DNA of 64,000 nt from the NCBI RefSeq assembly GCF_009601705.1, contig NZ_CP045687.1, positions 2,144,001 through 2,208,000 of the forward strand, read 5' to 3'. The notes under the pieces were generated by a model, which made no database searches, was not told where the DNA came from, and worked only from the letters and a program-made list of their open reading frames with translations. Position numbers and translations under genes: made by a program. Source of the stretch: Sulfolobus sp. E5-1-F. Lineage in GTDB: Archaea; Thermoproteota; Thermoprotei_A; Sulfolobales; Sulfolobaceae. Positions 1 to 64,000 of this stretch are shown here, piece by piece. The stretch's first letter is position 1; the number at the start of each line of letters is the position of its first letter.

Positions 1-282
1 TTAACACCAAAGGATAAGATATTTCTTTCAGAGATAGTGGCTAACGTTTTAGTATTTCCACTGATGTTCTTGAGTAATGCTTTCTTCCCTCCTAGTGTAT
101 ATCCACCAATAGTAAGAACATTTGTCGAATACCAACCATTATCTGTAGTTATAACAATTATACGGGATTTAATAGTATATGGTGTATCACCAAATCCCAT
201 ACTGGTCTCTATAGTGTCCCTCTTAACTATAATTTTCCTTTATACCGGAGGTCTGCTTTTGAAGTTAAGAGAAATTAGCTAA
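1..282 (+). CDS. ABC-2 type transporter permease, C-terminal part (partial)
   Basis: The frame is open to the left edge, so the gene begins outside the window. The visible 93 residues are hydrophobic. They contain the LMFLSNAFFPPSVYP stretch typical of the last third of ABC-2 permeases (DrrB/NodJ type), then a region ending in a final membrane helix (ILVSIVSLLTIIFLY) and a short basic tail. This family forms the membrane channel of an exporter with an ABC ATPase, expected upstream outside the window. The PadR regulator at 1062-1457 is the kind of factor that often controls such exporters, so a link is plausible. The stop overlaps the convergent enoyl-CoA hydratase-like gene by 4 bases. Confidence 0.75.
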   Translation, partial: LTPKDKIFLSEIVANVLVFPLMFLSNAFFPPSVYPPIVRTFVEYQPLSVVITIIRDLIVYGVSPNPILVSIVSLLTIIFLYTGGLLLKLREIS

Positions 283-1028
283 AACCAAGGAGGGTTAGTC
301 TTATTAAGGAAGCTTAATAAACCCTCTCTTGCTTCCTCACTCTGGATCTGTACAGTAAGATCATTGAAAGCTTTATCAATATAATCTCTAAATGGTCTAA
401 GCATATTTCTTTTTATATACAAAGTTGCAGAAGGCGAAGAAATTGATAATTCTTTAATCAATTCGAAAGTTGCCTTATCAAAATCGTCATTAACAATATG
501 TACTAGGCCTATAGATTTAGCCTCATTCGCATCAATAACTTCACCTTTCATTGCTATTCTTTTAACGTTATTATAACCTAATATAAATTGACCAATCGAT
601 GATAGGACTGGGGGGAATAAACCTATTTTTACACCTGGTGTTGCAAAAACTGCCTTGGATTCTGATATCACGTAATCTGACAGCAATAGTAGCTCCATGG
701 AAGCCCCGTAGGCTATCTTTTTTACCTGAGAAATAACTATTTTATTTATATCTAGCATTTTGTGAAATACCTCCCTCATGTAAGTGAAGAATGTAACTGC
801 GAATTCACTATCATTAGAAGCTTTAATCAGTTCTCTGATATCTGCACCCGCACCAAAGTTATCTTCTCCCCTAATAATAAGAAATCTTTTACTCTTGTTC
901 TCATTTATTGTTGATAAAGTATCTATCATCTGTGTCATGAACTCAACATTAAATAAATTATATTTATCTTCTTTTGGGTAAAATTTCAATAAAATATAGT
1001 TATCATATTCATAAACTTCAATAGGCAT
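279..1028 (-). CDS. Enoyl-CoA hydratase/isomerase family protein
   Basis: A 249-residue crotonase-fold protein. The first oxyanion-hole segment is NFGAGADIREL. The second is AYGASMELLLLSD, which keeps the first catalytic glutamate of hydratases. At the position of the second glutamate the sequence reads TPGVKIGLFPP, as in ECHDC2/3-like proteins, so straightforward hydratase activity is doubtful. An isomerase or another acyl-CoA reaction is possible. The family acts on acyl-CoA thioesters in the cytoplasm. ATG start; a PadR gene lies 33 bases upstream on the same strand. No other beta-oxidation gene is visible here. Confidence 0.8.
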   Translation of the reverse strand: MPIEVYEYDNYILLKFYPKEDKYNLFNVEFMTQMIDTLSTINENKSKRFLIIRGEDNFGAGADIRELIKASNDSEFAVTFFTYMREVFHKMLDINKIVISQVKKIAYGASMELLLLSDYVISESKAVFATPGVKIGLFPPVLSSIGQFILGYNNVKRIAMKGEVIDANEAKSIGLVHIVNDDFDKATFELIKELSISSPSATLYIKRNMLRPFRDYIDKAFNDLTVQIQSEEAREGLLSFLNKTNPPWF

Positions 1029-1061
1029 ATTGATAGTAAATATAACTTAATAAATAAAAAT

Positions 1062-1457
1062 CTATCGCATAACTTTACTTAACTCATCCAAAATGTTTTT
1101 CACTTTTCGTTTATCTTCATCGCTTAATTTTTCTAGATTCTCGACTATATATCTAGCAGAGAATTCTAATTGCTCTATTGCTTCCTTAACTTTATCCTCC
1201 TCTGACATAGCTCCAATAGCTCTTCTGCCCTCTTCCGTCAATTCGTAAAACTTTTTCCATCCGTCAATTTTGCTAATTCTTATCAAACCTTCAGCTTCCA
1301 GAGCGTCTAATGCAGGATAAACAGATCCGGGTGATGGTCTCCACATACCATAACTTGTCTTCTCGATTTCATCCATAATTTGAGCACCGGTCATTGGCCC
1401 CTTAGATAATACATATAATATAATCCACTTTAAGCCTCTTCTCCTATGCCAAAACAT
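1062..1457 (-). CDS. PadR-family transcriptional regulator
   Basis: A 131-residue winged-helix protein. Residues about 8-80 match PadR: LKWIILYVLSKGPMTGAQI, the helix ending MWRPSPGSVYPALDALEAEGLI, and the wing KKFYELTEEGRRAI. The C-terminal 45 residues are charged and helical, fitting the PadR dimerisation helix. PadR proteins usually repress efflux or stress genes and respond to small ligands. The partial ABC-2 permease at the window edge is a possible target, by inference only. A second, clearly separate PadR lies at 7534-7980. Confidence 0.88.
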   Translation of the reverse strand: MFWHRRRGLKWIILYVLSKGPMTGAQIMDEIEKTSYGMWRPSPGSVYPALDALEAEGLIRISKIDGWKKFYELTEEGRRAIGAMSEEDKVKEAIEQLEFSARYIVENLEKLSDEDKRKVKNILDELSKVMR

Positions 1458-1524
1458 TAATACTTACTTATTATATTAAAGCTTTTAAAGCTAAAGTGCC
1501 AAAAATGGAAAAGCTCAGAAAAAA

Positions 1525-1914
1525 TTACAATGGCTTAAACTCCTTTTCAACTAGTTGTGCCATCTTATCTGCACAATCTTTTATATCACTAAGCATCTTG
1601 CCTTTAAGCTCATTGTAATCTCTAGCCTTGTATAAATATCTTGGTCTTCCAGCCTTATTACCAGGCTCCTTTATCCTCATTACTAATCCCATTTCAAGTA
1701 ACTTATTCAAACTTCTATTAATTGAAGCTTTAGAAAGCTTAAGATCACTTTCCAATTCTTCAGTACCTCTAGCATCGCCTTTCATTAGCGCTAATAATAC
1801 CGTGACATCAGTTTCCGATAGACCATAGCAAAATGACAAAATATCTACTAGACCAGCATCCTTTCCAGATGGTAACTTTATTCTAGTACCCTCACTTAAT
1901 TGGGTTTCCGACAT
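1525..1914 (-). CDS. Winged-helix transcriptional regulator (MarR/TrmB-like, possibly Lrs14 type)
   Basis: A 129-residue protein. The helix-turn-helix lies at about residues 33-80 (LSETDVTVLLALMKGD, then LKLSKASINRSLNKLLEMGLV), followed by a wing with GRPRYLYKA. The rest is an amphipathic helix ending KMAQLVEKEF, likely for dimerisation. Size and order resemble the crenarchaeal Lrs14-like group, which includes regulators of biofilm and motility, but that subgroup call is tentative. ATG start; 67 bases separate it from the PadR gene on the same strand. Confidence 0.7.
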   Translation of the reverse strand: MSETQLSEGTRIKLPSGKDAGLVDILSFCYGLSETDVTVLLALMKGDARGTEELESDLKLSKASINRSLNKLLEMGLVMRIKEPGNKAGRPRYLYKARDYNELKGKMLSDIKDCADKMAQLVEKEFKPL

Positions 1915-2150
1915 TTATCTCACTAATAAAGAATCTAACAAGTCACATATAAAAATTTTTTCCAACCACAGTAAGGTAACTATTGAATCTATAAACCTCT
2001 AATGCAAGTATTATACAAAAATAATTAGCATTAAGTATTACTAATATACTTTGGATATAAAGCATTACTACATCATTCTCACTTATGTACTAGTATCTAT
2101 TATTTACAGAGATAAGTAAGATTTATATATTAGATTAGTAATAGAGTATT
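1915..2150. other. Divergent intergenic region with promoter elements
   Basis: An AT-rich gap between the wHTH gene and the AbrB-type gene. I see no open frame of note. Its right end carries the TATA box of the AbrB-type gene. Confidence 0.5.
2122..2129 (+). promoter_or_regulatory. TATA box of the AbrB-type gene
   Basis: TTTATATA centred about 26 bases before the ATG at 2151. This is the spacing expected for a leaderless Sulfolobus transcript, and it favours 2151 over the in-frame ATG at 2163 as the start. Confidence 0.6.
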
Positions 2151-2327
2151 ATGGTGAATAGAATGGCAGTAGAAGAAATAGTAAAAGTATCAAGAAACTA
2201 TCAAGTAACAATTCCTGCAAAAGTAAGGCAGAAATTTCAAATCAAGGAAGGAGATTTAGTTAAAGTAACTTATGATGAAAGTGAGGGAGTAGTGAAAATA
2301 CAATTATTGAAGGAGCCTTGGAAGTAG
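2151..2327 (+). CDS. AbrB/SpoVT-type swapped-hairpin DNA-binding protein
   Basis: A 58-codon gene. The protein runs KVSRNYQVTIPAKVRQKF, then KEGDLVKVTYDE and a short tail. The pattern 'VS.N.QVTIPAKVR' is the signature of the AbrB/MazE fold, which dimerises to bind DNA. In archaea such proteins are either antitoxins of VapB type or stand-alone regulators. No VapC-like PIN toxin follows; the next gene is a TatD hydrolase. A stand-alone regulator is therefore the better reading, though a solitary antitoxin cannot be excluded. Confidence 0.85.
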   Translation: MVNRMAVEEIVKVSRNYQVTIPAKVRQKFQIKEGDLVKVTYDESEGVVKIQLLKEPWK

Positions 2328-2329
2328 TT

Positions 2330-2337
2330 TTTTAAAT
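2330..2337 (+). promoter_or_regulatory. TATA box of the TatD-family gene, with T-rich tract
   Basis: TTTTAAAT centred about 26 bases before the ATG at 2360. A run of T follows, which could also serve as terminator for the AbrB-type gene ending at 2327. Confidence 0.5.
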
Positions 2338-2359
2338 ACTTTCCCCTTTTTTTTCTTTA

Positions 2360-3106
2360 ATGTTAGTGGATTCTCACGCTCATATTGATGTCGAAGACTT
2401 TGATATGGATAGGGATTTTATAGTAAATGAATGTCGAATTCTAATAGTAAACGCTGGTGTTGATCTCAAAAGTAATTTAAAAACACTTGAGCTAGCTAAA
2501 AAATATAGTAATATTATCCCGGCTATAGGTTTCCATCCTGAGTTTGTGAAGGACAAGATAAATGAGTTAGATAAATGTATTGAACTAGTAAGATATGCGA
2601 ATATAATAAGTGAGGTTGGTTTAGATTACTTTTGGATAAAGGAGAATGAACTCAGAAGAAAACAAATTGATATTTTAGAGAGATTCTTGCAAATAGCTGA
2701 GAGAGAAGAAAAACCGATAATAATCCATATAAGGGGAGGAATGAAAGATTTCTTGGAAATAATTACCTCATTCAAAAAGGTAAAATTCGTGATACATAGT
2801 TTTGAAGGAAGTGTAAAGATAGCTAATAAAATAATAGAACTTGGTGGATTAATCTCAATTCCTCCAATAATAGTAAGGGATAAGGATAGACAAATGGTTG
2901 TTAAGGAAATTCCTCTGGATTTTATTCTTACAGAAACTGATTCACCGTTTATGGGTCCTGAAAAAATGAGTAGAAATAAACCCTGCAATGTAAAGGTTGT
3001 TATAAAACAAATTAGCCAACTAAAAAGGGTAGAGGAAAAAGAAGTCGAAGAAAAAATATACAAGAATTTTCTGTACTTAATTTATGGTCCTCTTACAGCA
3101 AGCTAG
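2360..3106 (+). CDS. TatD-family metal-dependent hydrolase
   Basis: A 248-residue amidohydrolase-fold protein with every metal-site motif in order: DSHAHID at residues 4-10, SEVGLDYFW near 91, IIHIRGG near 121, VIHSFEG near 145, and TETDSPFMGP near 193. TatD proteins are metal-dependent hydrolases with DNase activity in several species, probably in the cytoplasm. Length is normal for the family. The 3' end overlaps the small dox membrane gene by 30 bases on the opposite strand. Confidence 0.88.
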   Translation: MLVDSHAHIDVEDFDMDRDFIVNECRILIVNAGVDLKSNLKTLELAKKYSNIIPAIGFHPEFVKDKINELDKCIELVRYANIISEVGLDYFWIKENELRRKQIDILERFLQIAEREEKPIIIHIRGGMKDFLEIITSFKKVKFVIHSFEGSVKIANKIIELGGLISIPPIIVRDKDRQMVVKEIPLDFILTETDSPFMGPEKMSRNKPCNVKVVIKQISQLKRVEEKEVEEKIYKNFLYLIYGPLTAS

Positions 3107-3271
3107 CAGAAACATAGATATTATAAAACCTAAGGTTGGAATATAATATCTAGGTTCTGGTGCAAGCCACGCTAACATTGAAGATGAGAAAATTGCCATT
3201 AATAACATAGTAAGCGAAAGACCCAATATTAGAATTCCACCTATTGCCATTGGTTTATCTATCCTCTCCAT
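3077..3271 (-). CDS. Small membrane protein of the terminal oxidase locus (DoxF/DoxE-like)
   Basis: A 64-residue protein with two membrane helices, about residues 10-30 and 42-58, joined by a short proline-rich loop. It is the last gene after doxB, doxC and another tiny gene. This matches the Acidianus ambivalens doxBCEF order, where two small open frames follow doxC. GTGAGATG precedes the ATG and resembles a ribosome site. Which of the two small genes equals DoxE or DoxF cannot be settled by eye. Confidence 0.6.
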   Translation of the reverse strand: MERIDKPMAIGGILILGLSLTMLLMAIFSSSMLAWLAPEPRYYIPTLGFIISMFLLACCKRTIN

Positions 3272-3367
3272 TGCATCTCACTATTCTATACTAACTTAAT
3301 TTAGGTTAAAAAGTTTTACTGTATATGAGAAAAATCAAAAATAATTAAAAAAAGAAATTACCTTCAC

Positions 3368-3559
3368 TTACTTATGTTCATCTTCTGGTGCAAAATAGAC
3401 AAATAAGAAGAATGATATAAAGCCTATAAAGGCACCCACAGTAAATGGTAAAATGTAATTAACAGCAGCAGCATGTAGTGTCTCCATTGTTAATTCCCAC
3501 AGTAGTAATGCTATAGCTAAAATATAGCCTATACCCAATAATCTAAAGAAGCTGACCAT
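3368..3559 (-). CDS. doxE: Small membrane subunit of quinol oxidase (DoxE-like)
   Basis: A protein of about 63 residues with two membrane helices (about 8-26 and 36-55) and an acidic C-terminus. The frame opens with a GTG at 3568 overlapping the end of doxC, but GGGTGAGA lies just before the ATG at 3559. I therefore take 3559 as the start. It lies directly downstream of doxC and is probably translated from the same message. It probably corresponds to one of the small subunits of the caldariella-quinol oxidase described in Acidianus. The symbol is by position. Confidence 0.6.
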   Translation of the reverse strand: MVSFFRLLGIGYILAIALLLWELTMETLHAAAVNYILPFTVGAFIGFISFFLFVYFAPEDEHK

Positions 3560-3564
3560 AACTC

Positions 3565-4623
3565 TCACCCTTGTTCAACTAGAATCACACCCCATAGTCC
3601 CATTACGTATCCAGTTTGTTCCCCAGTTAATGTGTTCGACATTTTCATGAAGTTGTAATTATAATAAACTGGAGTTATTAGACCATATAGATATGCTGGC
3701 GCAGTAGCGTTAAAGGTGAAAGTAATGGTCTTATTGTACTGAATTGGTACTTCTTTGACTGGAGTTATACTTCCATTCCACCAGACAGCATATATTCCTA
3801 CATAAACGTCAGTAACTGGGTATGGAGTACCAGTAGTTGAATAATTATACAAGAAATTATGATCATTATTAGGGGTTGGTATATAAATGTTTACGGTAAC
3901 ATTGGAGTTAGCTAACACTATAGCTGTAGGGCCCGGAACGGAATCATTAAACATTGCGTAGTTATTTGCGACAAGAGTAATGGATGGAGTCATTGTAGTA
4001 TTATACACAACTATAGGAGGATTATACGGATCACCAACTAATGTACTTGTTTGTGCTAAATGAGTTTGTGCAATGTATTCACTGATATCAGTTGGATTCA
4101 TATATCCTTGATATGGTAGTACTAATAATAATCCTTCCTGATAACTGAACCAAGGACCATTATACTCACTGTTTAGAAAGGCAAAAGCACCGCTAATATT
4201 AGGAACTACTACTGGTGCATATTGAACTAGACCAGGGACTATCTGAACATCATCGACGTGTGTAGCGTAATCTGGGTAGTAGAAATTAGCAGTAGCCATG
4301 TGTGGTGCACTATACATAGTTAAGTTAATGTACTGACCGGGATGTGCTACCATTATGTTATAATAAAACGGGCTTCCTAGCTCGTTAGAAGTAATACCGC
4401 CTCCATTTTCTTTTATGGCGAAATAATACTGATAAGCATATAATGTACCTTGTATGACTTTTCCCTCATTAGCTGCGGTATTAGGAATTATGGTCCCAGC
4501 TTGGACAGATGATGAATCGCCTCCTACGGTATATACTGCAGGTGCAGTCGCACCTATTACTATTGCGAATAGTATAATTACATATATAATCCAATAAAGT
4601 TCAAATTTTTCTTTCCTATCCAC
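3565..4623 (-). CDS. doxC: Terminal quinol oxidase subunit DoxC
   Basis: About 352 residues: one N-terminal membrane helix ([16 protein letters not shown]), then a long Tyr/Asn/Thr-rich domain expected outside the membrane, rich in NxT/S sites. It contains no cysteine, so a CuA centre is impossible; this fits a quinol rather than a cytochrome c oxidase. Two blocks (about 60-190 and 215-352) look like cupredoxin-type beta domains, and the second ends GLWGVILVE as subunit II proteins do; this is inference. A strong GAGGTGATT lies inside the longest frame, so the start is set at the following GTG (4623) rather than the GTG at 4632. Confidence 0.82.
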
Positions 4624-4626
4624 TTT

Positions 4627-4635
4627 AATCACCTC
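4627..4635 (-). promoter_or_regulatory. Ribosome binding site deciding the doxC start
   Basis: GAGGTGATT on the minus strand, matching the anti-Shine-Dalgarno end of archaeal 16S rRNA, lies four bases before the GTG at 4623. It covers the alternative GTG at 4632, ruling that one out. Confidence 0.6.
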
Positions 4636-6415
4636 AAATAGACTTCATACTTTTAAGAGAACCAATAGCCGAAAAAATAATTCCAATTGTAAGAATAGTA
4701 ATCCAAACCCAAGTTTGGGTAGTATACGTATCACTTGCAAAAACTAATGGAACAATGCTAACTACGATAAGTATTGCACCAACAATTGCTAATGCTATAG
4801 TCGACGCTAAACCTTTTTTACTAGTACTGTGAGCTTTTATAAACTTCAAAACTGGACTAGTAAACGAAATTGAAGATGGCCATTCTAAACTCATTGCTAC
4901 CGCACCAGCAATTTGAGGCAATGATAGTCCCTCTAGTCTTACTAGTCTCCCTTTAACTAACGTTAACACCAGATTTAAGAACCATACTAAAGTAGCTAAA
5001 TCGGCTATAATTGCACCAGCAGTTGCTATTACTTCAGCATCAATTAGCCCTGGTACTCTAGGATAAATCTCAGCTCTTCTTACTATCCCATAGAATCCTA
5101 TTAGCTCAAATCCTACAATTAGGAGTGTAGTTCCTATCATATAACCAATGTAATGAACCCATGCCATTGCTTTTGAAAACCACATTCTTCCGCTTATCAT
5201 AGTTATCATAATATATAATACTGCCCACGCGGCAGGTACTATAGAAAATAATATCATTGCATGGAAGTGTCCAACTATCCAATCCGTGTTATGAACTATT
5301 GCGTCAAAACTTATGGTTGCATTCGATATACCAGTAACTCCAGCTGCTATTGCTCCAGCAAACGAGGTTACAGCCCAAGCGGTTATAATGTTCCAATTTA
5401 CGTTTGTGCCTTTAACAGTAGCCCATAGATTAAAGAATGTCATCATGGAAGGTATTACTACGGAATATGTTAGAACTTCTTGGAGAAACTTTAATGCTAT
5501 GGGAAGATTGACCATGTATAAGTGATGGATAGGAACATTGTTAGAGAATATTAAGTATAATAGAGCAGATATTCTTCCCATTCTGTCACTATACAGTGGT
5601 TTGTTAGCTAACATTGGTATTAGTAAATATAATGCGCCTACTGCGGGAACCCAGGCCATGTAAACTACCGCATGGCCAAATATCCAAAACGCTATCTGAT
5701 TCGCTATTGGATCTAATCCTACTACGTGATAAAATGCTAAAACATCCCATACATCAGCAGCTGTAACACCAGAATACCCTATCATGAAGATTAAGGTGAC
5801 CATTAAGAAGAAAACAAGGGGGACCGGAAGTTTTTCTTTCATATTTTTACTAGCTAAGTAGTAATGATACACTATCCAGAAACCATCTATATAAGTGAAA
5901 GCATCCAGTAAGATCCAGCCCCAGAAAAACAATGGACTGGCAACATACTGAGAATAACCCGGTATTCCTAGTGGTGAGAGATAATACCATATTGTAGCGG
6001 AAAAGTAGTTATCAAAACCCGCCGCTGGTATAATTAAAATTGGCCCCTCCATAAACATCATTGAGATATTAACCGCAATAAAGCCGAGATTAAGCATCCA
6101 CTTGGCTCTAGGTTCTATGTTTAGAAGCTTTATTGTAAAATAGATAAATATTGCATAAATAACTTGTTGGGCAAAACCGAATAGATCCCTTTCAGCATGT
6201 AATGTTATACCGGCATAATATTCTTGTGGTGTCAGAGGTAAGACGGCTGAAAGCCCCCAAGATGCTTCCACTAATCTTACCATTAATGAATCAATAACAC
6301 CTAATAAACCCCATATAACACCTAAAACTAGCATTCCCATAACAATTCTAGTAGTCCAATCTTTATCAAGTTGGAAAAGATCAATAATTACGTCTTTTAA
6401 TCCCATATCACTCAT
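4634..6415 (-). CDS. doxB: Terminal quinol oxidase subunit I (heme-copper oxidase) DoxB
   Basis: A 593-residue protein with about 14 membrane helices. Heme and copper ligands are present: H73 in LHAER, H248 in FGHAVVY with the cross-linking Tyr at 252, H297/H298 in PIHHLY, and H383/H385 in GHFHAM. The usual HPEVY is HAVVY, so the proton-channel glutamate is missing. This agrees with published work on Acidianus DoxB, placed in the oxidase branch lacking classical pumping channels. It oxidises caldariella quinol and reduces oxygen in the cytoplasmic membrane. It is the first gene of the doxB-doxC-small-small operon; a TATA-like box lies about 31 bases upstream. Confidence 0.92.
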
Positions 6416-6939
6416 CTCTAACTATAAAAAGCTTCTTGTAAACTTAAATATTTTTCTTATAAACTCTTTGTAGGTTTATTTTAACAATGTTTGCAACTCT
6501 TTCAGTTTATTAGGTTAATTTAGCTTATTCTATATTATATGAAAAAAGAAGTAACTTACGCTATTACTGGAAAGATAAGTGCTAATTTTAAAAGTGAAGG
6601 CAACGGTTAACTAACATAGTATAAATCATAAGGATGTTCATTTATCTTTAACTTTAATTAAATGTTGTATGATTAGGCTGTTGGCAAAATGGAGATCTCA
6701 CAATTTTTAATCTTTTTCAGACATTATCTTACATAACTGAAACATTTGGCGAAAGTAATATTAGAGAAATTCAGATTAAGTTCCAAGTAAACGAAATTAT
6801 TATCCTAACTCAATTCTGCAATTTCTAGCCTTGTTAGTGGGAATGCGTAATCTTTATTGAAATGAGAAATGGAAAATGAGATGTTTTAGGTCGTTTTTAT
6901 AATACACATGTTTATAAGGGATAAATTAGTAGGCGATAG
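6416..6939. other. 524-base gap between doxB and thiN
   Basis: AT-rich, with the doxB promoter at its left end and the thiN promoter at its right end. The longest short frame I noticed (about 6539 on +) gives only 23 codons. I see no repeat, tRNA or recognisable gene remnant. Confidence 0.5.
6911..6918 (+). promoter_or_regulatory. TATA box of the thiN gene
   Basis: TTTATAAG centred about 26 bases before the TTG at 6940. The ATG at 6955 would then have a leader of about 15 bases. Confidence 0.5.
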
Positions 6940-7551
6940 TTGCTAAAACATTATATGTTACAATATTATCTATTTCCTATGCAAGATGAAAGTGAGAGGA
7001 GTCATGTTTTAAAGAGGCTAAAGGAAGCAGTAGATATTTTTGTATCTAATGAAAAGGCTTATCTCCTTATCCCTGAAATTAGAACTAACATTGGATATGC
7101 AGTATCTAACGCTATTAATGCCAATGACGTTGCAGCAATTCCAGGTAGGTTAACTGTAGCTTTCAAAAAGGTAATATACTGTATGTTGCCAGCCTTCGGA
7201 GCGTCTGACCATATTGCGAGGGTAATCCTCACCGTAATGAAGTATGATAAGAATCTTAGAAGTGCGATAAATTTGAAATATTATAGAGAAGTCATTGAGA
7301 AGTTACCAACCAATGATCTTTGTATATTTGATAGATCTTCCGAGCCTAAAGAAGTGAAATATAAAGAACACAGTACTATGAACTTCATGGTCGAGTTTTG
7401 TTATGGTAGATTGTCCAAGGTACCTACCTATATAGTAGATCTAGGTGACTTTGGTAAAGAGCCTTCACTCTTCATTCTAGATCAAGATCCAGTTATAGTA
7501 GTAAATAAATCTTTAGGATTATTGAAATATATTTCAGAAGATGTTCTTTAG
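6940..7551 (+). CDS. thiN: Thiamine-phosphate synthase, stand-alone ThiN
   Basis: A 203-residue protein (from TTG at 6940; ATG at 6955 is the alternative). It matches the ThiN domain end to end: LIPEIRTNIGYAV, DVAAIPGR with R70, FGASDHIAR with H91, RSAINLKY, a second half with DRSSEPKEVKYKE and VDLGDFGKEPS. ThiN joins HMP-pyrophosphate and thiazole phosphate to thiamine phosphate and replaces ThiE in many archaea. In most archaea it is fused behind ThiD; here it is alone and far from the ThiD gene at 40647-41849, whose own tail looks degenerate. No HTH domain precedes it, so it is not a ThiR regulator. Confidence 0.85.
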   Translation: MLKHYMLQYYLFPMQDESERSHVLKRLKEAVDIFVSNEKAYLLIPEIRTNIGYAVSNAINANDVAAIPGRLTVAFKKVIYCMLPAFGASDHIARVILTVMKYDKNLRSAINLKYYREVIEKLPTNDLCIFDRSSEPKEVKYKEHSTMNFMVEFCYGRLSKVPTYIVDLGDFGKEPSLFILDQDPVIVVNKSLGLLKYISEDVL

Positions 7552-7980
7552 TTGATTTCTACAATTTCTTAAATGCTCTATTATTTTTTGTATGTTATTT
7601 TGATCTATTTTTGATCTGTTATCATATAAGTAAAATGCTGTTTGCAATAGTTCTTGTAATATTTGCTTGGAGAGTTTGGCATTATCACCAAGAAGCTTAA
7701 GTGATTTATTCTTTATCTCTTCTAGTTCTTTCTTACCTTTATCTGTTATAACGTAGATCTTCTTTCCATTTTCAATTTTTACTTCTATCAAATCTTTTTC
7801 CACTAAGCCTTTTAAGACTGGATATATAGATCCGGTGCTAGGCCTATAAGAACCCTCAAATTTCTTCTCTATACTTTTTATAATCTCGTAAGTTCTCATT
7901 GGTCTCTCATTTAGGCATTCTAGGACTAGGTATTTCAGCGCGCCCTTTTTTAGCCTTTGAAAGCTAAACTTTGACATCAC
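7534..7980 (-). CDS. PadR-family transcriptional regulator (second copy)
   Basis: A 148-residue winged-helix protein. PadR signatures: ALKYLVLECLNERPMRTYEII, GSYRPSTGSIYPVLKGLVEKDLI, and the wing GKKIYVITDKGKKELEEI. A helical C-terminal half of about 70 residues follows. It starts at a GTG or the adjacent ATG (7977). Its 3' end overlaps thiN by 18 bases on the opposite strand. It may control itself or the pilin-like gene upstream, but no operator can be shown. Confidence 0.88.
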   Translation of the reverse strand: MMSKFSFQRLKKGALKYLVLECLNERPMRTYEIIKSIEKKFEGSYRPSTGSIYPVLKGLVEKDLIEVKIENGKKIYVITDKGKKELEEIKNKSLKLLGDNAKLSKQILQELLQTAFYLYDNRSKIDQNNIQKIIEHLRNCRNQLKNIF

Positions 7981-8020
7981 ATGTAAAAATATTGAAACAA
8001 AAAATTAATATTTAATTGCA

Positions 8021-9769
8021 CTAGACAAAGTAAGGATAATAGACGTTCTCCGGAATCATTATAATAAATGGTAAATTATAATCAATTTGCGAGTTAATAT
8101 ATTTAAAGTATTGATATGTGGCAGTCTCCGAGTATAGATAAATTTCACCAGAAATGTTTTCATATCTATAATGGGCATTAACTACTGGGTATCCCAATGG
8201 TAAATATCCTTCACTACCGCCATCTATCAATATTCCTGTTATATTATTCCTTACTATAGTAACTGGAGGTATGGGACCAATGTTGTAATTAATGGAATAT
8301 GAGTATTCTTTAGCTAAATTGTATGTAATATATGCAAAATTTGGATATGTAATCCCTCCAGAATTTTCTTTAAGAGCTATAGTTATTTGTGAATTAGGTG
8401 TAATTGAGACAATTAAGTTGACATTATTAGGGTTTATTTGGGGATTTAAGAAGTACCAGAAGTAAGTGTAATTCATAACGTTATTAATCGGAGTGCCATT
8501 AATATTATAATCTAAGTTACCGCCACTGATCATCATTGAAATGCTTAGTACACTCTCTTTAGTTATATTCGAGATATTCAGAAATTCATCAATTGATGAT
8601 TGGGACATCCACGTAGATACAGCTGGTTGAACAACAGGATAAATATCTCCACTTACATTATCTATATTATACGAAGCATCTATCTCTACTCCATTATATA
8701 ATGTATAGTTATTGTATCCCGGGATAGGTATACCAAGCCATACTGGACTCCCGGAATATGGATTGATACCGCCAAAGCACACATATCCATAATTAATACT
8801 AGATGCTAAGAGATAACCAGTGAATTTATAGCTTATTAGTTGTAATTGTGCACCATTACTTTGTTGTATTGTATAATTGTGTTCTTTCATGAAGTAAATC
8901 ATATCATACGTTACGTAACTTAGTGTTACATAATATGAACCGGGTGGTGCTACAAATATCTTACCTTGAGAGTAGATAAACGTTACGTTATAAACTGGCA
9001 CAAGATAATTTACTTGATATGAAATGCCGAATTCTAAAGGTAAATAATAGGAGAACTGTGGCGAGTTAGCAGTATAATAAATTCCCGGTGTAGCCCCTTG
9101 AGAGACTGCTACAAAGACTTGAGTATAATAAGGAATTGCTATGTCAAAGTATTGGTACCTTGAAGTTAGATTAGCTATAATCGGAATTGTTCCATTTTCT
9201 GGAATAAATATTATTGAGTTTTGAATTCCGTAGGGTGTATATGATGCTGGAGTTGCCGATAGTAGATTCCAATTTGTAGGATCTAGATTTTTACCATATA
9301 TGGGTGGGGTAACGAGATAATATAGATTTGATTTTCCCGGATATATTGTATATGGCGCATATATTCCAACTTTTCCTAATCCCGAAATATTAGGATACAC
9401 TAACCTATCGTTTGCCGAAATATTATACCAATTGCCATCATTAAGTACTATTATACTCCAAGGATAATTATCAAGATTTATATATACGCCATTCTGCGTT
9501 ATCGGAATGTTCGTATGGATAACCTCCCCATTAGGATATAATATATATGTTATAGCCAAGTGAGACGTACTGCTTGAAATTATCATTGGTCCTTGATAAG
9601 TGGGGATTACAGATATAGGAGTATTTTGAAGTTCTTCATGTATCTGTGAATACGCTATGTTAGACATTTTCGCATTTAATGAAGTTAAATAAAGAATTAG
9701 CCCTACAGATAATACTACTATTTGTATTATTATTATAGCACCTAATATTGATGATATTCCCTTTTTCAT
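8021..9769 (-). CDS. Large secreted protein with class III (pilin-type) signal peptide
   Basis: The longest frame starts at 9805, but the ATG at 9769 gives MKKGISSILGAIIIIQIVVLSVG, a PibD/FlaK-type prepilin signal with cleavage expected after KKG. One hydrophobic helix is followed by about 550 residues rich in Tyr, Asn, Pro, Ile and Ser with many NxT/S sites and almost no charge, like crenarchaeal surface proteins. Ordinary pilins have 120-200 residues, so this would be an unusually long pilin-like subunit, tip protein or adhesin. No pilus ATPase or membrane platform gene is adjacent. Function unknown. Confidence 0.65.
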   Translation of the reverse strand: MKKGISSILGAIIIIQIVVLSVGLILYLTSLNAKMSNIAYSQIHEELQNTPISVIPTYQGPMIISSSTSHLAITYILYPNGEVIHTNIPITQNGVYINLDNYPWSIIVLNDGNWYNISANDRLVYPNISGLGKVGIYAPYTIYPGKSNLYYLVTPPIYGKNLDPTNWNLLSATPASYTPYGIQNSIIFIPENGTIPIIANLTSRYQYFDIAIPYYTQVFVAVSQGATPGIYYTANSPQFSYYLPLEFGISYQVNYLVPVYNVTFIYSQGKIFVAPPGSYYVTLSYVTYDMIYFMKEHNYTIQQSNGAQLQLISYKFTGYLLASSINYGYVCFGGINPYSGSPVWLGIPIPGYNNYTLYNGVEIDASYNIDNVSGDIYPVVQPAVSTWMSQSSIDEFLNISNITKESVLSISMMISGGNLDYNINGTPINNVMNYTYFWYFLNPQINPNNVNLIVSITPNSQITIALKENSGGITYPNFAYITYNLAKEYSYSINYNIGPIPPVTIVRNNITGILIDGGSEGYLPLGYPVVNAHYRYENISGEIYLYSETATYQYFKYINSQIDYNLPFIIMIPENVYYPYFV

Positions 9770-10312
9770 GTTAAGAATGTTAATTTTTAAGAGAAGGGAG
9801 GCCATTTTGAAACTACCATAAAGGATTTGTGGTTCATCGAATTTTCATGAATCTAATTCTCAGCCATTTGGTTTCACCAAATTCCCGCAAACTCATTCAT
9901 TATTTTCAGTCCATTTAGTAGAATAAGCAGCGTGTGTTGCATTTATATCTAGCGTTACTTCTTTGGGATATAAGCTTGTATTGAACATTCACTATCTGGT
10001 AAGTGATAACATAGTGTTAACAACTTTTCTTTCATCATATAAAATAAACTTCACGGTTTATTTGAAACCGTTTGTATAACCTCTTTTTCTCATATCGGCT
10101 GTAAATTTTTAATTCATTGTTCTTTTTCTTTGTACGGTTATTGTTTTGTTATTCTCAGATCTTAAAGAAGTATAGCTATACTCATTATGAAATATTTTTT
10201 GTTAGTTTAAAATTGTAACTTGACAGAATTATCTGCTCTCTTCATTCTTCACTCTATACTCATATTTCTTCAACTCATAGCTATGCTCTCTAGATCTAAA
10301 AGTTCATAGTCT
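9770..10312. other. Gene-poor gap with two inverted repeats
   Basis: About 540 bases without a convincing frame. It holds a 7-bp hairpin (ACGGTTT/AAACCGT, 10053-10071, loop of five) and a perfect 14-base palindrome AGTATAGCTATACT at 10169-10182. No tRNA or known insertion sequence end is seen. Confidence 0.5.
10169..10182. repeat. Perfect 14-base palindrome
   Basis: AGTATAGCTATACT is its own reverse complement. It lies in the gap downstream of the segB-side gene. It could be a dimeric-protein binding site or chance. Confidence 0.5.
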
Positions 10313-10771
10313 CTATGCAATTTTATTTTTATAAAGGGATAATTTTTTCAGATTGGTTATAAAGTCTAAGTTGTTAGTAAATATTCCATTTATTTTCACA
10401 TTTTCCAATTTCCTATAGATGTCTAAATTATCAATATTATCTATATAAATTTTACCTTTATAGAATCTCAGATCTCTAATATTCTTTGGTATAAATTCTA
10501 TCACAAAATAATCATATTCCAAAATGTTCATAGATGGTTTATCAACCCTATATGCAATTTTTATGTTTCTATTTTTTAGGTTATTAATTAATTCTATATT
10601 ATTAGTAATTATAACACTATTTTCGCTAAGGATATTAATATCATGTATATATTGATCTGGTATAAAAGTTAGTACATTATTTAAAGGCCTATCATATACA
10701 ATACAATTGTAATTTAATTTGAGAGCCCTTGTCACTTCCTCATTATTCTTAGCTCTTAAACAAACATCCAT
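10313..10771 (-). CDS. Uncharacterised protein downstream of segAB
   Basis: A 152-residue protein, very rich in Asn, Ile and Lys. It alternates short strands and helices (DVCLRAKNNEEVTRALKLNYNCIVYD, later KGKIYIDNIDNLDIYRKL), suggesting a small alpha/beta or TIM-barrel-like fold. A distant link to RNase P subunit Rpp30 crossed my mind but is not supported by a clear motif. GGTGATT lies just before the ATG, so translation is by ribosome site rather than leaderless. It follows segB by 83 bases on the same strand. Confidence 0.55.
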   Translation of the reverse strand: MDVCLRAKNNEEVTRALKLNYNCIVYDRPLNNVLTFIPDQYIHDINILSENSVIITNNIELINNLKNRNIKIAYRVDKPSMNILEYDYFVIEFIPKNIRDLRFYKGKIYIDNIDNLDIYRKLENVKINGIFTNNLDFITNLKKLSLYKNKIA

Positions 10772-10854
10772 TTAATCACCTTAACTGTTACAAAAAGATT
10801 TAAATCTAGCATTTAAACGTGATTGGTAATACTTCCTAGAAATATTACTATAAA

Positions 10855-11184
10855 TTAGTCTTTAAATTTCTCTTTTGCAATTTTTTCCGCAATGTCATAG
10901 AGCGTAGGGTACATTTCTTTTAATCCTTTTTCTAACGCTTCCTTGGCAATTCTGCTCATTTTAAATCCTGGTACTGTATGATATAGGTATTGAAGGACTA
11001 AAAATGCGGGATAGCTCCATACGCCTATTTTTGGATCCCTTTCAATATACTTTAACATCTCGTTCCTAATCTTCTCCTCTTCATGCAAATTTTCCTCCTT
11101 TTTTACACTTTCGTTATTGTTATCACTTTTTTCTTCATTATCACTTTTTTTCTTTTTCTTTAGTAGAAAATCTAGTTCGCTCAT
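10855..11184 (-). CDS. segB: Chromosome segregation DNA-binding protein SegB
   Basis: A 109-residue protein. The first 45 residues are very Lys/Glu/Asn-rich and probably disordered. The rest (PKIGVWSYPAFLVLQYLYHTVPGFKMSRIAKEALEKGLKEMYP) forms the DNA-binding core, shown to be ribbon-helix-helix in published SegB work. Size and coupling to a ParA-like gene match S. solfataricus SegB. Its ATG overlaps the segA stop (ATGA), and GGTGATT in the segA tail serves as ribosome site. SegB binds palindromic sites upstream of segAB and stimulates SegA polymerisation. Confidence 0.88.
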   Translation of the reverse strand: MSELDFLLKKKKKSDNEEKSDNNNESVKKEENLHEEEKIRNEMLKYIERDPKIGVWSYPAFLVLQYLYHTVPGFKMSRIAKEALEKGLKEMYPTLYDIAEKIAKEKFKD

Positions 11185-11843
11185 TCATTAATCACCTTCG
11201 CTAATTGCTGATAATAGATAGATAGCTTAGGTTTCTTTAATCTAACTTCCTCATATCTTAACGCAGGAACACCAAGTCTAGAAGCTTCAATGAATAATCT
11301 AGAGGGTGGTATTGTAATTTCTGTGAATTTCACTGATGATAGGTTATCGAGCTTAACTACCTTCTTTGAAAAATTTGTAAAAGAATACGCACTTTTCCCT
11401 ATACTCTTCAATCTAGAGTCAAGGTTCTTTATTGCCTCCAAGGCTAAGGGTTGGGGAGTAATAGGTGAAATTATCCTATCGGCAACCAACATTGCTGATA
11501 TGGCCAACGTACCCAGATTAGGTGGAGTATCTATAACTAAAAAATCGAAATGCTTTCCTATTTCCCTGATTTTATTACTAATCTCTTCCACATCTCCATT
11601 TAGCTCTAGCTTAAGTAGCCCTATATGTGCAGGAAAGACTTCTACATTAAAAATGTTCACGCTTTTTTCACCTAAAGGGAGCTCTTTAAGTTCTCTTTTC
11701 ATTCCATAAGATACGGTTGCTCCTCCTTCCGGATCTAAATCTAGCAATCCTGTCTTCTTTTCTTTGCTTAAATAGTAAGCTAAATTTACTGAAGTAGTTG
11801 TTTTCCCTACTCCTCCTTTCTGATTTATTACTGTAACTATCAT
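11181..11843 (-). CDS. segA: ParA-like chromosome segregation ATPase SegA
   Basis: A 220-residue deviant Walker ATPase. The P-loop KGGVGKTT is at residues 9-16 with the signature lysine, DLDPEGGATVSYG is near 37, and VIDTPPNLG is near 103. It is shorter than plasmid ParA and lacks an N-terminal HTH, as known for SegA. It polymerises with ATP and works with SegB to separate chromosomes. A TATA box at 11868-11876 implies a start of transcription at or near the ATG, with the palindrome GTCTAGAC directly before the ATG. Confidence 0.92.
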   Translation of the reverse strand: MIVTVINQKGGVGKTTTSVNLAYYLSKEKKTGLLDLDPEGGATVSYGMKRELKELPLGEKSVNIFNVEVFPAHIGLLKLELNGDVEEISNKIREIGKHFDFLVIDTPPNLGTLAISAMLVADRIISPITPQPLALEAIKNLDSRLKSIGKSAYSFTNFSKKVVKLDNLSSVKFTEITIPPSRLFIEASRLGVPALRYEEVRLKKPKLSIYYQQLAKVINE

Positions 11844-11851
11844 GTCTAGAC
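11844..11851. promoter_or_regulatory. Palindrome GTCTAGAC at the segA start, candidate SegB site
   Basis: An 8-base perfect palindrome directly upstream of the segA ATG, within a longer AGAGTCTAGACA. SegB is reported to bind palindromes upstream of segAB. A site between TATA box and start codon would let SegB repress its own operon. The exact published consensus could not be checked. Confidence 0.5.
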
Positions 11852-11867
11852 TCTTCTATCTTTCAAC

Positions 11868-11876
11868 ATTTAAAAA
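11868..11876 (-). promoter_or_regulatory. TATA box of segAB
   Basis: TTTTTAAAT on the minus strand, centred about 28 bases before the segA ATG. Confidence 0.55.
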
Positions 11877-11895
11877 GAGGTTTTACGCAATATTA

Positions 11896-11903
11896 CCAGC
11901 TGG
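11896..11903. promoter_or_regulatory. Palindrome CCAGCTGG in the segA divergent promoter region
   Basis: An 8-base perfect palindrome, GC-rich in an AT-rich gap, 53-60 bases upstream of segA and between the two divergent TATA boxes. A second candidate protein-binding site. Confidence 0.4.
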
Positions 11904-11926
11904 CCTAACATATTATAATGATAATA

Positions 11927-11934
11927 TTTATATG
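11927..11934 (+). promoter_or_regulatory. TATA box of the gene divergent from segA
   Basis: ATTTATAT centred about 27 bases before the ATG at 11958, implying a leaderless message. Just upstream, ATATTAT and ATAATAT form an inverted repeat with a 4-base spacer (about 11910-11927). Confidence 0.55.
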
Positions 11935-11957
11935 CTGGTTTTTTAAAAAGTATAAGT

Positions 11958-12455
11958 ATGTTTGAGAACCTATACAGCGCAATAATTTATTCTGATGAGT
12001 TTAAAAAAATATTATTAGGAAAAGGTGTAGATGGTCTAGAGATAGCATCAGCCTACATAGCATTCCTCTACGGTGATCTTCCAATAATTGGTAAGAATTT
12101 GTGTGCGGGATTCTTAAGAATGGGATTAGACGCTATTTATAGCGTAACGCCCTCTGGCAAAGTCTATTCATCCAAGCATAAGTTGTATCCAATTTCAAGG
12201 TATGGAATTAATGGAGTTTGCATTGATTGTAATGGCGGAAAAATAATTCTGAGAATTCGTAACGGTGGTTACGATCCAGAAGACTTGATAGAGTCTAAGA
12301 GTATAGAGAGTAGAGTATTCGTAAGTGAGAACTTTAGAGAGAAGAGTATGAAGATCATAGAGAAGACTTTAGATGTGAATAAGATGAGATTAACTGCTAA
12401 GAAAGAGATCATGGGAAGACTCAGAGCCGGTGGTATTCTTCATAAGATCCGATAA
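11958..12455 (+). CDS. Uncharacterised protein divergent from segAB
   Basis: A 165-residue protein, largely soluble, with the conserved-looking stretches LPIIGKNLCAGFLRMGLDAIYSV and GVCIDCNGGKIILRIRNGGYDPEDLI and a basic C-terminus (KKEIMGRLRAGGILHKIR). I do not recognise the family. It shares a 114-base promoter region with segAB, so it may be co-regulated with chromosome segregation; that is inference. Leaderless start is supported by the TATA spacing. A 14-base palindrome lies 11 bases after its stop. Confidence 0.65.
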   Translation: MFENLYSAIIYSDEFKKILLGKGVDGLEIASAYIAFLYGDLPIIGKNLCAGFLRMGLDAIYSVTPSGKVYSSKHKLYPISRYGINGVCIDCNGGKIILRIRNGGYDPEDLIESKSIESRVFVSENFREKSMKIIEKTLDVNKMRLTAKKEIMGRLRAGGILHKIR

Positions 12456-12465
12456 GGGCGCGTTC

Positions 12466-12479
12466 ATCATTGCAATGAT
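12466..12479. repeat. Perfect 14-base palindrome after the segA-divergent gene
   Basis: ATCATTGCAATGAT equals its own reverse complement. It lies between two tandem + strand genes, so it could be a regulator site or a weak terminator stem; no poly-T directly follows. Confidence 0.5.
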
Positions 12480-12583
12480 TAATTGAGTATACTGAATGGT
12501 TAGATTTTCCAAAAATTTTCTACTCTAAAGATTTTTAACGCTATCTGAATTTCGTTAAGTATTTTAGGTTATAGAAAGTACTA

Positions 12584-13390
12584 TTGATGATGGATTCACT
12601 TAAACTCTTATCAAAGTACAACACTCTCACAAAGACTTTAGAGTTAGCAAAAGAGTATGCAAACAAGTTAGATTTGGTTTTTGTAATTCACGCATATTTT
12701 GAAAATGATATAATTTCAAATGTAGTAAAGAGTCTGGAGTCTAAAGTTAAGAATATATATGAAGAGTACAAGTTTGATAGAACTCTCTTTGTAAAGAATG
12801 CTGCTAAAAAATTAGGCATTAGAGAAGATGACTTTGCATATTATCCATATTACGCTATTCCAATTAGTCAAGAGACAGAAGTTAAATTTATAGATAATTC
12901 TACCATACCCCCTAAGGCTTTAATAACAAAAGGAGTTGTAAGATTTACGTTCATGGTGTATAGGAGTTTCCAAGAATTGGAATCTCACATAGCCTCTAGA
13001 GAAGATGAAGATATTGTTATAGAATTTGAAAATGGTAAAATCAAGTCACATAATAGGAAAAGGAACATATTTACTGATGCCAATGTTGTGAGTAAAATAC
13101 TATCGTCCAATAAGGAAGTATTATTAAATTTAGCATTACCCGGAAACTATTATCTAATTCCTTCTCTCATATCTATGAATGTTTTTCCTTATGAAAATGA
13201 GGTATTAATAACTAGGGAAGGGGAGAGTCTTAATTTTAGGATACTTAATGGAAAGGCTTCTAGTGATAAAGTAATTATGGGAGAGACTTTACATCCCAGA
13301 TTTAAGCTTGAACTATACTACGATTATAAATCTAAAAGGATTTTAAGGGAGGAAATAGCAAGAGGTTTAGCTTATAAAATTCCCTCATAG
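12584..13390 (+). CDS. Uncharacterised protein, about 267 residues
   Basis: Start at TTG 12584, ATG 12587 or ATG 12590; a TATA-like TATTTTAGG about 26 bases upstream favours the last two. The protein begins with a long helical region (DSLKLLSKYNTLTKTLELAKEYANKLD), then mixed alpha/beta with EDEDIVIEFENGKIKSHNRKR and a charged C-terminus. No catalytic motif or membrane segment seen. Not recognised. The 3' end overlaps the convergent nitrilase gene by 6 bases. Confidence 0.65.
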   Translation: MMMDSLKLLSKYNTLTKTLELAKEYANKLDLVFVIHAYFENDIISNVVKSLESKVKNIYEEYKFDRTLFVKNAAKKLGIREDDFAYYPYYAIPISQETEVKFIDNSTIPPKALITKGVVRFTFMVYRSFQELESHIASREDEDIVIEFENGKIKSHNRKRNIFTDANVVSKILSSNKEVLLNLALPGNYYLIPSLISMNVFPYENEVLITREGESLNFRILNGKASSDKVIMGETLHPRFKLELYYDYKSKRILREEIARGLAYKIPS

Positions 13391-14101
13391 CTCTTTAACT
13401 GTAAATCTAACATATTCCTTTAACCTATCTCCTCTTAGATACATATATTTTAAAGGATCTATATCAACTATCATATAGCCTTCTTCACTTCCTAATTCTC
13501 CTACTACTTTGGGTATCACGATCCCATCTTGTCTCTGTTCTGGAACAATCGCTATACTCCTTCCAGGATAATCTGGTGGACTATACACATTTGCGTTTAC
13601 TATTCCTATCCTATTTTCTAAGACTCTTATTCTAAGGAATTCATTCCAAATATCTAAACCGTTGTTTCTAATTTTGGAAGGTACCAAAATTATTTCGACT
13701 CCTTTAGAAAATAATTCTCTAGCTACTTCAGGGAAATCTATATCATAACATATTAAGATTCCAAACTTTATCCCTCTATAAGAAAAGAAGACTGCCTCAT
13801 TACCGGGTATAAGTCTTAATCTTTCCTCATTAAATAGGTGAATTTTCTTCGCTATTCCTTTTAAGTTTCCACTATCATCAATTATTGGAGTGATTACTGA
13901 TACTCCATCCTCAAATGCACCAGGTATAATATAAGCAGTGTATCTTTTAGCTAATTTTTGAAATTCACCCAGTGGAACATCATCTATATTTTTTATCCAT
14001 TTTTCTGGTAATAATACTAGCTCTGCTCCTTCTTTTAGTGCATTTTCAGCTAATAAAATTGCTGACTTAACTTCTAAAGGTTGTATTACTCCAATTTTCA
14101 A
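13385..14101 (-). CDS. Carbon-nitrogen hydrolase (nitrilase superfamily)
   Basis: A 238-residue protein with the Glu-Lys-Cys triad in its motifs: LLPEKW near residue 32, AKKIHLFNEERLRL near 85, and FGILICYDIDFPEVAREL with the nucleophile Cys near 118. Typical family members cleave amides in the cytoplasm; the substrate cannot be read from sequence. It starts at TTG, overlapping the stop of the CBS gene in TTGA, so the two are probably translated together. Confidence 0.85.
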   Translation of the reverse strand: MKIGVIQPLEVKSAILLAENALKEGAELVLLPEKWIKNIDDVPLGEFQKLAKRYTAYIIPGAFEDGVSVITPIIDDSGNLKGIAKKIHLFNEERLRLIPGNEAVFFSYRGIKFGILICYDIDFPEVARELFSKGVEIILVPSKIRNNGLDIWNEFLRIRVLENRIGIVNANVYSPPDYPGRSIAIVPEQRQDGIVIPKVVGELGSEEGYMIVDIDPLKYMYLRGDRLKEYVRFTVKEL

Positions 14102-15240
14102 GCCTCTTCTGCCTTAATTCCTTTTTTGCTACTCTCTTCTATTTTTCTTAGTTTTCTTAATATTCTTTCCTCTATCTTTTCCACTGCGTTCTTTAAAGCA
14201 ACTATGGGTTCCCAATCTGTATCTTTGGCTACATAATCGCCTATTTTAGTAGTTACTCTTACCATCGCGGTATACAATTTTTTATTTCCTACACTACTTC
14301 TCATTTCCTCCTTAAACGATACCTTAAAGTTTATGACTTCTGTTAGCCTTTCTATTTTGCTTAGATATCTTTCGAGTATGTCATCTATGTTTGCCTTAAA
14401 ATCTAAGTTCGATTTTAGCTCTTGAGGTATTTTCGCTTCGATAGGTATTGATAGTTGCATTCTTTCAGCTACTGCTTTAATAACATCTAGCCCACTTATT
14501 ACACCACTCAGTCTATCGCCCTCCATAACAGGCATTCCAGAAATTCTAAATTTAAGTAATTTTTCTACTACATCTGTTAATGATTCCTTTCCATTTGCTG
14601 TTATGACAGGGTACTTCATAATTTCTTTAGCTGGCATGGCCATAACTCTTTCCTCATCCTTCATTATTGACTCTCTTTTCCTCCCACTTACACTATACAA
14701 AGCGTCAACTATATCTCTTGCACTTAAGATTCCAGTTAATCTATACTCTTTAGTTACTGGCAATCTACTTATATTATCTCTTATCATTATCCATCTAGCC
14801 CTGGCTATAGAATCATTTTCATCTATAGTGGTAGCCGGAGAGGTCATATACTCTCTTGCAGTCCTATTTTCTGGAATTTCACCAGCTCTCAATAAGTATG
14901 AGAGTAATGACTCTCTTGTTACAAAACCAATAAATTCCTTTTTGTCATTTACTACTGGTATTACTCTTGCCTTGGTGGTGTAAAATTTTGCAATTAATCT
15001 ATTAATGTCCTCATCAATTTGCACGGTTACACTAGGACTCATAACATTTAACGCTTTAGTCTCTAGACTCACTCTTCTAGAAAGAAGATCTTTATAAGAG
15101 ATTAAACCTAATAATTTTTTATCCTTAATAACGGGTATGGTCCACATTTTATTCTCTTTCATCTTAGAAATAATATCACTCAATCTATCCATACTATGCG
15201 CAATAAATTCTGGTTTGGTGATGAGTGTGTTATCTATCAT
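14098..15240 (-). CDS. Protein with four CBS domains and a C-terminal helical/ferredoxin-like domain
   Basis: From the ATG at 15240, 380 residues. Four CBS repeats fill residues about 5-250 as two Bateman modules (recurrent patterns such as VMSPSVTVQIDEDINRL, YMTSPATTIDENDSIARA, IMKYPVITANGKESLTDV). The last 130 residues (ERYLSKIERLTEVINFKVSFKEE) could bind RNA or another partner. CBS pairs bind adenine nucleotides and usually sense energy state. The frame extends to 15354, but those 38 residues run across the divergent deacetylase start and look spurious. The nitrilase gene follows in an overlap. Confidence 0.82.
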   Translation of the reverse strand: MIDNTLITKPEFIAHSMDRLSDIISKMKENKMWTIPVIKDKKLLGLISYKDLLSRRVSLETKALNVMSPSVTVQIDEDINRLIAKFYTTKARVIPVVNDKKEFIGFVTRESLLSYLLRAGEIPENRTAREYMTSPATTIDENDSIARARWIMIRDNISRLPVTKEYRLTGILSARDIVDALYSVSGRKRESIMKDEERVMAMPAKEIMKYPVITANGKESLTDVVEKLLKFRISGMPVMEGDRLSGVISGLDVIKAVAERMQLSIPIEAKIPQELKSNLDFKANIDDILERYLSKIERLTEVINFKVSFKEEMRSSVGNKKLYTAMVRVTTKIGDYVAKDTDWEPIVALKNAVEKIEERILRKLRKIEESSKKGIKAEEA

Positions 15241-15287
15241 ACTAGATAAGTATTTTAAATTGAAAAATAAAAAAGTAGTGATATACT

Positions 15288-16343
15288 TTGCATAAAACAG
15301 CTTATATATGGACAGATGAATATTATAATTACTCGTTCCCAGATTATCATCCATTTAAATCATTAAGAGAAAGTATGACTAAGAGATTGCTGGAAGAAAG
15401 GAGTGCATTTCATTTTATCGCATTAGTTGAACCTAAGCCTATATCAGAAGAGGTTCTTCAGTTAGTACACTCTAAAGAATATTTAGAATTTGTAAAATAT
15501 AAAAGCAAGGAAGGTCAAGGATACTTAGATGATGGAGATACTCCTGCATTTAAGGGTATATATGAGGCAGCATTGATAAGGATAAGTGGTAGTGTAAAGG
15601 CATTAGAATTAATAAAGGGTGGGGATTTTAATCACGCGATCAATATAGGTGGAGGTTTTCATCATGCAAAGAGGAATAGAGCAGCTGGTTTCTGTGTGTT
15701 TAATGATGTCGCTCTCATAGCCAAATTAGGTGAGAATACCTTTTCAAGAATAGCAATAGTTGATATAGACGGCCATCATGCTGATGGTACACAAGAACTA
15801 TTGATTGATGATGATAAGGTTTTGAAAATTTCCTTACATATGTTTCATCCTAACTTCTTCCCGGGTAGTGGGGATGTGAACGAGATTGGTGTAGGAAAAG
15901 GGGAAGGGTACACTATTAACATTCCTCTACCACCTGGTACTGGAGATGATGGTTATCTTTTAGCATTCGATGAGATAGTAATTCCCGCTATAGAAAGATA
16001 TAAACCAGAGCTAATCATCCTTGTAGCAGGTGGTGATTCTCATTTTAATGATCCTTTAGTTGAGTTAAAGTTGTCCACCCATGGTTATTTAGATGTAGTG
16101 ACAAAGGTCCATCATCTAGCTCATAAATATTCCAGCGGTAGGCTTATAATGTTAGGCGGAGGTGGCTATAACTATGACGCAACTGCTAGAATTTGGACAA
16201 TTTCAATAGCTGAGATTGCGGGCATATACGATCTGGAGTATGAAACTCTACATGATCCCTTCTCAACTAAATCATCTCAGTTCGTTATGGAAAAAATACG
16301 AAGCACTATCAATCAAATAAAGAAAATACATTCACTCACTTAA
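15288..16343 (+). CDS. Histone deacetylase/AcuC-family amidohydrolase (copy 1)
   Basis: A 351-residue arginase-fold deacetylase. Motifs: [33 protein letters not shown] with Asp and His zinc ligands, FFPGSGD, and [11 protein letters not shown] with the third ligand. TTG start at 15288, because no ATG occurs until inside the fold. Sulfolobus has no eukaryotic-type histones, so substrates could be other acetyl-lysine proteins, acetylpolyamines or small amides. A second member is at 36401-37384. Convergent overlap of 8 bases with purT. Confidence 0.88.
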
Positions 16344-17529
16344 CTAATATTATTGATGACGCTTTTCTAACCTTTTCTATTGCTTCTTCTACACTATTTC
16401 CAGTTGACAGTACTATACCCATTCTTCTCTTCTCATATGTAACGGGTTTACCGAACAATCTAACTTGCACACCTGGGATCTCCAATGCCTTCTCGACGTT
16501 AATAAATTTAGGTCCCCAAACATTTTCAGTTTGTGCTAAAATTACATGAGCTGCCGCTGGAGAGACTAACTTAACTTCTGGAATTGGAAGACCAATTGCA
16601 CTTCTAACATGAATTTGAAATTCGTTTATATCACTACTAGCTAATGTAACTAATCCAGTATCATGGGGTCTAGGTGCTACTTCGCTAAAGAGAATTCTAT
16701 TTCCGGTCACTATTATTTCAACACCATATATCCCTAAACCTCCTAATTCCTCTACAACTTTTTTTGCAATTCCCTTAGCAGTTTCTTTCACTTCTTGACT
16801 TACAGTAGAAGGATGCCAAGATTCAACATAATAATAACTTGGCCTTTTATGTTCTATCGGCTCTATAGTCTTAGTTATTATGCTACCGGAAGTCGAATAG
16901 TATCTATAAGTTAATACTGTTAACTCGGTATCTATCTTTACGAACTCTTCTACTATAACTCTTCTACTCTTACCTCTAGCATGAGATACTGACTCTCTAT
17001 AAGCTTCTTCAACTTCATCAATCTTATTAACTAATACATGACCATGACCACTAGAACTCATCTCTGGTTTAATTAAGCAAGGAAAACCTATATCCTTACA
17101 AGCATGTTTTACTTCCTCCTCATTTTCTGCAAACGCGTATTTTGTAGTGGGAAGGCCTAGTTTTTCCGCAGCAAACCTCCTCAACTCTATTCTGTTCATG
17201 CATGCTTTCACTGCGTTTGCATTAGGAATAACTCTAAAGCCATTACTTTCAAGTTCAACTAGCGCATCAGTATTAATTGCCTCTATTTCGGCTATGATTG
17301 CATCCGGATTTTCCCTTTTCACAACTGCCTTAATAGCGTTTGGATTCATCATGTCTATTATGTACTTTCTATGTGCTACATGCATTGCCGGAGCTAGATC
17401 GTATCTATCTACTGCAATAACTTCTAGTCCCATTCTTTGTGCTTCAATAGCCATTTCCTTTCCTAACTCTCCACTCCCGAGTAGAAGAATCTTTTTTGAA
17501 CCCTCAAATAGAGGAGTCCCAATTTCCAT
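16336..17529 (-). CDS. purT: Formate-dependent phosphoribosylglycinamide formyltransferase PurT
   Basis: About 397 residues, ATP-grasp fold. Starting at the ATG 17529 gives [10 protein letters not shown] then [21 protein letters not shown], which aligns with PurT of E. coli. Further motifs: RYIIDMMN-type loop, [15 protein letters not shown], and [14 protein letters not shown] with metal-binding Glu. It makes formyl-GAR from GAR, formate and ATP in purine synthesis, replacing the folate-dependent PurN. The longest frame starts at 17565 but would overlap the preceding gene and lacks homologous residues. Confidence 0.93.
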
Positions 17530-17536
17530 ATACCAA

Positions 17537-18154
17537 TTACTTAACTCTAGATAATAAACCTTCAAGAAGAGAGTAGAACCTAGACTGATCCTTTATCGTA
17601 TTAAATACGCAAATCCAACCTTTAGGTACTCTACACTCGCCAGTAAATGGAAATACCACCATGCCATAATTGAAATATTTAGAATACTCAATAGTCTGGA
17701 GGTAATCATTTTTGCGTATCTTAGCCTCGATCACGACTTTATCTTCTACTATGAAGTCTGGTCTATTATGCCATCTGGTAAGAGTAAAATTATGGAGTGA
17801 GGGATATATTTCGTATTGTCTTTTTACCCTATAATGCTTGGTTATTAGGAGATTATAGATGAACATCTCAAATACCTCACCCATAAGCTTATTTATGGCA
17901 AGGGTTCTTTGTCTTAATGTAGGGTAAGCCATAAGAATATCTTCGTTTATCTCTACGTTAGCGAGCTTAGTCAAATACCGAAGCTTCTCCAAGAAGACGG
18001 ACTCGTTACCTAAATGCTTAAATCTAACACCTTCTATCTTATTTCCGTTTTTATCAATTATCGAGATTAAATTTCCTTCTACGAATACTGTAATGTCTCC
18101 GTTTTCATCCGGAACTAAATATCCGTCCTTAAATGAGTATCTGTATAATTGCAT
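17537..18154 (-). CDS. Uncharacterised protein with PD-(D/E)xK nuclease-like core
   Basis: A 205-residue protein. The N-terminal 80 residues are strand-rich; the middle contains [24 protein letters not shown], where D, E and K lie with the spacing of a restriction-endonuclease-like active site. I infer a nuclease or nucleic-acid-repair function; no family name can be given. It is upstream of purT on the same strand, 7 bases apart. Confidence 0.6.
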
Positions 18155-18207
18155 AATTTGATTATTGTGGGTTAATTTTTATAATGTTCCATTGTCTATT
18201 ATGTTGG

Positions 18208-18855
18208 ATGTTAGTTACTATTACCGATGTTATTTGGGGAATAGTACTAAGCTTATGGGTAGCTATTGTTGTTCTGTATATTTCTAAATTGATTTCACGG
18301 AGATTCGGTGCATATGTAAGTAGAAAGGTGATACATATTTTAGGAGGAGGCGTTGTTGCAGTACTATCTCCATATGTTTTTAACTCTCCATTAGTACCAA
18401 TACTCACATCTTATCTCCTTATGGTGTACTTGATAGCCATTAGAGTACTAAGAAAGGAGATGAGTTGGTTTATGGATAGAGAAAATTTAGGTGAAGTATT
18501 CTTTGCGTTCTCCTTTGGAACAATTCTTTTGTTGATGTTCTTGCTAGATCACAGTTATTGGAGGAATGTAAGTCTTATTTACGTTGCAATTCTTCCCTTA
18601 ATTTTTATGTCTTTCGGAGATGGTATAACAGGGATAATAAGAAATTTTGTATACAAGAGAAGAGTTAAGGGATTTTGGGGATCGTTAGGGATGTTAATAT
18701 TCTGCACTATAGTTGGCTACTATCTTCTAAATATACCCGGTTTGATAGCTGGAATCATAGCCACAATTGCTGAAGTCCTACCGTATATTGATGATAATAT
18801 TTCAGTACCATTTTTGTCATTTCTAGTTCTTTATCTATTTATAAGAGTCCTTTAG
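18208..18855 (+). CDS. CTP-dependent lipid kinase-like membrane protein (dolichol/phytol kinase family)
   Basis: About 215 residues with seven or so membrane helices. The motifs SRKVIHILGGGVVAV near the N-terminus and MSFGDGITGIIRNFVYKRRVKGFWGSLGML near residues 140-170 match the SEC59/VTE5/diacylglycerol kinase (CTP) family, which phosphorylates isoprenoid or lipid alcohols. It might handle dolichol or geranylgeraniol for lipids or glycosylation. The frame opens at 18184, but the TATA box at 18176-18183 fits the ATG at 18208 better. The 3' end overlaps the next convergent gene by 21 bases. Confidence 0.78.
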   Translation: MLVTITDVIWGIVLSLWVAIVVLYISKLISRRFGAYVSRKVIHILGGGVVAVLSPYVFNSPLVPILTSYLLMVYLIAIRVLRKEMSWFMDRENLGEVFFAFSFGTILLLMFLLDHSYWRNVSLIYVAILPLIFMSFGDGITGIIRNFVYKRRVKGFWGSLGMLIFCTIVGYYLLNIPGLIAGIIATIAEVLPYIDDNISVPFLSFLVLYLFIRVL

Positions 18856-19452
18856 CTTTCTGTATTTGTTGATATCAATTATACTAATACTTAAGTTGCT
18901 AACATCTACAACTATTACGCCATTGATTTTAACTAATTTGGTGTCATTCGGCTTTATATCATCAATCCTATGAAATTTTCTGATTAGTTCAATTGTTTTT
19001 CTTATTTTTGTCTTATCATTTACATTATCAAGTAGCTCATCTGGGATGGGTGGTATATAGAAAGATGGTACTGCAATATAGAATTTTGAGAACAAAGTGC
19101 TATATCTTAAAATTTTTAGCGAAATTCTACTTTTTAGATACTCCTCAGCGTTTATAGCATTTGAATTAGGTATATATCCATATTCTACTTCAATTCCCAT
19201 ATCTTCATCGCTAACGTAAACGTCAAGCAGTCTTCCATTTCTCTCATATTCTACGAATACTCTATAGCCTAGACTCTTGAAGTAAGCAGATAATATTAAT
19301 TGAATACTAGAATGGTTAATATTTGTGAATCCTAATTTATAAAAGTTTATTAGTCTTTGTACTATATCATCTAGTTTTATATCTCCGTACGACTCTTCTA
19401 TTCTTTTGGCTAACTTTTCTATATCGTTAATGAACATTAATTTCGATCTCAT
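18835..19452 (-). CDS. Uncharacterised protein, possible nuclease-like fold
   Basis: A 205-residue soluble protein. The segment SAYFKSLGYRVFVEYERNGRLLDVYVSDEDMGIEVEYGYI resembles the core of restriction-like folds (LDVYV ... IEVEY), but the last lysine of the motif is not evident, so catalysis is uncertain. The remainder is helical and charged. No neighbour reveals its job. Confidence 0.5.
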   Translation of the reverse strand: MRSKLMFINDIEKLAKRIEESYGDIKLDDIVQRLINFYKLGFTNINHSSIQLILSAYFKSLGYRVFVEYERNGRLLDVYVSDEDMGIEVEYGYIPNSNAINAEEYLKSRISLKILRYSTLFSKFYIAVPSFYIPPIPDELLDNVNDKTKIRKTIELIRKFHRIDDIKPNDTKLVKINGVIVVDVSNLSISIIDINKYRKLKDSYK

Positions 19453-19557
19453 ATAATATCTGCCTCAGTGAGGGGAATGGTCTTCACAACTCAGAAAACC
19501 GTCACTTCATCACTTATGAACTAATTTTTTAATTTCCAGTTAAAAACTCTGCTAAAT

Positions 19558-19998
19558 ATGATATCATGGTTATTAGGCTCACAAGCTCCTCCTTGGTCAT
19601 ATTTAGAAGATTTGTTTCAAGACTATAGAAACGTAGCAGTATATGTTGATAATGGAGGCATTGTACAAACAATTAAGGTTAGTGATATAGACGAATTTTA
19701 CACACCGTTTTCCGTACTTATACACGCAAAGTACTTTAAATATTATTCACCATATTACATTAAATTGGAGAAAATGGTAGCATTTCCAACCATAAGCGAA
19801 AAAGTGGCTAATTATTTGATTGCTAAAAAAGGATGGAAGGGAATAAAATACTATTATGGCGATGAATTTTTGGGAGCGTGGGTAATATACGACTGCACTA
19901 AATGCAGAGATAAACAAAGAGCTCACTTAGAAATTAGTAGGTTGACTATAAATGATGATGAAATAATAGAAGCTCATTTAAAAATCTATAATTCATGA
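19558..19998 (+). CDS. Uncharacterised protein, 146 residues
   Basis: A soluble mixed alpha/beta protein with FQDYRNVAVYVDNGG, aromatic-rich LIHAKYFKYYSPYYIKLEKM, and a pair CTKC near residue 120 that could bind metal with partners not obvious here. TATA-like AATTTT precedes the ATG at a short distance. Not recognised. Overlaps the end of the FAD oxidoreductase by 13 bases on the other strand. Confidence 0.6.
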   Translation: MISWLLGSQAPPWSYLEDLFQDYRNVAVYVDNGGIVQTIKVSDIDEFYTPFSVLIHAKYFKYYSPYYIKLEKMVAFPTISEKVANYLIAKKGWKGIKYYYGDEFLGAWVIYDCTKCRDKQRAHLEISRLTINDDEIIEAHLKIYNS

Positions 19999-21017
19999 GG
20001 CTCCTGTCCTATTTCGAAATCGTCATTATGGTCATTAAACCTCTCTAATCTATATTCTTTAAAATAAGTGTCCTCTTTTTTGGATAAAATCTCCTCTACA
20101 AGAACACTAGCTAATCCTGGCCCTACTTCAGCTCCATAACCGTTAAATCCACCTATATAATATACATTTTCAGCAACTTTCCCATAAGCGGGTCTCATGT
20201 CTGGTGTAGCTTCACAGAAATTGCCAGACGTATATAATTCCTTAACTTCTCCTAGTCTCCTAGAAATTCTAGATGAAACTTCATTCTTATCTTCAATGCA
20301 GATATTTTGCTGAAAGGGAGTAGTTTCTATAGCTTTTCCATCTCCCATTATGGCAAAGGGTAATCCAAGTCCTATTACTGGCCTGGAATAGAAATTATTA
20401 ATGTAATCATAAATTATATTAGATCCTACCTCTTTTTTTCTACTTAAAAATAGTGAAGCCCAACAGAAGTAAGTCTTTACGGGAAGTTTAAGATTAATTA
20501 AATATTTACTCCATGCGCCAGCAGAAAGAATTATGAAATCACTTTCATATAATTTATCATTAAGCTTAATAAAGCCTTTGTTCTGCTTAACAAAAATATA
20601 AGAATTATAAGGGATATTTTCTATGTAGGATATTAAACTTCTAATAGATACTAACCCATCTCCACCTACCGCCTCTATAGCTTCATCATTAATCCAGTTC
20701 ACAAACTTTATGCTGATATTAACACCTGCGGAAATCCAGGAATCTATGATGGAAGAGCTGATTTTACCTAAAGTATACGATTTAAAAGGATAATACGGAA
20801 TGTTAAATTTTTTATAAAAATTTAATGATAATTTTGCTAATTCAATATCTTTTCCCTTTAACAATAATGAGTGAATTAGAGTTGGAAATGGTTTTTTTAT
20901 CTTAGGGTCAATTAATTGTACTTCAATTCCGTTTTTCTTTAGCATTCTATAGATAGAACTGCCTACTATTCCGCCTCCCACTATAGTGATCTTCAAATCA
21001 TAATGTTGATAAGTCAT
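19986..21017 (-). CDS. FAD-dependent oxidoreductase (DAO family)
   Basis: About 343 residues from the ATG at 21017. An N-terminal Rossmann motif LKITIVGGGIVGSSIYRML and the C-terminal NVYYIGGFNGYGAEVGPGLA are typical of D-amino acid oxidase/glycine oxidase-like flavoproteins. The substrate is probably an amine or hydroxy acid; none can be named. The longer frame to 21083 would cover the start of the divergent gene. Only 20 bases lie between the two divergent start codons. Confidence 0.8.
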   Translation of the reverse strand: MTYQHYDLKITIVGGGIVGSSIYRMLKKNGIEVQLIDPKIKKPFPTLIHSLLLKGKDIELAKLSLNFYKKFNIPYYPFKSYTLGKISSSIIDSWISAGVNISIKFVNWINDEAIEAVGGDGLVSIRSLISYIENIPYNSYIFVKQNKGFIKLNDKLYESDFIILSAGAWSKYLINLKLPVKTYFCWASLFLSRKKEVGSNIIYDYINNFYSRPVIGLGLPFAIMGDGKAIETTPFQQNICIEDKNEVSSRISRRLGEVKELYTSGNFCEATPDMRPAYGKVAENVYYIGGFNGYGAEVGPGLASVLVEEILSKKEDTYFKEYRLERFNDHNDDFEIGQEPHEL

Positions 21018-21037
21018 GATTATTAAAAAATTAACTA

Positions 21038-21853
21038 ATGAATAAAGTAGTTGAAGGTTATTTCCTAAAATATAAAAATGCAATATGGAGTATTAAAGGG
21101 TGTTATCATCCAGATGGATTTGCTGTTGCAGTACCTAGAGTAGTTGATGGCATAAAGATTAAGAGACTTAATGATGCACTAGAAATAGTAAAAAGTAAAT
21201 TTAACAATTTATTAAGATATGTCGATGAGATAGGCTTTAATGTGCCGTTAGTTCCCTTGAATGAAAGTGAAATCCTAGATCCATTTAACGTTAAAATATT
21301 TGACAATAAGCTAAGAAAATTCTTGAGTTTTTTTGGTGAAGAAGTAGGAATTACAGGAAGCTATCTATATTTAGGTGAAGGTAATGACATGGATTTACTG
21401 AGTTTTAAACCAGAACATTATTACATCTTAAAGGAGTTAAGAAAAAAAGGGATTACTAGATCATTACTTACTGTCGAAGAGTCTGAAATAGAGACTCTAG
21501 ACTATTCTTCGTTCAAGCTTCTTAAAAGTAGAAGGGTTCTTGAAGGCACTTTTGAAGGAAAAGGATATACGTTTAAAATTGTCCAGTGTGAAGAATTCGG
21601 TCAAGTTAGGAAAATAAAAGAATTTGAGGGATATGTAAGACTTGTGAAACCAATTAAGCCATTTACAATTCCGGTAAAGTATCTTGCTACTGGCGATAAC
21701 GGTAATGAATATATTTTAACTAGTTTTAGAACCAGATTTACAGAATTACCTACTGGTGCTATAATGTATATTAAGGGAAAGATTCTAGTTAGAGATAAGT
21801 TCAATGACCTGGACTTAGATATAGCAGATGTAGTAAAGTTAAAATCGTTTTGA
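21038..21853 (+). CDS. Nucleotidyltransferase-like protein (Pol-beta fold motif)
   Basis: A 271-residue protein. The segment VGITGSYLYLGEGNDMDLLSF matches the GS ... DxD pattern of minimal nucleotidyltransferases. The N-terminal part (YHPDGFAVAVPRVVDGIKIKR) and the C-terminal beta-rich region (FTIPVKYLATGD, PTGAIMYIKGKILV) may bind nucleic acid. Archaeal relatives are often annotated as DNA polymerase beta domain proteins; substrate unknown. moaB follows 3 bases after the stop codon. Confidence 0.65.
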   Translation: MNKVVEGYFLKYKNAIWSIKGCYHPDGFAVAVPRVVDGIKIKRLNDALEIVKSKFNNLLRYVDEIGFNVPLVPLNESEILDPFNVKIFDNKLRKFLSFFGEEVGITGSYLYLGEGNDMDLLSFKPEHYYILKELRKKGITRSLLTVEESEIETLDYSSFKLLKSRRVLEGTFEGKGYTFKIVQCEEFGQVRKIKEFEGYVRLVKPIKPFTIPVKYLATGDNGNEYILTSFRTRFTELPTGAIMYIKGKILVRDKFNDLDLDIADVVKLKSF

Positions 21854-21856
21854 ATA

Positions 21857-22405
21857 ATGAATAATCTTATGTCAGCCCATAAACAACATAAGGAACATGC
21901 ACCTACTAATATAAATTTTTACGTAATTACAATTAGCACTTCTAGATATGAAAAGATGATTAAAAAAGAGCCAATAATAGACGAGTCCGGGGATATTATA
22001 AAACAGCTAATTATACAATCGAATTATAATGTAGTGGGTTATGATTTAGTGCCAGATGACAAGGTAAAAATACTTAGAGCGTTTGCAAATGCCTTGGATA
22101 ATTCCCAAACTGACGTAATTATATCAACAGGCGGTACTGGTTATACACAGAGCGATGTTACAGTAGAGACTATAAGAAGAATATTCGATAGAGAAATTGA
22201 GGGTTTTTCTGACGTATTTAGACTAGTGAGCTATAATGATCCTGAGGTAAGATCTGCGTCATATCTGACTAAAGCAACTGCTGGAATAGTAAATGACAAA
22301 GTAATTTTCTTATTGCCAGGATCACCAGCCGCTGTAAGATTAGCCATGAGGGAATTGATATTACCAGAAGTTGGACATTTACTCTATATTGTTAGGAGAA
22401 AATAA
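21857..22405 (+). CDS. moaB: Molybdenum cofactor biosynthesis protein MoaB
   Basis: A 182-residue MogA/MoaB-fold protein. [33 protein letters not shown] is the molybdopterin-binding signature, followed by [17 protein letters not shown]. It adenylates molybdopterin before metal insertion, in archaea normally using tungsten or molybdenum. Users of the cofactor may include the aldehyde oxidoreductase large subunit at 50641-52773. It starts 3 bases after the nucleotidyltransferase-like gene, so they form an operon. Convergent overlap of 14 bases with the next gene. Confidence 0.9.
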
Positions 22406-24254
22406 TCTTAGTTAATTTATTTGTTAAAATCTCCTTAATATTTTCGTCTAAATTCATACTATCTAGTTTGAAGTATAGTAGAACTAAGTTCTCTATGTTT
22501 TCACCTTTAATTATCCCATCTATTAATGTAGAGTATACTCTATCTATTATCTTATTGTCAATATCCTTATACCAACCTAGGTCTTCTTCAATATCTTCTC
22601 TTAAATCCTTCGAAGCAATTTCTAGCTTTTTGAGAAACTCATTAATGTAATTTTCATCTAGATTTATTCCAAGTAAATCTATTGGCGTTTTAATATGTAA
22701 TTCTCTTGCAGTTAATGGACATAATGTAATTTTCTTCTTAATATTCCTATTGATATTATCTTTATTATTAAGTATATTAAGAAATACGTTACTACAAGTA
22801 AAATTTGAATCATTTAACTCACTTCTTAGCAAGCACGGTATGTGGAGATCATTTTTATTAATTTTTAGGTCGTTCATTGCTAATAGCTGCAAATTGTATA
22901 TATCTACTACACTTCTTTTCTTTAATCTCTGTAAATAAAAATATTCTTCGGGTGTTATCGTATAAATTTCTTGAAACTTGAATAATTCCTCTAAACTGGG
23001 TTCATCCTTTACTAATTTTGAGAAGTCTTGTGCCATGTAAAATAAACTTACTCTTTTTCCTTTTTTAATTAAATAAATAAAAGATTTAATTATTTGATCT
23101 TTAAGTTCCTCTGATAAAGATGTTATTACTAGGACACTATTTAGATCACTCTTAATACCTTTAAATAGATTCTTGGGTGGTATTTGATTGAGTTTTGCCG
23201 CTTTTCTTAGTTCTTTAGTAATATCTAATCTTACGGGACAAACTTCTTCGCAAAGCCCGCAAATATGGCAATTAGCTAGATCGTTGTCCTTCTCGAAATA
23301 CGAAATTGAATAGAAGCCTAGAGGAGTGTGAAATACATCATTAGTTTGCTCTCCGTATGGGCAAACACTGACACACTTACCGCACAAAATACATCCATTA
23401 AATAAGCCTTCTCCTTCTGTAGTAGAATATTCTAGAGTATTGCCTATAGACTCTAGTCGCCTATCAGAGTAAATGGAAAAAGCAATTTCATCCTTTCTGA
23501 ATCGTATTATTGACATCTGGGATTCTTTTACAAGATTAATTATATTTTCAAGATCATTTAGAGATGAGTACCCTAAATACCAATACTTATATTCTAACTG
23601 TTCAATTATTGGTGAGATCTCGTCATAGAACCCATCTAATAATAATTTCTGCACAAGCACTTCTCTTATTTTGGGATACGATACTAGTATGTAGCTTTCC
23701 ATACCTTTCTTTACAAGGCTGACTTCTCTAAATACGGGTATTCTTGAAGCATACCAACTCTTTATTATAGGAATTAATTTAGATAATTCTCCGTCTAATC
23801 TTTTATAAACAATTTCTTTATCTTCTTTTTTCAGATAAACGTTTATTATAATACCACCTTTATATCGTCCAGAGTAATATTTCCCGTCTAGATAGGCATC
23901 CACTTCAACCCTCCCATTTATCTTAGCAAATTCATTAAAGCCTGTAATCGGGTCATTAAAGTACACAGATCCTCCAACCGCAAAGTCTATATTTGACCAG
24001 AACTCGACCTTATATTTTTCTAAAACTTCTTTCCATTTAGTACCTGCCTTTACTCTTAGTTTGTCACCTAAATCATCTATTCCCCTATAATCAATAAAAT
24101 CTATTACGTTCTCACCCTCTATTCCCCTAAAGTATTCATATCTGGGTACTGCGTTTGGTAATATTGAAACACCTTCTGAGTATTTTATTACGTTTTTTAC
24201 CTCAACATTACCTATTTTTGTAGGCTTAAGTATTCTGTAAAACTTCTCATGCAA
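22392..24254 (-). CDS. Iron-sulfur oxidoreductase with degenerate FAD-linked oxidase domain
   Basis: A 620-residue protein. Residues about 50-270 resemble a shrunken FAD-binding PCMH domain ([30 protein letters not shown]) as in GlcD/lactate dehydrogenases. Then two 4Fe-4S clusters: [12 protein letters not shown] near 290 and [12 protein letters not shown] near 330. The C-terminal 270 residues recall GlcF but lack clear CCG motifs; single Cys remain in HIPCLLRSE and TLCPLTARE. It would be a one-chain GlcD/GlcF-type electron-transfer enzyme, substrate unknown. TTG start; overlaps the helicase by 8 bases, implying coupled translation. Confidence 0.7.
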
Positions 24255-26472
24255 TTGGACTTCCCTCTCTATCCTTACTAACTTTCTTGATTGTACCTCT
24301 TATTAACCCATCTATTAATCTTAATGATTTTTTCCTTGATAAATATTTATTATTATTGCCACAATATGGGCTATATACGCAATTAGGACATCCATCCTCA
24401 CAATTGCAATTCTTAACTATATCTAAGGCAACTTCATAAGCTTGTTCTAGTCTTTCAAATAGCAATTTAGAGACTCCACTTCCACCTATGGAAGAGTCGT
24501 ATATTACGACGTGCCCACTAGGATAACTTATTCCACCTAGATCAGTTAACGAAGCTCCTGCAACAACTCTTGCTGCAGATATTAATACATGCTCGGTCGC
24601 ATGGTAAGTCTCCATATGATCTATTAGAGTGAAGTTTTCTATTAGCGGGTGATATATCAACAGTCCCTTTGTGTTATATGTAAACGATATTGGGTTCTCA
24701 TAGAAGAATTCATTTTTCCCACTTCTGCCTTTTGAATATATGTCATAAGTTACATAACCCTCTACCCTCATGAGTAGTTTCATCTCTCCATACTCTACTT
24801 TTTCTCCATAAACTTCCCTCTCATCCTTCTTATTAAACTCCAACAGATCCATGGAATAGAGGGGTTTAGTATAATACGACAGTTCGCCACTAACTTTTCT
24901 TCCTTTTGCTATTAATTTTCCAATATCAAGCTCTTCTATAATGTAGGTTTTCTTTGAAATTAAGTATACTGCATTAGGATATAGATCGTGAAGCGCTGCT
25001 GGAAGTTCTCTTTCACCAATCTTTTTCTTATCTTCATATATCCTTACAATAGGGCCTACGCTTCTAAGAGATGTAGAGGCAAGATATTTCCTAGTTTCTG
25101 AAACTGCTAAAACGTTGTTGCCTATAATTTTGACTTTCCCCTCACTATTTAATATTTCAAATGCTTTTTTCCAGAGAGGAGGTAAACTATCTAATTTTAC
25201 TCTATATTTTTCAGCTAAATATGCTAAGGCATGTATTTTAATTATTTCCATATTTGTAGGATCAAATGTTAGTGGTTGTATTTTTCTATTGAAGAACTCC
25301 TCTGGATGTCTAAGATAGTAACTATCTATGGGATCATCTCCTAAAATTGTAAATATTAATCCAGCATTATTTCTTCTTCCCGCTCTTCCAGCTCTCTGAA
25401 GGTATTTAGTATAACTTGGTGGATTCTCTGCCATTATTACTGCATCAATACTTCCTATATCTATGCCTAATTCCAATGTAGGTGTAGCTACTACTCCGTC
25501 CAACTCTCCATTTCTCAGTTTTTCCTCTACTTTTATCCTGTCTTCAGCATTTAAGCCAGCCCTATGTACTTCCAGATTAATTCTAAATCTGTCAGCTATT
25601 TTAGCTACTAGTTCTGTCATCTGTTGAGAATCAGTAAACACAAGTACTTTCAACCCTTTTTTAACTAGAACTGCAGCCAAATAAGCTGCTAACGTCCACC
25701 TACTAGAATTACCACTATCTATTAGACTATGAATTGCAATTCCTTTTCTTCTTCTTGCGCCCTCTATTATTTCTCCCTCAACCCCGAATAACTCCTTAAA
25801 TAGGTATTTAGAAGCCCCTATAGTTGCACTTGACGCTATTATATGGATATCGTTTTTGAACTCTCTGATTCTATCGGCTAGATTTCTAAGGTGAGCACCT
25901 AATACCCCCTCATATATATGAACTTCGTCAAATATAAAATGATCAGCTGTTCTAAATAAAAATCTGAATCTACTACTTAGCGCTAAACCTAAATGTATCA
26001 TATCTGGATTAGTTATTAATATATGAGGGGGATTTCTATATAGTCTTTCTCTCTCTTTTTCTGGTGTATCTCCATCAAAAATCCCGATATTTAATTCCAA
26101 TTCTCCTGCTAATTTATAAACTCTAGTGAGTTGGTCTCTTGCTAGAGCTTTTGTAGGATAGATTAGAACACTTCTTTCACCCTTTAGCGCTAGGTCTAAA
26201 ATTGGTATTAAAAATGCTTCAGTTTTACCGGTTCCAGTTCCCGATATTATCATAACGTTTTCCTTATTTTTTATTTTTCTATATGCTTCATATTGATACT
26301 TATATAATCTCTCAATTCCATATTCTCTAATAGTTTTCTTTAACTTATTGTCAATATCTATCTCATTTACCGATGGTCCTAACTCTGGTTCAAGAAAAGT
26401 TTCTGTATGAACGTGAGCTATCTTAGCGTTAAACGTTTTTAGCTTATCATTTATTTCACTTAGAATTTCCAC
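24247..26472 (-). CDS. DEAD/DEAH helicase with C-terminal zinc DUF1998 domain (MrfA/Hrq1-like)
   Basis: A 741-residue superfamily 2 helicase. Walker [12 protein letters not shown] near residue 80, DEVH near 180, SSATIG near 215, QRAGRAGRR near 365. The C-terminus has [19 protein letters not shown], the four-cysteine zinc cluster of DUF1998 in MrfA/YprA helicases, which in bacteria repair mitomycin crosslinks. A DNA-repair role is therefore inferred. GTG start. The FeS protein gene is overlapped by 8 bases. Confidence 0.88.
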
Positions 26473-26505
26473 AATTTTATTAACTATTTCATGTAGGTTA
26501 AAAGT

Positions 26506-26727
26506 ATGGTGGATGTTCTTAATAACAAAAAAGATGTTGAGATATTTCTGTCTAAACAGAGAGACAAATGCAAATTAGGGGATACTATTACTCTTGTAAT
26601 AACTGAAAATATTTTAGAAGATATTCCCTTTATTGCGTCAAAATACGGATTCTCCATGATTGATGGGGATAATATGGAAGGAGATCTAATTATGATAAAA
26701 TTGGAGTTTAGACAGATTTTTAGGTAA
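26506..26727 (+). CDS. Small uncharacterised protein, 73 residues
   Basis: A small alpha/beta protein: [32 protein letters not shown], then [25 protein letters not shown]. Its length and two-strand/helix order are like a TusA-type fold but the diagnostic N-terminal CPxP is missing. It is divergent from the helicase (33 bases between starts) and precedes the GAT-QueC gene by 19 bases on the same strand, so they may be cotranscribed. Confidence 0.6.
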
Positions 26728-26746
26728 GCTATAAAGGTATAAGCAA

Positions 26747-28141
26747 GTGTGCAGTGTATCTGGGGTCCTTATATTAAACCCTAAAAATTTTGAGAAAGTT
26801 GAGCGAAAGCTAGCTACTATTCTCAAAAGGGCAGAGGATAGAGGTAGGGATAGTTTTGGTATTGTTGTAATTCAAAAGGATGGTACAGTAAAAGTAAGAA
26901 AATCTATAGGGAAGCCGTCAGATAAAGAGGAATTATTATATGGTATTCTAGATGAAGATTCTAGAGTAGTAATAGCTAATAATAGAGCAGAGCCTACTAC
27001 TGAATATGTTAGACAAAAAACTGAGGAGGATATTCAACCTTTTATCGGAGATAGATATATTGTAACCCATAATGGAATAATTGCGAATGATTTTGAACTC
27101 GAGAAAAAATACGAACTTAAAAGAAAAACCAAGATCGACAGTGCAATTCTTCCATTACTTTTGGATAAAACATGGGATGGTAATCTTGAAACATTAAAGG
27201 GAACATTAGAACAAATTAAAGGAAGTTTTGCTTTAGTTATAGGGGATAAGAAAAACCCTGATAGGATATTTCTGGCACAGAACTTCAAACCATTATATAT
27301 GGCTTATGACTACTCGTTAGAGTCAATATTCTTTACCTCTCTTGATGACTATTTTGACGTAAAACCATTTGACCCAGTGAATGTAACTAAACTAGAACCT
27401 TATTCTGTAGTAATGGTAACTTCAAATAAGCAAATAACCACGTTAGAGCTCACAGAAAAAAGGAAAAAGCGTAAGATACTTGTTGTTGCAAGTGGCGGGC
27501 TAGATTCTACTGTAGCAGCTACTAAACTTTTAAGGGAAGGCCATGAAGTAACTCTAATACACTTTAATTATCATCATAAAGCTGAGGAAAGGGAAAGAGA
27601 AGCAGTGAGGAAAATTGCTGAGTATTTGCAAGTTCCTCTAATTGAAATAAATACAGATTTATTTAAAATGGTAGGTCATGCTACGTTAATAAAGGGAGGT
27701 GGAGAGATAGTTAAAGATAGGAAAGGAGAAGAAGGAGCAGAGTTTGCACATGAATGGGTTCCTGCAAGAAATCTAATTTTCTTTTCAGTTGCATTGGCAA
27801 TTGCCGAAGCTTATGGATATGACGCAATAGCCTCTGGGATAAATTTAGAGGAAGCTGGAGCTTATCCAGATAACGAGATGGAGTTCATAAGGTTGTTAAA
27901 TAGATTAAGCCCATATGCGACTGGTCCAAATAAGAAAATCGAGGTATTAATGCCAGTTGGCAATTTAGTAAAGCATGAAATAGTAAAGTTGGGATACGAA
28001 ATTGGTGCTCCATTACATTTAACATGGAGCTGTTATGAAGGAGGGCAAAAACATTGTGGAAAATGTGGACCTTGCTATATGAGGAAAATGGCGTTTAAGA
28101 TCAATGGACTTAGAGATCCAGTTGAATATGCCGATGAATGA
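26747..28141 (+). CDS. gat-queC: GAT-QueC: glutamine amidotransferase fused to QueC-like PP-loop domain, archaeosine synthesis
   Basis: A 464-residue fusion. The GTG start at 26747 is decided by chemistry: the next codon is Cys, the N-terminal nucleophile of class II amidotransferases (residues 1-215, with ANNRAEP and [10 protein letters not shown]). Residues about 240-460 are a QueC-like ATP-pyrophosphatase: [10 protein letters not shown], then the zinc site C...CGKCGPC near 440. In Crenarchaeota this fusion is known to convert preQ0 in tRNA into archaeosine instead of ArcS. The glutaminase supplies ammonia. Confidence 0.9.
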
Positions 28142-28180
28142 CAGAATACTTTAATAACCATATGAATAGTAATATATTTT

Positions 28181-29041
28181 ATGCTGTCTCCTATAGAATT
28201 TTTTGTTACAGTTGTGCTAATAAGTGCTCTTTCAGGGATACTAGGTGCTTTAACTGGTCTAGGTGGAGCTACGTTTTTAGTACCAATTTATACACTATAT
28301 CTAAATATACCTATTGCCTATGCCTCTGGAGCTAGTTTAATTTCAACTATAGCAACCTCTAGCGGTGCAGCAAGTGCCTACATTAAGGATAGAATAACCA
28401 ATGTAAAAATAGGGATGGGGCTTGAGATAGCTACAACAACAGGATCTATAGCTGGAGCCTTAACTGTAGCCTACATTTATGCACATCATTTAGAATTTAT
28501 AGTGTACATTGTTTTTGGGATTGTTCTCCTTTCTCAAGTTTATGTGCAACTTACTAAGTCTAAATTTGAGCTTCCTAAACCCATTAAACCAGATTGGACA
28601 ACTAGAGTTTTTGAGCTCTATGGAAAATATTATGATACAGCACTAAAACAAGAGGTCGAATATCATGGTGTGAGGTGGTGGTTAGGCGAAATAATTATGT
28701 TCTTTGCTGGTTTCATTTCAGGCTTATTAGGAATAGGCTCGGGGGCATTGAAAGTTCTAGGAATGGATTGGGCGATGAACCTACCAATGAAAGTTAGTAC
28801 TACTACCAGTAATTTCATGATTGGCGTAACTGCTGCAACTGGAAGTTCAATTTACTGGATATTCGGATATATACAACCATTTTTAGCTGCGGGTACTGCG
28901 TTAGGTGTTCTGATTGGCGCATTTATTGGAATTAAAATCTTAGTGAGAGTTACAAATAAAACTATAAGATACATTTTTACTGCTATTCTCGTCTTTTTGG
29001 GAATTCAAATGATATTAAGGGGGTTAGGTTATGGACTTTAA
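28181..29041 (+). CDS. TauE/SafE-family membrane transporter
   Basis: A 286-residue protein with about eight membrane helices. The paired family repeats are visible: ALSGILGALTGLGGATFLVPIY near residues 15-36 and FAGFISGLLGIGSGALKV near 180-197. The family exports sulfite, sulfoacetate or related anions. A sulfur role would suit a sulfur-oxidising archaeon but is not proven. The stop overlaps the DUF1634 gene by 11 bases, the usual genetic partner. Confidence 0.85.
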   Translation: MLSPIEFFVTVVLISALSGILGALTGLGGATFLVPIYTLYLNIPIAYASGASLISTIATSSGAASAYIKDRITNVKIGMGLEIATTTGSIAGALTVAYIYAHHLEFIVYIVFGIVLLSQVYVQLTKSKFELPKPIKPDWTTRVFELYGKYYDTALKQEVEYHGVRWWLGEIIMFFAGFISGLLGIGSGALKVLGMDWAMNLPMKVSTTTSNFMIGVTAATGSSIYWIFGYIQPFLAAGTALGVLIGAFIGIKILVRVTNKTIRYIFTAILVFLGIQMILRGLGYGL

Positions 29042-29414
29042 TAATATTATAGGTAATGCGTTAAGAGTAGGCGTAATCATTAGTGCAATAATAATAATTT
29101 TTGGAGTCGCACTACTATTCGTGAATAATGGTTCAAATGGGTTTTCCCTCACTCAGATATCAAGTTCAAACTCAATAGTTAATAGTTCAATTTTCAAACC
29201 TTCTGAAATATTTAGTGGATTACCTAGGCTATACGGTTTAGATTACATATACTTAGGACTAATGGTCCTAATAGCTACACCAGTTCTCAGAGTACTAATA
29301 GGAATAGCACAATTCGCTTCTGAGACAAATAAATTATATACAATAATAACTATAATTGTATTTTTCAATCTAATGTTTGCTATATTTATATTACCTATAC
29401 TCGTAAGTAAGTAA
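29031..29414 (+). CDS. DUF1634 membrane protein, partner of TauE
   Basis: A 127-residue protein with three membrane helices: about residues 10-32, 60-80 and 100-124. DUF1634 proteins are repeatedly found beside TauE/SafE transporters, which fits the overlap with the preceding gene. Role unknown, perhaps an accessory subunit. The 3' end overlaps the convergent HipA-like gene by 24 bases. Confidence 0.78.
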   Translation: MDFNNIIGNALRVGVIISAIIIIFGVALLFVNNGSNGFSLTQISSSNSIVNSSIFKPSEIFSGLPRLYGLDYIYLGLMVLIATPVLRVLIGIAQFASETNKLYTIITIIVFFNLMFAIFILPILVSK

Positions 29415-30011
29415 TATTTTACCACTTTTCAAATATTCCAGTCTTTTTTCTAAAATCTTAAGATTTAATTCAATTTGCTCATCTATGATTTGTTTAGTAA
29501 ATAGCTTGCAGAAATTAGTCTCAGCTACTTCAGAGAAGCTTTGTTTTAGAATGCTTGCTATAGTATTATTATCAATCGACGATAGCAATTCTATTCCATC
29601 TTTAAAATCATCCTCAGTAGCCCACAAATTAAACCTACTCACCTTTTTATCGATGATTTGGATTATGTAATATAACGGTTTCCAGGCAGATAACGCGTGT
29701 CCATGATCTATAATAAATCCTTTTCCGTTCTTCGACAGTATATGATCTTCCTTTAAATCTATATTCAAAATCCATTCTTCAAATGCTAAACTTATCTTGA
29801 TTTTATCTAAATTATTTATATTTTCCTTTGAAGCCTTATCAGGTAAATAATCCATTAAAAGTCCTGTTTCTTCTCTATATTTTATTAAGAATACTTCTGG
29901 TATGGGCAAATCTAGTAGTTTACCAACTTTCGAAGCGAATAATTCAGATACGATTTCCAACGCAACGTTTATATCTCTCTCCTTTTTTGTTGGCTTAAAG
30001 TATAATAACAA
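29391..30011 (-). CDS. Small HipA-like/protein-kinase-fold protein
   Basis: A 206-residue protein. LLYFKP near the start could carry the ATP-binding Lys; LDLPIPEVFLIKY and GLLMDYLP follow as in HipA; NIDLKEDHILSKNGKGFIIDHGHALS looks like a catalytic loop plus metal-binding Asp. It lacks the N-terminal HipA domain and no HipB-type HTH gene is adjacent on this strand, though a small wHTH gene is divergent at 30114. TTG start, supported by a TATA-like TTTTATATTC at the right distance. Kinase activity is inferred only. Confidence 0.55.
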   Translation of the reverse strand: MLLYFKPTKKERDINVALEIVSELFASKVGKLLDLPIPEVFLIKYREETGLLMDYLPDKASKENINNLDKIKISLAFEEWILNIDLKEDHILSKNGKGFIIDHGHALSAWKPLYYIIQIIDKKVSRFNLWATEDDFKDGIELLSSIDNNTIASILKQSFSEVAETNFCKLFTKQIIDEQIELNLKILEKRLEYLKSGKILLTYEYR

Positions 30012-30082
30012 TGCAGTGGTAAAAGTTTGGTCATGAATATAAAATTATCTTATAACATACCTACAGACCTTTTTAACACAAA

Positions 30083-30090
30083 TTTATTTT
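30083..30090 (+). promoter_or_regulatory. TATA box of the small wHTH gene
   Basis: TTTATTTT centred about 27 bases before the ATG at 30114, consistent with leaderless transcription. Confidence 0.5.
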
Positions 30091-30113
30091 ACATATAGTT
30101 ATATTATAATATA

Positions 30114-30293
30114 ATGGAAGATGTAAAACACTCAGTAGAAAAAATAATAAAGGATCGGGAGTGGATAACATTCAATGACTTGTTAAAATATGTACCGTAC
30201 CCAGCTCCAGAAGTATATAGTGCATTATCTCAACTTATTAAGGAAAAAAAAGTTGGGAGAAGAGGAAGATATTTCTATTACATAAAAGGATGA
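30114..30293 (+). CDS. Small winged-helix DNA-binding protein, 59 residues
   Basis: The protein reads HSVEKIIKDREWITFNDLLK, then PAPEVYSALSQLIKEKKV, then the wing GRRGRYFYYIKG. This is a compact winged helix typical of crenarchaeal and viral regulators. It is divergent from the HipA-like gene and ends 7 bases before the TRIC stop on the other strand. Targets unknown. Confidence 0.75.
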   Translation: MEDVKHSVEKIIKDREWITFNDLLKYVPYPAPEVYSALSQLIKEKKVGRRGRYFYYIKG

Positions 30294-30299
30294 AAAGGA

Positions 30300-30911
30300 T
30301 TAACTTTTGTTGTCTTCCCTTCTAGGTAAATTAAAATTGTATTTTATTGCAAGTATTCTCAACAAAAATGTACTTAGAAAAGTCACAAATACACTATCAT
30401 GATGTAAATAAGGAGTAATGAAATAGTATATAACTCCACCAAAGAGGGCAGCAGTAGCATATATTTCCTTTGTAAGTATCATAGGTATTTCGTTTATAAG
30501 AATATCTCTTATTACACCTCCCCCAGTGCCAACGATTGTAGCAATTAATCCCACTGATATTGAATTTAAACCATAGGAGTAAGCTAAGGATGCGCCGAAT
30601 GTCGCAAAAGTTGAAAGTCCTAATGCATCACTTATCGCAATTATTGTTCTTATAGGATTAGCCTGTAACCACTTATAGAAGTAAAAGACAAAAATAGAAA
30701 TACCTACACTCAGTAATAGATAATTCCATTCCTTTAGAATCTGCGGTGGATATATTCCCAATAAGATATCGGCAATTATACCTCCAGCATAGCTAGTTAT
30801 TACACCTAAAGTTGCAACACCGAAAATATCTAGGCCTTTACTAGTTCCCTTAAGAGAACCAGAAATCGTAAATGCGATTATACCAATCACGTTAAGCAAT
30901 TCTAGGATCAT
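30300..30911 (-). CDS. TRIC-type cation channel (UPF0126 family)
   Basis: About 203 residues, seven membrane helices in two repeats of three. SDALGLSTFATFGASLA and VGTGGGVIRDILINEIP are the glycine-rich pore helices of the family. Sulfolobus TRIC proteins have solved structures as trimeric monovalent cation channels. A TTG at 30923 would add four residues; I prefer the ATG at 30911. Its physiological job in archaea is unsettled. Confidence 0.88.
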   Translation of the reverse strand: MILELLNVIGIIAFTISGSLKGTSKGLDIFGVATLGVITSYAGGIIADILLGIYPPQILKEWNYLLLSVGISIFVFYFYKWLQANPIRTIIAISDALGLSTFATFGASLAYSYGLNSISVGLIATIVGTGGGVIRDILINEIPMILTKEIYATAALFGGVIYYFITPYLHHDSVFVTFLSTFLLRILAIKYNFNLPRREDNKS

Positions 30912-31117
30912 ATAAATCGTCAAAATTCTTAGTAACCTATAATTTTTTCCTTAAAGCAACTGTAATAATGCACATATATAGATTTATGATAACTTCATGT
31001 TATATTTGTTGTTTTCATATAACTCCTTACTTAAGTATTATTTACGCTAATATATATATATTGAGCTAAATTTAAACAGAAAAATTCACGTTTTTATATA
31101 AGAATGATTATTAAAGG

Positions 31118-31125
31118 TTTTTCTG
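31118..31125. repeat. Left flanking direct repeat of the IS element
   Basis: GTTTTTCT, identical to 31975-31982 directly after the right end. Eight bases is the usual target duplication of IS6 elements, but here 8 further bases separate it from the left inverted repeat. Confidence 0.4.
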
Positions 31126-31133
31126 GTTTTAAT

Positions 31134-31166
31134 GAGTGTGGTCAACAATTTCATGCATTTGAAATA
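31134..31166 (+). repeat. Left terminal inverted repeat
   Basis: Starts TGAGTGTGGTCAACAATTT; pairs with 31942-31974 at 30 of 33 positions, mismatches only at three inner sites. Confidence 0.8.
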
Positions 31167-31522
31167 TTTACATTTATTATCACTCTCCTATCCACTAAAT
31201 ACACTTGAGTATAAAGAATGTTGTAGATTAGGAAGAAGGTAGAGAGCCAACTCGTAATCGTTAACCTATTGGAACTCCAGGGGGAATGGAGGTCCATAGA
31301 GGAGAGCCTATGCTTCAATGTCCTAAACCCTTGCTCAGCGTAATCCCTCCTACCAAACGTAACCCACTTGTGCCCAACATTAAACCAGTCAAATGCATTA
31401 TAAGCTGGTAAACCATCATGCAAGTAAACCACTCGATCAACCTTCTTAAAGTACTCACTCGCGATCTCCTCAATCCCCCTCATGTTAACTAGGACTATTA
31501 ACACGTGAAAACCACTCCTCAA
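31151..31522 (-). pseudogene. IS6-like transposase, C-terminal half
   Basis: A 123-codon frame holding the second Asp (VYLHDGLPAYNAF) and the Glu (YAEQGFRTLKHRLSSMD) of the DDE triad, and then a helical end. It opens with TTG overlapping the stop of the N-terminal half. A shift of one frame joins the two halves; I read this as a broken gene, though programmed frameshifting cannot be excluded. Confidence 0.7.
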
Positions 31523-31881
31523 GCCATGAAGAAAGGAATAGCCTTTGTCACAACATCCCTAACGATCCAAACGTAATAGTAATTACCCCTAACGCAAACA
31601 ACCTTAGTCTCGTCAATAGCGTAAAGACCACTCAAGGACACAACGTACTTAACGCTACCAAGCCTCTTGTAATAGTAAAGCAAAGTGGAGTGTGGTAGCG
31701 TTGTCCTCCAAGAGGATAAGCCAGCTAGATAACTCGCTAAGCCTAACGCGACCTCCTCCCTAACGTGAAATCTTGGCTTAAGATTAATATACTCCATTAG
31801 GATTAAAATAACTTGGGTGAGCACGGGAATATTCCATCTGTTCATCATGTGCTCACCAATAAAAATCCCGTGCTCACCCAA
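31519..31881 (-). pseudogene. IS6-like transposase, N-terminal half
   Basis: A 120-codon frame with an HTH-like part (REEVALGLASYLAGLSSWRTT) and the first catalytic Asp in YAIDETKVVCVRGNYYYVWIV, as in IS6 transposases. It stops at 31519 and the remaining catalytic residues lie in the other frame downstream. Confidence 0.7.
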
Positions 31882-31941
31882 AAAGGTATTACGCTAAATA
31901 AAAACAATTTATTTCTATAATAGAAGCAACTTATACGATTA

Positions 31942-31974
31942 ATTTCAAATTAATTAAATTGTTGACCACACTCA
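31942..31974 (-). repeat. Right terminal inverted repeat
   Basis: Reverse complement begins TGAGTGTGGTCAACAATTT. The direct repeat GTTTTTCT follows immediately at 31975-31982. Confidence 0.8.
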
Positions 31975-32255
31975 GTTTTTCTACCCTAGAGTTTTTAGCT
32001 TAACGATTTTCGACTTACGTGTAATTAACGGTATCGTGAAGTAGAAGATTACTTCCTATAGTAGATTTTCTTTTGGATTTTTTATATAATTTATATTTTT
32101 CACAATTTCAAAATTTTTACTAAAATAGACAAAGACCAGAAAAGAAATATTAAAAGTATGAATAATAAAGAAAAGATTAAGGCTAACTCTGAATAGATTG
32201 GTCTAAAAAACAATGTTAAAAGTAGAAAACTTCTTATCATAAATTTAAAGATGTT

Positions 32256-35165
32256 TCATTTTCTTTTATTTCTTACTCTTAGGAATACCGTGATAATAAC
32301 TATAATTACTATTATTATCACAATAATCGTTATAATTCCGATAGGCGATTTAAAGAACTGCTGATAGAATGGAGGGGATATTGTTACATAGAATGTATCA
32401 GACTGCTCAAATGGGAATAATGCACCAGTTTGATTCCATACTAGGGCTATTGCCAATGGATAAGTTCCGGAAGATGCTCCACTGCTCACATCGACTACAA
32501 AAGTTACATTTATTGCTTGTCCAGGAGCAATATCACCGGCAAAAACCTCAGACGCAGTTAATGCTTGTAATGGGTTTGATGAACTTACATGAGGATATAT
32601 TAGATTAGAAGTTCCTAGCCTAACTATAACGTTCTTGGCTGTCGAATTGCCAGTGTTTTTAAGAGTTATTATGATTGGCACGTTACTATCTCCTGCACTT
32701 AATGAAGGATAAGACACACCTACCACGATTAGATTAGCTTTGGGATATATTTGTAACGGATACTGATAAGTTTCTTTTCCGCCATCATAGGTAATAGTAA
32801 CGTTCACAATATAGGTTTTAGGTATAGTATTGTTTGGAACATTTATAAGGAATGTAGCATTAACCGGAACTCCTATTGGTATTGCTCCTAAATGTAGCGG
32901 ATTAGAAGATATAACTTGGAATGGCGATTGGATACTCACATTAGCGTTTTCAGCTATACCACTTCCAAAGTTTGTTAAAATTACCAATAATCTAACGTCG
33001 TAATAGCTAGGAAATACTTGAGGTGGAATTGTTACCAAATTTACTGAAATATTAGGTGAATAAATTGTTATTGGGATTGTTATTGTGGTCTTGTGATTAA
33101 AGTAATATAGAGTTGCTGGTATGTAGTATACTCCTGGTGTTGCATTCGGAAATACACTTACAGTTACTGTAGCATAATTTTCTTGACCAGCTGGTACAAT
33201 ACCTACTTGTGCACTGGTCTGATGGAAAATTAATGGATACTCTACGTTTTCAAAAACTAGTGTAGCATTAAGAATATTAACGTCACCAGTGTTTTTGAGC
33301 AAAACTGTTAAAGGTACATCGTTCTCACCTGAAGAAACTGTTATTGGAGATGTTACTCCTCCCCACAGACTTTGAGCTTGTATTGTAATATATCCTAAGA
33401 TATCAACAGATATCATTATGTTTTCCTTAAATCCATTATAAGCTACTAAGGTTGCTGGTATGTAGTATACTCCTGGTGTTGCATTCGGAAATATGTTTGC
33501 TGTCACTGTTACGTAATTATAGCTGCCTGCAGGAACGAAACCAACGGAAGCATTTTGCTGGAGGAATTGTATCGGATAATGAGATTGTAATATTAGGCTC
33601 ACATTTGACATTAAGTTTTCTCCAAGGTTCTTTATCACTATCGTTAATGGCACGTTAGTCTCTCCCGGTGCTACTAGTATTGGACTAGATAAAGAACCCC
33701 ATACACCTTCAGCCGAAACTTGATTTAATGACTGGATATATATTGGAACTTTTACATACTGTATCACACCATCGTAGTACATTACTTTTGCGGTTATGTA
33801 ATAAACGCCAGTATTTGTTACATTAGGATAAACATTTGCAAGTACTGTTACTGGTATAGGATAGCCTGCGGGAATGTTTCCTATGGTTATATTGTTCTGT
33901 AGGAACTCTACCGGATATTGTGATTGTAAGAACAAGGTGGCATTCGTTACGGAAGCTATTCCGGTGTTTTGTAGTATTATTGTTAGTGGGATGTTGTTTT
34001 CTCCTGGTCCTACTACCATTGGGTTTGATGTTGTTCCCCATACTGATGATGCTGAGAAATTAACATAGCCTAAAATATAAACTGGCATTTCAAAAGTTTG
34101 CATGAATCCTCCATCATATGCGACTAAAGTTATCGGTACGTAATATACTCCAGGTGTTACGTTCTTATAGACGTTTGCTACTACTGTTACGTAGTTATAA
34201 CCTCCAGCTGGCACAAAACCTATCATTGTATAATTTTGGAGGAATTGTATCGGATAATGTGATTGCAATATTAACATGACATTGGATAATAAGTTTTCGC
34301 CAAGATTCTTTACATAAATGGTAAGGGGAAGTAATGTTTCACCGGGAGCAGCTACTGTTGGATCCGATGGTGTACCCCACGCATCCTCCAATGATACTTG
34401 ATTAGAGGAGCCAATATCAATGGGTACTAATACTGTAGTGGTCGCGTTATGATAGTATATTACATTTAACTTAATATAATATAAACCTTGAGTTGCGTTA
34501 GGATATACAGAAGCCATTACAGTTACTTCTCCATAATACCCTGCTGGTACTGCGGAAATTGTTGCATTGCTTTGTAAGAATTTTACTGGAAATTGGGAGT
34601 TTAGTTCTAACGTTATGTTGGTAACTAATGAATTACCTAAGTTTTGTAGTATTATTGTTAGTGGGATGTTGTTTTCTCCTGGTCCTACTACCATTGGGTT
34701 TGATGTTGTTCCCCATACTGATGATGCTGAGAAATTAACATAGCCAGCTATTACCACCGGGACTAAAACATCATAAGTTACTTGACTACCGGAGGTGGTG
34801 ATGCCTTGTACTATTACAACATCAGTGTACGTACCAGTCTTAGCAGTACTAGCTATATCAAATAGGTAAGTGACATTTACTGTTTGTCCTTGATTCCACA
34901 AGGGAATATGTGTAAGTTGAGTGCCATTATTATAGGGGTAAAGGTAAAACGGATATGTATCTGCAGGAATTATAGTGACATCAGTTAAGGTTTGACCTAA
35001 GTTAGTAAGACGAAACGTTATTGGTACCTCAATTTCTCCGGGTGTTATTAACTCGCTACTTGTTGCGTATCCTTGAATAGGCGTGGATTGTGAGGATATT
35101 GGTAGTGTTAAATATACTAGAGGAGATAATATTATAAAAAGTAATATTATTAAACTCTTTCTCAC
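32256..35165 (-). CDS. Large secreted protein with tandem CARDB/NEW3-like repeats, membrane anchored
   Basis: About 969 residues. An N-terminal signal (KSLIILLFIILSPLVYLTL), some seven beta-rich repeats of about 113 residues (recurrent PGEN..PLTI.LQN.G, PVEFLQ, GYVNFSASSVWG), then a C-terminal helix (IGIITIIVIIIVIIVIITVFL) and a basic tail: a surface protein with its repeats outside. COG1361-like domains of this kind occur in archaeal S-layer and transporter-linked proteins. GGTGATTTCT precedes the GTG at 35165, so I prefer it to the TTG at 35180. Two repeats share a 105-base identical block. Confidence 0.75.
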   Translation of the reverse strand: MRKSLIILLFIILSPLVYLTLPISSQSTPIQGYATSSELITPGEIEVPITFRLTNLGQTLTDVTIIPADTYPFYLYPYNNGTQLTHIPLWNQGQTVNVTYLFDIASTAKTGTYTDVVIVQGITTSGSQVTYDVLVPVVIAGYVNFSASSVWGTTSNPMVVGPGENNIPLTIILQNLGNSLVTNITLELNSQFPVKFLQSNATISAVPAGYYGEVTVMASVYPNATQGLYYIKLNVIYYHNATTTVLVPIDIGSSNQVSLEDAWGTPSDPTVAAPGETLLPLTIYVKNLGENLLSNVMLILQSHYPIQFLQNYTMIGFVPAGGYNYVTVVANVYKNVTPGVYYVPITLVAYDGGFMQTFEMPVYILGYVNFSASSVWGTTSNPMVVGPGENNIPLTIILQNTGIASVTNATLFLQSQYPVEFLQNNITIGNIPAGYPIPVTVLANVYPNVTNTGVYYITAKVMYYDGVIQYVKVPIYIQSLNQVSAEGVWGSLSSPILVAPGETNVPLTIVIKNLGENLMSNVSLILQSHYPIQFLQQNASVGFVPAGSYNYVTVTANIFPNATPGVYYIPATLVAYNGFKENIMISVDILGYITIQAQSLWGGVTSPITVSSGENDVPLTVLLKNTGDVNILNATLVFENVEYPLIFHQTSAQVGIVPAGQENYATVTVSVFPNATPGVYYIPATLYYFNHKTTITIPITIYSPNISVNLVTIPPQVFPSYYDVRLLVILTNFGSGIAENANVSIQSPFQVISSNPLHLGAIPIGVPVNATFLINVPNNTIPKTYIVNVTITYDGGKETYQYPLQIYPKANLIVVGVSYPSLSAGDSNVPIIITLKNTGNSTAKNVIVRLGTSNLIYPHVSSSNPLQALTASEVFAGDIAPGQAINVTFVVDVSSGASSGTYPLAIALVWNQTGALFPFEQSDTFYVTISPPFYQQFFKSPIGIITIIVIIIVIIVIITVFLRVRNKRK
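33966..34070. repeat. 105-base perfect direct repeat, copy 1
   Basis: Identical to 34641-34745, 675 bases apart, which is 225 codons or two repeat units of the surface protein. Identity at every base, including third positions, implies recent duplication or conversion. Confidence 0.85.
34641..34745. repeat. 105-base perfect direct repeat, copy 2
   Basis: Copy of 33966-34070. Flanking bases differ on both sides, so the identity is bounded. A separate 43-base exact repeat joins 33112-33154 and 33451-33493, one unit (339 bases) apart. Confidence 0.85.
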
Positions 35166-35303
35166 AGAAATCACCTTCAAAAAGATATATCTAAATGCTT
35201 TTAAGTGTTTTCCCTCTTTCGTTTTTTATAACACAAAGAATGATTATAGATGCTATATTACCAATTGATGAGAAATTCTGAAATTAAAAAATTATCATTG
35301 AAT

Positions 35304-36359
35304 TTATAGAATGTATAATTCTTTTTGTAACATGTTTAACGTTTTCCCATACACTTTTTTTACTACTATTTCATCTTCTATCCTTATCCCAAATTTTCCC
35401 GGTAGGTAAATCCCAGGTTCTATGGTAAACACCATGTTTTGCTCTATTACATTATCATTATCCGGAGAGATATATGGATCTTCATGAACGTCAATACCTA
35501 TACCGTGTCCAGTTCTATGAATAAAATAGTCCCCATATCCTTTACTAGTTATGACTTTTCTGGCAATATGATCAATCTCCTTAGCTCTCATACCCTCTCT
35601 TACATGTTTTTCGGCTTCTTCATTTGCATTTTTGACAATATCTACAATTTCTAAAACTAAAGTATCGTTAGGTTTACCTAATGAAAATACTCTTGTGGTA
35701 TCAGTTGAGTAGCCCTCGTACTTTATCCCATAATCTATAACTATTACCTCACCTCGTTTTACCTTTTTATCACTACACCTCAAGTGTGGCATCGAAGAAT
35801 TAGGCCCAGAGGTCACTATTGGATCAAATGAGATATTACCAGCATTTTCAATTAAGAAACTCTTTAGTTTTCTCTCTATTTCGCATTCTGTCATATTTTC
35901 CTTAATGGTTGGTACAAATTCTAAAATAAGTTCTTCTGCTTTTTTAACACCTTTCTCCATTTTTTCTATTTCCTCATCATCTTTTACTTGTCTAAGTTTT
36001 CGCAATATGCTAGAAGCTCTACCTATTCTTCTAGGTTTGAATCTATTTAGTATTTCTATAGTAAATAGTGAAAATATTGTATCATCAATTAAAATATTGG
36101 AATTTTCTTTTAAATTTAGTTTGGAATATGGATCCTCTCCATCTCTGTAAACGATAAGTGGAAATTGCTTTAATTGCTCCTCATAGAGTTTTGGTACAAG
36201 TAAGAAGTAATCGTCTTTAGTGACAAAAAGCAAAAGTGGCCTTTCCATCTGTTCCTCCGAAAATCCTATTAAGTAGAACATATTACTAGTAGTTCCAATT
36301 ATCAAATAATCTGCGTCAGTCTTCTCTAATTCTTTTTGTAGTCTCTGTATTCGATCCAT
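35304..36359 (-). CDS. pepQ: M24 family aminopeptidase P / Xaa-Pro dipeptidase
   Basis: A 351-residue two-domain protein: a creatinase-like N-terminal half and a C-terminal pita-bread fold with metal ligands in VIDYGIKYEGYSTDTTR (two Asp), HRTGHGIGIDVHEDP (His), FTIEPGIYLPG (Glu) and GIRIEDEI (Glu). It removes N-terminal residues before proline, or splits Xaa-Pro dipeptides, with Mn or Co. The symbol follows the Xaa-Pro dipeptidase group and is not certain. Divergent from the second deacetylase. Confidence 0.87.
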   Translation of the reverse strand: MDRIQRLQKELEKTDADYLIIGTTSNMFYLIGFSEEQMERPLLLFVTKDDYFLLVPKLYEEQLKQFPLIVYRDGEDPYSKLNLKENSNILIDDTIFSLFTIEILNRFKPRRIGRASSILRKLRQVKDDEEIEKMEKGVKKAEELILEFVPTIKENMTECEIERKLKSFLIENAGNISFDPIVTSGPNSSMPHLRCSDKKVKRGEVIVIDYGIKYEGYSTDTTRVFSLGKPNDTLVLEIVDIVKNANEEAEKHVREGMRAKEIDHIARKVITSKGYGDYFIHRTGHGIGIDVHEDPYISPDNDNVIEQNMVFTIEPGIYLPGKFGIRIEDEIVVKKVYGKTLNMLQKELYIL

Positions 36360-36400
36360 GTTTTAAACTTAAATAGACGTGTTATAAAAAGATAGGCTAA

Positions 36401-37384
36401 ATGATAACCATTGTTTATAATGACATATACAAGTATCACGCTTCAAAAAAGTATCATGTGGAAAACCCTAATAGAATTGACAAGGCATTATCTGCGATTA
36501 ATCAACTTGAAGTCAGGTTTGAAAAACCTATTAGGGTTAATGATCCTCAAATAGTTCATTCGGAAGATTACGTTAAATTAGTTGAAAAACACTCTCAGTT
36601 AGAAGAGAATTTAGATGCAGATACTTATACTAACAAGTACACCTACGAAACTGCTCTTTATGCGTTGGGTGGCGCATTAAAGGCTTTTGAGACTAATGGA
36701 TTTGCATTAGTGAGACCTCCTGGTCATCATGCTGGAATTAATGGAAAAGCTTTTGGTGCTCCTACTTTAGGCTTCTGTATTTTCAACAATATAGCATATC
36801 CTATTAAGAAGTATAAGTTGAAAAGAGTTGCTATAATTGATTTTGATGTGCATTATGGTAATGGAACGCAAGAGATTTTTTATGATGATCCAGATATTTT
36901 GCATATTGATATCCATCAAGATCCTAGAACTATCTATCCTGGAACTGGTTTTGCGAATATGGTTGGTGGAAAGGACGCTGAAGGGACTAAAATTAACTTA
37001 CTGATACCTCCTTTAGGTAGTGATGATTTATATGATGAGTTAATTCCAATTATTCAAGCTATTCTAGATGATTTCAAACCAACAGTTATTGCGTACTCTG
37101 CTGGTTTTGATTCTTATGTTGGTGATGGTCTGTCTTCAGTTAACGCTACTGAGTACACGTTTTATAATTTTGGTATAATCAGTAACAAATTTCCTAGGAA
37201 ATATGCGGTTTTAGAGGGAGGTTATGATAAGGGTTTAGTAAGAGGTTTAAAGGCATTTTTAGAAGGATTTGCAAACGTGGAAATAGAGTATAAGAAATAT
37301 AAATCAACTGATGCGATTAGGTCCAGGTTTATGAACTATCTAAGTGAAGAAAAGCAAATTTTGAGGAATTATTGGAGTATCTAG
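36401..37384 (+). CDS. Histone deacetylase/AcuC-family amidohydrolase (copy 2)
   Basis: A 327-residue arginase-fold protein with RPPGHHAG, GFCIFNNIAYP, IDFDVHYGNGTQEIFYDD with zinc ligands, and SAGFDSYVGDGL. These are complete HDAC-family active-site motifs, closer to the classical pattern (GFD) than copy 1 (GGDSH). Substrate unknown; acetylpolyamine or protein acetyl-lysine are options. The TnpB-like gene on the other strand ends 3 bases after this stop. Confidence 0.88.
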   Translation: MITIVYNDIYKYHASKKYHVENPNRIDKALSAINQLEVRFEKPIRVNDPQIVHSEDYVKLVEKHSQLEENLDADTYTNKYTYETALYALGGALKAFETNGFALVRPPGHHAGINGKAFGAPTLGFCIFNNIAYPIKKYKLKRVAIIDFDVHYGNGTQEIFYDDPDILHIDIHQDPRTIYPGTGFANMVGGKDAEGTKINLLIPPLGSDDLYDELIPIIQAILDDFKPTVIAYSAGFDSYVGDGLSSVNATEYTFYNFGIISNKFPRKYAVLEGGYDKGLVRGLKAFLEGFANVEIEYKKYKSTDAIRSRFMNYLSEEKQILRNYWSI

Positions 37385-37386
37385 CG

Positions 37387-38235
37387 CTAACAAGTGTAGT
37401 AACATTTTAGTGCTATATTATATGCAGCATTATAATCTCTATCTGCTTTGTATCCACAAGCTGGACATACAAATAAAGAACCTAGTATTTCACCTTTCTT
37501 GTAGCCACATCTTGCACATACTCTTGATGTATTATATGGGTCTATTTTTCTATATCTAATACCTCTCCTTCGTATCTCGTTTTCTAACATATTCTGTAAG
37601 GCTCGTAATCCTTTACCTGTTTTTGTATCAAAATACTCCAAATTCTCTATTGCAACTATTTTTGGTTCTAATTCTTCAATAAAGCTTACAGCTTCGTGAA
37701 TGATTTTTCTAGCGTTAGTCTTCATTTCTTCTAGCTTAATAATTCCTTGATTTTCACTTAAAAAATTCACAAAATACTCCATAAGTTTAGGTTCATTAAA
37801 GAATCTTACTTTCCATGGCTTACTATTTTTTAATGCAACAATTGTTATTAGGTGACGTAAACCCAAGTCTACTCCAACAATGCTAGGGTCCTCATGATAA
37901 GCTAAATATACTTTTATATCGCTATCCTTATATTCTACAATCGCATATAACGGTGGTTTGGAATCACTTTGTATTTTCACTAACGTATTATATTCTTTAA
38001 TTTTTATTATATTATTGCTAACTAATTCTATCTGTAGAGGTCCATCTCTGGGGGTTCCCCCAGTAAGTATTGAAGTTACAATAGATTTGGGCAAGGTAGG
38101 AGGTGGATCTACTTTTTCCTTAATCCCCTTCTTTCTTAACGCGTCAACATAGAGCTTGTAATATACAATTTCCTTTTGAATATCCTTTAATTTACCATAA
38201 TCTATAACTTTTGCTTCTATGAGACTCTCCTTCAT
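37387..38235 (-). CDS. Short TnpB-like RuvC nuclease (IS605 OrfB family)
   Basis: A 282-residue protein, against about 370-430 in ordinary TnpB. All three RuvC residues are present: Asp in IVGVDLGLRHL near 119, Glu in AIENLEYF, Asp in ADRDYNAAYNI, with the zinc ribbon CARCGYKKGEILGSLFVCPACG between. The N-terminal HTH/REC-like part is replaced by about 60 helical residues (KDIQKEIVYYKLYVDALRKKGI). No TnpA or terminal structure is seen, and its 3' flank is the coding region of the deacetylase. It may be a decayed copy or an exapted nuclease. Confidence 0.75.
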   Translation of the reverse strand: MKESLIEAKVIDYGKLKDIQKEIVYYKLYVDALRKKGIKEKVDPPPTLPKSIVTSILTGGTPRDGPLQIELVSNNIIKIKEYNTLVKIQSDSKPPLYAIVEYKDSDIKVYLAYHEDPSIVGVDLGLRHLITIVALKNSKPWKVRFFNEPKLMEYFVNFLSENQGIIKLEEMKTNARKIIHEAVSFIEELEPKIVAIENLEYFDTKTGKGLRALQNMLENEIRRRGIRYRKIDPYNTSRVCARCGYKKGEILGSLFVCPACGYKADRDYNAAYNIALKCYYTC

Positions 38236-38276
38236 AAATTAATATTATAATCTACATGCTTAAGAATTTATACTTC

Positions 38277-38999
38277 TCAAAGATGCATAATACTTCCCAT
38301 TATAAGTTCTTCTGCATTTACTCCTAGATAATATTTTATTGTTGATGAAAAGACGTATCCATTATTGTCTGTATAGAGCTTATAATACTCTTCATTAGTC
38401 TCTTTTGATAATCTATTCTTATTGTAATAATATCCAACTAAAAGAGAGGGTCCTTCTTTCTTGTTGTAATAAATTAATACGGAATTTAAGCTAGTAGAGT
38501 AGTCCTTTAGTTTATCTAGAGTAGTTACATAAGCGTCGAATGGAGACATATTATTCTCTATTAGTACCTTAATTTCCTCTAGAATTAGATAACTATCAGT
38601 AAATGGTCTATTACTATCCCTAAAGCTCGTTCTATTAACTGAACCATTATGAGCAAAGTAGAGATCATAGAGATTTGCCCTCATGTAATAGGGATGAACA
38701 TGGGATAATCCAGTCAAAAATTTTCTGCCTGCTTTTCTTGCATGAATTACTCCAATTATCTCTTCTCCTTTGGCAACATCAATTAGATAGTTAACGTTAG
38801 GATCTTCATATAACGGATCTTCTGACCTATAATAAATTACCTTCCATTTATCATTTCTCTTGAGAAATACACTTAGACCCCATCCATCAGGGTGACTACC
38901 ATACTTAGAGAAAATATCATTTCTACTTGCCTTTATCAATGCGTTAACGTATTCTTTTAAAATTTCTCCCTTAGTGTGAAAAGCTAGAATTCTACACAT
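38277..38999 (-). CDS. Class II glutamine amidotransferase (GATase_4, YafJ-like)
   Basis: A 240-residue Ntn hydrolase. ATG is followed directly by Cys, the catalytic nucleophile after Met removal. GSHPDGWGLSVF, VIHARKAG and YFAHNGSVN are the other glutamine-site motifs. Only the glutaminase domain exists, so ammonia must be passed to an unknown partner, or another amide is hydrolysed. It overlaps the upstream MBL gene by 8 bases, pointing to coupled expression. Confidence 0.85.
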   Translation of the reverse strand: MCRILAFHTKGEILKEYVNALIKASRNDIFSKYGSHPDGWGLSVFLKRNDKWKVIYYRSEDPLYEDPNVNYLIDVAKGEEIIGVIHARKAGRKFLTGLSHVHPYYMRANLYDLYFAHNGSVNRTSFRDSNRPFTDSYLILEEIKVLIENNMSPFDAYVTTLDKLKDYSTSLNSVLIYYNKKEGPSLLVGYYYNKNRLSKETNEEYYKLYTDNNGYVFSSTIKYYLGVNAEELIMGSIMHL

Positions 39000-39678
39000 T
39001 TAATGACAACCCATCAAAAGCAATAATTATTTTATTACTAGTCAAGCTTATTATTTTTTCTTCAATCTCAGCTGGAATATGAGTAGCAATAATTCTCTTA
39101 TTACCAAATAATTCAAATAATTGTTTGATTGAAGTATGTCCCCAAGCAGTACAGTCATTTATACAAGTCGCTTCATGAATAATCAAATCTACATCTTTTG
39201 CGTTTTCTAGTATAGTATTACAAGGTTCTTTAGTGTCACCGGTATATAGTACTCTCGTATTACCATCACTTATAATGTAACTAACAGCATAAATTGAGTG
39301 ACAAGCTTGAATCGAATATATTTCCAGTTCGTCAATTTTACCACTGGGTAAATTAGCCTCGTATATTTTTGCTGAAATATTATTTCCTACTTTAATGCAT
39401 GGGTTTAGTACTTCTAAGAAGCCTTTAGGGGAGTAGATCTCTAAATCTGGAATTTGTCTTATTTTCCTTTGTACTAAGTAGTCGAAAATTCCACTGAAAT
39501 GGTCAACATGCAAATGAGTAATAAAGAGAGCTTTTGGATTTATTCTTGTATCTTCTAATCTTAACTCAGCTCCAGGACCTAAGTCAAGAAGTACTTTATC
39601 GTTGATTAGTATACTAGATTTAACCCTTTTTAACCCTAAGCTAGAACCAGCGCCTGTTCCAACAAAAGTTATTTTCAC
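38992..39678 (-). CDS. Metallo-beta-lactamase fold hydrolase (RNase Z-like)
   Basis: A 228-residue MBL protein: FVGTGAGSSLG, ITHLHVDHFSG (HxHxDH), ACHSIYAVSYII, VLYTGDTKEP and ATHIPAE. The order is that of the RNase Z/ElaC and lactonase group, but the exosite arm of RNase Z is not obvious, so tRNA processing is uncertain. GTG start, with GTGATGAT before it. Couples to the amidotransferase. Confidence 0.8.
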   Translation of the reverse strand: MKITFVGTGAGSSLGLKRVKSSILINDKVLLDLGPGAELRLEDTRINPKALFITHLHVDHFSGIFDYLVQRKIRQIPDLEIYSPKGFLEVLNPCIKVGNNISAKIYEANLPSGKIDELEIYSIQACHSIYAVSYIISDGNTRVLYTGDTKEPCNTILENAKDVDLIIHEATCINDCTAWGHTSIKQLFELFGNKRIIATHIPAEIEEKIISLTSNKIIIAFDGLSLNV

Positions 39679-39768
39679 ATATCATCACGCTCCGTTATAT
39701 CTACAAAATCTAAATCACAAAACCCTACAGTACAGTGTTCCTGCTCCTTTCTTTTATTACTTTTCCTT

Positions 39769-40650
39769 TCACGCATCATCGATTTCTTCAAGGAATCTCT
39801 CCACCTCATCTAATTTTGGTCCTAAAGCTCCTATCTTAGTTACGGAAAGTGCTGCTACCTTATTTGCATATTCAACTGCGGTCTCAAGATTGTATCCTTT
39901 TTCAAGATAGACGGAAAGTGCTGCGTTAAAGACATCACCAGCTCCAGTTTCATCGATAACGTTTACTTTAGGTGATGGTATAAGTACCTTTTTCCCATTC
40001 TTAGTTGCTAATAATGCTCCTCTTTCCCCCAATGTAACTATTACTGCCTTTTTTACTTTCTTTAGTAATATATTTAAGCCGTACTCAAAATCATCAGTAT
40101 TTACTAACTCTTTAAACTCTATTTCATTAGGTGTTATAATATCTACCAATGACAAGATTTCAGTGTCTTTAAGGTTTGCTGGAGCAGGATTAAGTATTTT
40201 TATTCCGTTAAATTCCTTAGCTGCTTTCTTAACTACGCTCTCTTTTATCTCCAATTGCATTAACAATATATCGCCCTCAAGACTGTTATTTAAATCCTCT
40301 TCTGAGAGATAATAGTTCGCACCTCTGTTTACAACAATGATATTTCTACCTCTCTTGTCAACAAATATGTATGCGGCACCAGTGTTTATACCATTCTTTA
40401 TCTTAACTTTAGATACATCAATATTTTCCGATTTCCAAAATTCAATTGCATTCATTCCATGCTTGTCATCTCCCACTGCAGCTATTATCTTAACATGACT
40501 TCCCAATCTCGAAGCCGATACTGCTTGGTTTGAGCCTTTTCCTCCATGAGTTACGTATACCTCATCAGCTATTACAGTTTCGCCAATTTCTGGTATTTTG
40601 CTTACTCTTAATATTACATCAACGTTATAACTCCCTACTACAACTATCAA
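39769..40650 (-). CDS. PfkB-family sugar/nucleoside kinase (ribokinase-like)
   Basis: A 293-residue ribokinase-fold protein. The substrate motif HGGKGSNQAVSASRLG is near residue 35 and the ATP site DETGAGDVFNAAL near 230. The GGKGSNQA form is that of ribokinase, but archaeal members may act on nucleosides or ribose-1-phosphate. TTG start; its first bases overlap the thiD stop, so the two are translationally coupled. Confidence 0.85.
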   Translation of the reverse strand: MIVVVGSYNVDVILRVSKIPEIGETVIADEVYVTHGGKGSNQAVSASRLGSHVKIIAAVGDDKHGMNAIEFWKSENIDVSKVKIKNGINTGAAYIFVDKRGRNIIVVNRGANYYLSEEDLNNSLEGDILLMQLEIKESVVKKAAKEFNGIKILNPAPANLKDTEILSLVDIITPNEIEFKELVNTDDFEYGLNILLKKVKKAVIVTLGERGALLATKNGKKVLIPSPKVNVIDETGAGDVFNAALSVYLEKGYNLETAVEYANKVAALSVTKIGALGPKLDEVERFLEEIDDA

Positions 40651-41849
40651 CCTAGGGCTACCTCTTTTAACTTTCTTATTAACTCATCCTTATCCTTAGC
40701 AACGATTAATACCATATTCTCTCGTAATATTGCGTCACCATTAATACCACTTTTACTTAATTTTATTTTACCTTTTTCTGCTGCGTCCAGTATTTTATCA
40801 GTTAATGGTAATAATATCCCTATTTTTTCACCAGCTGTTTCCTTCATGATTTTAGTTATTTCGTTACTTACGTTATTAAGGATTGGTCCGTCGATCTTTG
40901 TTTTATCCAAATATCTTATTAAGCCTCCAGCTAAACTTAGCACGTCATTATACTTTGTCATATATGCTACATTTACTTTAGAAGTATCGTTAATTAGCTT
41001 AAGTGTAATGTTGAGATTGGACTCTAAGTACCAAAGTAAGTTTTCTAGTTCGTTTCTTCCCTCTTCTCTCTTTACTATGGATTCTATAGGTGCAAAAGGG
41101 TCAACTGGTCCATATCCTCCTCCTAAGTCTAAACCGTATTTGATAGCTAGCGAAACAAATTTTTTAGCTTTAATTACTGCATCCCTAAGTTTATTTCCTA
41201 AGGCAAGATATGCAGTTATGGAGGCTGAAAATACGTCTCCACTGCCATGTGTATTTTTAGTGCCAACATAATCTCCCCTTAATTCTATTTCCTCTCCATC
41301 AATAATAGCGTAGTCCACTCCATTAAATCCCTTAACTACCACGTTCCCATATTTAGAGTAGATTTCTCTTGTTGTTTTTATAACGTCGTATTGACTATTG
41401 ATCTTAATATTGGTTATTATCTCAGCTTCATATCTATTGGGGGTAGAAATTATAGCCTCTTTCATTGCCTTTCTTATTTGTTCTGAAATATCCTCTGTTA
41501 CCAATAGTGATCCAGATTTAGCAACCATTACAGGATCTAGAATTAGTTTCATATTGCACTCCTTAGTTTTTCTCAGTACAAGTTCTATTATTTTACTCGA
41601 TGCTAGCATACCCGTTTTTGCATGAGTCGGTCGTAAATCTTGGCAAACTGCATCAAACTGAGCTTCAATGAAATCTAGTGGTATTTCTAATACTTTGGTA
41701 ACTGCTCTTGTATTCTGCGCAGTTAAGCCAGTTATTATTGTTGTACCAAAAACTCCCAATGCAGTGAATGTCTTTAGATCAGCTTGTAATCCAGCACCTC
41801 CCCCACTATCACTACCAGCTATTGTGGCTACTACTGGTCTAGTGTGCAC
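40647..41849 (-). CDS. thiD: HMP(-P) kinase ThiD with degenerate ThiN-like C-terminus
   Basis: A 400-residue protein. Residues 1-255 are ThiD ([44 protein letters not shown]), which phosphorylates hydroxymethylpyrimidine twice. The last 135 residues sit where ThiN is fused in other archaea and can be lined up as [23 protein letters not shown], but PGR reads AGG and the SxH position reads NNV. The catalytic Arg and His of ThiN seem lost. The stand-alone ThiN at 6940-7551 would supply the activity. GTG start. Confidence 0.85.
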
Positions 41850-41880
41850 AATTCAATTATACCGATGAAAAATATTAATT

Positions 41881-42489
41881 TTAGGTTAGTTTGGCTGGAC
41901 AAATTACGGAAAATATACAATATTTGCACTCCCAATTAAATCTAGGTGAGTTCCTTAACGTTATTGTATCTTCTGTAAGTCTTATTATTGTTGCTTCATC
42001 TAAAGGTTCATTTATTTCGTATTCCGCAATCCTATCAGGGGTTATATAAATTAGTATCCCTTTTTTTGCACTAAACAACCATAAATATATCTGTAGTTGC
42101 ATCTTGTGATGGATTAAAGGTAATCCTTTATCACTCCTAGAAGTTTTTATCTCAATTATTATACTTTCTCCATTATCGTTTTTAATTATCGCATCTGCTT
42201 TTCCTTTAATTTTGTAAACTTTACCTTGAACTTGAATCTCTCTCTGAGTTTCCACTTCAGTTTCTGCAGTAAAGTTTTCTTTTAATAAATTTTCAAGACC
42301 AAGATGTAGTATATCTCCCAAAATAGCTGAAGGTGTATAAACTTGAGAGATTGCGAGCTCTTTATATTCACTTTCATATTTTACTTTTCTGGGGCATTTT
42401 ACCAAATCTGTTACATATATTGCATTCTCTTCCTTTATATGGCCCAACTGTTCTTCTAATTTCTTTTTTAGTAGAAACTCAGTTATCAT
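41881..42489 (-). CDS. cas4: Cas4-type RecB-family nuclease, orphan (SSO0001-like)
   Basis: A 202-residue protein. Cysteines C32, C188, C191 and C197 form the iron-sulfur site; H62, D99, E113 and K115 (IIEIKTS) form the nuclease centre. Length and these positions agree with my recollection of S. solfataricus SSO0001, a toroidal exonuclease. Cas4 normally trims CRISPR spacers with Cas1/Cas2, yet no cas gene or array is near. It is coupled instead to a glycosyltransferase through a 4-base overlap and a GAGGTGAT ribosome site. Confidence 0.88.
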   Translation of the reverse strand: MITEFLLKKKLEEQLGHIKEENAIYVTDLVKCPRKVKYESEYKELAISQVYTPSAILGDILHLGLENLLKENFTAETEVETQREIQVQGKVYKIKGKADAIIKNDNGESIIIEIKTSRSDKGLPLIHHKMQLQIYLWLFSAKKGILIYITPDRIAEYEINEPLDEATIIRLTEDTITLRNSPRFNWECKYCIFSVICPAKLT

Positions 42490-43667
42490 CCTATCACCTC
42501 TCCCGTAACCTTTGCACTTCTTTCAGTCTTTATCCATACTCTTGGTGCTCGTATTAACTCTAAAAATATTGCAGTGAAATTTAGTGCGACAATAAAGTTC
42601 ATATAAATGAATGACGGTATCATATAGAAGTACTCTATCATGTGCCTTCTTGCTATCAAGATTATAAGTATTAACGAAAGCAGAGAGGCTAAAGAAACTA
42701 AACTAGCTGCGACAATGTATAATGACGAAGAGTATACTAATACCAAAGAATAGTTCACGAGATTCAAGACCATGAAGAATGGGGTAAGCACTATCAGCAT
42801 TCCATCTATCACTTTTAGATCGATTTTTCTAAGCTTGCCTAAAGGTACTTCTAGATGTCCCCTGTACCATCTTAACCTTTGTCTAATTAAAACTCTTAAA
42901 CTAACTGGAACTTCTCTCCAACTAATAGTAGTTGGAGAGTAAATAATCTTGTAACCTTTATTTACAATTTTAAGACTAATATCTAAATCTTCAGTTAGAG
43001 AATATTCATTCCATCCTCCCAATTCCATTATCAAACTCTTCCTTATGAAAGAACACGTTCCTTCAATTGGTACAAATAGACCAACCTTAGCTCTTCCGGC
43101 TATCGAATATTCGTATATCAATTCTTCGATTGCCGCTAATCTACTGGTTACACTTTCCCTCACATTTATTGGAATTAGTTTTCCTTGAACAGCACCCACG
43201 TTACTATCCTCAAATTTCGGTTCAACGTATTCTAAAATATCCAATCTCGGTACCGTATCTGCATCAAATATACCGATAATTTCTCCCTTACTAATGCTCA
43301 AGGCAAAGTTTAATGCTCTACTTTTCCCATTTGGTACATTAGCTCTTAGAAGACTATAACATTTTACAAGGTTGTTATATTTTGCCTCATATTCTTTACA
43401 GATTTGGACAGTTCTATCAGTTGATCCATCTTCTACTACTATTATTTCGTATTTAGATTTGTCATATTCCAGATTTACAAGTCGGTCTAATAACCTAGGA
43501 AGCACCCTTTCCTCATTTTTGGCTGGAACTATTAGACTAAAGGTTACTCCACTATGATTTTTACTCTCAAATGGTTTCCATGTTACGCCGATTATTGATA
43601 ATATACCATTATACACAGTCCATGAAGATACTATACTACTTAACGTTATTAGCAGAATTTCCAGCAT
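42486..43667 (-). CDS. Membrane glycosyltransferase, family 2
   Basis: A 393-residue processive-type GT-A enzyme. One N-terminal helix, then VPAKNEERVLPRLL, VVEDGSTDRT, FDADTVPRLD, TEDLDISLKI and QRLRWYRGH, followed by about three membrane helices (residues 260-380). This is the cellulose/hyaluronan-synthase-like pattern. It probably builds a surface glycan or glycolipid, substrate unknown. Cas4 is the next gene in the same message. Confidence 0.88.
   Translation of the reverse strand: MLEILLITLSSIVSSWTVYNGILSIIGVTWKPFESKNHSGVTFSLIVPAKNEERVLPRLLDRLVNLEYDKSKYEIIVVEDGSTDRTVQICKEYEAKYNNLVKCYSLLRANVPNGKSRALNFALSISKGEIIGIFDADTVPRLDILEYVEPKFEDSNVGAVQGKLIPINVRESVTSRLAAIEELIYEYSIAGRAKVGLFVPIEGTCSFIRKSLIMELGGWNEYSLTEDLDISLKIVNKGYKIIYSPTTISWREVPVSLRVLIRQRLRWYRGHLEVPLGKLRKIDLKVIDGMLIVLTPFFMVLNLVNYSLVLVYSSSLYIVAASLVSLASLLSLILIILIARRHMIEYFYMIPSFIYMNFIVALNFTAIFLELIRAPRVWIKTERSAKVTGEVIG
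42493..42500 (-). promoter_or_regulatory. Ribosome binding site of cas4
   Basis: GAGGTGAT on the minus strand three bases before the ATG of cas4, inside the glycosyltransferase tail. It shows cas4 is translated from an operon message. Confidence 0.55.
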
Positions 43668-43735
43668 TATTTTTCATACCCATGTCTGATAATATATATT
43701 TTGTTTATCGTCATACTCTTCTGATGCTCAAATCT

Positions 43736-43744
43736 CTTTTAATC
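43736..43744 (+). promoter_or_regulatory. TATA-like box of the 83-residue gene
   Basis: CTTTTAATC centred about 26 bases before the ATG at 43766. Confidence 0.4.
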
Positions 43745-43765
43745 TTAGAAATCAATTATGTATAT

Positions 43766-44017
43766 ATGTTTAAGGAATTATTGGGTGATTATGAGCCAAG
43801 GGGTAGAGTAATTCAAGGAGTAGGAAGATTTATAGCTCTTGGCCTAGATGACCCATTTCATATAACTACCATATCTGGATTTGCAATATATGGGTTAGGT
43901 AAATGCATAGAGAAGAAAAGGACCAATTATGGAATTAGAATGGCTAAAATTGACATAGAAAACGTTAGGAAAGATTTAAGAGAAATTACACTTGACATTT
44001 CTACTATTAGATTTTAA
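43766..44017 (+). CDS. Uncharacterised protein, 83 residues
   Basis: The reading frame opens far upstream at 43571, but the first 65 residues run antisense to the glycosyltransferase. TATA spacing supports the ATG at 43766: MFKELLGDYEPRGRVIQGVGRFIALGLD and so on, ending KIDIENVRKDLREI. It looks like a small folded protein with a Gly-rich middle (FAIYGLGKCIEKKR). Not recognised. An MBL gene follows 26 bases later on the same strand. Confidence 0.6.
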   Translation: MFKELLGDYEPRGRVIQGVGRFIALGLDDPFHITTISGFAIYGLGKCIEKKRTNYGIRMAKIDIENVRKDLREITLDISTIRF

Positions 44018-44043
44018 TCGTAAAGGACATAAGGTATTTTTAA

Positions 44044-44970
44044 ATGAAAATTACTCCAATAGCGTTTGAAAGTTTAGGTGTAAGATCCCAAGCAACTCTT
44101 ATAGAAACTAATGATCTCAGAGTGCTGGTAGATCCAGCTATTTCATTAGCCCCAAGAAGATATAATCTTCCTCCTCATCAAAGAGAAGTAGATAGGCTAA
44201 TGGAATTGGCTAAGGTTTTAGTAGATATTGCAAAAGATGTTGATGTAATAATAGTATCTCATTATCATTATGATCATCATGATCCCGGATACGTCATACC
44301 AATAGACATTTACAAGAATAAGATAGTATTTATAAAAGATCCTCAAAATATGATAAATAATAGTCAAAAATATAGGAGAGCCCCTAGATTCCTACGATCT
44401 ATAAAAGATAAACCAAGTAAAATAGAAATAGCGGATGGTAGGACTTTTGAACTTGGTCATACTGTTATTTCCTTTTCTCCAGCAGTTCCACACGGGGCTG
44501 ATGAAAGATTAGGCTACGTGATTCAAGTTGCGATAAGTGATAAGGACTCAACAGTTATATTCACTTCTGATATAGAGGGAGCTCCAAAAGACATCCATTT
44601 AAGATTCACAAAGGAAAAGATGCCAAAGACTATTATAATTGATGGTCCCCTAAGCTATCTTTTAGGTAGAGCATTAAAAGAAGAGGAACTAGAAAAGTCA
44701 ATTAAAAATATGGAGGAAATAGTTAAGAATGGACTTGAAACGGTAATTATTGATCATCACGTCTTGAGGGACATTAACTATGCTAGTATTTTAAAACCAG
44801 TTTATGATATTGCTAAGGACTTAGGCGTAAGGGTAACTACTGCTGCTGGATATTTAAATTTAGAGCCATTAATATTGGAAGCAAGGAGAAAAGAATTATT
44901 TAAGGAAGATAATAGACCAGCAAAGATACCAAGAGGATTAGCTAATTTATTAAATGCAGGAGAGAGTTAA
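44044..44970 (+). CDS. UPF0282-type metallo-beta-lactamase fold protein
   Basis: A 308-residue protein with [15 protein letters not shown] as metal site, [23 protein letters not shown], and [12 protein letters not shown]. The order matches archaeal UPF0282, an uncharacterised MBL branch. Cytoplasmic, probably two zinc or iron ions; substrate unknown. It probably shares a message with the 83-residue gene. Confidence 0.82.
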
Positions 44971-45710
44971 GGTAAGTATGAAACTGGTATAAAGTGTGCC
45001 AATATCATACCAGCTACATAGCTTCCCATAAGTGCAATTATTCCAGTACCTATTTGCTCTAAAGCTCCCCTATATTTTCTTAATCCGGTGTATTTGGTGC
45101 CTAATGAGCCAAATATTCCAAGAGTTAAAATCACTAGCAATATTGAAGTAATTAAAGCCAAGTTAAACCCAAATTGCTTAAAGTAATTGCTTACTGCAAA
45201 TGGCAATATTGGTATAAGCCCTCCTATTATTAAATAAAGCGACATAAGGAAACCAAGTTTGGCTGGGCTCTCAAACTCTTCTGGGAATACTTTAAGTTCG
45301 TGCATTAACATCTCCTCTAATGCTACATCTTCATTTTTGAGTAAGTAATCTGCTATTTTTTCTGAAACTTCCTTATTAAATCCCTTCTTCGTATAAAACT
45401 CAATTAACTCTTGTTTTTCCATATCTGGGAACTTTTTTAACTGATATTTTTCTTTTCTTATCTCGTTCTGAATTACTTGCATTCTAACTCTTGTGCTAAT
45501 GTACTCTCCAATACCCATGGAAAACGCTTGTCCAATCGTTGCAATTAAACCAGCTACCAATACTGCAATCGCATCATGGGAGAACCCAGCGGCTCCTAGG
45601 ACAATAGCACCTACTCCTATTAAGCCATCTTGTATACCAAAGACTTTAGTCCTAAATGTGTCAGCTTCATGAATATAATGAACAAGCTCTTCCCCTTTTT
45701 CTCGATCCAT
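44967..45710 (-). CDS. VIT1/CCC1-family (DUF125) membrane transporter
   Basis: A 247-residue protein. [47 protein letters not shown] spans the first two helices with the conserved metal-binding Glu; a cytoplasmic helical section (about 75-150) and three more helices follow. The family carries Fe(II) or Mn(II) out of the cytoplasm. The stop overlaps the UPF0282 gene end by 4 bases. Confidence 0.85.
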
Positions 45711-45757
45711 AAAATTCTTCTTACATTAATTAATTTATATACTTCTCTAGCATTACG

Positions 45758-46228
45758 CTAAGTCGTAACTACAATAAACTTGTCTCCTTCCTTTTTTAGT
45801 AATCCAGAATAGATCCCCCATTCCACTAAAGTAATTTGTAAATCATAAAGGCCCTCTGGACTATTATAAACCTGGATTCCTTTCTTTTCAAGAACATATT
45901 TCAATTCTTCTATTGTAAAATATTTCAATTCTAATGTAGTTTTAAACGGTTCAATTCTCTTTATCGAATCTCTGATGATTTCCTTCCTTCTTTTAAGATT
46001 TGACTTAAGGAATTCCATTCCTTTGTCAGTTATTATTATGTCTCCCTCACCCACTGTTATGAAACCTAAGGAATTAGCGGTATATACTATTGGCATTAAA
46101 TCATCTAAGTCTACTTCCATTTCTTTTTCTAACATATATAGGTCTGTTTTTCCATTAAACGTGTTTTCTAATGAGTACAAAAGTCCTACTAAATCTGCTA
46201 CTCTCGCATGTGGATCTATAACTTCCAC
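45758..46228 (-). CDS. ABC-transporter ATPase-associated C-terminal domain protein (AAA-associated, PF09821-like)
   Basis: A 156-residue protein made only of the domain normally found at the C-terminus of nitrate/sulfonate-type ABC ATPases: PHARVADLVGLLYSLENTFNGKTDLYMLEKEMEVDLDDLMPIVYTANSLGFI, then DIIITDKGMEFL. It looks like a winged-helix sensor. Here no ATPase domain is attached and no ABC gene is adjacent. GTG start. Confidence 0.7.
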   Translation of the reverse strand: MEVIDPHARVADLVGLLYSLENTFNGKTDLYMLEKEMEVDLDDLMPIVYTANSLGFITVGEGDIIITDKGMEFLKSNLKRRKEIIRDSIKRIEPFKTTLELKYFTIEELKYVLEKKGIQVYNSPEGLYDLQITLVEWGIYSGLLKKEGDKFIVVTT

Positions 46229-46248
46229 AGAGTTAAATTATACCACTC

Positions 46249-46602
46249 TTACTTTTTTAAATTATCTCTAAAGAGTGCTACTATATATAAGATGGGACCT
46301 ACATAGAAACCTAAAATCATTAAAATATCCAGTGTCGTTATATACAGCGATTGGCCAAATTCTCTAAAAGCTTGTATATGTGCCTTAGAAGATGATGAGA
46401 TAATTATAGCTAATATTGCCAATATCAATAATATGTATTTTAACACAGCATATTTATTAATAGTGAATAAAGATATAATTAGAAATGCTACAATAGCTAA
46501 TGTACCGATTGTGAGAATTCTCGGTACCAAATTTAATAACATTATGCTCCCTATTAATAGGGATATTGCAGTCAAGATAAGTGAGAAGTAAATTAATTTC
46601 AT
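46249..46602 (-). CDS. Small integral membrane protein, 117 residues
   Basis: Four predicted membrane helices (about 5-27, 33-50, 53-70, 88-112) with short charged loops and a KK tail. No family recognised. It precedes the AAA-associated domain gene on the same strand with 20 bases between them. Confidence 0.6.
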   Translation of the reverse strand: MKLIYFSLILTAISLLIGSIMLLNLVPRILTIGTLAIVAFLIISLFTINKYAVLKYILLILAILAIIISSSSKAHIQAFREFGQSLYITTLDILMILGFYVGPILYIVALFRDNLKK

Positions 46603-46662
46603 TCTATTTCATATATTATTCTTATTCTCCATTATTAAAGTGTAGTAGCACGACGCTTACTT

Positions 46663-46671
46663 TTTAAAATA
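46663..46671 (+). promoter_or_regulatory. TATA box of the PaREP1-like gene
   Basis: TTTTTAAAA centred about 26 bases before the GTG at 46693, supporting a leaderless GTG start. Confidence 0.5.
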
Positions 46672-46692
46672 ATACTGTACAAGTATAATATC

Positions 46693-47058
46693 GTGGAAGC
46701 ATTAAATGAGTCTAAAAAGGAATTTTATACATATTTCATTTCAACATCAAAATTCTACTATGATCTCAGTAGCACAGTTGATTCTCCTATGGTAGTGTGC
46801 GAAATGTTGTATGAGGCAATAAATGCTGGAATAAAACTCCTAGCTTATTATTTCTCTTTGCAAGATAAACCAAGAAGTGAGGTTGTAAAGGAACTATCTA
46901 ACATATTGGGAGATTGGGTAGAATATTACTGGAGCTTAGGATTAACATTGCATTACGATTGCTATTTAGGTGGAAACGTGGACCAGGATGATATTCCGTT
47001 TTACGAGAATCAAGTAAAGGATTTCATTTCCAAAGTAGAAGAAGTGGTCTTCGGTTAA
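46693..47058 (+). CDS. PaREP1/HEPN-like helical protein
   Basis: A 121-residue all-helical protein starting at GTG. MVVCEMLYEAINAGIKLLAYYFSL and WVEYYWSLGLTLHYDCYLG resemble the PaREP1 family, HEPN-like crenarchaeal proteins often paired with nucleotidyltransferases. No such partner is adjacent and the RxxxxH nuclease motif is not seen. The 3' end touches the convergent aminotransferase gene. Confidence 0.55.
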   Translation: MEALNESKKEFYTYFISTSKFYYDLSSTVDSPMVVCEMLYEAINAGIKLLAYYFSLQDKPRSEVVKELSNILGDWVEYYWSLGLTLHYDCYLGGNVDQDDIPFYENQVKDFISKVEEVVFG

Positions 47059-48197
47059 CCGTTTCTTAAGACTTCATTAAGGATTCTGACTCCATCAATT
47101 ATTTCCTCTTTAGTTGCAACCGAGACACTTAGTCTAGCCATTGTATCTCCTCCCCTTAAAAAGAAAGGTTTTGCTGGAACAAAACTTAAACCCTTCTCTA
47201 CAGCCTTATAGAAAACGTTCCAACTATCTTTACCTACATCTAGGAGAAGAAAGAAACCGCACTTAGGCTCATTAAACTTGTCTAATCCTTTATCTATGAG
47301 GGAGTCAATTAATACTCTCATTTTACTCTTATAATACTCAAAAAGTTCTTTTGATCTCTCAGTTAAAATTCCTTTTCTTAGTAATCTAGCTACTACATAT
47401 TGATTTATGGTTGACGTAGAGAAGTCTAATTGTTCCATTAAGCTAATTTTTTCAGCTATATCTTCTTTTGCTATGAGAAATCCTACTCTTAACCCAGGCG
47501 CTATTATTTTACTAAAACTACTTACATATATTACTCTACCGTTGTTATCATAGTTCTTTATCGGATCTGGGATTTCTCCAGCTATTGGTCTATATGGATC
47601 ATCTTCTATGATATAGAAGTCATATTTTTCAGCCAGTTCTACTAGCGTCTTTCTTTTGCATTCAGACATGTTGACTCCAGCTGGGTTGTGACAATTTGGA
47701 ATAACATATAATAATTTAATTTTAATAATTTTCAACAAGGTTTCGAGCTCATCAACGTTAATTCCCGATGACTCTAACGATATTGGAATTACAGAGGAAC
47801 TTCTCAATTTTAGCGCGTTGAAAGTTTCTATGAAAGTTGGATTTTCAACAGCTATAACATCATTCTCTAGGAAATATTTGCCTAATAATTCCATTGCATG
47901 TTGTGCGCCGCTTGTAACAACTATTCTCTCACTTTTTCTCTTACTCAATTTTAGAAGAGGCAGAAATTTATCTTCTATCTGTCGTATAAGTTCCTCTTGT
48001 CCTCCAGCTCCAGGGTAAAATAATGCCTTTGGGCCAAATTCGTTTAAGACTTCATTATACGCTTCTTCAATTTCCTTTATTGGCATTTTCCTAGGATCTG
48101 GTGTTCCACTAGCCATGTTAATTTTAACTCTCTTAGCTATTTGCGATCCTAATTCGACTGGTGAAATCTCTATTTCTTTTCCGATTCTCGATACCAA
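47055..48197 (-). CDS. PLP-dependent aminotransferase, class I (AAT fold I, LysN/ArAT-like)
   Basis: A 380-residue enzyme without a MocR DNA-binding part. VIPNCHNPAGVNMS binds the substrate, IIEDDPYRP carries the PLP Asp, and VSSFSKIIAPGLRVGF has the Schiff-base Lys. Similar archaeal enzymes act on 2-aminoadipate or aromatic amino acids. TTG start overlaps the cyclodeaminase-like gene by 28 bases, so the pair is coupled. The exact substrate is unclear. Confidence 0.85.
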   Translation of the reverse strand: MVSRIGKEIEISPVELGSQIAKRVKINMASGTPDPRKMPIKEIEEAYNEVLNEFGPKALFYPGAGGQEELIRQIEDKFLPLLKLSKRKSERIVVTSGAQHAMELLGKYFLENDVIAVENPTFIETFNALKLRSSSVIPISLESSGINVDELETLLKIIKIKLLYVIPNCHNPAGVNMSECKRKTLVELAEKYDFYIIEDDPYRPIAGEIPDPIKNYDNNGRVIYVSSFSKIIAPGLRVGFLIAKEDIAEKISLMEQLDFSTSTINQYVVARLLRKGILTERSKELFEYYKSKMRVLIDSLIDKGLDKFNEPKCGFFLLLDVGKDSWNVFYKAVEKGLSFVPAKPFFLRGGDTMARLSVSVATKEEIIDGVRILNEVLRNG

Positions 48198-49126
48198 ACT
48201 CCCTTTACCTCTATTTCAGTACCTAAACCTTTACTTAAAGCTTTTTCATAGATAAGTTTCCCTACCGCTAAATCTTCAAGACCTATACCTACAGATTTGA
48301 ATATAGTTATTCCCTCTCTAGTTACATTAATTCTTCTAGATAGTATTGACGACAAGAGAGCTATCTTACTCATATCTAACATTCCCATTTTCTTTGCAAT
48401 GATCAACTCTCCAGACTCCTTTAAACTCTGTTCAAGTTCTTCAACTACGATCAAATTTGACGCTTTTATTACCTCTGGAAAAATCTCAATCTTTTCTGGT
48501 ATATTAGAACCCATTGCGTTAATGTGTATCCTCCTATGGTTTACATATTCTAATTTTAAAAACGGATCCTTAGCCTTAGTTATAGTTGTTATAACCTCAC
48601 TTTCTTCACAAACTTTTTTAATGGAATCTTTAGGCGAGGTATCTATACCTTCACTTTTAAATATAGATAAGGCTTTTTCCATTCTTTGTTGGGAGGGAGT
48701 GAAGATATTAATTTTAATTCCTTTCCTTAGTTGGCTTGCAATCTCAACAATTGCTAGACCATACTTTCCCAAACCAATTACTCCTAGTGAGGAGAAATCT
48801 CCATATATATAATCAGTTGCTAGGATTGACAATACAGCAGTTCTAACTTGTGAGAGTCTATCGGACTCTATTATGCTTAATAAATTACCTGAGGTATCAT
48901 ATAAGAACGTTAAATGGCTTCCTGAAATGAAAGTTTTGTATCCCATATAGGTTTCCATAGCCGCAGCTTGAAACGTTAGAGTAGTCCCGTGAAATGATAT
49001 CCTACTTCTCTCTAAATTTATTGCGAGTTTATTCTCAAAAAGTAAAAATGCGTTTAGTAATGAGTCATAAATTTGTTTGTAATCCAGTAAATTTATTACA
49101 TCATTCTCCTTTAGTAGTAGTGTCAA
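48170..49126 (-). CDS. Ornithine cyclodeaminase/mu-crystallin family protein
   Basis: A 318-residue NAD(P)-dependent enzyme. RISFHGTTLTFQAAAME resembles the substrate part; SLGVIGLGKYGLAIVEIA is the Rossmann loop; HINAMGSNIPEKIEI matches the family's INAxGS signature. Members include ornithine cyclodeaminase, alanine dehydrogenase and ketimine reductase. Overlap with the aminotransferase suggests a joint amino-acid route. TTG start. Confidence 0.83.
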   Translation of the reverse strand: MTLLLKENDVINLLDYKQIYDSLLNAFLLFENKLAINLERSRISFHGTTLTFQAAAMETYMGYKTFISGSHLTFLYDTSGNLLSIIESDRLSQVRTAVLSILATDYIYGDFSSLGVIGLGKYGLAIVEIASQLRKGIKINIFTPSQQRMEKALSIFKSEGIDTSPKDSIKKVCEESEVITTITKAKDPFLKLEYVNHRRIHINAMGSNIPEKIEIFPEVIKASNLIVVEELEQSLKESGELIIAKKMGMLDMSKIALLSSILSRRINVTREGITIFKSVGIGLEDLAVGKLIYEKALSKGLGTEIEVKGVWYRESEKK

Positions 49127-49186
49127 TTCACTCTTAATTTGATATGACTTTATACTTAAAAGGGATTCTATTATTAGCTATTATAT

Positions 49187-49507
49187 ATGGAACTTACTCC
49201 TAGGCTTCAAGATATAGTAAATATTCTAAAAAACAAGGGTAGTATAAACGTAAAAGATCTAGCGCTAGAAATAAAAGTATCTCCAAAGACTGCTAAGGGA
49301 TATGCCAGGGAACTGCAAAGGCTAGGATTAGTTGATATGGATCAAGATGGTAATATAAGACTTAAGGAAGATAAGGAAGAACATCTAGACAACACGAAAT
49401 TGTTAAAAACCTTAGAGAATCATGAGAACGAAATAACATTACTTAAAAAGGAAATAGAGGCGATTAAAGGAGAGTTAGAAAAACTCAAGAAGAAAGGGAA
49501 AGCTTAA
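49187..49507 (+). CDS. Winged-helix regulator with C-terminal coiled coil
   Basis: A 106-residue protein. The HTH is at residues 5-55 (RLQDIVNILKNKGSINVKDLALEIKVSPKTAKGYARELQRLGLV), then a heptad-rich coiled coil from about 65 to 105 (ENEITLLKKEIEAIKGELEKLKKK) for oligomerisation. Divergent from the cyclodeaminase gene with 60 bases between starts, so it may regulate that pair. This is inference. Confidence 0.8.
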   Translation: MELTPRLQDIVNILKNKGSINVKDLALEIKVSPKTAKGYARELQRLGLVDMDQDGNIRLKEDKEEHLDNTKLLKTLENHENEITLLKKEIEAIKGELEKLKKKGKA

Positions 49508-50186
49508 CTATATAAAGGAACCAATTTAAAATTTCTCTAAAATTTAGTTTACTTTTTCCAATTTTCCTATCTGTGAAAATAATAGGATACTCCTTAAACT
49601 TGAGATTATTTCTTATAATTTTGAATATAGAGCATATTTGAAATTCATAACCATTTGTTGTGTCACATTCTAACGCCAATAAAGCTGCTTTGCGTGAGTA
49701 TATTCTATAATTTGAAGTATTATCGTTTATGGGCGAATGTGAAATCAATTTAAATAAGTAGTTAGCTCCCTTACTTATAATTCTTCTGCTAAATGGCCAA
49801 TTTTCTATCCCACCTCCTTTTATATATCTAGAACCTATGACTAGATCGCAATTTTCATTTAAGGCAATCTTCATCATCTCTGGTAAATATTTTGGATCAT
49901 GGCTAAAATCTGCGTCCATTGTAACTATGAAATCAGATTCCAGTTCTATTGCTTTTTTAATCCCATATCTTAGTGCTGATCCTAGGCCTCTTTCATGATA
50001 TCTTACGAATATAGTTAGATTATTGATGTTTAAACCTTGTAGTACTGATGCGGTTCCATCAGGGCTATTATCATCTACTATGAGGATTCTCGAGGTATAG
50101 GGTACTATTCTGTTTATCTCCTTTACTAGTTTTATGATATTGTCTCTTTCATTATAAGTAGGTATAACGATAGAAAAATTAACCAT
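49485..50186 (-). CDS. Polyprenyl-phosphate mannose synthase-like glycosyltransferase (GT2, DPM1-like)
   Basis: A 233-residue soluble GT-A enzyme: VIPTYNERDNIIKLV, DDNSPDGT, VTMDADFSHDP and GSRYIKGGG. This layout is that of dolichol-phosphate mannose/glucose synthases, which charge the lipid used by membrane mannosyltransferases such as the PMT-like gene at 62428. No C-terminal membrane helices. It overlaps the PUA gene by 8 bases. Confidence 0.85.
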   Translation of the reverse strand: MVNFSIVIPTYNERDNIIKLVKEINRIVPYTSRILIVDDNSPDGTASVLQGLNINNLTIFVRYHERGLGSALRYGIKKAIELESDFIVTMDADFSHDPKYLPEMMKIALNENCDLVIGSRYIKGGGIENWPFSRRIISKGANYLFKLISHSPINDNTSNYRIYSRKAALLALECDTTNGYEFQICSIFKIIRNNLKFKEYPIIFTDRKIGKSKLNFREILNWFLYIVKLSLSS

Positions 50187-50637
50187 TACACATCTCCCAT
50201 ATCGTATCCCCTACGTGATGAAGATTGATAGCAAACTTTCCTCTCTTTTCAACTAAAGCCTTATCCTTTGGAATTAAAACTCTTAATATTGCAACAGGTA
50301 AATTTGTCTTGGTTTTAGCCAAAATAATATCATTCTCTTTACATTCACAACCATATTCTACTATACCCGGAGTGAAAAGATCAGCTCCTCTACTGACCGC
50401 CTTTACAGCTCCCTCATCTATAATTACATAAGGTAAGCTTATCTTTAGTTTCATTACTGCACAAAGCGTAGGAATTAGGTCGTTAAAGAAAGCTAAAATA
50501 TCGTTTACGTAGTACCATGTTTCCTTTTTCTCCTTACCTATCTCTAATTTAGCATTTGAAATATCAATATTATACTTCTCTTTTATTTTGCTAATGAAGA
50601 TCTTAGCATCCTTTGACGACATAACGTGTCTTTGCAT
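50179..50637 (-). CDS. PUA-domain RNA-binding protein (MCT-1/Tma20-like)
   Basis: A 152-residue protein. An N-terminal domain (residues 1-72, RHVMSSKDAKIFISKIKEKYN ... YYVNDILAFFNDL) is joined to a PUA domain at about 73-148 (PYVIIDEGAVKAVSRGADLFTPGIVEY). Archaeal/eukaryotic MCT-1-like proteins act on ribosomes or translation initiation. Expressed with the glycosyltransferase downstream, whose start overlaps its end. Confidence 0.8.
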   Translation of the reverse strand: MQRHVMSSKDAKIFISKIKEKYNIDISNAKLEIGKEKKETWYYVNDILAFFNDLIPTLCAVMKLKISLPYVIIDEGAVKAVSRGADLFTPGIVEYGCECKENDIILAKTKTNLPVAILRVLIPKDKALVEKRGKFAINLHHVGDTIWEMCNG

Positions 50638-50640
50638 GAA

Positions 50641-52773
50641 TCAAATAACCTCTTCTAGTTTTGTAGGCATTTTGAGTATTCTTTTTCCGATACACTTTTC
50701 TATCGCATTTATCACTGCTGGAGTTGAGGCAATTGCCCCAGCCTCACCTATTCCTTTAGAATTAGTAGGGTGACTTGACAACCCCTTTTCTATGTAATGC
50801 CACTCAATCCTTGGGACTTCCATTGCAGTTGGAAATCCATAGTCAGTTAGATTTGAATTTAGTAAATATCCCTCCTTGCTATATATTGCCTCTTCATATA
50901 TAGCCTGACCTATCCCTTGTACAGCTCCACCAATTATCTGGCCTTCAGCAAGTAATGGATTTACAACTTTTCCTACATCGTCAAGCGCAACGTATTTTCT
51001 CACTCTTACACTTCCAGTCTCCTTATCTACCTTAACTAAGGCCATATGAACTCCGTAGGGTACAGTGTAACCTGGTTTAGTCACATTATAGACATAAGTT
51101 ATATCTAAGGAATACCCCATCGAATAGGCGTTCTGGATTACCTCCTTCAAAGTAATACTCTTACCGCTCTTCTTATGAGAAAATATACCATTTTTATATT
51201 CTATCTCTTCCGCATCTGCATTTAACATTTTTGCACTAACCTCAATCAATCTTCTCTTTAATTCCTCAGCAGCCTTATACATCGCTGAGCCTCCAATTGT
51301 TAATGTTCTACTTCCCCAAGTTCCAATTCCGTCTGAAATTATATCTGTATCTCCCCATCTAACCTCAATGTTCTCTATTGGTACCTCTAAAACATCTGCC
51401 ACTATTTGTGCAAAAGCAGTTCCATCACCTTGCCCATGCGGACCGCTACCAGTTATTATTATAATCTTTCCATCACTCTTAGCTAGAATTCTAGCGGTCT
51501 CCCAGGGACCAAATGCTGTTATCTCTACATACATACTTGAACCTACACATTCATCCACATTAGCTTCCTTTTTCAGCGACTGGTAATATTCTCTTGCTTT
51601 ATTCAGTAGTCCCATATAATCCCCAGAATCATAGGTTATACCTAAGGCGTTCTTGTACGGTAATTCTCTAATCAAATTCCTTTCTCTTATGTCAAATTCA
51701 TCTTTTCCTAGTTCTAACGAAATTATGTTAATTATTCTCTCTATAAAATATGTAGCTTCAGGTCTCCCAGCTCCCCTATAGGACTGAGTTGGTGCCTTAT
51801 TTGTGTTCACTGCATATTCCTCTATCTTTACGTTTTGAATCCTATAAGGTCCCAACATCATTCTAATTGTGCTGTGAACATTGCCTATTTCATCGTCATT
51901 TGCATCTGGATAAGGTGCACCCAAATCAGCAATTATAGTACCTTCTATACCTAGTATTGTGCCATCTCTCTTTACTCCAACCTTAAACCTTAATCTCTTA
52001 TCTCTTCCGTGACCGGCACTCTGCATTTCCTCAGAGCGAGTGGGTATCCACTTTAAAGGTCTCTTCAATTTTAAGGCTAATTTAGCTACGGCATATTCTT
52101 CCGGATGAGCTATTATTTTACTCCCAAAAGCTCCTCCCACATCTGGCTGAATCACTCTTATGTTATCAATTCCTAGAAAGTTCATAAGGTTTCTTCTTAA
52201 GTAATGTGCAGATTGGGTAGATGACCATACATTTAACCTATTTCCATCAAAGTGAGCCAAAATACCTCTGGTTTCTAAGGGATTAGCTATTACTCTCTGG
52301 TTATATAACTCTCCATTAATTACTAGGTCAGCCTCTTTAAGACTCTCCTCAGTGTTTCCCGCTTCCCATTTCTTATACTCGTAAATGTTAGACTCCTTCT
52401 TAGTGTAAACTTTTACATCATTCTTTAAAGCCTCTTGTGGATCGATAACGAAAGGTAATTCCTCGTACTCTATTTCTATACTCTCCAATAAATCATAAGC
52501 CTCATATCTATCTCTTGCTACTACCATTGCTAATGGTTGACCAACGTAAGTAGTCTCCTCGACTGGTATTGGGAAATCACTACCGGGATTTATATCCTCA
52601 CCGGTGAATATATTGTCACTGGTCTTCCTTATTTTTATTTTGGCATGCGGTTTAACTGATCGAAGAAATGCCACAAATAATGTTCCTGGAAATTCTATAT
52701 CATCAACATATGTTGAGCGTCCAGTTAAGAATTTAGAATCTTCAATTCGCTTGATGGGTTTACCAACGTACAC
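50641..52773 (-). CDS. Molybdenum hydroxylase large subunit (CoxL/CutA-like aldehyde oxidoreductase)
   Basis: A 710-residue xanthine-oxidase-family large subunit: AFLRSVKPHAKI near the start, VQPDVGGAFGSKI, SYRGAGRPEA, GSGPHGQGDGTAFAQIVAD, and GIGEAGAIAS with the catalytic Glu near 680. In Sulfolobus glyceraldehyde oxidoreductase and related enzymes it binds the molybdopterin cofactor. The medium (FAD) and small (FeS) subunit genes are not beside it, so it must recruit them from elsewhere or have a different partner. GTG start. Confidence 0.87.
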   Translation of the reverse strand: MYVGKPIKRIEDSKFLTGRSTYVDDIEFPGTLFVAFLRSVKPHAKIKIRKTSDNIFTGEDINPGSDFPIPVEETTYVGQPLAMVVARDRYEAYDLLESIEIEYEELPFVIDPQEALKNDVKVYTKKESNIYEYKKWEAGNTEESLKEADLVINGELYNQRVIANPLETRGILAHFDGNRLNVWSSTQSAHYLRRNLMNFLGIDNIRVIQPDVGGAFGSKIIAHPEEYAVAKLALKLKRPLKWIPTRSEEMQSAGHGRDKRLRFKVGVKRDGTILGIEGTIIADLGAPYPDANDDEIGNVHSTIRMMLGPYRIQNVKIEEYAVNTNKAPTQSYRGAGRPEATYFIERIINIISLELGKDEFDIRERNLIRELPYKNALGITYDSGDYMGLLNKAREYYQSLKKEANVDECVGSSMYVEITAFGPWETARILAKSDGKIIIITGSGPHGQGDGTAFAQIVADVLEVPIENIEVRWGDTDIISDGIGTWGSRTLTIGGSAMYKAAEELKRRLIEVSAKMLNADAEEIEYKNGIFSHKKSGKSITLKEVIQNAYSMGYSLDITYVYNVTKPGYTVPYGVHMALVKVDKETGSVRVRKYVALDDVGKVVNPLLAEGQIIGGAVQGIGQAIYEEAIYSKEGYLLNSNLTDYGFPTAMEVPRIEWHYIEKGLSSHPTNSKGIGEAGAIASTPAVINAIEKCIGKRILKMPTKLEEVI

Positions 52774-52781
52774 AAATTAAT

Positions 52782-53330
52782 CTATTGGTTGATGTTTTTA
52801 AGCCTTACGTGAATATTAGGATGTGTAGATAAAAACGTAGTTTCTTTCACATTATATTTAATTATTAAATCTTCTAATAATCTTCTATTAGTAAATCTTA
52901 AGGCAAATTTATCTGCACTTAATTCAAATCTCCTTTGGAAATATCTTTGCATAAACAAGGCGAAAAATGCAAAAGGAATTAATGCAAATAAATTAAAATT
53001 AAGAAGGTAAGAAAAGGTTACGATTATCGAAATTATATAAAGGCTCATTTTAACATGATGATTTAACTTTAAATGCCCAACTTCGTGCATGATAGCTGCT
53101 TTTATATGTTCCTCATCTTCTCCATTCACTAATCCTCTAGTTATAACGATAAATTTTCCCCAAACTGAGGTCAGAGAGTATGCATTTACTTCATTAGAGT
53201 TTACAATATATATAGGATAATTCCATATGGTGGAAAATCTTATTGTCCTTTTAAGCATTATTGCAGGTACTATGATGAATTCAAGCAAAATAACCAGTGT
53301 GAGTAAACCGAAAGTAATAATTAAATCCAC
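52782..53330 (-). CDS. M48-like membrane metallopeptidase (short)
   Basis: A 182-residue protein. IMHEVGHLKLNHHVKM gives the HExxH zinc site near residue 87; FELSADKFAL near 137 supplies the third ligand. One helix precedes and two hydrophobic segments follow the active site. The size is about half of HtpX (58548-59528). It may be a membrane quality-control protease. GTG start. Confidence 0.8.
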   Translation of the reverse strand: MDLIITFGLLTLVILLEFIIVPAIMLKRTIRFSTIWNYPIYIVNSNEVNAYSLTSVWGKFIVITRGLVNGEDEEHIKAAIMHEVGHLKLNHHVKMSLYIISIIVTFSYLLNFNLFALIPFAFFALFMQRYFQRRFELSADKFALRFTNRRLLEDLIIKYNVKETTFLSTHPNIHVRLKNINQ

Positions 53331-53371
53331 AATTAATATAGCGTAAGTATTACCATATATTCCTTTTTAAA

Positions 53372-54409
53372 ATGGTGGAGGGATTCTCACACATGAAAAG
53401 TGTAGTTATGGAAAACGGAAAGGTCAAAATAAAAGAGCTGCCATTACCTAAACTGCAGCAAGGCGACGTATTAGTTAAAATGAAGGCTTGCGGATTGTGT
53501 GGGACTGACATAGAGAAGATTTATGGGCAATATACTGCATCGCAACCGATATTAGGCCATGAGCCAGCTGGAGTAATCCAAGAATCCACAGTGGATTGGT
53601 TAAAGCCTGGAGATAGAGTTTTTGCTCATCATCACGTTCCATGTTATGAATGCTACTATTGTAAAAAGGGAAGTCCAACGATGTGTCCATATTATAGAAA
53701 AACCAACTTAGATCCTGGTGGATTTTCGGAATACTTCAGAGTTCCAGCTTGGAACGTTTCAAGAGGTGGAATATTAAAGTTACCAGAAAATGTAAGCTTC
53801 GAAGAAGGTGCATTTATAGAGCCCTTAGCTACTGTTATTAGAGCACAAAGGAGAGTAACAATTAACAAGGATGATACAGTATTTATCGTTGGAATAGGTC
53901 CTATGGGGTTACTACATGCAATGATGGCTAAGGTAAATGGTGCGGGAACTGTTATAGCATCAGATGTAAGTGAGTACAGAGTTGAATTCGGATACAAGGT
54001 AAGTATTGATTATTCGTTTGACGCAAGGAAAGTTAATGTAGTGGATGAAGTTAGGAAATTAACTTATGGCAGAGGTGCTGATGTTACCATAATTGCTTCT
54101 GGTTCTCCTTCTGCAATCATCTCTGGTCTTAATGCTACTAGAAAAGGTGGTAGAGTTTTGTTATTTGGAGTGCCATATAAGGGAACGATACTTAATTATG
54201 ACATTAGTGATCTCTTAAATAATGAAATTTCAATAATTCCTAGTAATGCTGCTGTGGAAGAGGACACAAGAGAAGCATTATCTATAATAGCTAACAAGAA
54301 AATTGATGTATCTAAGCTGATAACTCATAGATTTCCTTTAGATGAGTTCAATGAGGCCGTAAGGGTAGCCAAGGAGGGAAATGCCATAAAGGTAATAATA
54401 TATAGTTAG
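53372..54409 (+). CDS. Zinc-containing alcohol dehydrogenase (MDR family)
   Basis: A 345-residue protein. Catalytic zinc: CGLCGTD and GHEPAG plus EPLATVIRA. Structural zinc: CYECYYCKKGSPTMC. The cofactor site VGIGPMG is near residue 173. Substrate could be an alcohol, polyol or threonine-like compound. The ORF starts at 53372; an internal ATG at 53393 (MKSVVMENGK) is a good alternative, closer to homologues. The last 72 bases overlap cbiB on the other strand. Confidence 0.87.
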   Translation: MVEGFSHMKSVVMENGKVKIKELPLPKLQQGDVLVKMKACGLCGTDIEKIYGQYTASQPILGHEPAGVIQESTVDWLKPGDRVFAHHHVPCYECYYCKKGSPTMCPYYRKTNLDPGGFSEYFRVPAWNVSRGGILKLPENVSFEEGAFIEPLATVIRAQRRVTINKDDTVFIVGIGPMGLLHAMMAKVNGAGTVIASDVSEYRVEFGYKVSIDYSFDARKVNVVDEVRKLTYGRGADVTIIASGSPSAIISGLNATRKGGRVLLFGVPYKGTILNYDISDLLNNEISIIPSNAAVEEDTREALSIIANKKIDVSKLITHRFPLDEFNEAVRVAKEGNAIKVIIYS

Positions 54410-55255
54410 GATAAGAAGAAAGTATAAGATTAGACTTAATTTAAATAACCTTAGTGCATTTTTAATATCTTTTTCGTCTGGTAAATTTCCATATCCTACT
54501 CTATAGTGTCCAATCTTTTCTAAACTCACGTTTAGTAAACCTGCAGCAATAGCTATAGGGTATTTAGCATTTACACTTTCCATTTTTGTCTCTCTAAGTG
54601 CTCTCCATCCTTGTTTTACGTTAAGTCCTAAGATTAAGCCTGCTGTTAGCATTATCATTCCAGTCAGCCTAGCTGGGAGATAATTAAGTATAGTGTCGAT
54701 TTTCGCCGAGATCCAACCTTCTTTTCTAAGCTCTATAGTCTTATACCCTACCATACTATCCATTGTATTTGCAAGTCTTTGTAACATTGCTCCAAACATT
54801 CCAAAGATAAGAAACCAGAATATTGGGGAAGTTATTCCATCTACCGTACTCTCAAATAGTGATTCGATTAGCGCAGAAGCTATATGACCTTTATCGCTTT
54901 TACTTAAATCTCTTCTGACAATTTGTTGTGCATAGTACCTAGCTTGGTCGTCTAAGCTCGATCCTTTTTTCACAATTTCATAAAGCATTTTGATTGAAAA
55001 TGTTGTTTTTAATGAAAATACTAAGATTATTATTTTAAGGTAAATTGGAATTGGCATAGCTATTGGTAAATATACAAAAATAAATAATGGGGGTAAAACC
55101 GATATTATCCACAAGAGAGCTCCGTAGAAATAGCCCTTGTAGGGTTTAATTAACGCTTCTGATATTTTCCCAGTCCAAACTACAGGATGTATATAAATAG
55201 GTGGTTCTGAAATCGTAAGATCCCATATCAATGCAAGTGCAAGAATAAGTAACAC
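54338..55255 (-). CDS. cbiB: Adenosylcobinamide-phosphate synthase CbiB/CobD
   Basis: A 305-residue membrane protein with about five helices. [24 protein letters not shown] at the start and [21 protein letters not shown] and [10 protein letters not shown] in the middle are CbiB signatures. It attaches the aminopropanol arm to adenosylcobyric acid. GTG start, overlapping cobS by 28 bases. Unusually, the 3' end lies 72 bases inside the convergent alcohol dehydrogenase gene. Confidence 0.9.
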
Positions 55256-55992
55256 AGGATAGATAGTAATGAGTAATTTAAATTGGTTATCTCATTGGTT
55301 AATAGGAATAGTGGGAAGGAAAGAGTTATTGATGCACCAGCTATATCACCAGAAGATCCTCCAAGCGATCCACAAATCTTATACATTATTACATAGAATA
55401 CTAGAAAAACTATTACATTATATAATGAAATAAACGGAATTGATTCAAGAAGTAATACTATAGATTTTCCTTCCAATTTATTGTGAAAGATTTTCCCTAA
55501 ATTACTTTCCGGAATTGGTCTTATGGTTGAAACTATGTAAAGGCTTATTGACACCGAGAGTACGTTAGATGAGATTAGATAGAGTATAGCGTATAGTGAG
55601 AAAAAACCTAGCTTTATTAACGCTACTATTTGAATCGATAGATATACTAAAAGTAAACCTATACCTCCAGAACCTATTTCAACATCCTTTAATGCTTTTA
55701 TCTTCCTCTCCCTATCTCCTTTTGTCATTAATGCGTCTCCTAAGTCCAATAAACCGTCTAGATGATTAAATCCCCTAAGTATTTCTATTACACCTAGTAA
55801 TACTATTCCAGCAAGATCTCCAAGAATTTTATATAAGAGAGCATACACTACACTTTCTATTAATGCTAACGATATGCCAATAATTAGTGGCGATATGTAG
55901 GAATATTCTGCAATTTCCTCTAACGACGCGTTACTCCTAACTGGAATTGCGGTAAAAAACGAGAACAACGCAAGTATTCTTTTTAATCGCAT
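55228..55992 (-). CDS. cobS: Cobalamin synthase CobS (CobV)
   Basis: A 254-residue membrane protein: [10 protein letters not shown] at the start, then [40 protein letters not shown], the conserved DGxxD(x)xxA core. It joins adenosylcobinamide-GDP with the lower-ligand riboside phosphate. Overlaps cbiB and is divergent from cobQ, so a 35-base spacer drives the whole cluster. Confidence 0.9.
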
Positions 55993-56027
55993 ACGGATTT
56001 ATTTATTGGCAAAGTTGATATGATTAA

Positions 56028-57425
56028 GTGTCAATAATAGTAGCCTCAACCATGAGTGATTCAGGTAAATCGTTTGTAACCACTGGGCTAGTTAGGATTT
56101 TAAATGCAAAACCACTTAAAATTCAAAATATGTCTTTAAATAGTATTTCAACTTGGGACGGTGGAGAAATAGCGTTCATACAAGCTTACCAAGCATGGGG
56201 AGCTGGAATAAGACCAGAAAGGTATATGAACCCGATTTTGCTCAAACCAATGGGTAGAGGCGTTGAAGTAATCTTTATGGGAAACTCGCTTGGTATTATG
56301 AATGGTAATGAGTATTATAATTTAGCAACCAATGCATTGTGGCAAAAAGTATCACAACTCTTAACAAATAATATTGTAATAGAGGCTGCAGGAGGTATAG
56401 GAGAACCAAATTTTATTGATAAGGATATTACGGCAATAAAAGTAATGAAAGAGAAGGGAATTCCAGCTATTTTAGTATTAGATATAGACAAGGGAGGTGC
56501 GTTTGCATCAGCATATGGCACTTATATGATGCTTCCTCAATCCGTTAGAGAGAACTTGAAAGGATTCATTATTAACAAGTTTCGAGGAGACGAAAAGTTT
56601 CTATATGACGCTATAAAATGGCTTGAAGAGAAAACTGGGATGAGATATTTAGGTTATTTGCCTTTTCTCAGTGAGGCTCCTATAATGCCTGAAGATTCCA
56701 TGAATATTTACAATTTTGGTGAGGGCGATGCGGAAGTTGTAATAATAGCCTATCCTTATATGAGCAATTTCAATGAATTTTATGCTTTAGCTAAATCTAA
56801 TGCTCATGTATCCTTTGTGAGAAAGCCTAAAGAAATTGCCAAGGCTGATCTGGTAATTTTACCAGGTAGTAGGAACACTTTAGAATCGTTAAAATGGTTA
56901 GTTGAAAATGGATTCGTGGAGTATCTAAGACAAAAAACTAGGAATATTTTAGGTATTTGTGGTGGTTTTCAGCTTTTAGGTAAAAAGCTTGTAGATCCTT
57001 ATGGAATTGAGGCTGGATATCCTATAGAATATGAAGGTTTAGGAGTATTTGACCTCCATATACACTATAACATGGCTAAAGTTATTTCCATGAGTTCTGG
57101 TGTTTCTGAATACGGCGAAATAAATGGTTATGAAATTAGAAGGGGAGTAGTAAAGTACCTAAACGAAAAGCCCTTACTTGAAATAACCTTGAGAAATGGT
57201 GAAAAAGTAAGTGTTGAAGATGGGGCAAGGAAAGGTAGGATTGTTGGGTTAAGTGTACACGGAAGTCTTTTTTCTGACGGAATGAAAAAATTACTGAAGG
57301 AATTCAATATTGATATTTACTCACAATCAATGGTAGACGAGATTCAACAGCAAGCAATTCGTGTAGAACAATTTTTAAGGAAATATTTACATATTGACGA
57401 AATAGTTGAAATTTATAAGCAATGA
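56028..57425 (+). CDS. cobQ: Adenosylcobyric acid synthase CobQ/CbiP
   Basis: A 465-residue enzyme. The N-terminal dethiobiotin-synthetase-like ATP fold starts STMSDSGKSFVTTGLVR; the C-terminal class I amidotransferase has GICGGFQLLG with the nucleophile Cys and SVHGSLFSDG with His. It amidates four side chains of the corrin ring using glutamine. GTG start. guaA follows 18 bases later on the same strand. Confidence 0.92.
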   Translation: MSIIVASTMSDSGKSFVTTGLVRILNAKPLKIQNMSLNSISTWDGGEIAFIQAYQAWGAGIRPERYMNPILLKPMGRGVEVIFMGNSLGIMNGNEYYNLATNALWQKVSQLLTNNIVIEAAGGIGEPNFIDKDITAIKVMKEKGIPAILVLDIDKGGAFASAYGTYMMLPQSVRENLKGFIINKFRGDEKFLYDAIKWLEEKTGMRYLGYLPFLSEAPIMPEDSMNIYNFGEGDAEVVIIAYPYMSNFNEFYALAKSNAHVSFVRKPKEIAKADLVILPGSRNTLESLKWLVENGFVEYLRQKTRNILGICGGFQLLGKKLVDPYGIEAGYPIEYEGLGVFDLHIHYNMAKVISMSSGVSEYGEINGYEIRRGVVKYLNEKPLLEITLRNGEKVSVEDGARKGRIVGLSVHGSLFSDGMKKLLKEFNIDIYSQSMVDEIQQQAIRVEQFLRKYLHIDEIVEIYKQ

Positions 57426-57443
57426 ATCTTTAGTCATACCTAA

Positions 57444-58547
57444 ATGTTTGATCCTGCTTCGTTTGTTGAGGAAATAGGACCTCAGCTGAAACAGAAGATT
57501 GGTAATGAGAAAGTCTTAGCTGCAGTGAGTGGTGGTGTAGATAGTACTACGGCAGCAGTTTTAGCTTATAATTTGTTGGGCAGCAATGTGATTCCAGTAT
57601 TGATAGATACTGGATTTTTAAGGAAAAATGAAGCTGAAAAAATTAAAGTTTATTTAAGTAATGTTCTACCTAACCTTATTATAGTAGATAAGAGGGAAAC
57701 ATTTATTTCTGAGATAGAGGGAATAGAAGAAGCTGAAGCGAAAAGGAAGAAATTTAGAGAACTATTCTATTCAACCATTTCATCATTAATGAAAAAGTTC
57801 AATGCAAAGTATTTAATGCAAGGAACGATAGCAGCTGATTGGGTAGAAACGCAAGGCGGAATAAAGACACAACACAATGTTCTAGTTCAAATAGGTATAG
57901 ACACAGAGAAGGAGTGGGGCTTTACACTAATTGAACCATTGGCAGACCTTTATAAGAATGAGGTTAGAGAATTAGCTAGATATCTTAAATTACCTAAAGA
58001 AATCTCAGAGAGGCAACCATTTCCTGGCCCTGGCCTCCTAGTAAGAGCAATCGGTAAATTAACCAGGGAAAAGTTAGAAGTTGTGAAAGAGGCTACTGAT
58101 ATAGTTGAAAGACATTTAGATCCTTTTAACTATTCACAATACTTTGCGGTTTCCTTTGAATCTGATGGTAGTTTTGTAAATTTGGACGGTATTAAGGCAT
58201 TTTTATATAAGGCGAAGGCTACTGGAGTTAAGGGTGATGTTAGAGCTTATGGTAGCATAGCAAAAATTAAGTGTAATGATATTAATGTTGTAAAAGACTT
58301 TGTCGATAACCTAGTTAAGTATGATATTACTCATGTATTATGCTCCTTAGATGAAAAGGGTAATGGGAAATACAGTGTTGCAATAAGGGCAGTTATTACG
58401 GAAGACTTCATGACTGCTGACTATGCTAGAATACCTAAAGAAGTTCTAGATAAAATTAGTTCTGAAATATTACAAAAAATACCTAATGTGAAAGAAGTAC
58501 TTTACGATGTTACTTCTAAGCCACCTGCGACTATTGAGTTCGAGTGA
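57444..58547 (+). CDS. guaAB: GMP synthase, ATP-pyrophosphatase subunit
   Basis: A 367-residue protein. The PP-loop [15 protein letters not shown] is at residues 26-40, then [23 protein letters not shown] and the dimerisation domain. No glutaminase domain is fused, as in archaea where GMP synthase has two subunits; the partner must be elsewhere. It turns XMP into GMP. Length is larger than the roughly 310 of methanogen subunits. Gene symbol follows the archaeal usage for subunit B. Confidence 0.9.
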
Positions 58548-59528
58548 TTAGTATTTTGAAACTTTTTCAAGTAATTGTATTCTTTTTGCAGGATGTGGGT
58601 GATCCATAAATATATCTGCATACCATGGAACTTTAGTAGTCTTCCAAATCTCCACTAGTTCTCTAGCATTCCATGTTGGAACTTCTTCAACGGCATTTGT
58701 GAAGAATAGCATACTTGTCATTTGATTGGTAGTACTCTTTTTCTTAAATTTCTCTAATGCACCAGGATCCATTGATAGTGTTAATTTAGCTAAGGCTAAC
58801 TGTAAGTTTTCTTTTCCACCTGGTACCGTTAAGGCTGAATTAACATCTGCATATGCTTCTCTCATTCTATTTAGAGATAGTACAAGTAATTGGAAAATGA
58901 AGCTTACTACCATCATAGCAATCCCTATTAAGAAAAGCAACCCTCCATTATTTCCTCTTCCATTACCTCCTCCACCGCTAAATAACCCTCCCCAGAATAA
59001 CCACCAACCTAAGTAATAAATTAGAGCTGGAATCAGACCTACTGCCATTAGTAATTCTACATCTCTATGTTTTAGATGTCCTAGCTCATGACCTGCTACT
59101 GCCATTATTTCCTCTCTGTTTAGTAATTTTAATATTGGTAACGTAAATGCTATTCTTTTACCAGCTATTGGACTTCCATATGCAAAAGCGTTAGGAAATG
59201 GTACATCAGCAATATACACTTTTGGGACTTCTTTAAATCCATTATATTTGGCAACTTCGGCTACTGTACTGTATAACCATCCATAAACAGGATCAGTAGG
59301 GGTTACCTCTACCGTTCTATATGCCCAGTTTATCATGTATGGTCCGAATAACCATTGAATAATGTTAAGGAAGAATATAAACACTAAGATGGATAATATT
59401 AACCCAACTCCAAATTGTGCTCCGAACACGTAATCGGCAACTGCTAATGCTAATGCAAATCCTAGTAAAACAATTCCCAAAGTTGCTAGTGCCATATTTA
59501 GTCTTAATTTTGCTACTTCCCAATTCAT
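58548..59528 (-). CDS. htpX: Protease HtpX homologue (M48B)
   Basis: A 326-residue membrane metallopeptidase. VAGHELGHLKHRD holds the zinc site near residue 142; REAYADVNSA supplies the third ligand near 225. Two N-terminal helices and two around residues 160-215, split by a Gly/Asn-rich loop (FSGGGGNGRGNNGG). It degrades damaged membrane proteins. The stop abuts the guaA end; the neighbours are convergent. Confidence 0.9.
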   Translation of the reverse strand: MNWEVAKLRLNMALATLGIVLLGFALALAVADYVFGAQFGVGLILSILVFIFFLNIIQWLFGPYMINWAYRTVEVTPTDPVYGWLYSTVAEVAKYNGFKEVPKVYIADVPFPNAFAYGSPIAGKRIAFTLPILKLLNREEIMAVAGHELGHLKHRDVELLMAVGLIPALIYYLGWWLFWGGLFSGGGGNGRGNNGGLLFLIGIAMMVVSFIFQLLVLSLNRMREAYADVNSALTVPGGKENLQLALAKLTLSMDPGALEKFKKKSTTNQMTSMLFFTNAVEEVPTWNARELVEIWKTTKVPWYADIFMDHPHPAKRIQLLEKVSKY

Positions 59529-59639
59529 ATGCTATTCTCTTGCGGGAAGTTTATATTATTTTTCATTATAGCCAGCAATGATATTAGCAAGGAAACATAA
59601 CCCAAACTTATATTATCTTTTTTCTCAATAATAGTAAAT

Positions 59640-60029
59640 ATGAAAGAAGAATTCGTAAGAGAATATATGAAAACCAATGTGATAACAGTAAGTAGAAACA
59701 CTGAGCTTAAAGAAGTGACTAAAATAATGGCTGATAATAACGTAGGCTCAGTAATTGTGGTAGATAATGGGAAACCTATTGGTATAATAACAGAGCGTGA
59801 TGTAGTTAGGGCAATCGGAAAAGGTAAAGGTTTAGATGTAAAGGCAGAAGAGATTATGACTGCCTCCCTTATAACTATCAAGGAAGATTCACCGATAACT
59901 GGTGCATTAAGTCTTATGAGAACATATAATATTAGACATTTACCAGTTATTGATCATGATGGAAACTTAAGGGGAATAATATCTATAAGAGATATTGCGC
60001 TTGCAATAGATGATATTTTAGAAGGCTAA
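59640..60029 (+). CDS. Two-CBS-domain protein
   Basis: A 129-residue protein, just a Bateman pair: YMKTNVITVSRNTELKEVTKIMADNNVGSVIVVDNGKPIGIITERDVVRAI, then IMTASLITIKEDSPITGALSLMRTYNIRHLPVID. These bind AMP or ATP and act as energy sensors for a partner not visible. A stem-loop lies 31 bases after the stop. Confidence 0.87.
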   Translation: MKEEFVREYMKTNVITVSRNTELKEVTKIMADNNVGSVIVVDNGKPIGIITERDVVRAIGKGKGLDVKAEEIMTASLITIKEDSPITGALSLMRTYNIRHLPVIDHDGNLRGIISIRDIALAIDDILEG

Positions 60030-60060
60030 CAATTTTGTGAAATTGATTTAAGATTTTTCG

Positions 60061-60079
60061 TCGAATCTTTTTGATTCGA
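60061..60079 (+). terminator. Stem-loop between the CBS gene and the flippase
   Basis: TCGAATC and GATTCGA pair perfectly around a five-T loop. It could help end the CBS transcript or be a protein site; archaeal termination is usually by T runs, so the role is uncertain. Confidence 0.35.
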
Positions 60080-60083
60080 TAGA

Positions 60084-60093
60084 CTATAAATAC
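60084..60093 (+). promoter_or_regulatory. TATA box of the flippase gene
   Basis: CTATAAATAC centred about 28 bases before the GTG at 60116, which makes that GTG, not the TTG at 60101, the likely leaderless start. Confidence 0.5.
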
Positions 60094-60115
60094 TTTATTT
60101 TTGATACGTAAACAT

Positions 60116-61588
60116 GTGGATAAAAAAGAGAGTGTGAGAGTTACAAGAATAGGTATTATTAACTTACTAACTAGGGCTTTAGGGGCGCCTATATCATTTA
60201 TCTTCACGTTGTTAGTTGCAAGATACTTGTCAAATCCCCCTTATGGTATTATTTATTTTGCGACTTGGCAAACCTTGTATGTTCTCACAATAGGCTATTT
60301 TACAATACCCGCAAATCTATTCTCATTAATAACGTCAAGATATTCTGCAGAAAAAAAGAATGTGGGTGGGATAGTAATAATTAATTTGATCGCTGGAATT
60401 ATTTCAGGTTTGGTTTTCGCTATTTTGGTCCCATACTATATTTCCTTAACCAAGCTTGATGTCCCTATCTATTTCTATTCTGCGATATCGCTAATCGTTC
60501 TAACCTATTTGCTGACTGTAACGAATTCGATAGCTCAAGGGAGAACGCCTAAGATAATTGGAATTTCCGCATTAATCTTTCAAATTTTGAGATTAATTAC
60601 GGGAATTATATTCATGTTCATATTTAATCTCTCCATCTTGGCAGTAATCTTAGCCTATAGTATAGGTTATCTCGCTCAGATTTTATTTAATTTATTCTTC
60701 ATAAGAGCTAATCTGAAGATTGACTTTATGGTAGCTTTTTCGGCTGTTAGAAAAGCGGTGGTATATATAGCGAATTATATTCAATATATTCTAGAAGCAT
60801 CAATGGTATGGATTACTCTAGCTATCGTAAAATCAGATTTAGTAGTAGCATATTTTGAATCTGCCATTATAGTTAGTAATATCCAGATTTGGTCACAAGC
60901 AATATATACTGGCCTAATGGCTAAGCTAGCTGAAGACAAGAACCCATCTATAATTAGTGATTCAATTAGACTATACTCAATAGTGGGGAGTTTATTTTTA
61001 ATTCTTATTTACATAGATGGTTATGGACTTTTATACAAACTAAGACCTGAATATACTGGGGCTATTTTCTCTCTCTATATTCTTACTTTTTCAAATTTCA
61101 TAAGAGGTTTGTATAGTATCTTCTATCAAAGTATAACAATGGCTGATCCTACTTTATCAGTAGAATCTAAGAATGAATTCAAAGGTCACTTGTTTAAGCT
61201 GACTACTTCCAATTTACTTTACTCATTACTAGGTCTAGGAATTTCAACTGCACTGATTTACTTCTTTTCCTCTTACTCTCCTTATTTATTAGCAGCTTTC
61301 ATGAGTGTTGGGATAGTAGTTAATTCGTTCTCGATGCTGTTTACTTCCTATAAAACATGTAAAGGAATTTATAATTTCAGTTTCCCATTAAGAGAATTTC
61401 TAATACCACTATCTTTAGGCGCACTTAGTCTGCCTATATCAATGGTCTATAGGCCAGTAAGTTTTCTTGCAATGGGGGTATATGCTATAATTGTAATTTC
61501 GTTCTTCACTCTATATAATTACGCTTTTAACCCATACGGTAGAAGGTTAGTAATAGCGATTATAAGAGAATTTAAGCAAAGAGTTTAA
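60116..61588 (+). CDS. Oligosaccharide flippase-like membrane protein (MOP superfamily)
   Basis: About 490 residues with some 14 membrane helices and almost no large loops, as in Wzx/MurJ-type polysaccharide transporters (start RIGIINLLTRALGAPISFIFTLLVARYLS). It probably flips lipid-linked sugars for N-glycosylation or surface glycans. The longest frame begins with TTG at 60101; TATA spacing favours GTG 60116. The aldolase gene follows 10 bases after the stop. Confidence 0.8.
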   Translation: MDKKESVRVTRIGIINLLTRALGAPISFIFTLLVARYLSNPPYGIIYFATWQTLYVLTIGYFTIPANLFSLITSRYSAEKKNVGGIVIINLIAGIISGLVFAILVPYYISLTKLDVPIYFYSAISLIVLTYLLTVTNSIAQGRTPKIIGISALIFQILRLITGIIFMFIFNLSILAVILAYSIGYLAQILFNLFFIRANLKIDFMVAFSAVRKAVVYIANYIQYILEASMVWITLAIVKSDLVVAYFESAIIVSNIQIWSQAIYTGLMAKLAEDKNPSIISDSIRLYSIVGSLFLILIYIDGYGLLYKLRPEYTGAIFSLYILTFSNFIRGLYSIFYQSITMADPTLSVESKNEFKGHLFKLTTSNLLYSLLGLGISTALIYFFSSYSPYLLAAFMSVGIVVNSFSMLFTSYKTCKGIYNFSFPLREFLIPLSLGALSLPISMVYRPVSFLAMGVYAIIVISFFTLYNYAFNPYGRRLVIAIIREFKQRV

Positions 61589-61598
61589 TCTACTCTAT

Positions 61599-62417
61599 AT
61601 GCTTGGTTCAGAAATTCGAATGGCCAAATTATTCGAAAAAGGTAGAGCTTTTGTTGTAGCATTGGATCACGGATTGGTTATGGGGCCATTAAAGGGAATA
61701 GAAAATCCTATTGAAGTCGTTGCAAAAATTGCTAAAAATGGTCCAGATGCCTTGCAAATGACTCCGGCAATGGTTAAACTTGTTAAGGAGAATTTTTTCT
61801 CAAGAGGTTCGCCTATGCTAATTGCTAGATTAGATACTGCGAATGTCTGGAGACAAAAATACAAAGTCTATAATGAAGGTTATTATGCGAATATTTACAC
61901 AGTAAAGGACGCAATTAATATTGGGGCAGATGCTGTAGTGACGTATCTAGTAGTTGGCTATGGTAGCGATACAGTTGAGGGGTATAATTTGAGTGCCTTA
62001 GCTTCCTTAAGGAAAGAAGCAAATGATTATGGGATACCGTTTATCGTAGAACCATTATATGTTACAAAAGATAATCCAGATTCAGTAAAAGAACTAGACC
62101 TCGTAAAGTATGTGAGTAGATTAGCGTCTGAAATAGGAGCTGATATCCTAAAGGTTGACTACACGGGAAATAAGGAATCATTTAGACAAGTCGTTAACGT
62201 AGCGTTTAGCCCAATCCTAATTAGGGGAGGCCCAAAAACTAACACAACGGAGGAATTCTTAAAGATGTTGCGAGACGCTTTAGAGGCTGGAGCTAAGGGT
62301 GTAACTGTGGGTAGAAATTTATGGCAAGCAGATGAACCAGACAAGTTAGCCAAAGCAATATCGAAGGTTGTTCATGAAAATGTAGATATTGGAGAAGCTT
62401 TAAAAATTTTAAAGTAA
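61599..62417 (+). CDS. Class I fructose-bisphosphate aldolase-like protein (DhnA/FbaB family)
   Basis: A 272-residue TIM barrel. FVVALDHGLVMGPLKG is near residue 18, VDYTGNKESF carries the likely Schiff-base Lys region near 183, and RGGPKTNT plus GVTVGRNLWQ form the phosphate site. The family includes archaeal class I aldolases and ADH synthase for aromatic amino acids. Sulfolobus makes fructose 1,6-bisphosphate with a separate bifunctional enzyme, so the actual substrate may differ. Confidence 0.82.
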   Translation: MLGSEIRMAKLFEKGRAFVVALDHGLVMGPLKGIENPIEVVAKIAKNGPDALQMTPAMVKLVKENFFSRGSPMLIARLDTANVWRQKYKVYNEGYYANIYTVKDAINIGADAVVTYLVVGYGSDTVEGYNLSALASLRKEANDYGIPFIVEPLYVTKDNPDSVKELDLVKYVSRLASEIGADILKVDYTGNKESFRQVVNVAFSPILIRGGPKTNTTEEFLKMLRDALEAGAKGVTVGRNLWQADEPDKLAKAISKVVHENVDIGEALKILK

Positions 62418-62427
62418 AGGCTAGTCT

Positions 62428-63546
62428 ATGCAATTAAAATGGATAAACTTTTTCTTTTATTTGGCCTTGGTCGTGCTTATTTTAGTATATACTTATGAAA
62501 CAGTAATTACGTTCTCATCCATTAATGCCTATATAGGAGATGAGGTATGGTACCCTACTGCTGCCTATAATATGTTAAAATTGGTTTTTCATATAACTCC
62601 TCCACCAATGACAAGTATAGGGTATCCCAATGAGCAGAATATTCAAACATATATTAACCCAGAGCATCCTCCTTTAGCTAAATACATAATGGCAGTTTTC
62701 ATCTATTTTATGGGATACTATTCAATAGCCTGGAGATTGGCAAGTTGGATTCTAGGAGATTTGATGCTTATAATAGGTTATTTTCTTGGTAAAAAGTTAG
62801 TAGGGAATGGAATTTTAGGCAACCTTGCCGGAATACTTTCTGCTCTTCTCATTGCATTAGATCCTAATGTGTGGACTCTTCACGGGATAGCACTTCTTGA
62901 AATTTACGTATCCTTCTTTAGTCTACTATCTCTTTATTTTCTATTAAACGAGAAACCATTATGGGCTAGTATAGCGTTAGCACTAGCTATGCTGTCAAAG
63001 GAATCAGCTTATGTTTTAATATTTCCGTTTCTTTACTACTTAGGGGAAATCTCAAATAGTGTCAAGAAAAGGGCAATCTATGGTATTGGATTACCAGTTT
63101 TAATTTACGTTCTGTTCTCTACCCCGTTGATAGCTTATTATGGTGGAGTTAAAGCATGGCTAGACGCTACTGTGATCCATAGCGCGACATGGGACATTAC
63201 TAATGGTCATATCACGCTAACAGCAACTTCTCAAATTTCAACCCCGTGGGATTGGTTTTTTAATATTCATTCTTTCTACCTTGGTTACAACTTATATGCC
63301 GATACTAATCCTTATGTGTTAATACTATGGATAATCACGACTCCGCTCGCATTTATTTTCAGAGATAGTAAGCTGATAACCACTACAATGTGGGCCTGGA
63401 CTATGTGGATAGGATTTGTAGTCGTATACCTCCTAGGGAATCACACTCTATTTAGTTTTTACGTAACGGATTTTATGCCAGTAGTTGATGTATACGTAGT
63501 TGTGTCACTATTTAAACTAGTCCAAAAGATAAATATTCTAAGGTAA
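62428..63546 (+). CDS. PMT/GT39-like membrane mannosyltransferase
   Basis: A 372-residue protein with about nine helices. The first extracellular loop has [16 protein letters not shown] (acidic pair of GT-C enzymes), and [13 protein letters not shown] matches the HPPL-type motif of dolichyl-phosphate-mannose protein mannosyltransferases. It would glycosylate surface proteins from lipid-linked mannose, perhaps made by the DPM1-like enzyme. It follows the aldolase by 10 bases. Confidence 0.8.
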
Positions 63547-63604
63547 TTTTTTAACAGTGTAAGGGAAAGAGTTTAAATAATAGTCACAGAAAATTGATTT
63601 TCGG

Positions 63605-64000
63605 ATGAGTACTTCGTCACTCAGTAAAGCTCAACAGAGTCAAGAACCAAAAAGACACTTAGGCTTTATTGATATCGTTTTTCTTTCAATGGGTTCCCAA
63701 GCGCCCTTTCTGAGCATTCTAACATATGGCGTAGAAGCGTTTATTATTGCCGGTTTCTTAGCTCCAATAGCTATTATTTTAGGTACTTTATTAGTCCTAT
63801 TAAATGGATTTGTAGTTTATGAGCTTTCAAAAAGATTTACCAAAGCAGGTGGTTATTATACATACGCATTCTATTCTTTAACTAAGCGTTTAGGTTTCGA
63901 GACTGGATGGCTCTATGTATTGTATTCAACTACGTATGGTGTTGCGTACATTTTTGGAACTACGTACATAATCTATCACGTTTTGGGTGTAAATCCATGG
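63605..64000 (+). CDS. Amino-acid permease (APC superfamily), N-terminal part (partial)
   Basis: 132 codons reach the right edge. After a polar start ([20 protein letters not shown]) comes [22 protein letters not shown], two further helices, and [32 protein letters not shown], the usual APC loop with the G-G-Y-Y motif. It should import amino acids or amines. TATA-like TTTAAATA lies about 26-30 bases upstream. Confidence 0.82.

What the first reader, a model, noticed from the sequence alone, without database searches (positions are those of the whole stretch)
37387..38235. Short TnpB-like nuclease with intact RuvC triad and no transposon context
Seen: all three RuvC acidic residues and the zinc ribbon are present, but the protein is about 100 residues shorter than normal, with an unusual helical N-terminus, no TnpA, and the deacetylase gene 3 bases from its stop. 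Known: TnpB uses a guide RNA from the 3' end of its element; in this case that DNA is deacetylase coding sequence. Inference: an exapted or miniature RNA-guided nuclease, or a decaying copy.
Basis: partly seen in the sequence, partly recalled or inferred. Interest (0 to 1): 0.6.

Follow-up and report, generated by a model that had tools for sequence, protein, structure and literature searches.

The report
Domesticated guide-less TnpB-like nuclease
A gene derived from the transposon nuclease TnpB has been kept as a single, fixed host gene in essentially all Sulfolobaceae archaea, with its cutting site intact but apparently without the RNA guide that characterised active TnpBs use, so it may be a host nuclease that has given up RNA guidance.

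Summary
In detail: 37387-38235 (-) encodes a 282-residue TnpB relative with an intact RuvC triad (D123, E197, D267) and zinc ribbon. It is neither a truncation nor a decaying copy. One full-length orthologue, and only one, is found in 30 of 31 Sulfolobaceae genomes (28 of 28 near-complete ones), at 37-94% identity and mostly at the same locus. The gene tree largely follows its neighbours, dN/dS is mostly 0.03-0.11, and a TATA-like box sits about 30 bases before the start codon. In a phylum scan, members score 426-460 bits and the next protein 88. It was not found on plasmids, phages or viral contigs. One genome holds no other TnpB-type protein.

The RNA-guided reading is not supported. The 3' end, where real TnpBs of the same family show strong omega-RNA structure (z about -6), is unstructured here (z about -0.3). 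REC is cut from about 104 to 48 residues, and the RuvC helices that hold the omega-RNA scaffold have lost their positive charge (net +20 to -1 per 100 residues).

Best explanation: an ancient domestication that kept the RuvC nuclease and lost canonical RNA guidance. Domestication is shown; guide loss is inferred; substrate and role are unknown. I found no description of this family.

The parts
37387..38235 (-). CDS of the domesticated short TnpB-like protein, 282 aa
   Evidence: one orthologue in 30 of 31 Sulfolobaceae genomes
38053..38196 (-). residues 14-61: two-helix remnant of the REC domain (48 aa, against 104 aa in ISDra2 TnpB)
   Evidence: model; ISDra2 domain limits from PMC10097598
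37891..38052 (-). residues 62-115: WED beta-barrel, with strand 1 at residues 3-12
   Evidence: model; whole-chain alignments to Cas12f chains
37867..37869 (-). RuvC-I catalytic Asp, D123
   Evidence: invariant in 30 of 30
37672..37791 (-). residues 149-188: RuvC helices that in TnpB hold the omega-RNA scaffold; here no longer basic
   Evidence: role in TnpB from PMC10097598
37645..37647 (-). RuvC-II catalytic Glu, E197
   Evidence: invariant in 30 of 30
37456..37518 (-). zinc ribbon of the TNB domain, C240/C243/C257/C260
   Evidence: invariant in 30 of 30; Pfam PF07282
37435..37437 (-). RuvC-III catalytic Asp, D267
   Evidence: invariant in 30 of 30
37390..37404 (-). family-specific C-terminal CYYTC motif (residues 278-282) that ends the protein; the TnpB C-terminal tail is absent
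38260..38265 (-). TATA-like box 30 bases before the ATG, consistent with an own promoter and a leaderless transcript (inferred)
   Evidence: best TATA-like match lies at -27 to -31 in 24 of 30 genomes

Best explanation
Before the radiation of Sulfolobaceae a TnpB gene lost its transposon, omega-RNA and most of its REC domain, and became a fixed, single-copy host gene. Its product is a compact WED + mini-REC + RuvC + zinc-ribbon protein with an intact metal-dependent nuclease site. Most likely it cuts DNA without a canonical RNA guide, recognising its substrate (branched, unwound or otherwise structured DNA, or DNA presented by a partner protein) through the remodelled WED/REC face and the zinc ribbon. 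Shown here: orthology, single copy, locus conservation, purifying selection, intact triad, absence of cis omega-RNA signal, loss of REC size and of basic charge in the RNA-holding helices. Inferred: that it is an active nuclease, that it binds no guide, and that the substrate is structured DNA. The cellular role is not determined.
For: One full-length orthologue per genome in 30 of 31 Sulfolobaceae; the exception is 79% complete. The gene for a GATase-like protein is directly upstream in 26 of 30. The gene tree largely agrees with the neighbour tree. dN/dS mostly 0.03-0.11. Triad and zinc ligands invariant in 30 of 30. The family is discrete: 426-460 bits, next 88. Not found on plasmids, phages or viral contigs. 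Mean 3' folding z is -0.33 against -5.9 for seven TnpB genes of Sulfolobaceae. In 16 genomes the stop overlaps or lies within 6 bases of a convergent ORF; in 8 the next gene starts within 70 bases. Net charge is +3.2 per 100 aa against +10 to +11 for TnpBs, and -1 against +18 to +23 in the RuvC scaffold-holding segment. One genome has a single PF07282 protein, this one, so its retention does not depend on resident TnpB elements or their omega-RNAs.
Against: Nothing here shows expression, nuclease activity or absence of bound RNA. A small trans-encoded or tRNA/mRNA-derived guide cannot be excluded. The WED domain, which contacts guide RNA in TnpB, is retained. pTM is only 0.64, so the arrangement of the domains is uncertain. 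pI is still 9.1.
Confidence: 0.6

Rival explanations
1. It is still an RNA-guided nuclease, with a shortened guide supplied in trans from a locus elsewhere in the genome.
For: WED, RuvC and TNB are kept; in S. acidocaldarius an omega-RNA is reported from another TnpB gene (PMC12817955).
Against: Scaffold-holding RuvC helices neutralised; REC, which carries most TAM contacts in ISDra2 TnpB, halved; no cis RNA signal upstream or downstream; kept in a genome with no other TnpB.
Confidence: 0.2
2. It is a DNA-binding regulator or architectural protein in which the RuvC site is no longer used for cutting.
For: TldR proteins show TnpBs becoming regulators (PMC13418256); the protein is small and has a zinc ribbon.
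Against: All three catalytic residues invariant in 30 of 30 across 37-94% identity, whereas TldRs lose them.
Confidence: 0.12
3. It is a decaying or recently truncated copy of a resident TnpB.
For: It is shorter than the resident TnpBs.
Against: Full-length TnpBs of the genome match only the C-terminal part, at about 50% identity; orthologues of the same length are family-wide under purifying selection.
Confidence: 0.01
4. It is an active RNA-guided nuclease whose omega-RNA lies inside the 3' coding sequence and whose guide is deacetylase antisense.
For: The gene order would place such a guide there.
Against: No excess folding or synonymous constraint at the 3' end; the downstream gene differs between genera.
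Confidence: 0.03

Closest known systems
IS200/IS605 TnpB (e.g. ISDra2 TnpB; SisTnpB1 of S. islandicus)
   Same: WED-RuvC-TNB order, RuvC triad, CCCC zinc ribbon; sequence homology over about residues 90-275
   Different: No TnpA recognised nearby, no omega-RNA signal, REC 48 not 104 aa, no C-terminal tail, scaffold-holding helices uncharged, one fixed copy per genome
Cas12f (e.g. AsCas12f)
   Same: Best whole-chain structural matches: AsCas12f chain B, 267 residues aligned, Z 15.8, rmsd 7.0
   Different: 400-530 aa and guided by CRISPR RNA; no CRISPR array was looked for systematically at this locus
TldR, TnpB-like nuclease-dead repressors
   Same: Domesticated TnpB derivatives fixed next to non-transposon genes
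   Different: TldR lost the nuclease and kept the guide RNA (PMC13418256); this family kept the nuclease residues and appears to have lost the guide
RuvC Holliday-junction resolvase
   Same: RuvC nuclease fold: T. thermophilus RuvC Z 13.8 over 134 residues, rmsd 3.0
   Different: No WED, REC or zinc ribbon; only fold-level similarity, ancestry runs through TnpB

Membership tests
TnpB (active IS200/IS605 element) | RuvC D-E-D triad and CCCC TNB zinc ribbon | tested here: met
TnpB (active IS200/IS605 element) | WED domain with REC inserted between strands 1 and 2 | tested here: met
   topology present in the model, but REC reduced to 48 aa and two helices
[quoted passage not shown]
   z -0.33 against -5.9 in controls; no synonymous constraint
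TnpB (active IS200/IS605 element) | carried by a mobile element, with variable copy number and position | tested here: not met
   single copy, mostly the same locus, largely vertical tree
TnpB (active IS200/IS605 element) | NCBIfam guided_TnpB curated cut-off (100 bits) | tested here: not met
   73 bits
TnpB (active IS200/IS605 element) | RNA-guided cleavage of TAM-flanked DNA | not testable with these tools
   needs biochemistry
TldR | inactivated RuvC triad | tested here: not met
   triad invariant
Cas12f CRISPR effector | linked CRISPR array | not tested
   no dedicated CRISPR search was run at this locus
RuvC resolvase | homodimeric Holliday-junction resolution | not testable with these tools
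   only fold similarity was seen

The most novel reading that the evidence does not exclude
The family is a catalytically active, host-fixed TnpB lineage that has abandoned RNA guidance altogether, the mirror image of TldR: an RNA-guided nuclease turned into an ordinary protein-guided DNA nuclease with a core role in Sulfolobaceae.
Probability: 0.45. Interest if true: 0.82.

Novelty: new variant of a known kind. Interest (0 to 1): 0.64.

Why it matters
The well-known TnpB derivatives (Cas12, Fanzor, TldR) all keep the guide RNA. A lineage that keeps the nuclease and drops the guide would show that RNA guidance is reversible, would expose the minimal RuvC-TNB core able to act alone, and would add a lineage-specific nuclease to the core genome of genetically tractable model archaea, where knockout and RIP-seq are direct tests.

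Tried and rejected
Decaying or truncated copy: rejected. Cis omega-RNA at the 3' end: no excess folding in the family, while controls show it strongly. Structured RNA upstream of the gene: no consistent signal on either strand. Rfam scan of 34-43 kb: one sub-threshold hit, not relevant. PADLOC 'Csx1' hit (PDLC01039): resident ordinary TnpBs match the same model far better, so it looks like a misnamed TnpB profile, not a defence link. Viral structure library: mostly TnpB/Fanzor-like and RuvC-like proteins. Functional clue from neighbours: the GATase-MBL-PfkB-ThiD cluster is itself conserved and looks metabolic; this gene has its own TATA-like box and is probably only a syntenic neighbour. Literature: no description of this family found in open-access text; supplementary files could not be opened, so essentiality in the S. 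islandicus Tn-seq data was not checked. A first script mis-handled strands and one failed on a pattern; both were redone.

Full report
Observation. The ORF at 37387-38235 (-) encodes 282 aa with Pfam Cas12f1-like_TNB (E=3.6e-20) and sub-cut-off similarity to guided TnpB (73 bits, cut-off 100). It converges on a histone-deacetylase-family ORF (36401-37384, +) with 2 bases between the stops. D123, E197, D267 and four zinc-ribbon cysteines are present. Six full-length TnpBs of the same genome are 401-412 aa and nearly identical to each other; they match this protein only in its C-terminal part, at about 50% identity. It is therefore not a truncation of a resident element.

Distribution and inheritance. 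In 31 Sulfolobaceae genomes, 30 have exactly one match at E<=1e-25, covering nearly the whole query without internal stops, at 37-94% identity; all 28 near-complete genomes have it. In the remaining families of the order only ordinary TnpBs appear. With the family profile in 300 genomes of the phylum, members score 426-460 bits and the next protein 88. Named members include Metallosphaera yellowstonensis MK1, Metallosphaera javensis AS-7, Candidatus Aramenus sulfurataquae and Sulfolobales archaeon HS-7. In 26 of 30 genomes the gene for a GATase-like protein lies directly upstream, usually followed by metallo-beta-lactamase, PfkB-type kinase and ThiD genes. Every genus with two or more members is monophyletic in the gene tree; the pairs g3+g6 and g1+g10 and the group g7, g9, g11 recur in a tree of the neighbours, though support within the last group is weak. 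The family was not found on plasmids, phages or viral contigs: best matches there are ordinary TnpB-like sequences, mostly at about 30% identity or less over the RuvC half, higher only over short zinc-ribbon stretches.

Selection. dN/dS is mostly 0.03-0.11 over many pairs. One pair (L012/L013) gives 0.41 with very few changes (dS 0.04). Nonsynonymous change is close to zero across RuvC-III and the zinc ribbon. All triad and zinc residues are invariant in 30 of 30. A TATA-like hexamer is the best match at -27 to -31 in 24 of 30 genomes, which suggests an own promoter and leaderless transcript. No expression data were available.

Structure. AlphaFold2 on eight orthologues gave pLDDT 88, pTM 0.64: strand 3-12, helices 16-35 and 50-57, barrel 63-114, then RuvC with the zinc ribbon and a final helix ending at residue 281. 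By the published ISDra2 TnpB limits (WED 1-12 and 117-176, REC 13-116, RuvC 185-326 and 360-375, TNB 327-359, tail 376-408; PMC10097598), REC has shrunk from 104 to about 48 residues and the tail is gone. Best structural matches are Cas12f chains (Foldseek E 7e-12; VIA-align Z 16.5 over 160 RuvC/TNB residues at 3.0 A, and Z 15.8 over 267 residues at 7.0 A for AsCas12f chain B); RuvC resolvases match the nuclease fold (Z 13.8).

RNA guidance. Five lines speak against a canonical omega-RNA. (1) In the -90..+30 window around the stop, family mean folding z is -0.33; seven TnpB genes from three Sulfolobaceae genomes give -5.9 (range -2.8 to -10.0). (2) Synonymous divergence is not reduced at the 3' end. 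(3) In 16 genomes the stop overlaps or lies within 6 bases of a convergent ORF, and in 8 a same-strand gene starts within 70 bases, with a different neighbour in different genera. (4) Net charge is +3.2 per 100 residues against +10 to +11 in TnpBs. (5) The RuvC segment whose basic helices hold omega-RNA stems in ISDra2 TnpB has a net charge of -1.1 per 100 residues, against +18 to +23 in controls. In ISDra2 TnpB, TAM-reading residues Y52, S56, K76, F77 and Q80 lie in REC, the domain that is halved here. In S. acidocaldarius an omega-RNA is reported for the gene Saci_1941 (PMC12817955), whose tag number does not fit the position of this orthologue in the genome that by size is S. acidocaldarius (inferred from memory). 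One genome (G006; its size fits Metallosphaera cuprina from memory) has a single PF07282 protein, this one, so the gene is not kept to serve or restrain resident TnpB elements.

Mechanism. The nuclease residues are under strict selection while the guide-handling parts are reduced or neutral. The simplest reading is a stand-alone RuvC/zinc-ribbon DNA nuclease with substrate choice made by protein, not by RNA. Domestication I hold at about 0.95, guide loss at 0.6-0.65, active nuclease at about 0.85. A trans guide and a non-cutting regulator remain open. The substrate and cellular role are not determined.

Novelty. Cas12, Fanzor and TldR are TnpB derivatives that keep RNA guidance (TldR loses the nuclease instead). 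I found no report of a fixed TnpB derivative with an intact nuclease and no guide, nor of this family. The literature search covered open-access full text only.

Noticed in passing
L054:9727-9973: In Sulfolobus sp. UBA167 an IS200/IS605-like element end (GC-rich hairpin, with what looks like a TnpB 3' end on the opposite strand) appears inserted about 25 bases downstream of the gene's stop; the contig ends inside it.
   Followed up: partly
PADLOC model PDLC01039, seen with window 37387-38235 and L002: The PADLOC profile named Csx1 ('found elsewhere') matches an ordinary resident TnpB strongly (E 7.6e-70) and is probably a mislabelled TnpB profile that could produce false CRISPR-accessory calls.
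   Followed up: yes
L051, between the gene and the deacetylase ORF: In genome G012 a 536-base gap separates the two genes, and the first 120 bases after the stop fold unusually well (z -3.2); possibly a small mobile element or small RNA.
   Followed up: no
window 38277-38999: The upstream neighbour is a class II glutamine amidotransferase-like protein (weak GATase_4 and EgtC hits) conserved beside the gene in most of the family; function unclear.
   Followed up: no
window 37390-37404 (residues 278-282 of the protein): A C-terminal C-Y-Y-x-C motif is nearly invariant in the family and is absent from the resident TnpBs; role unknown.
   Followed up: no
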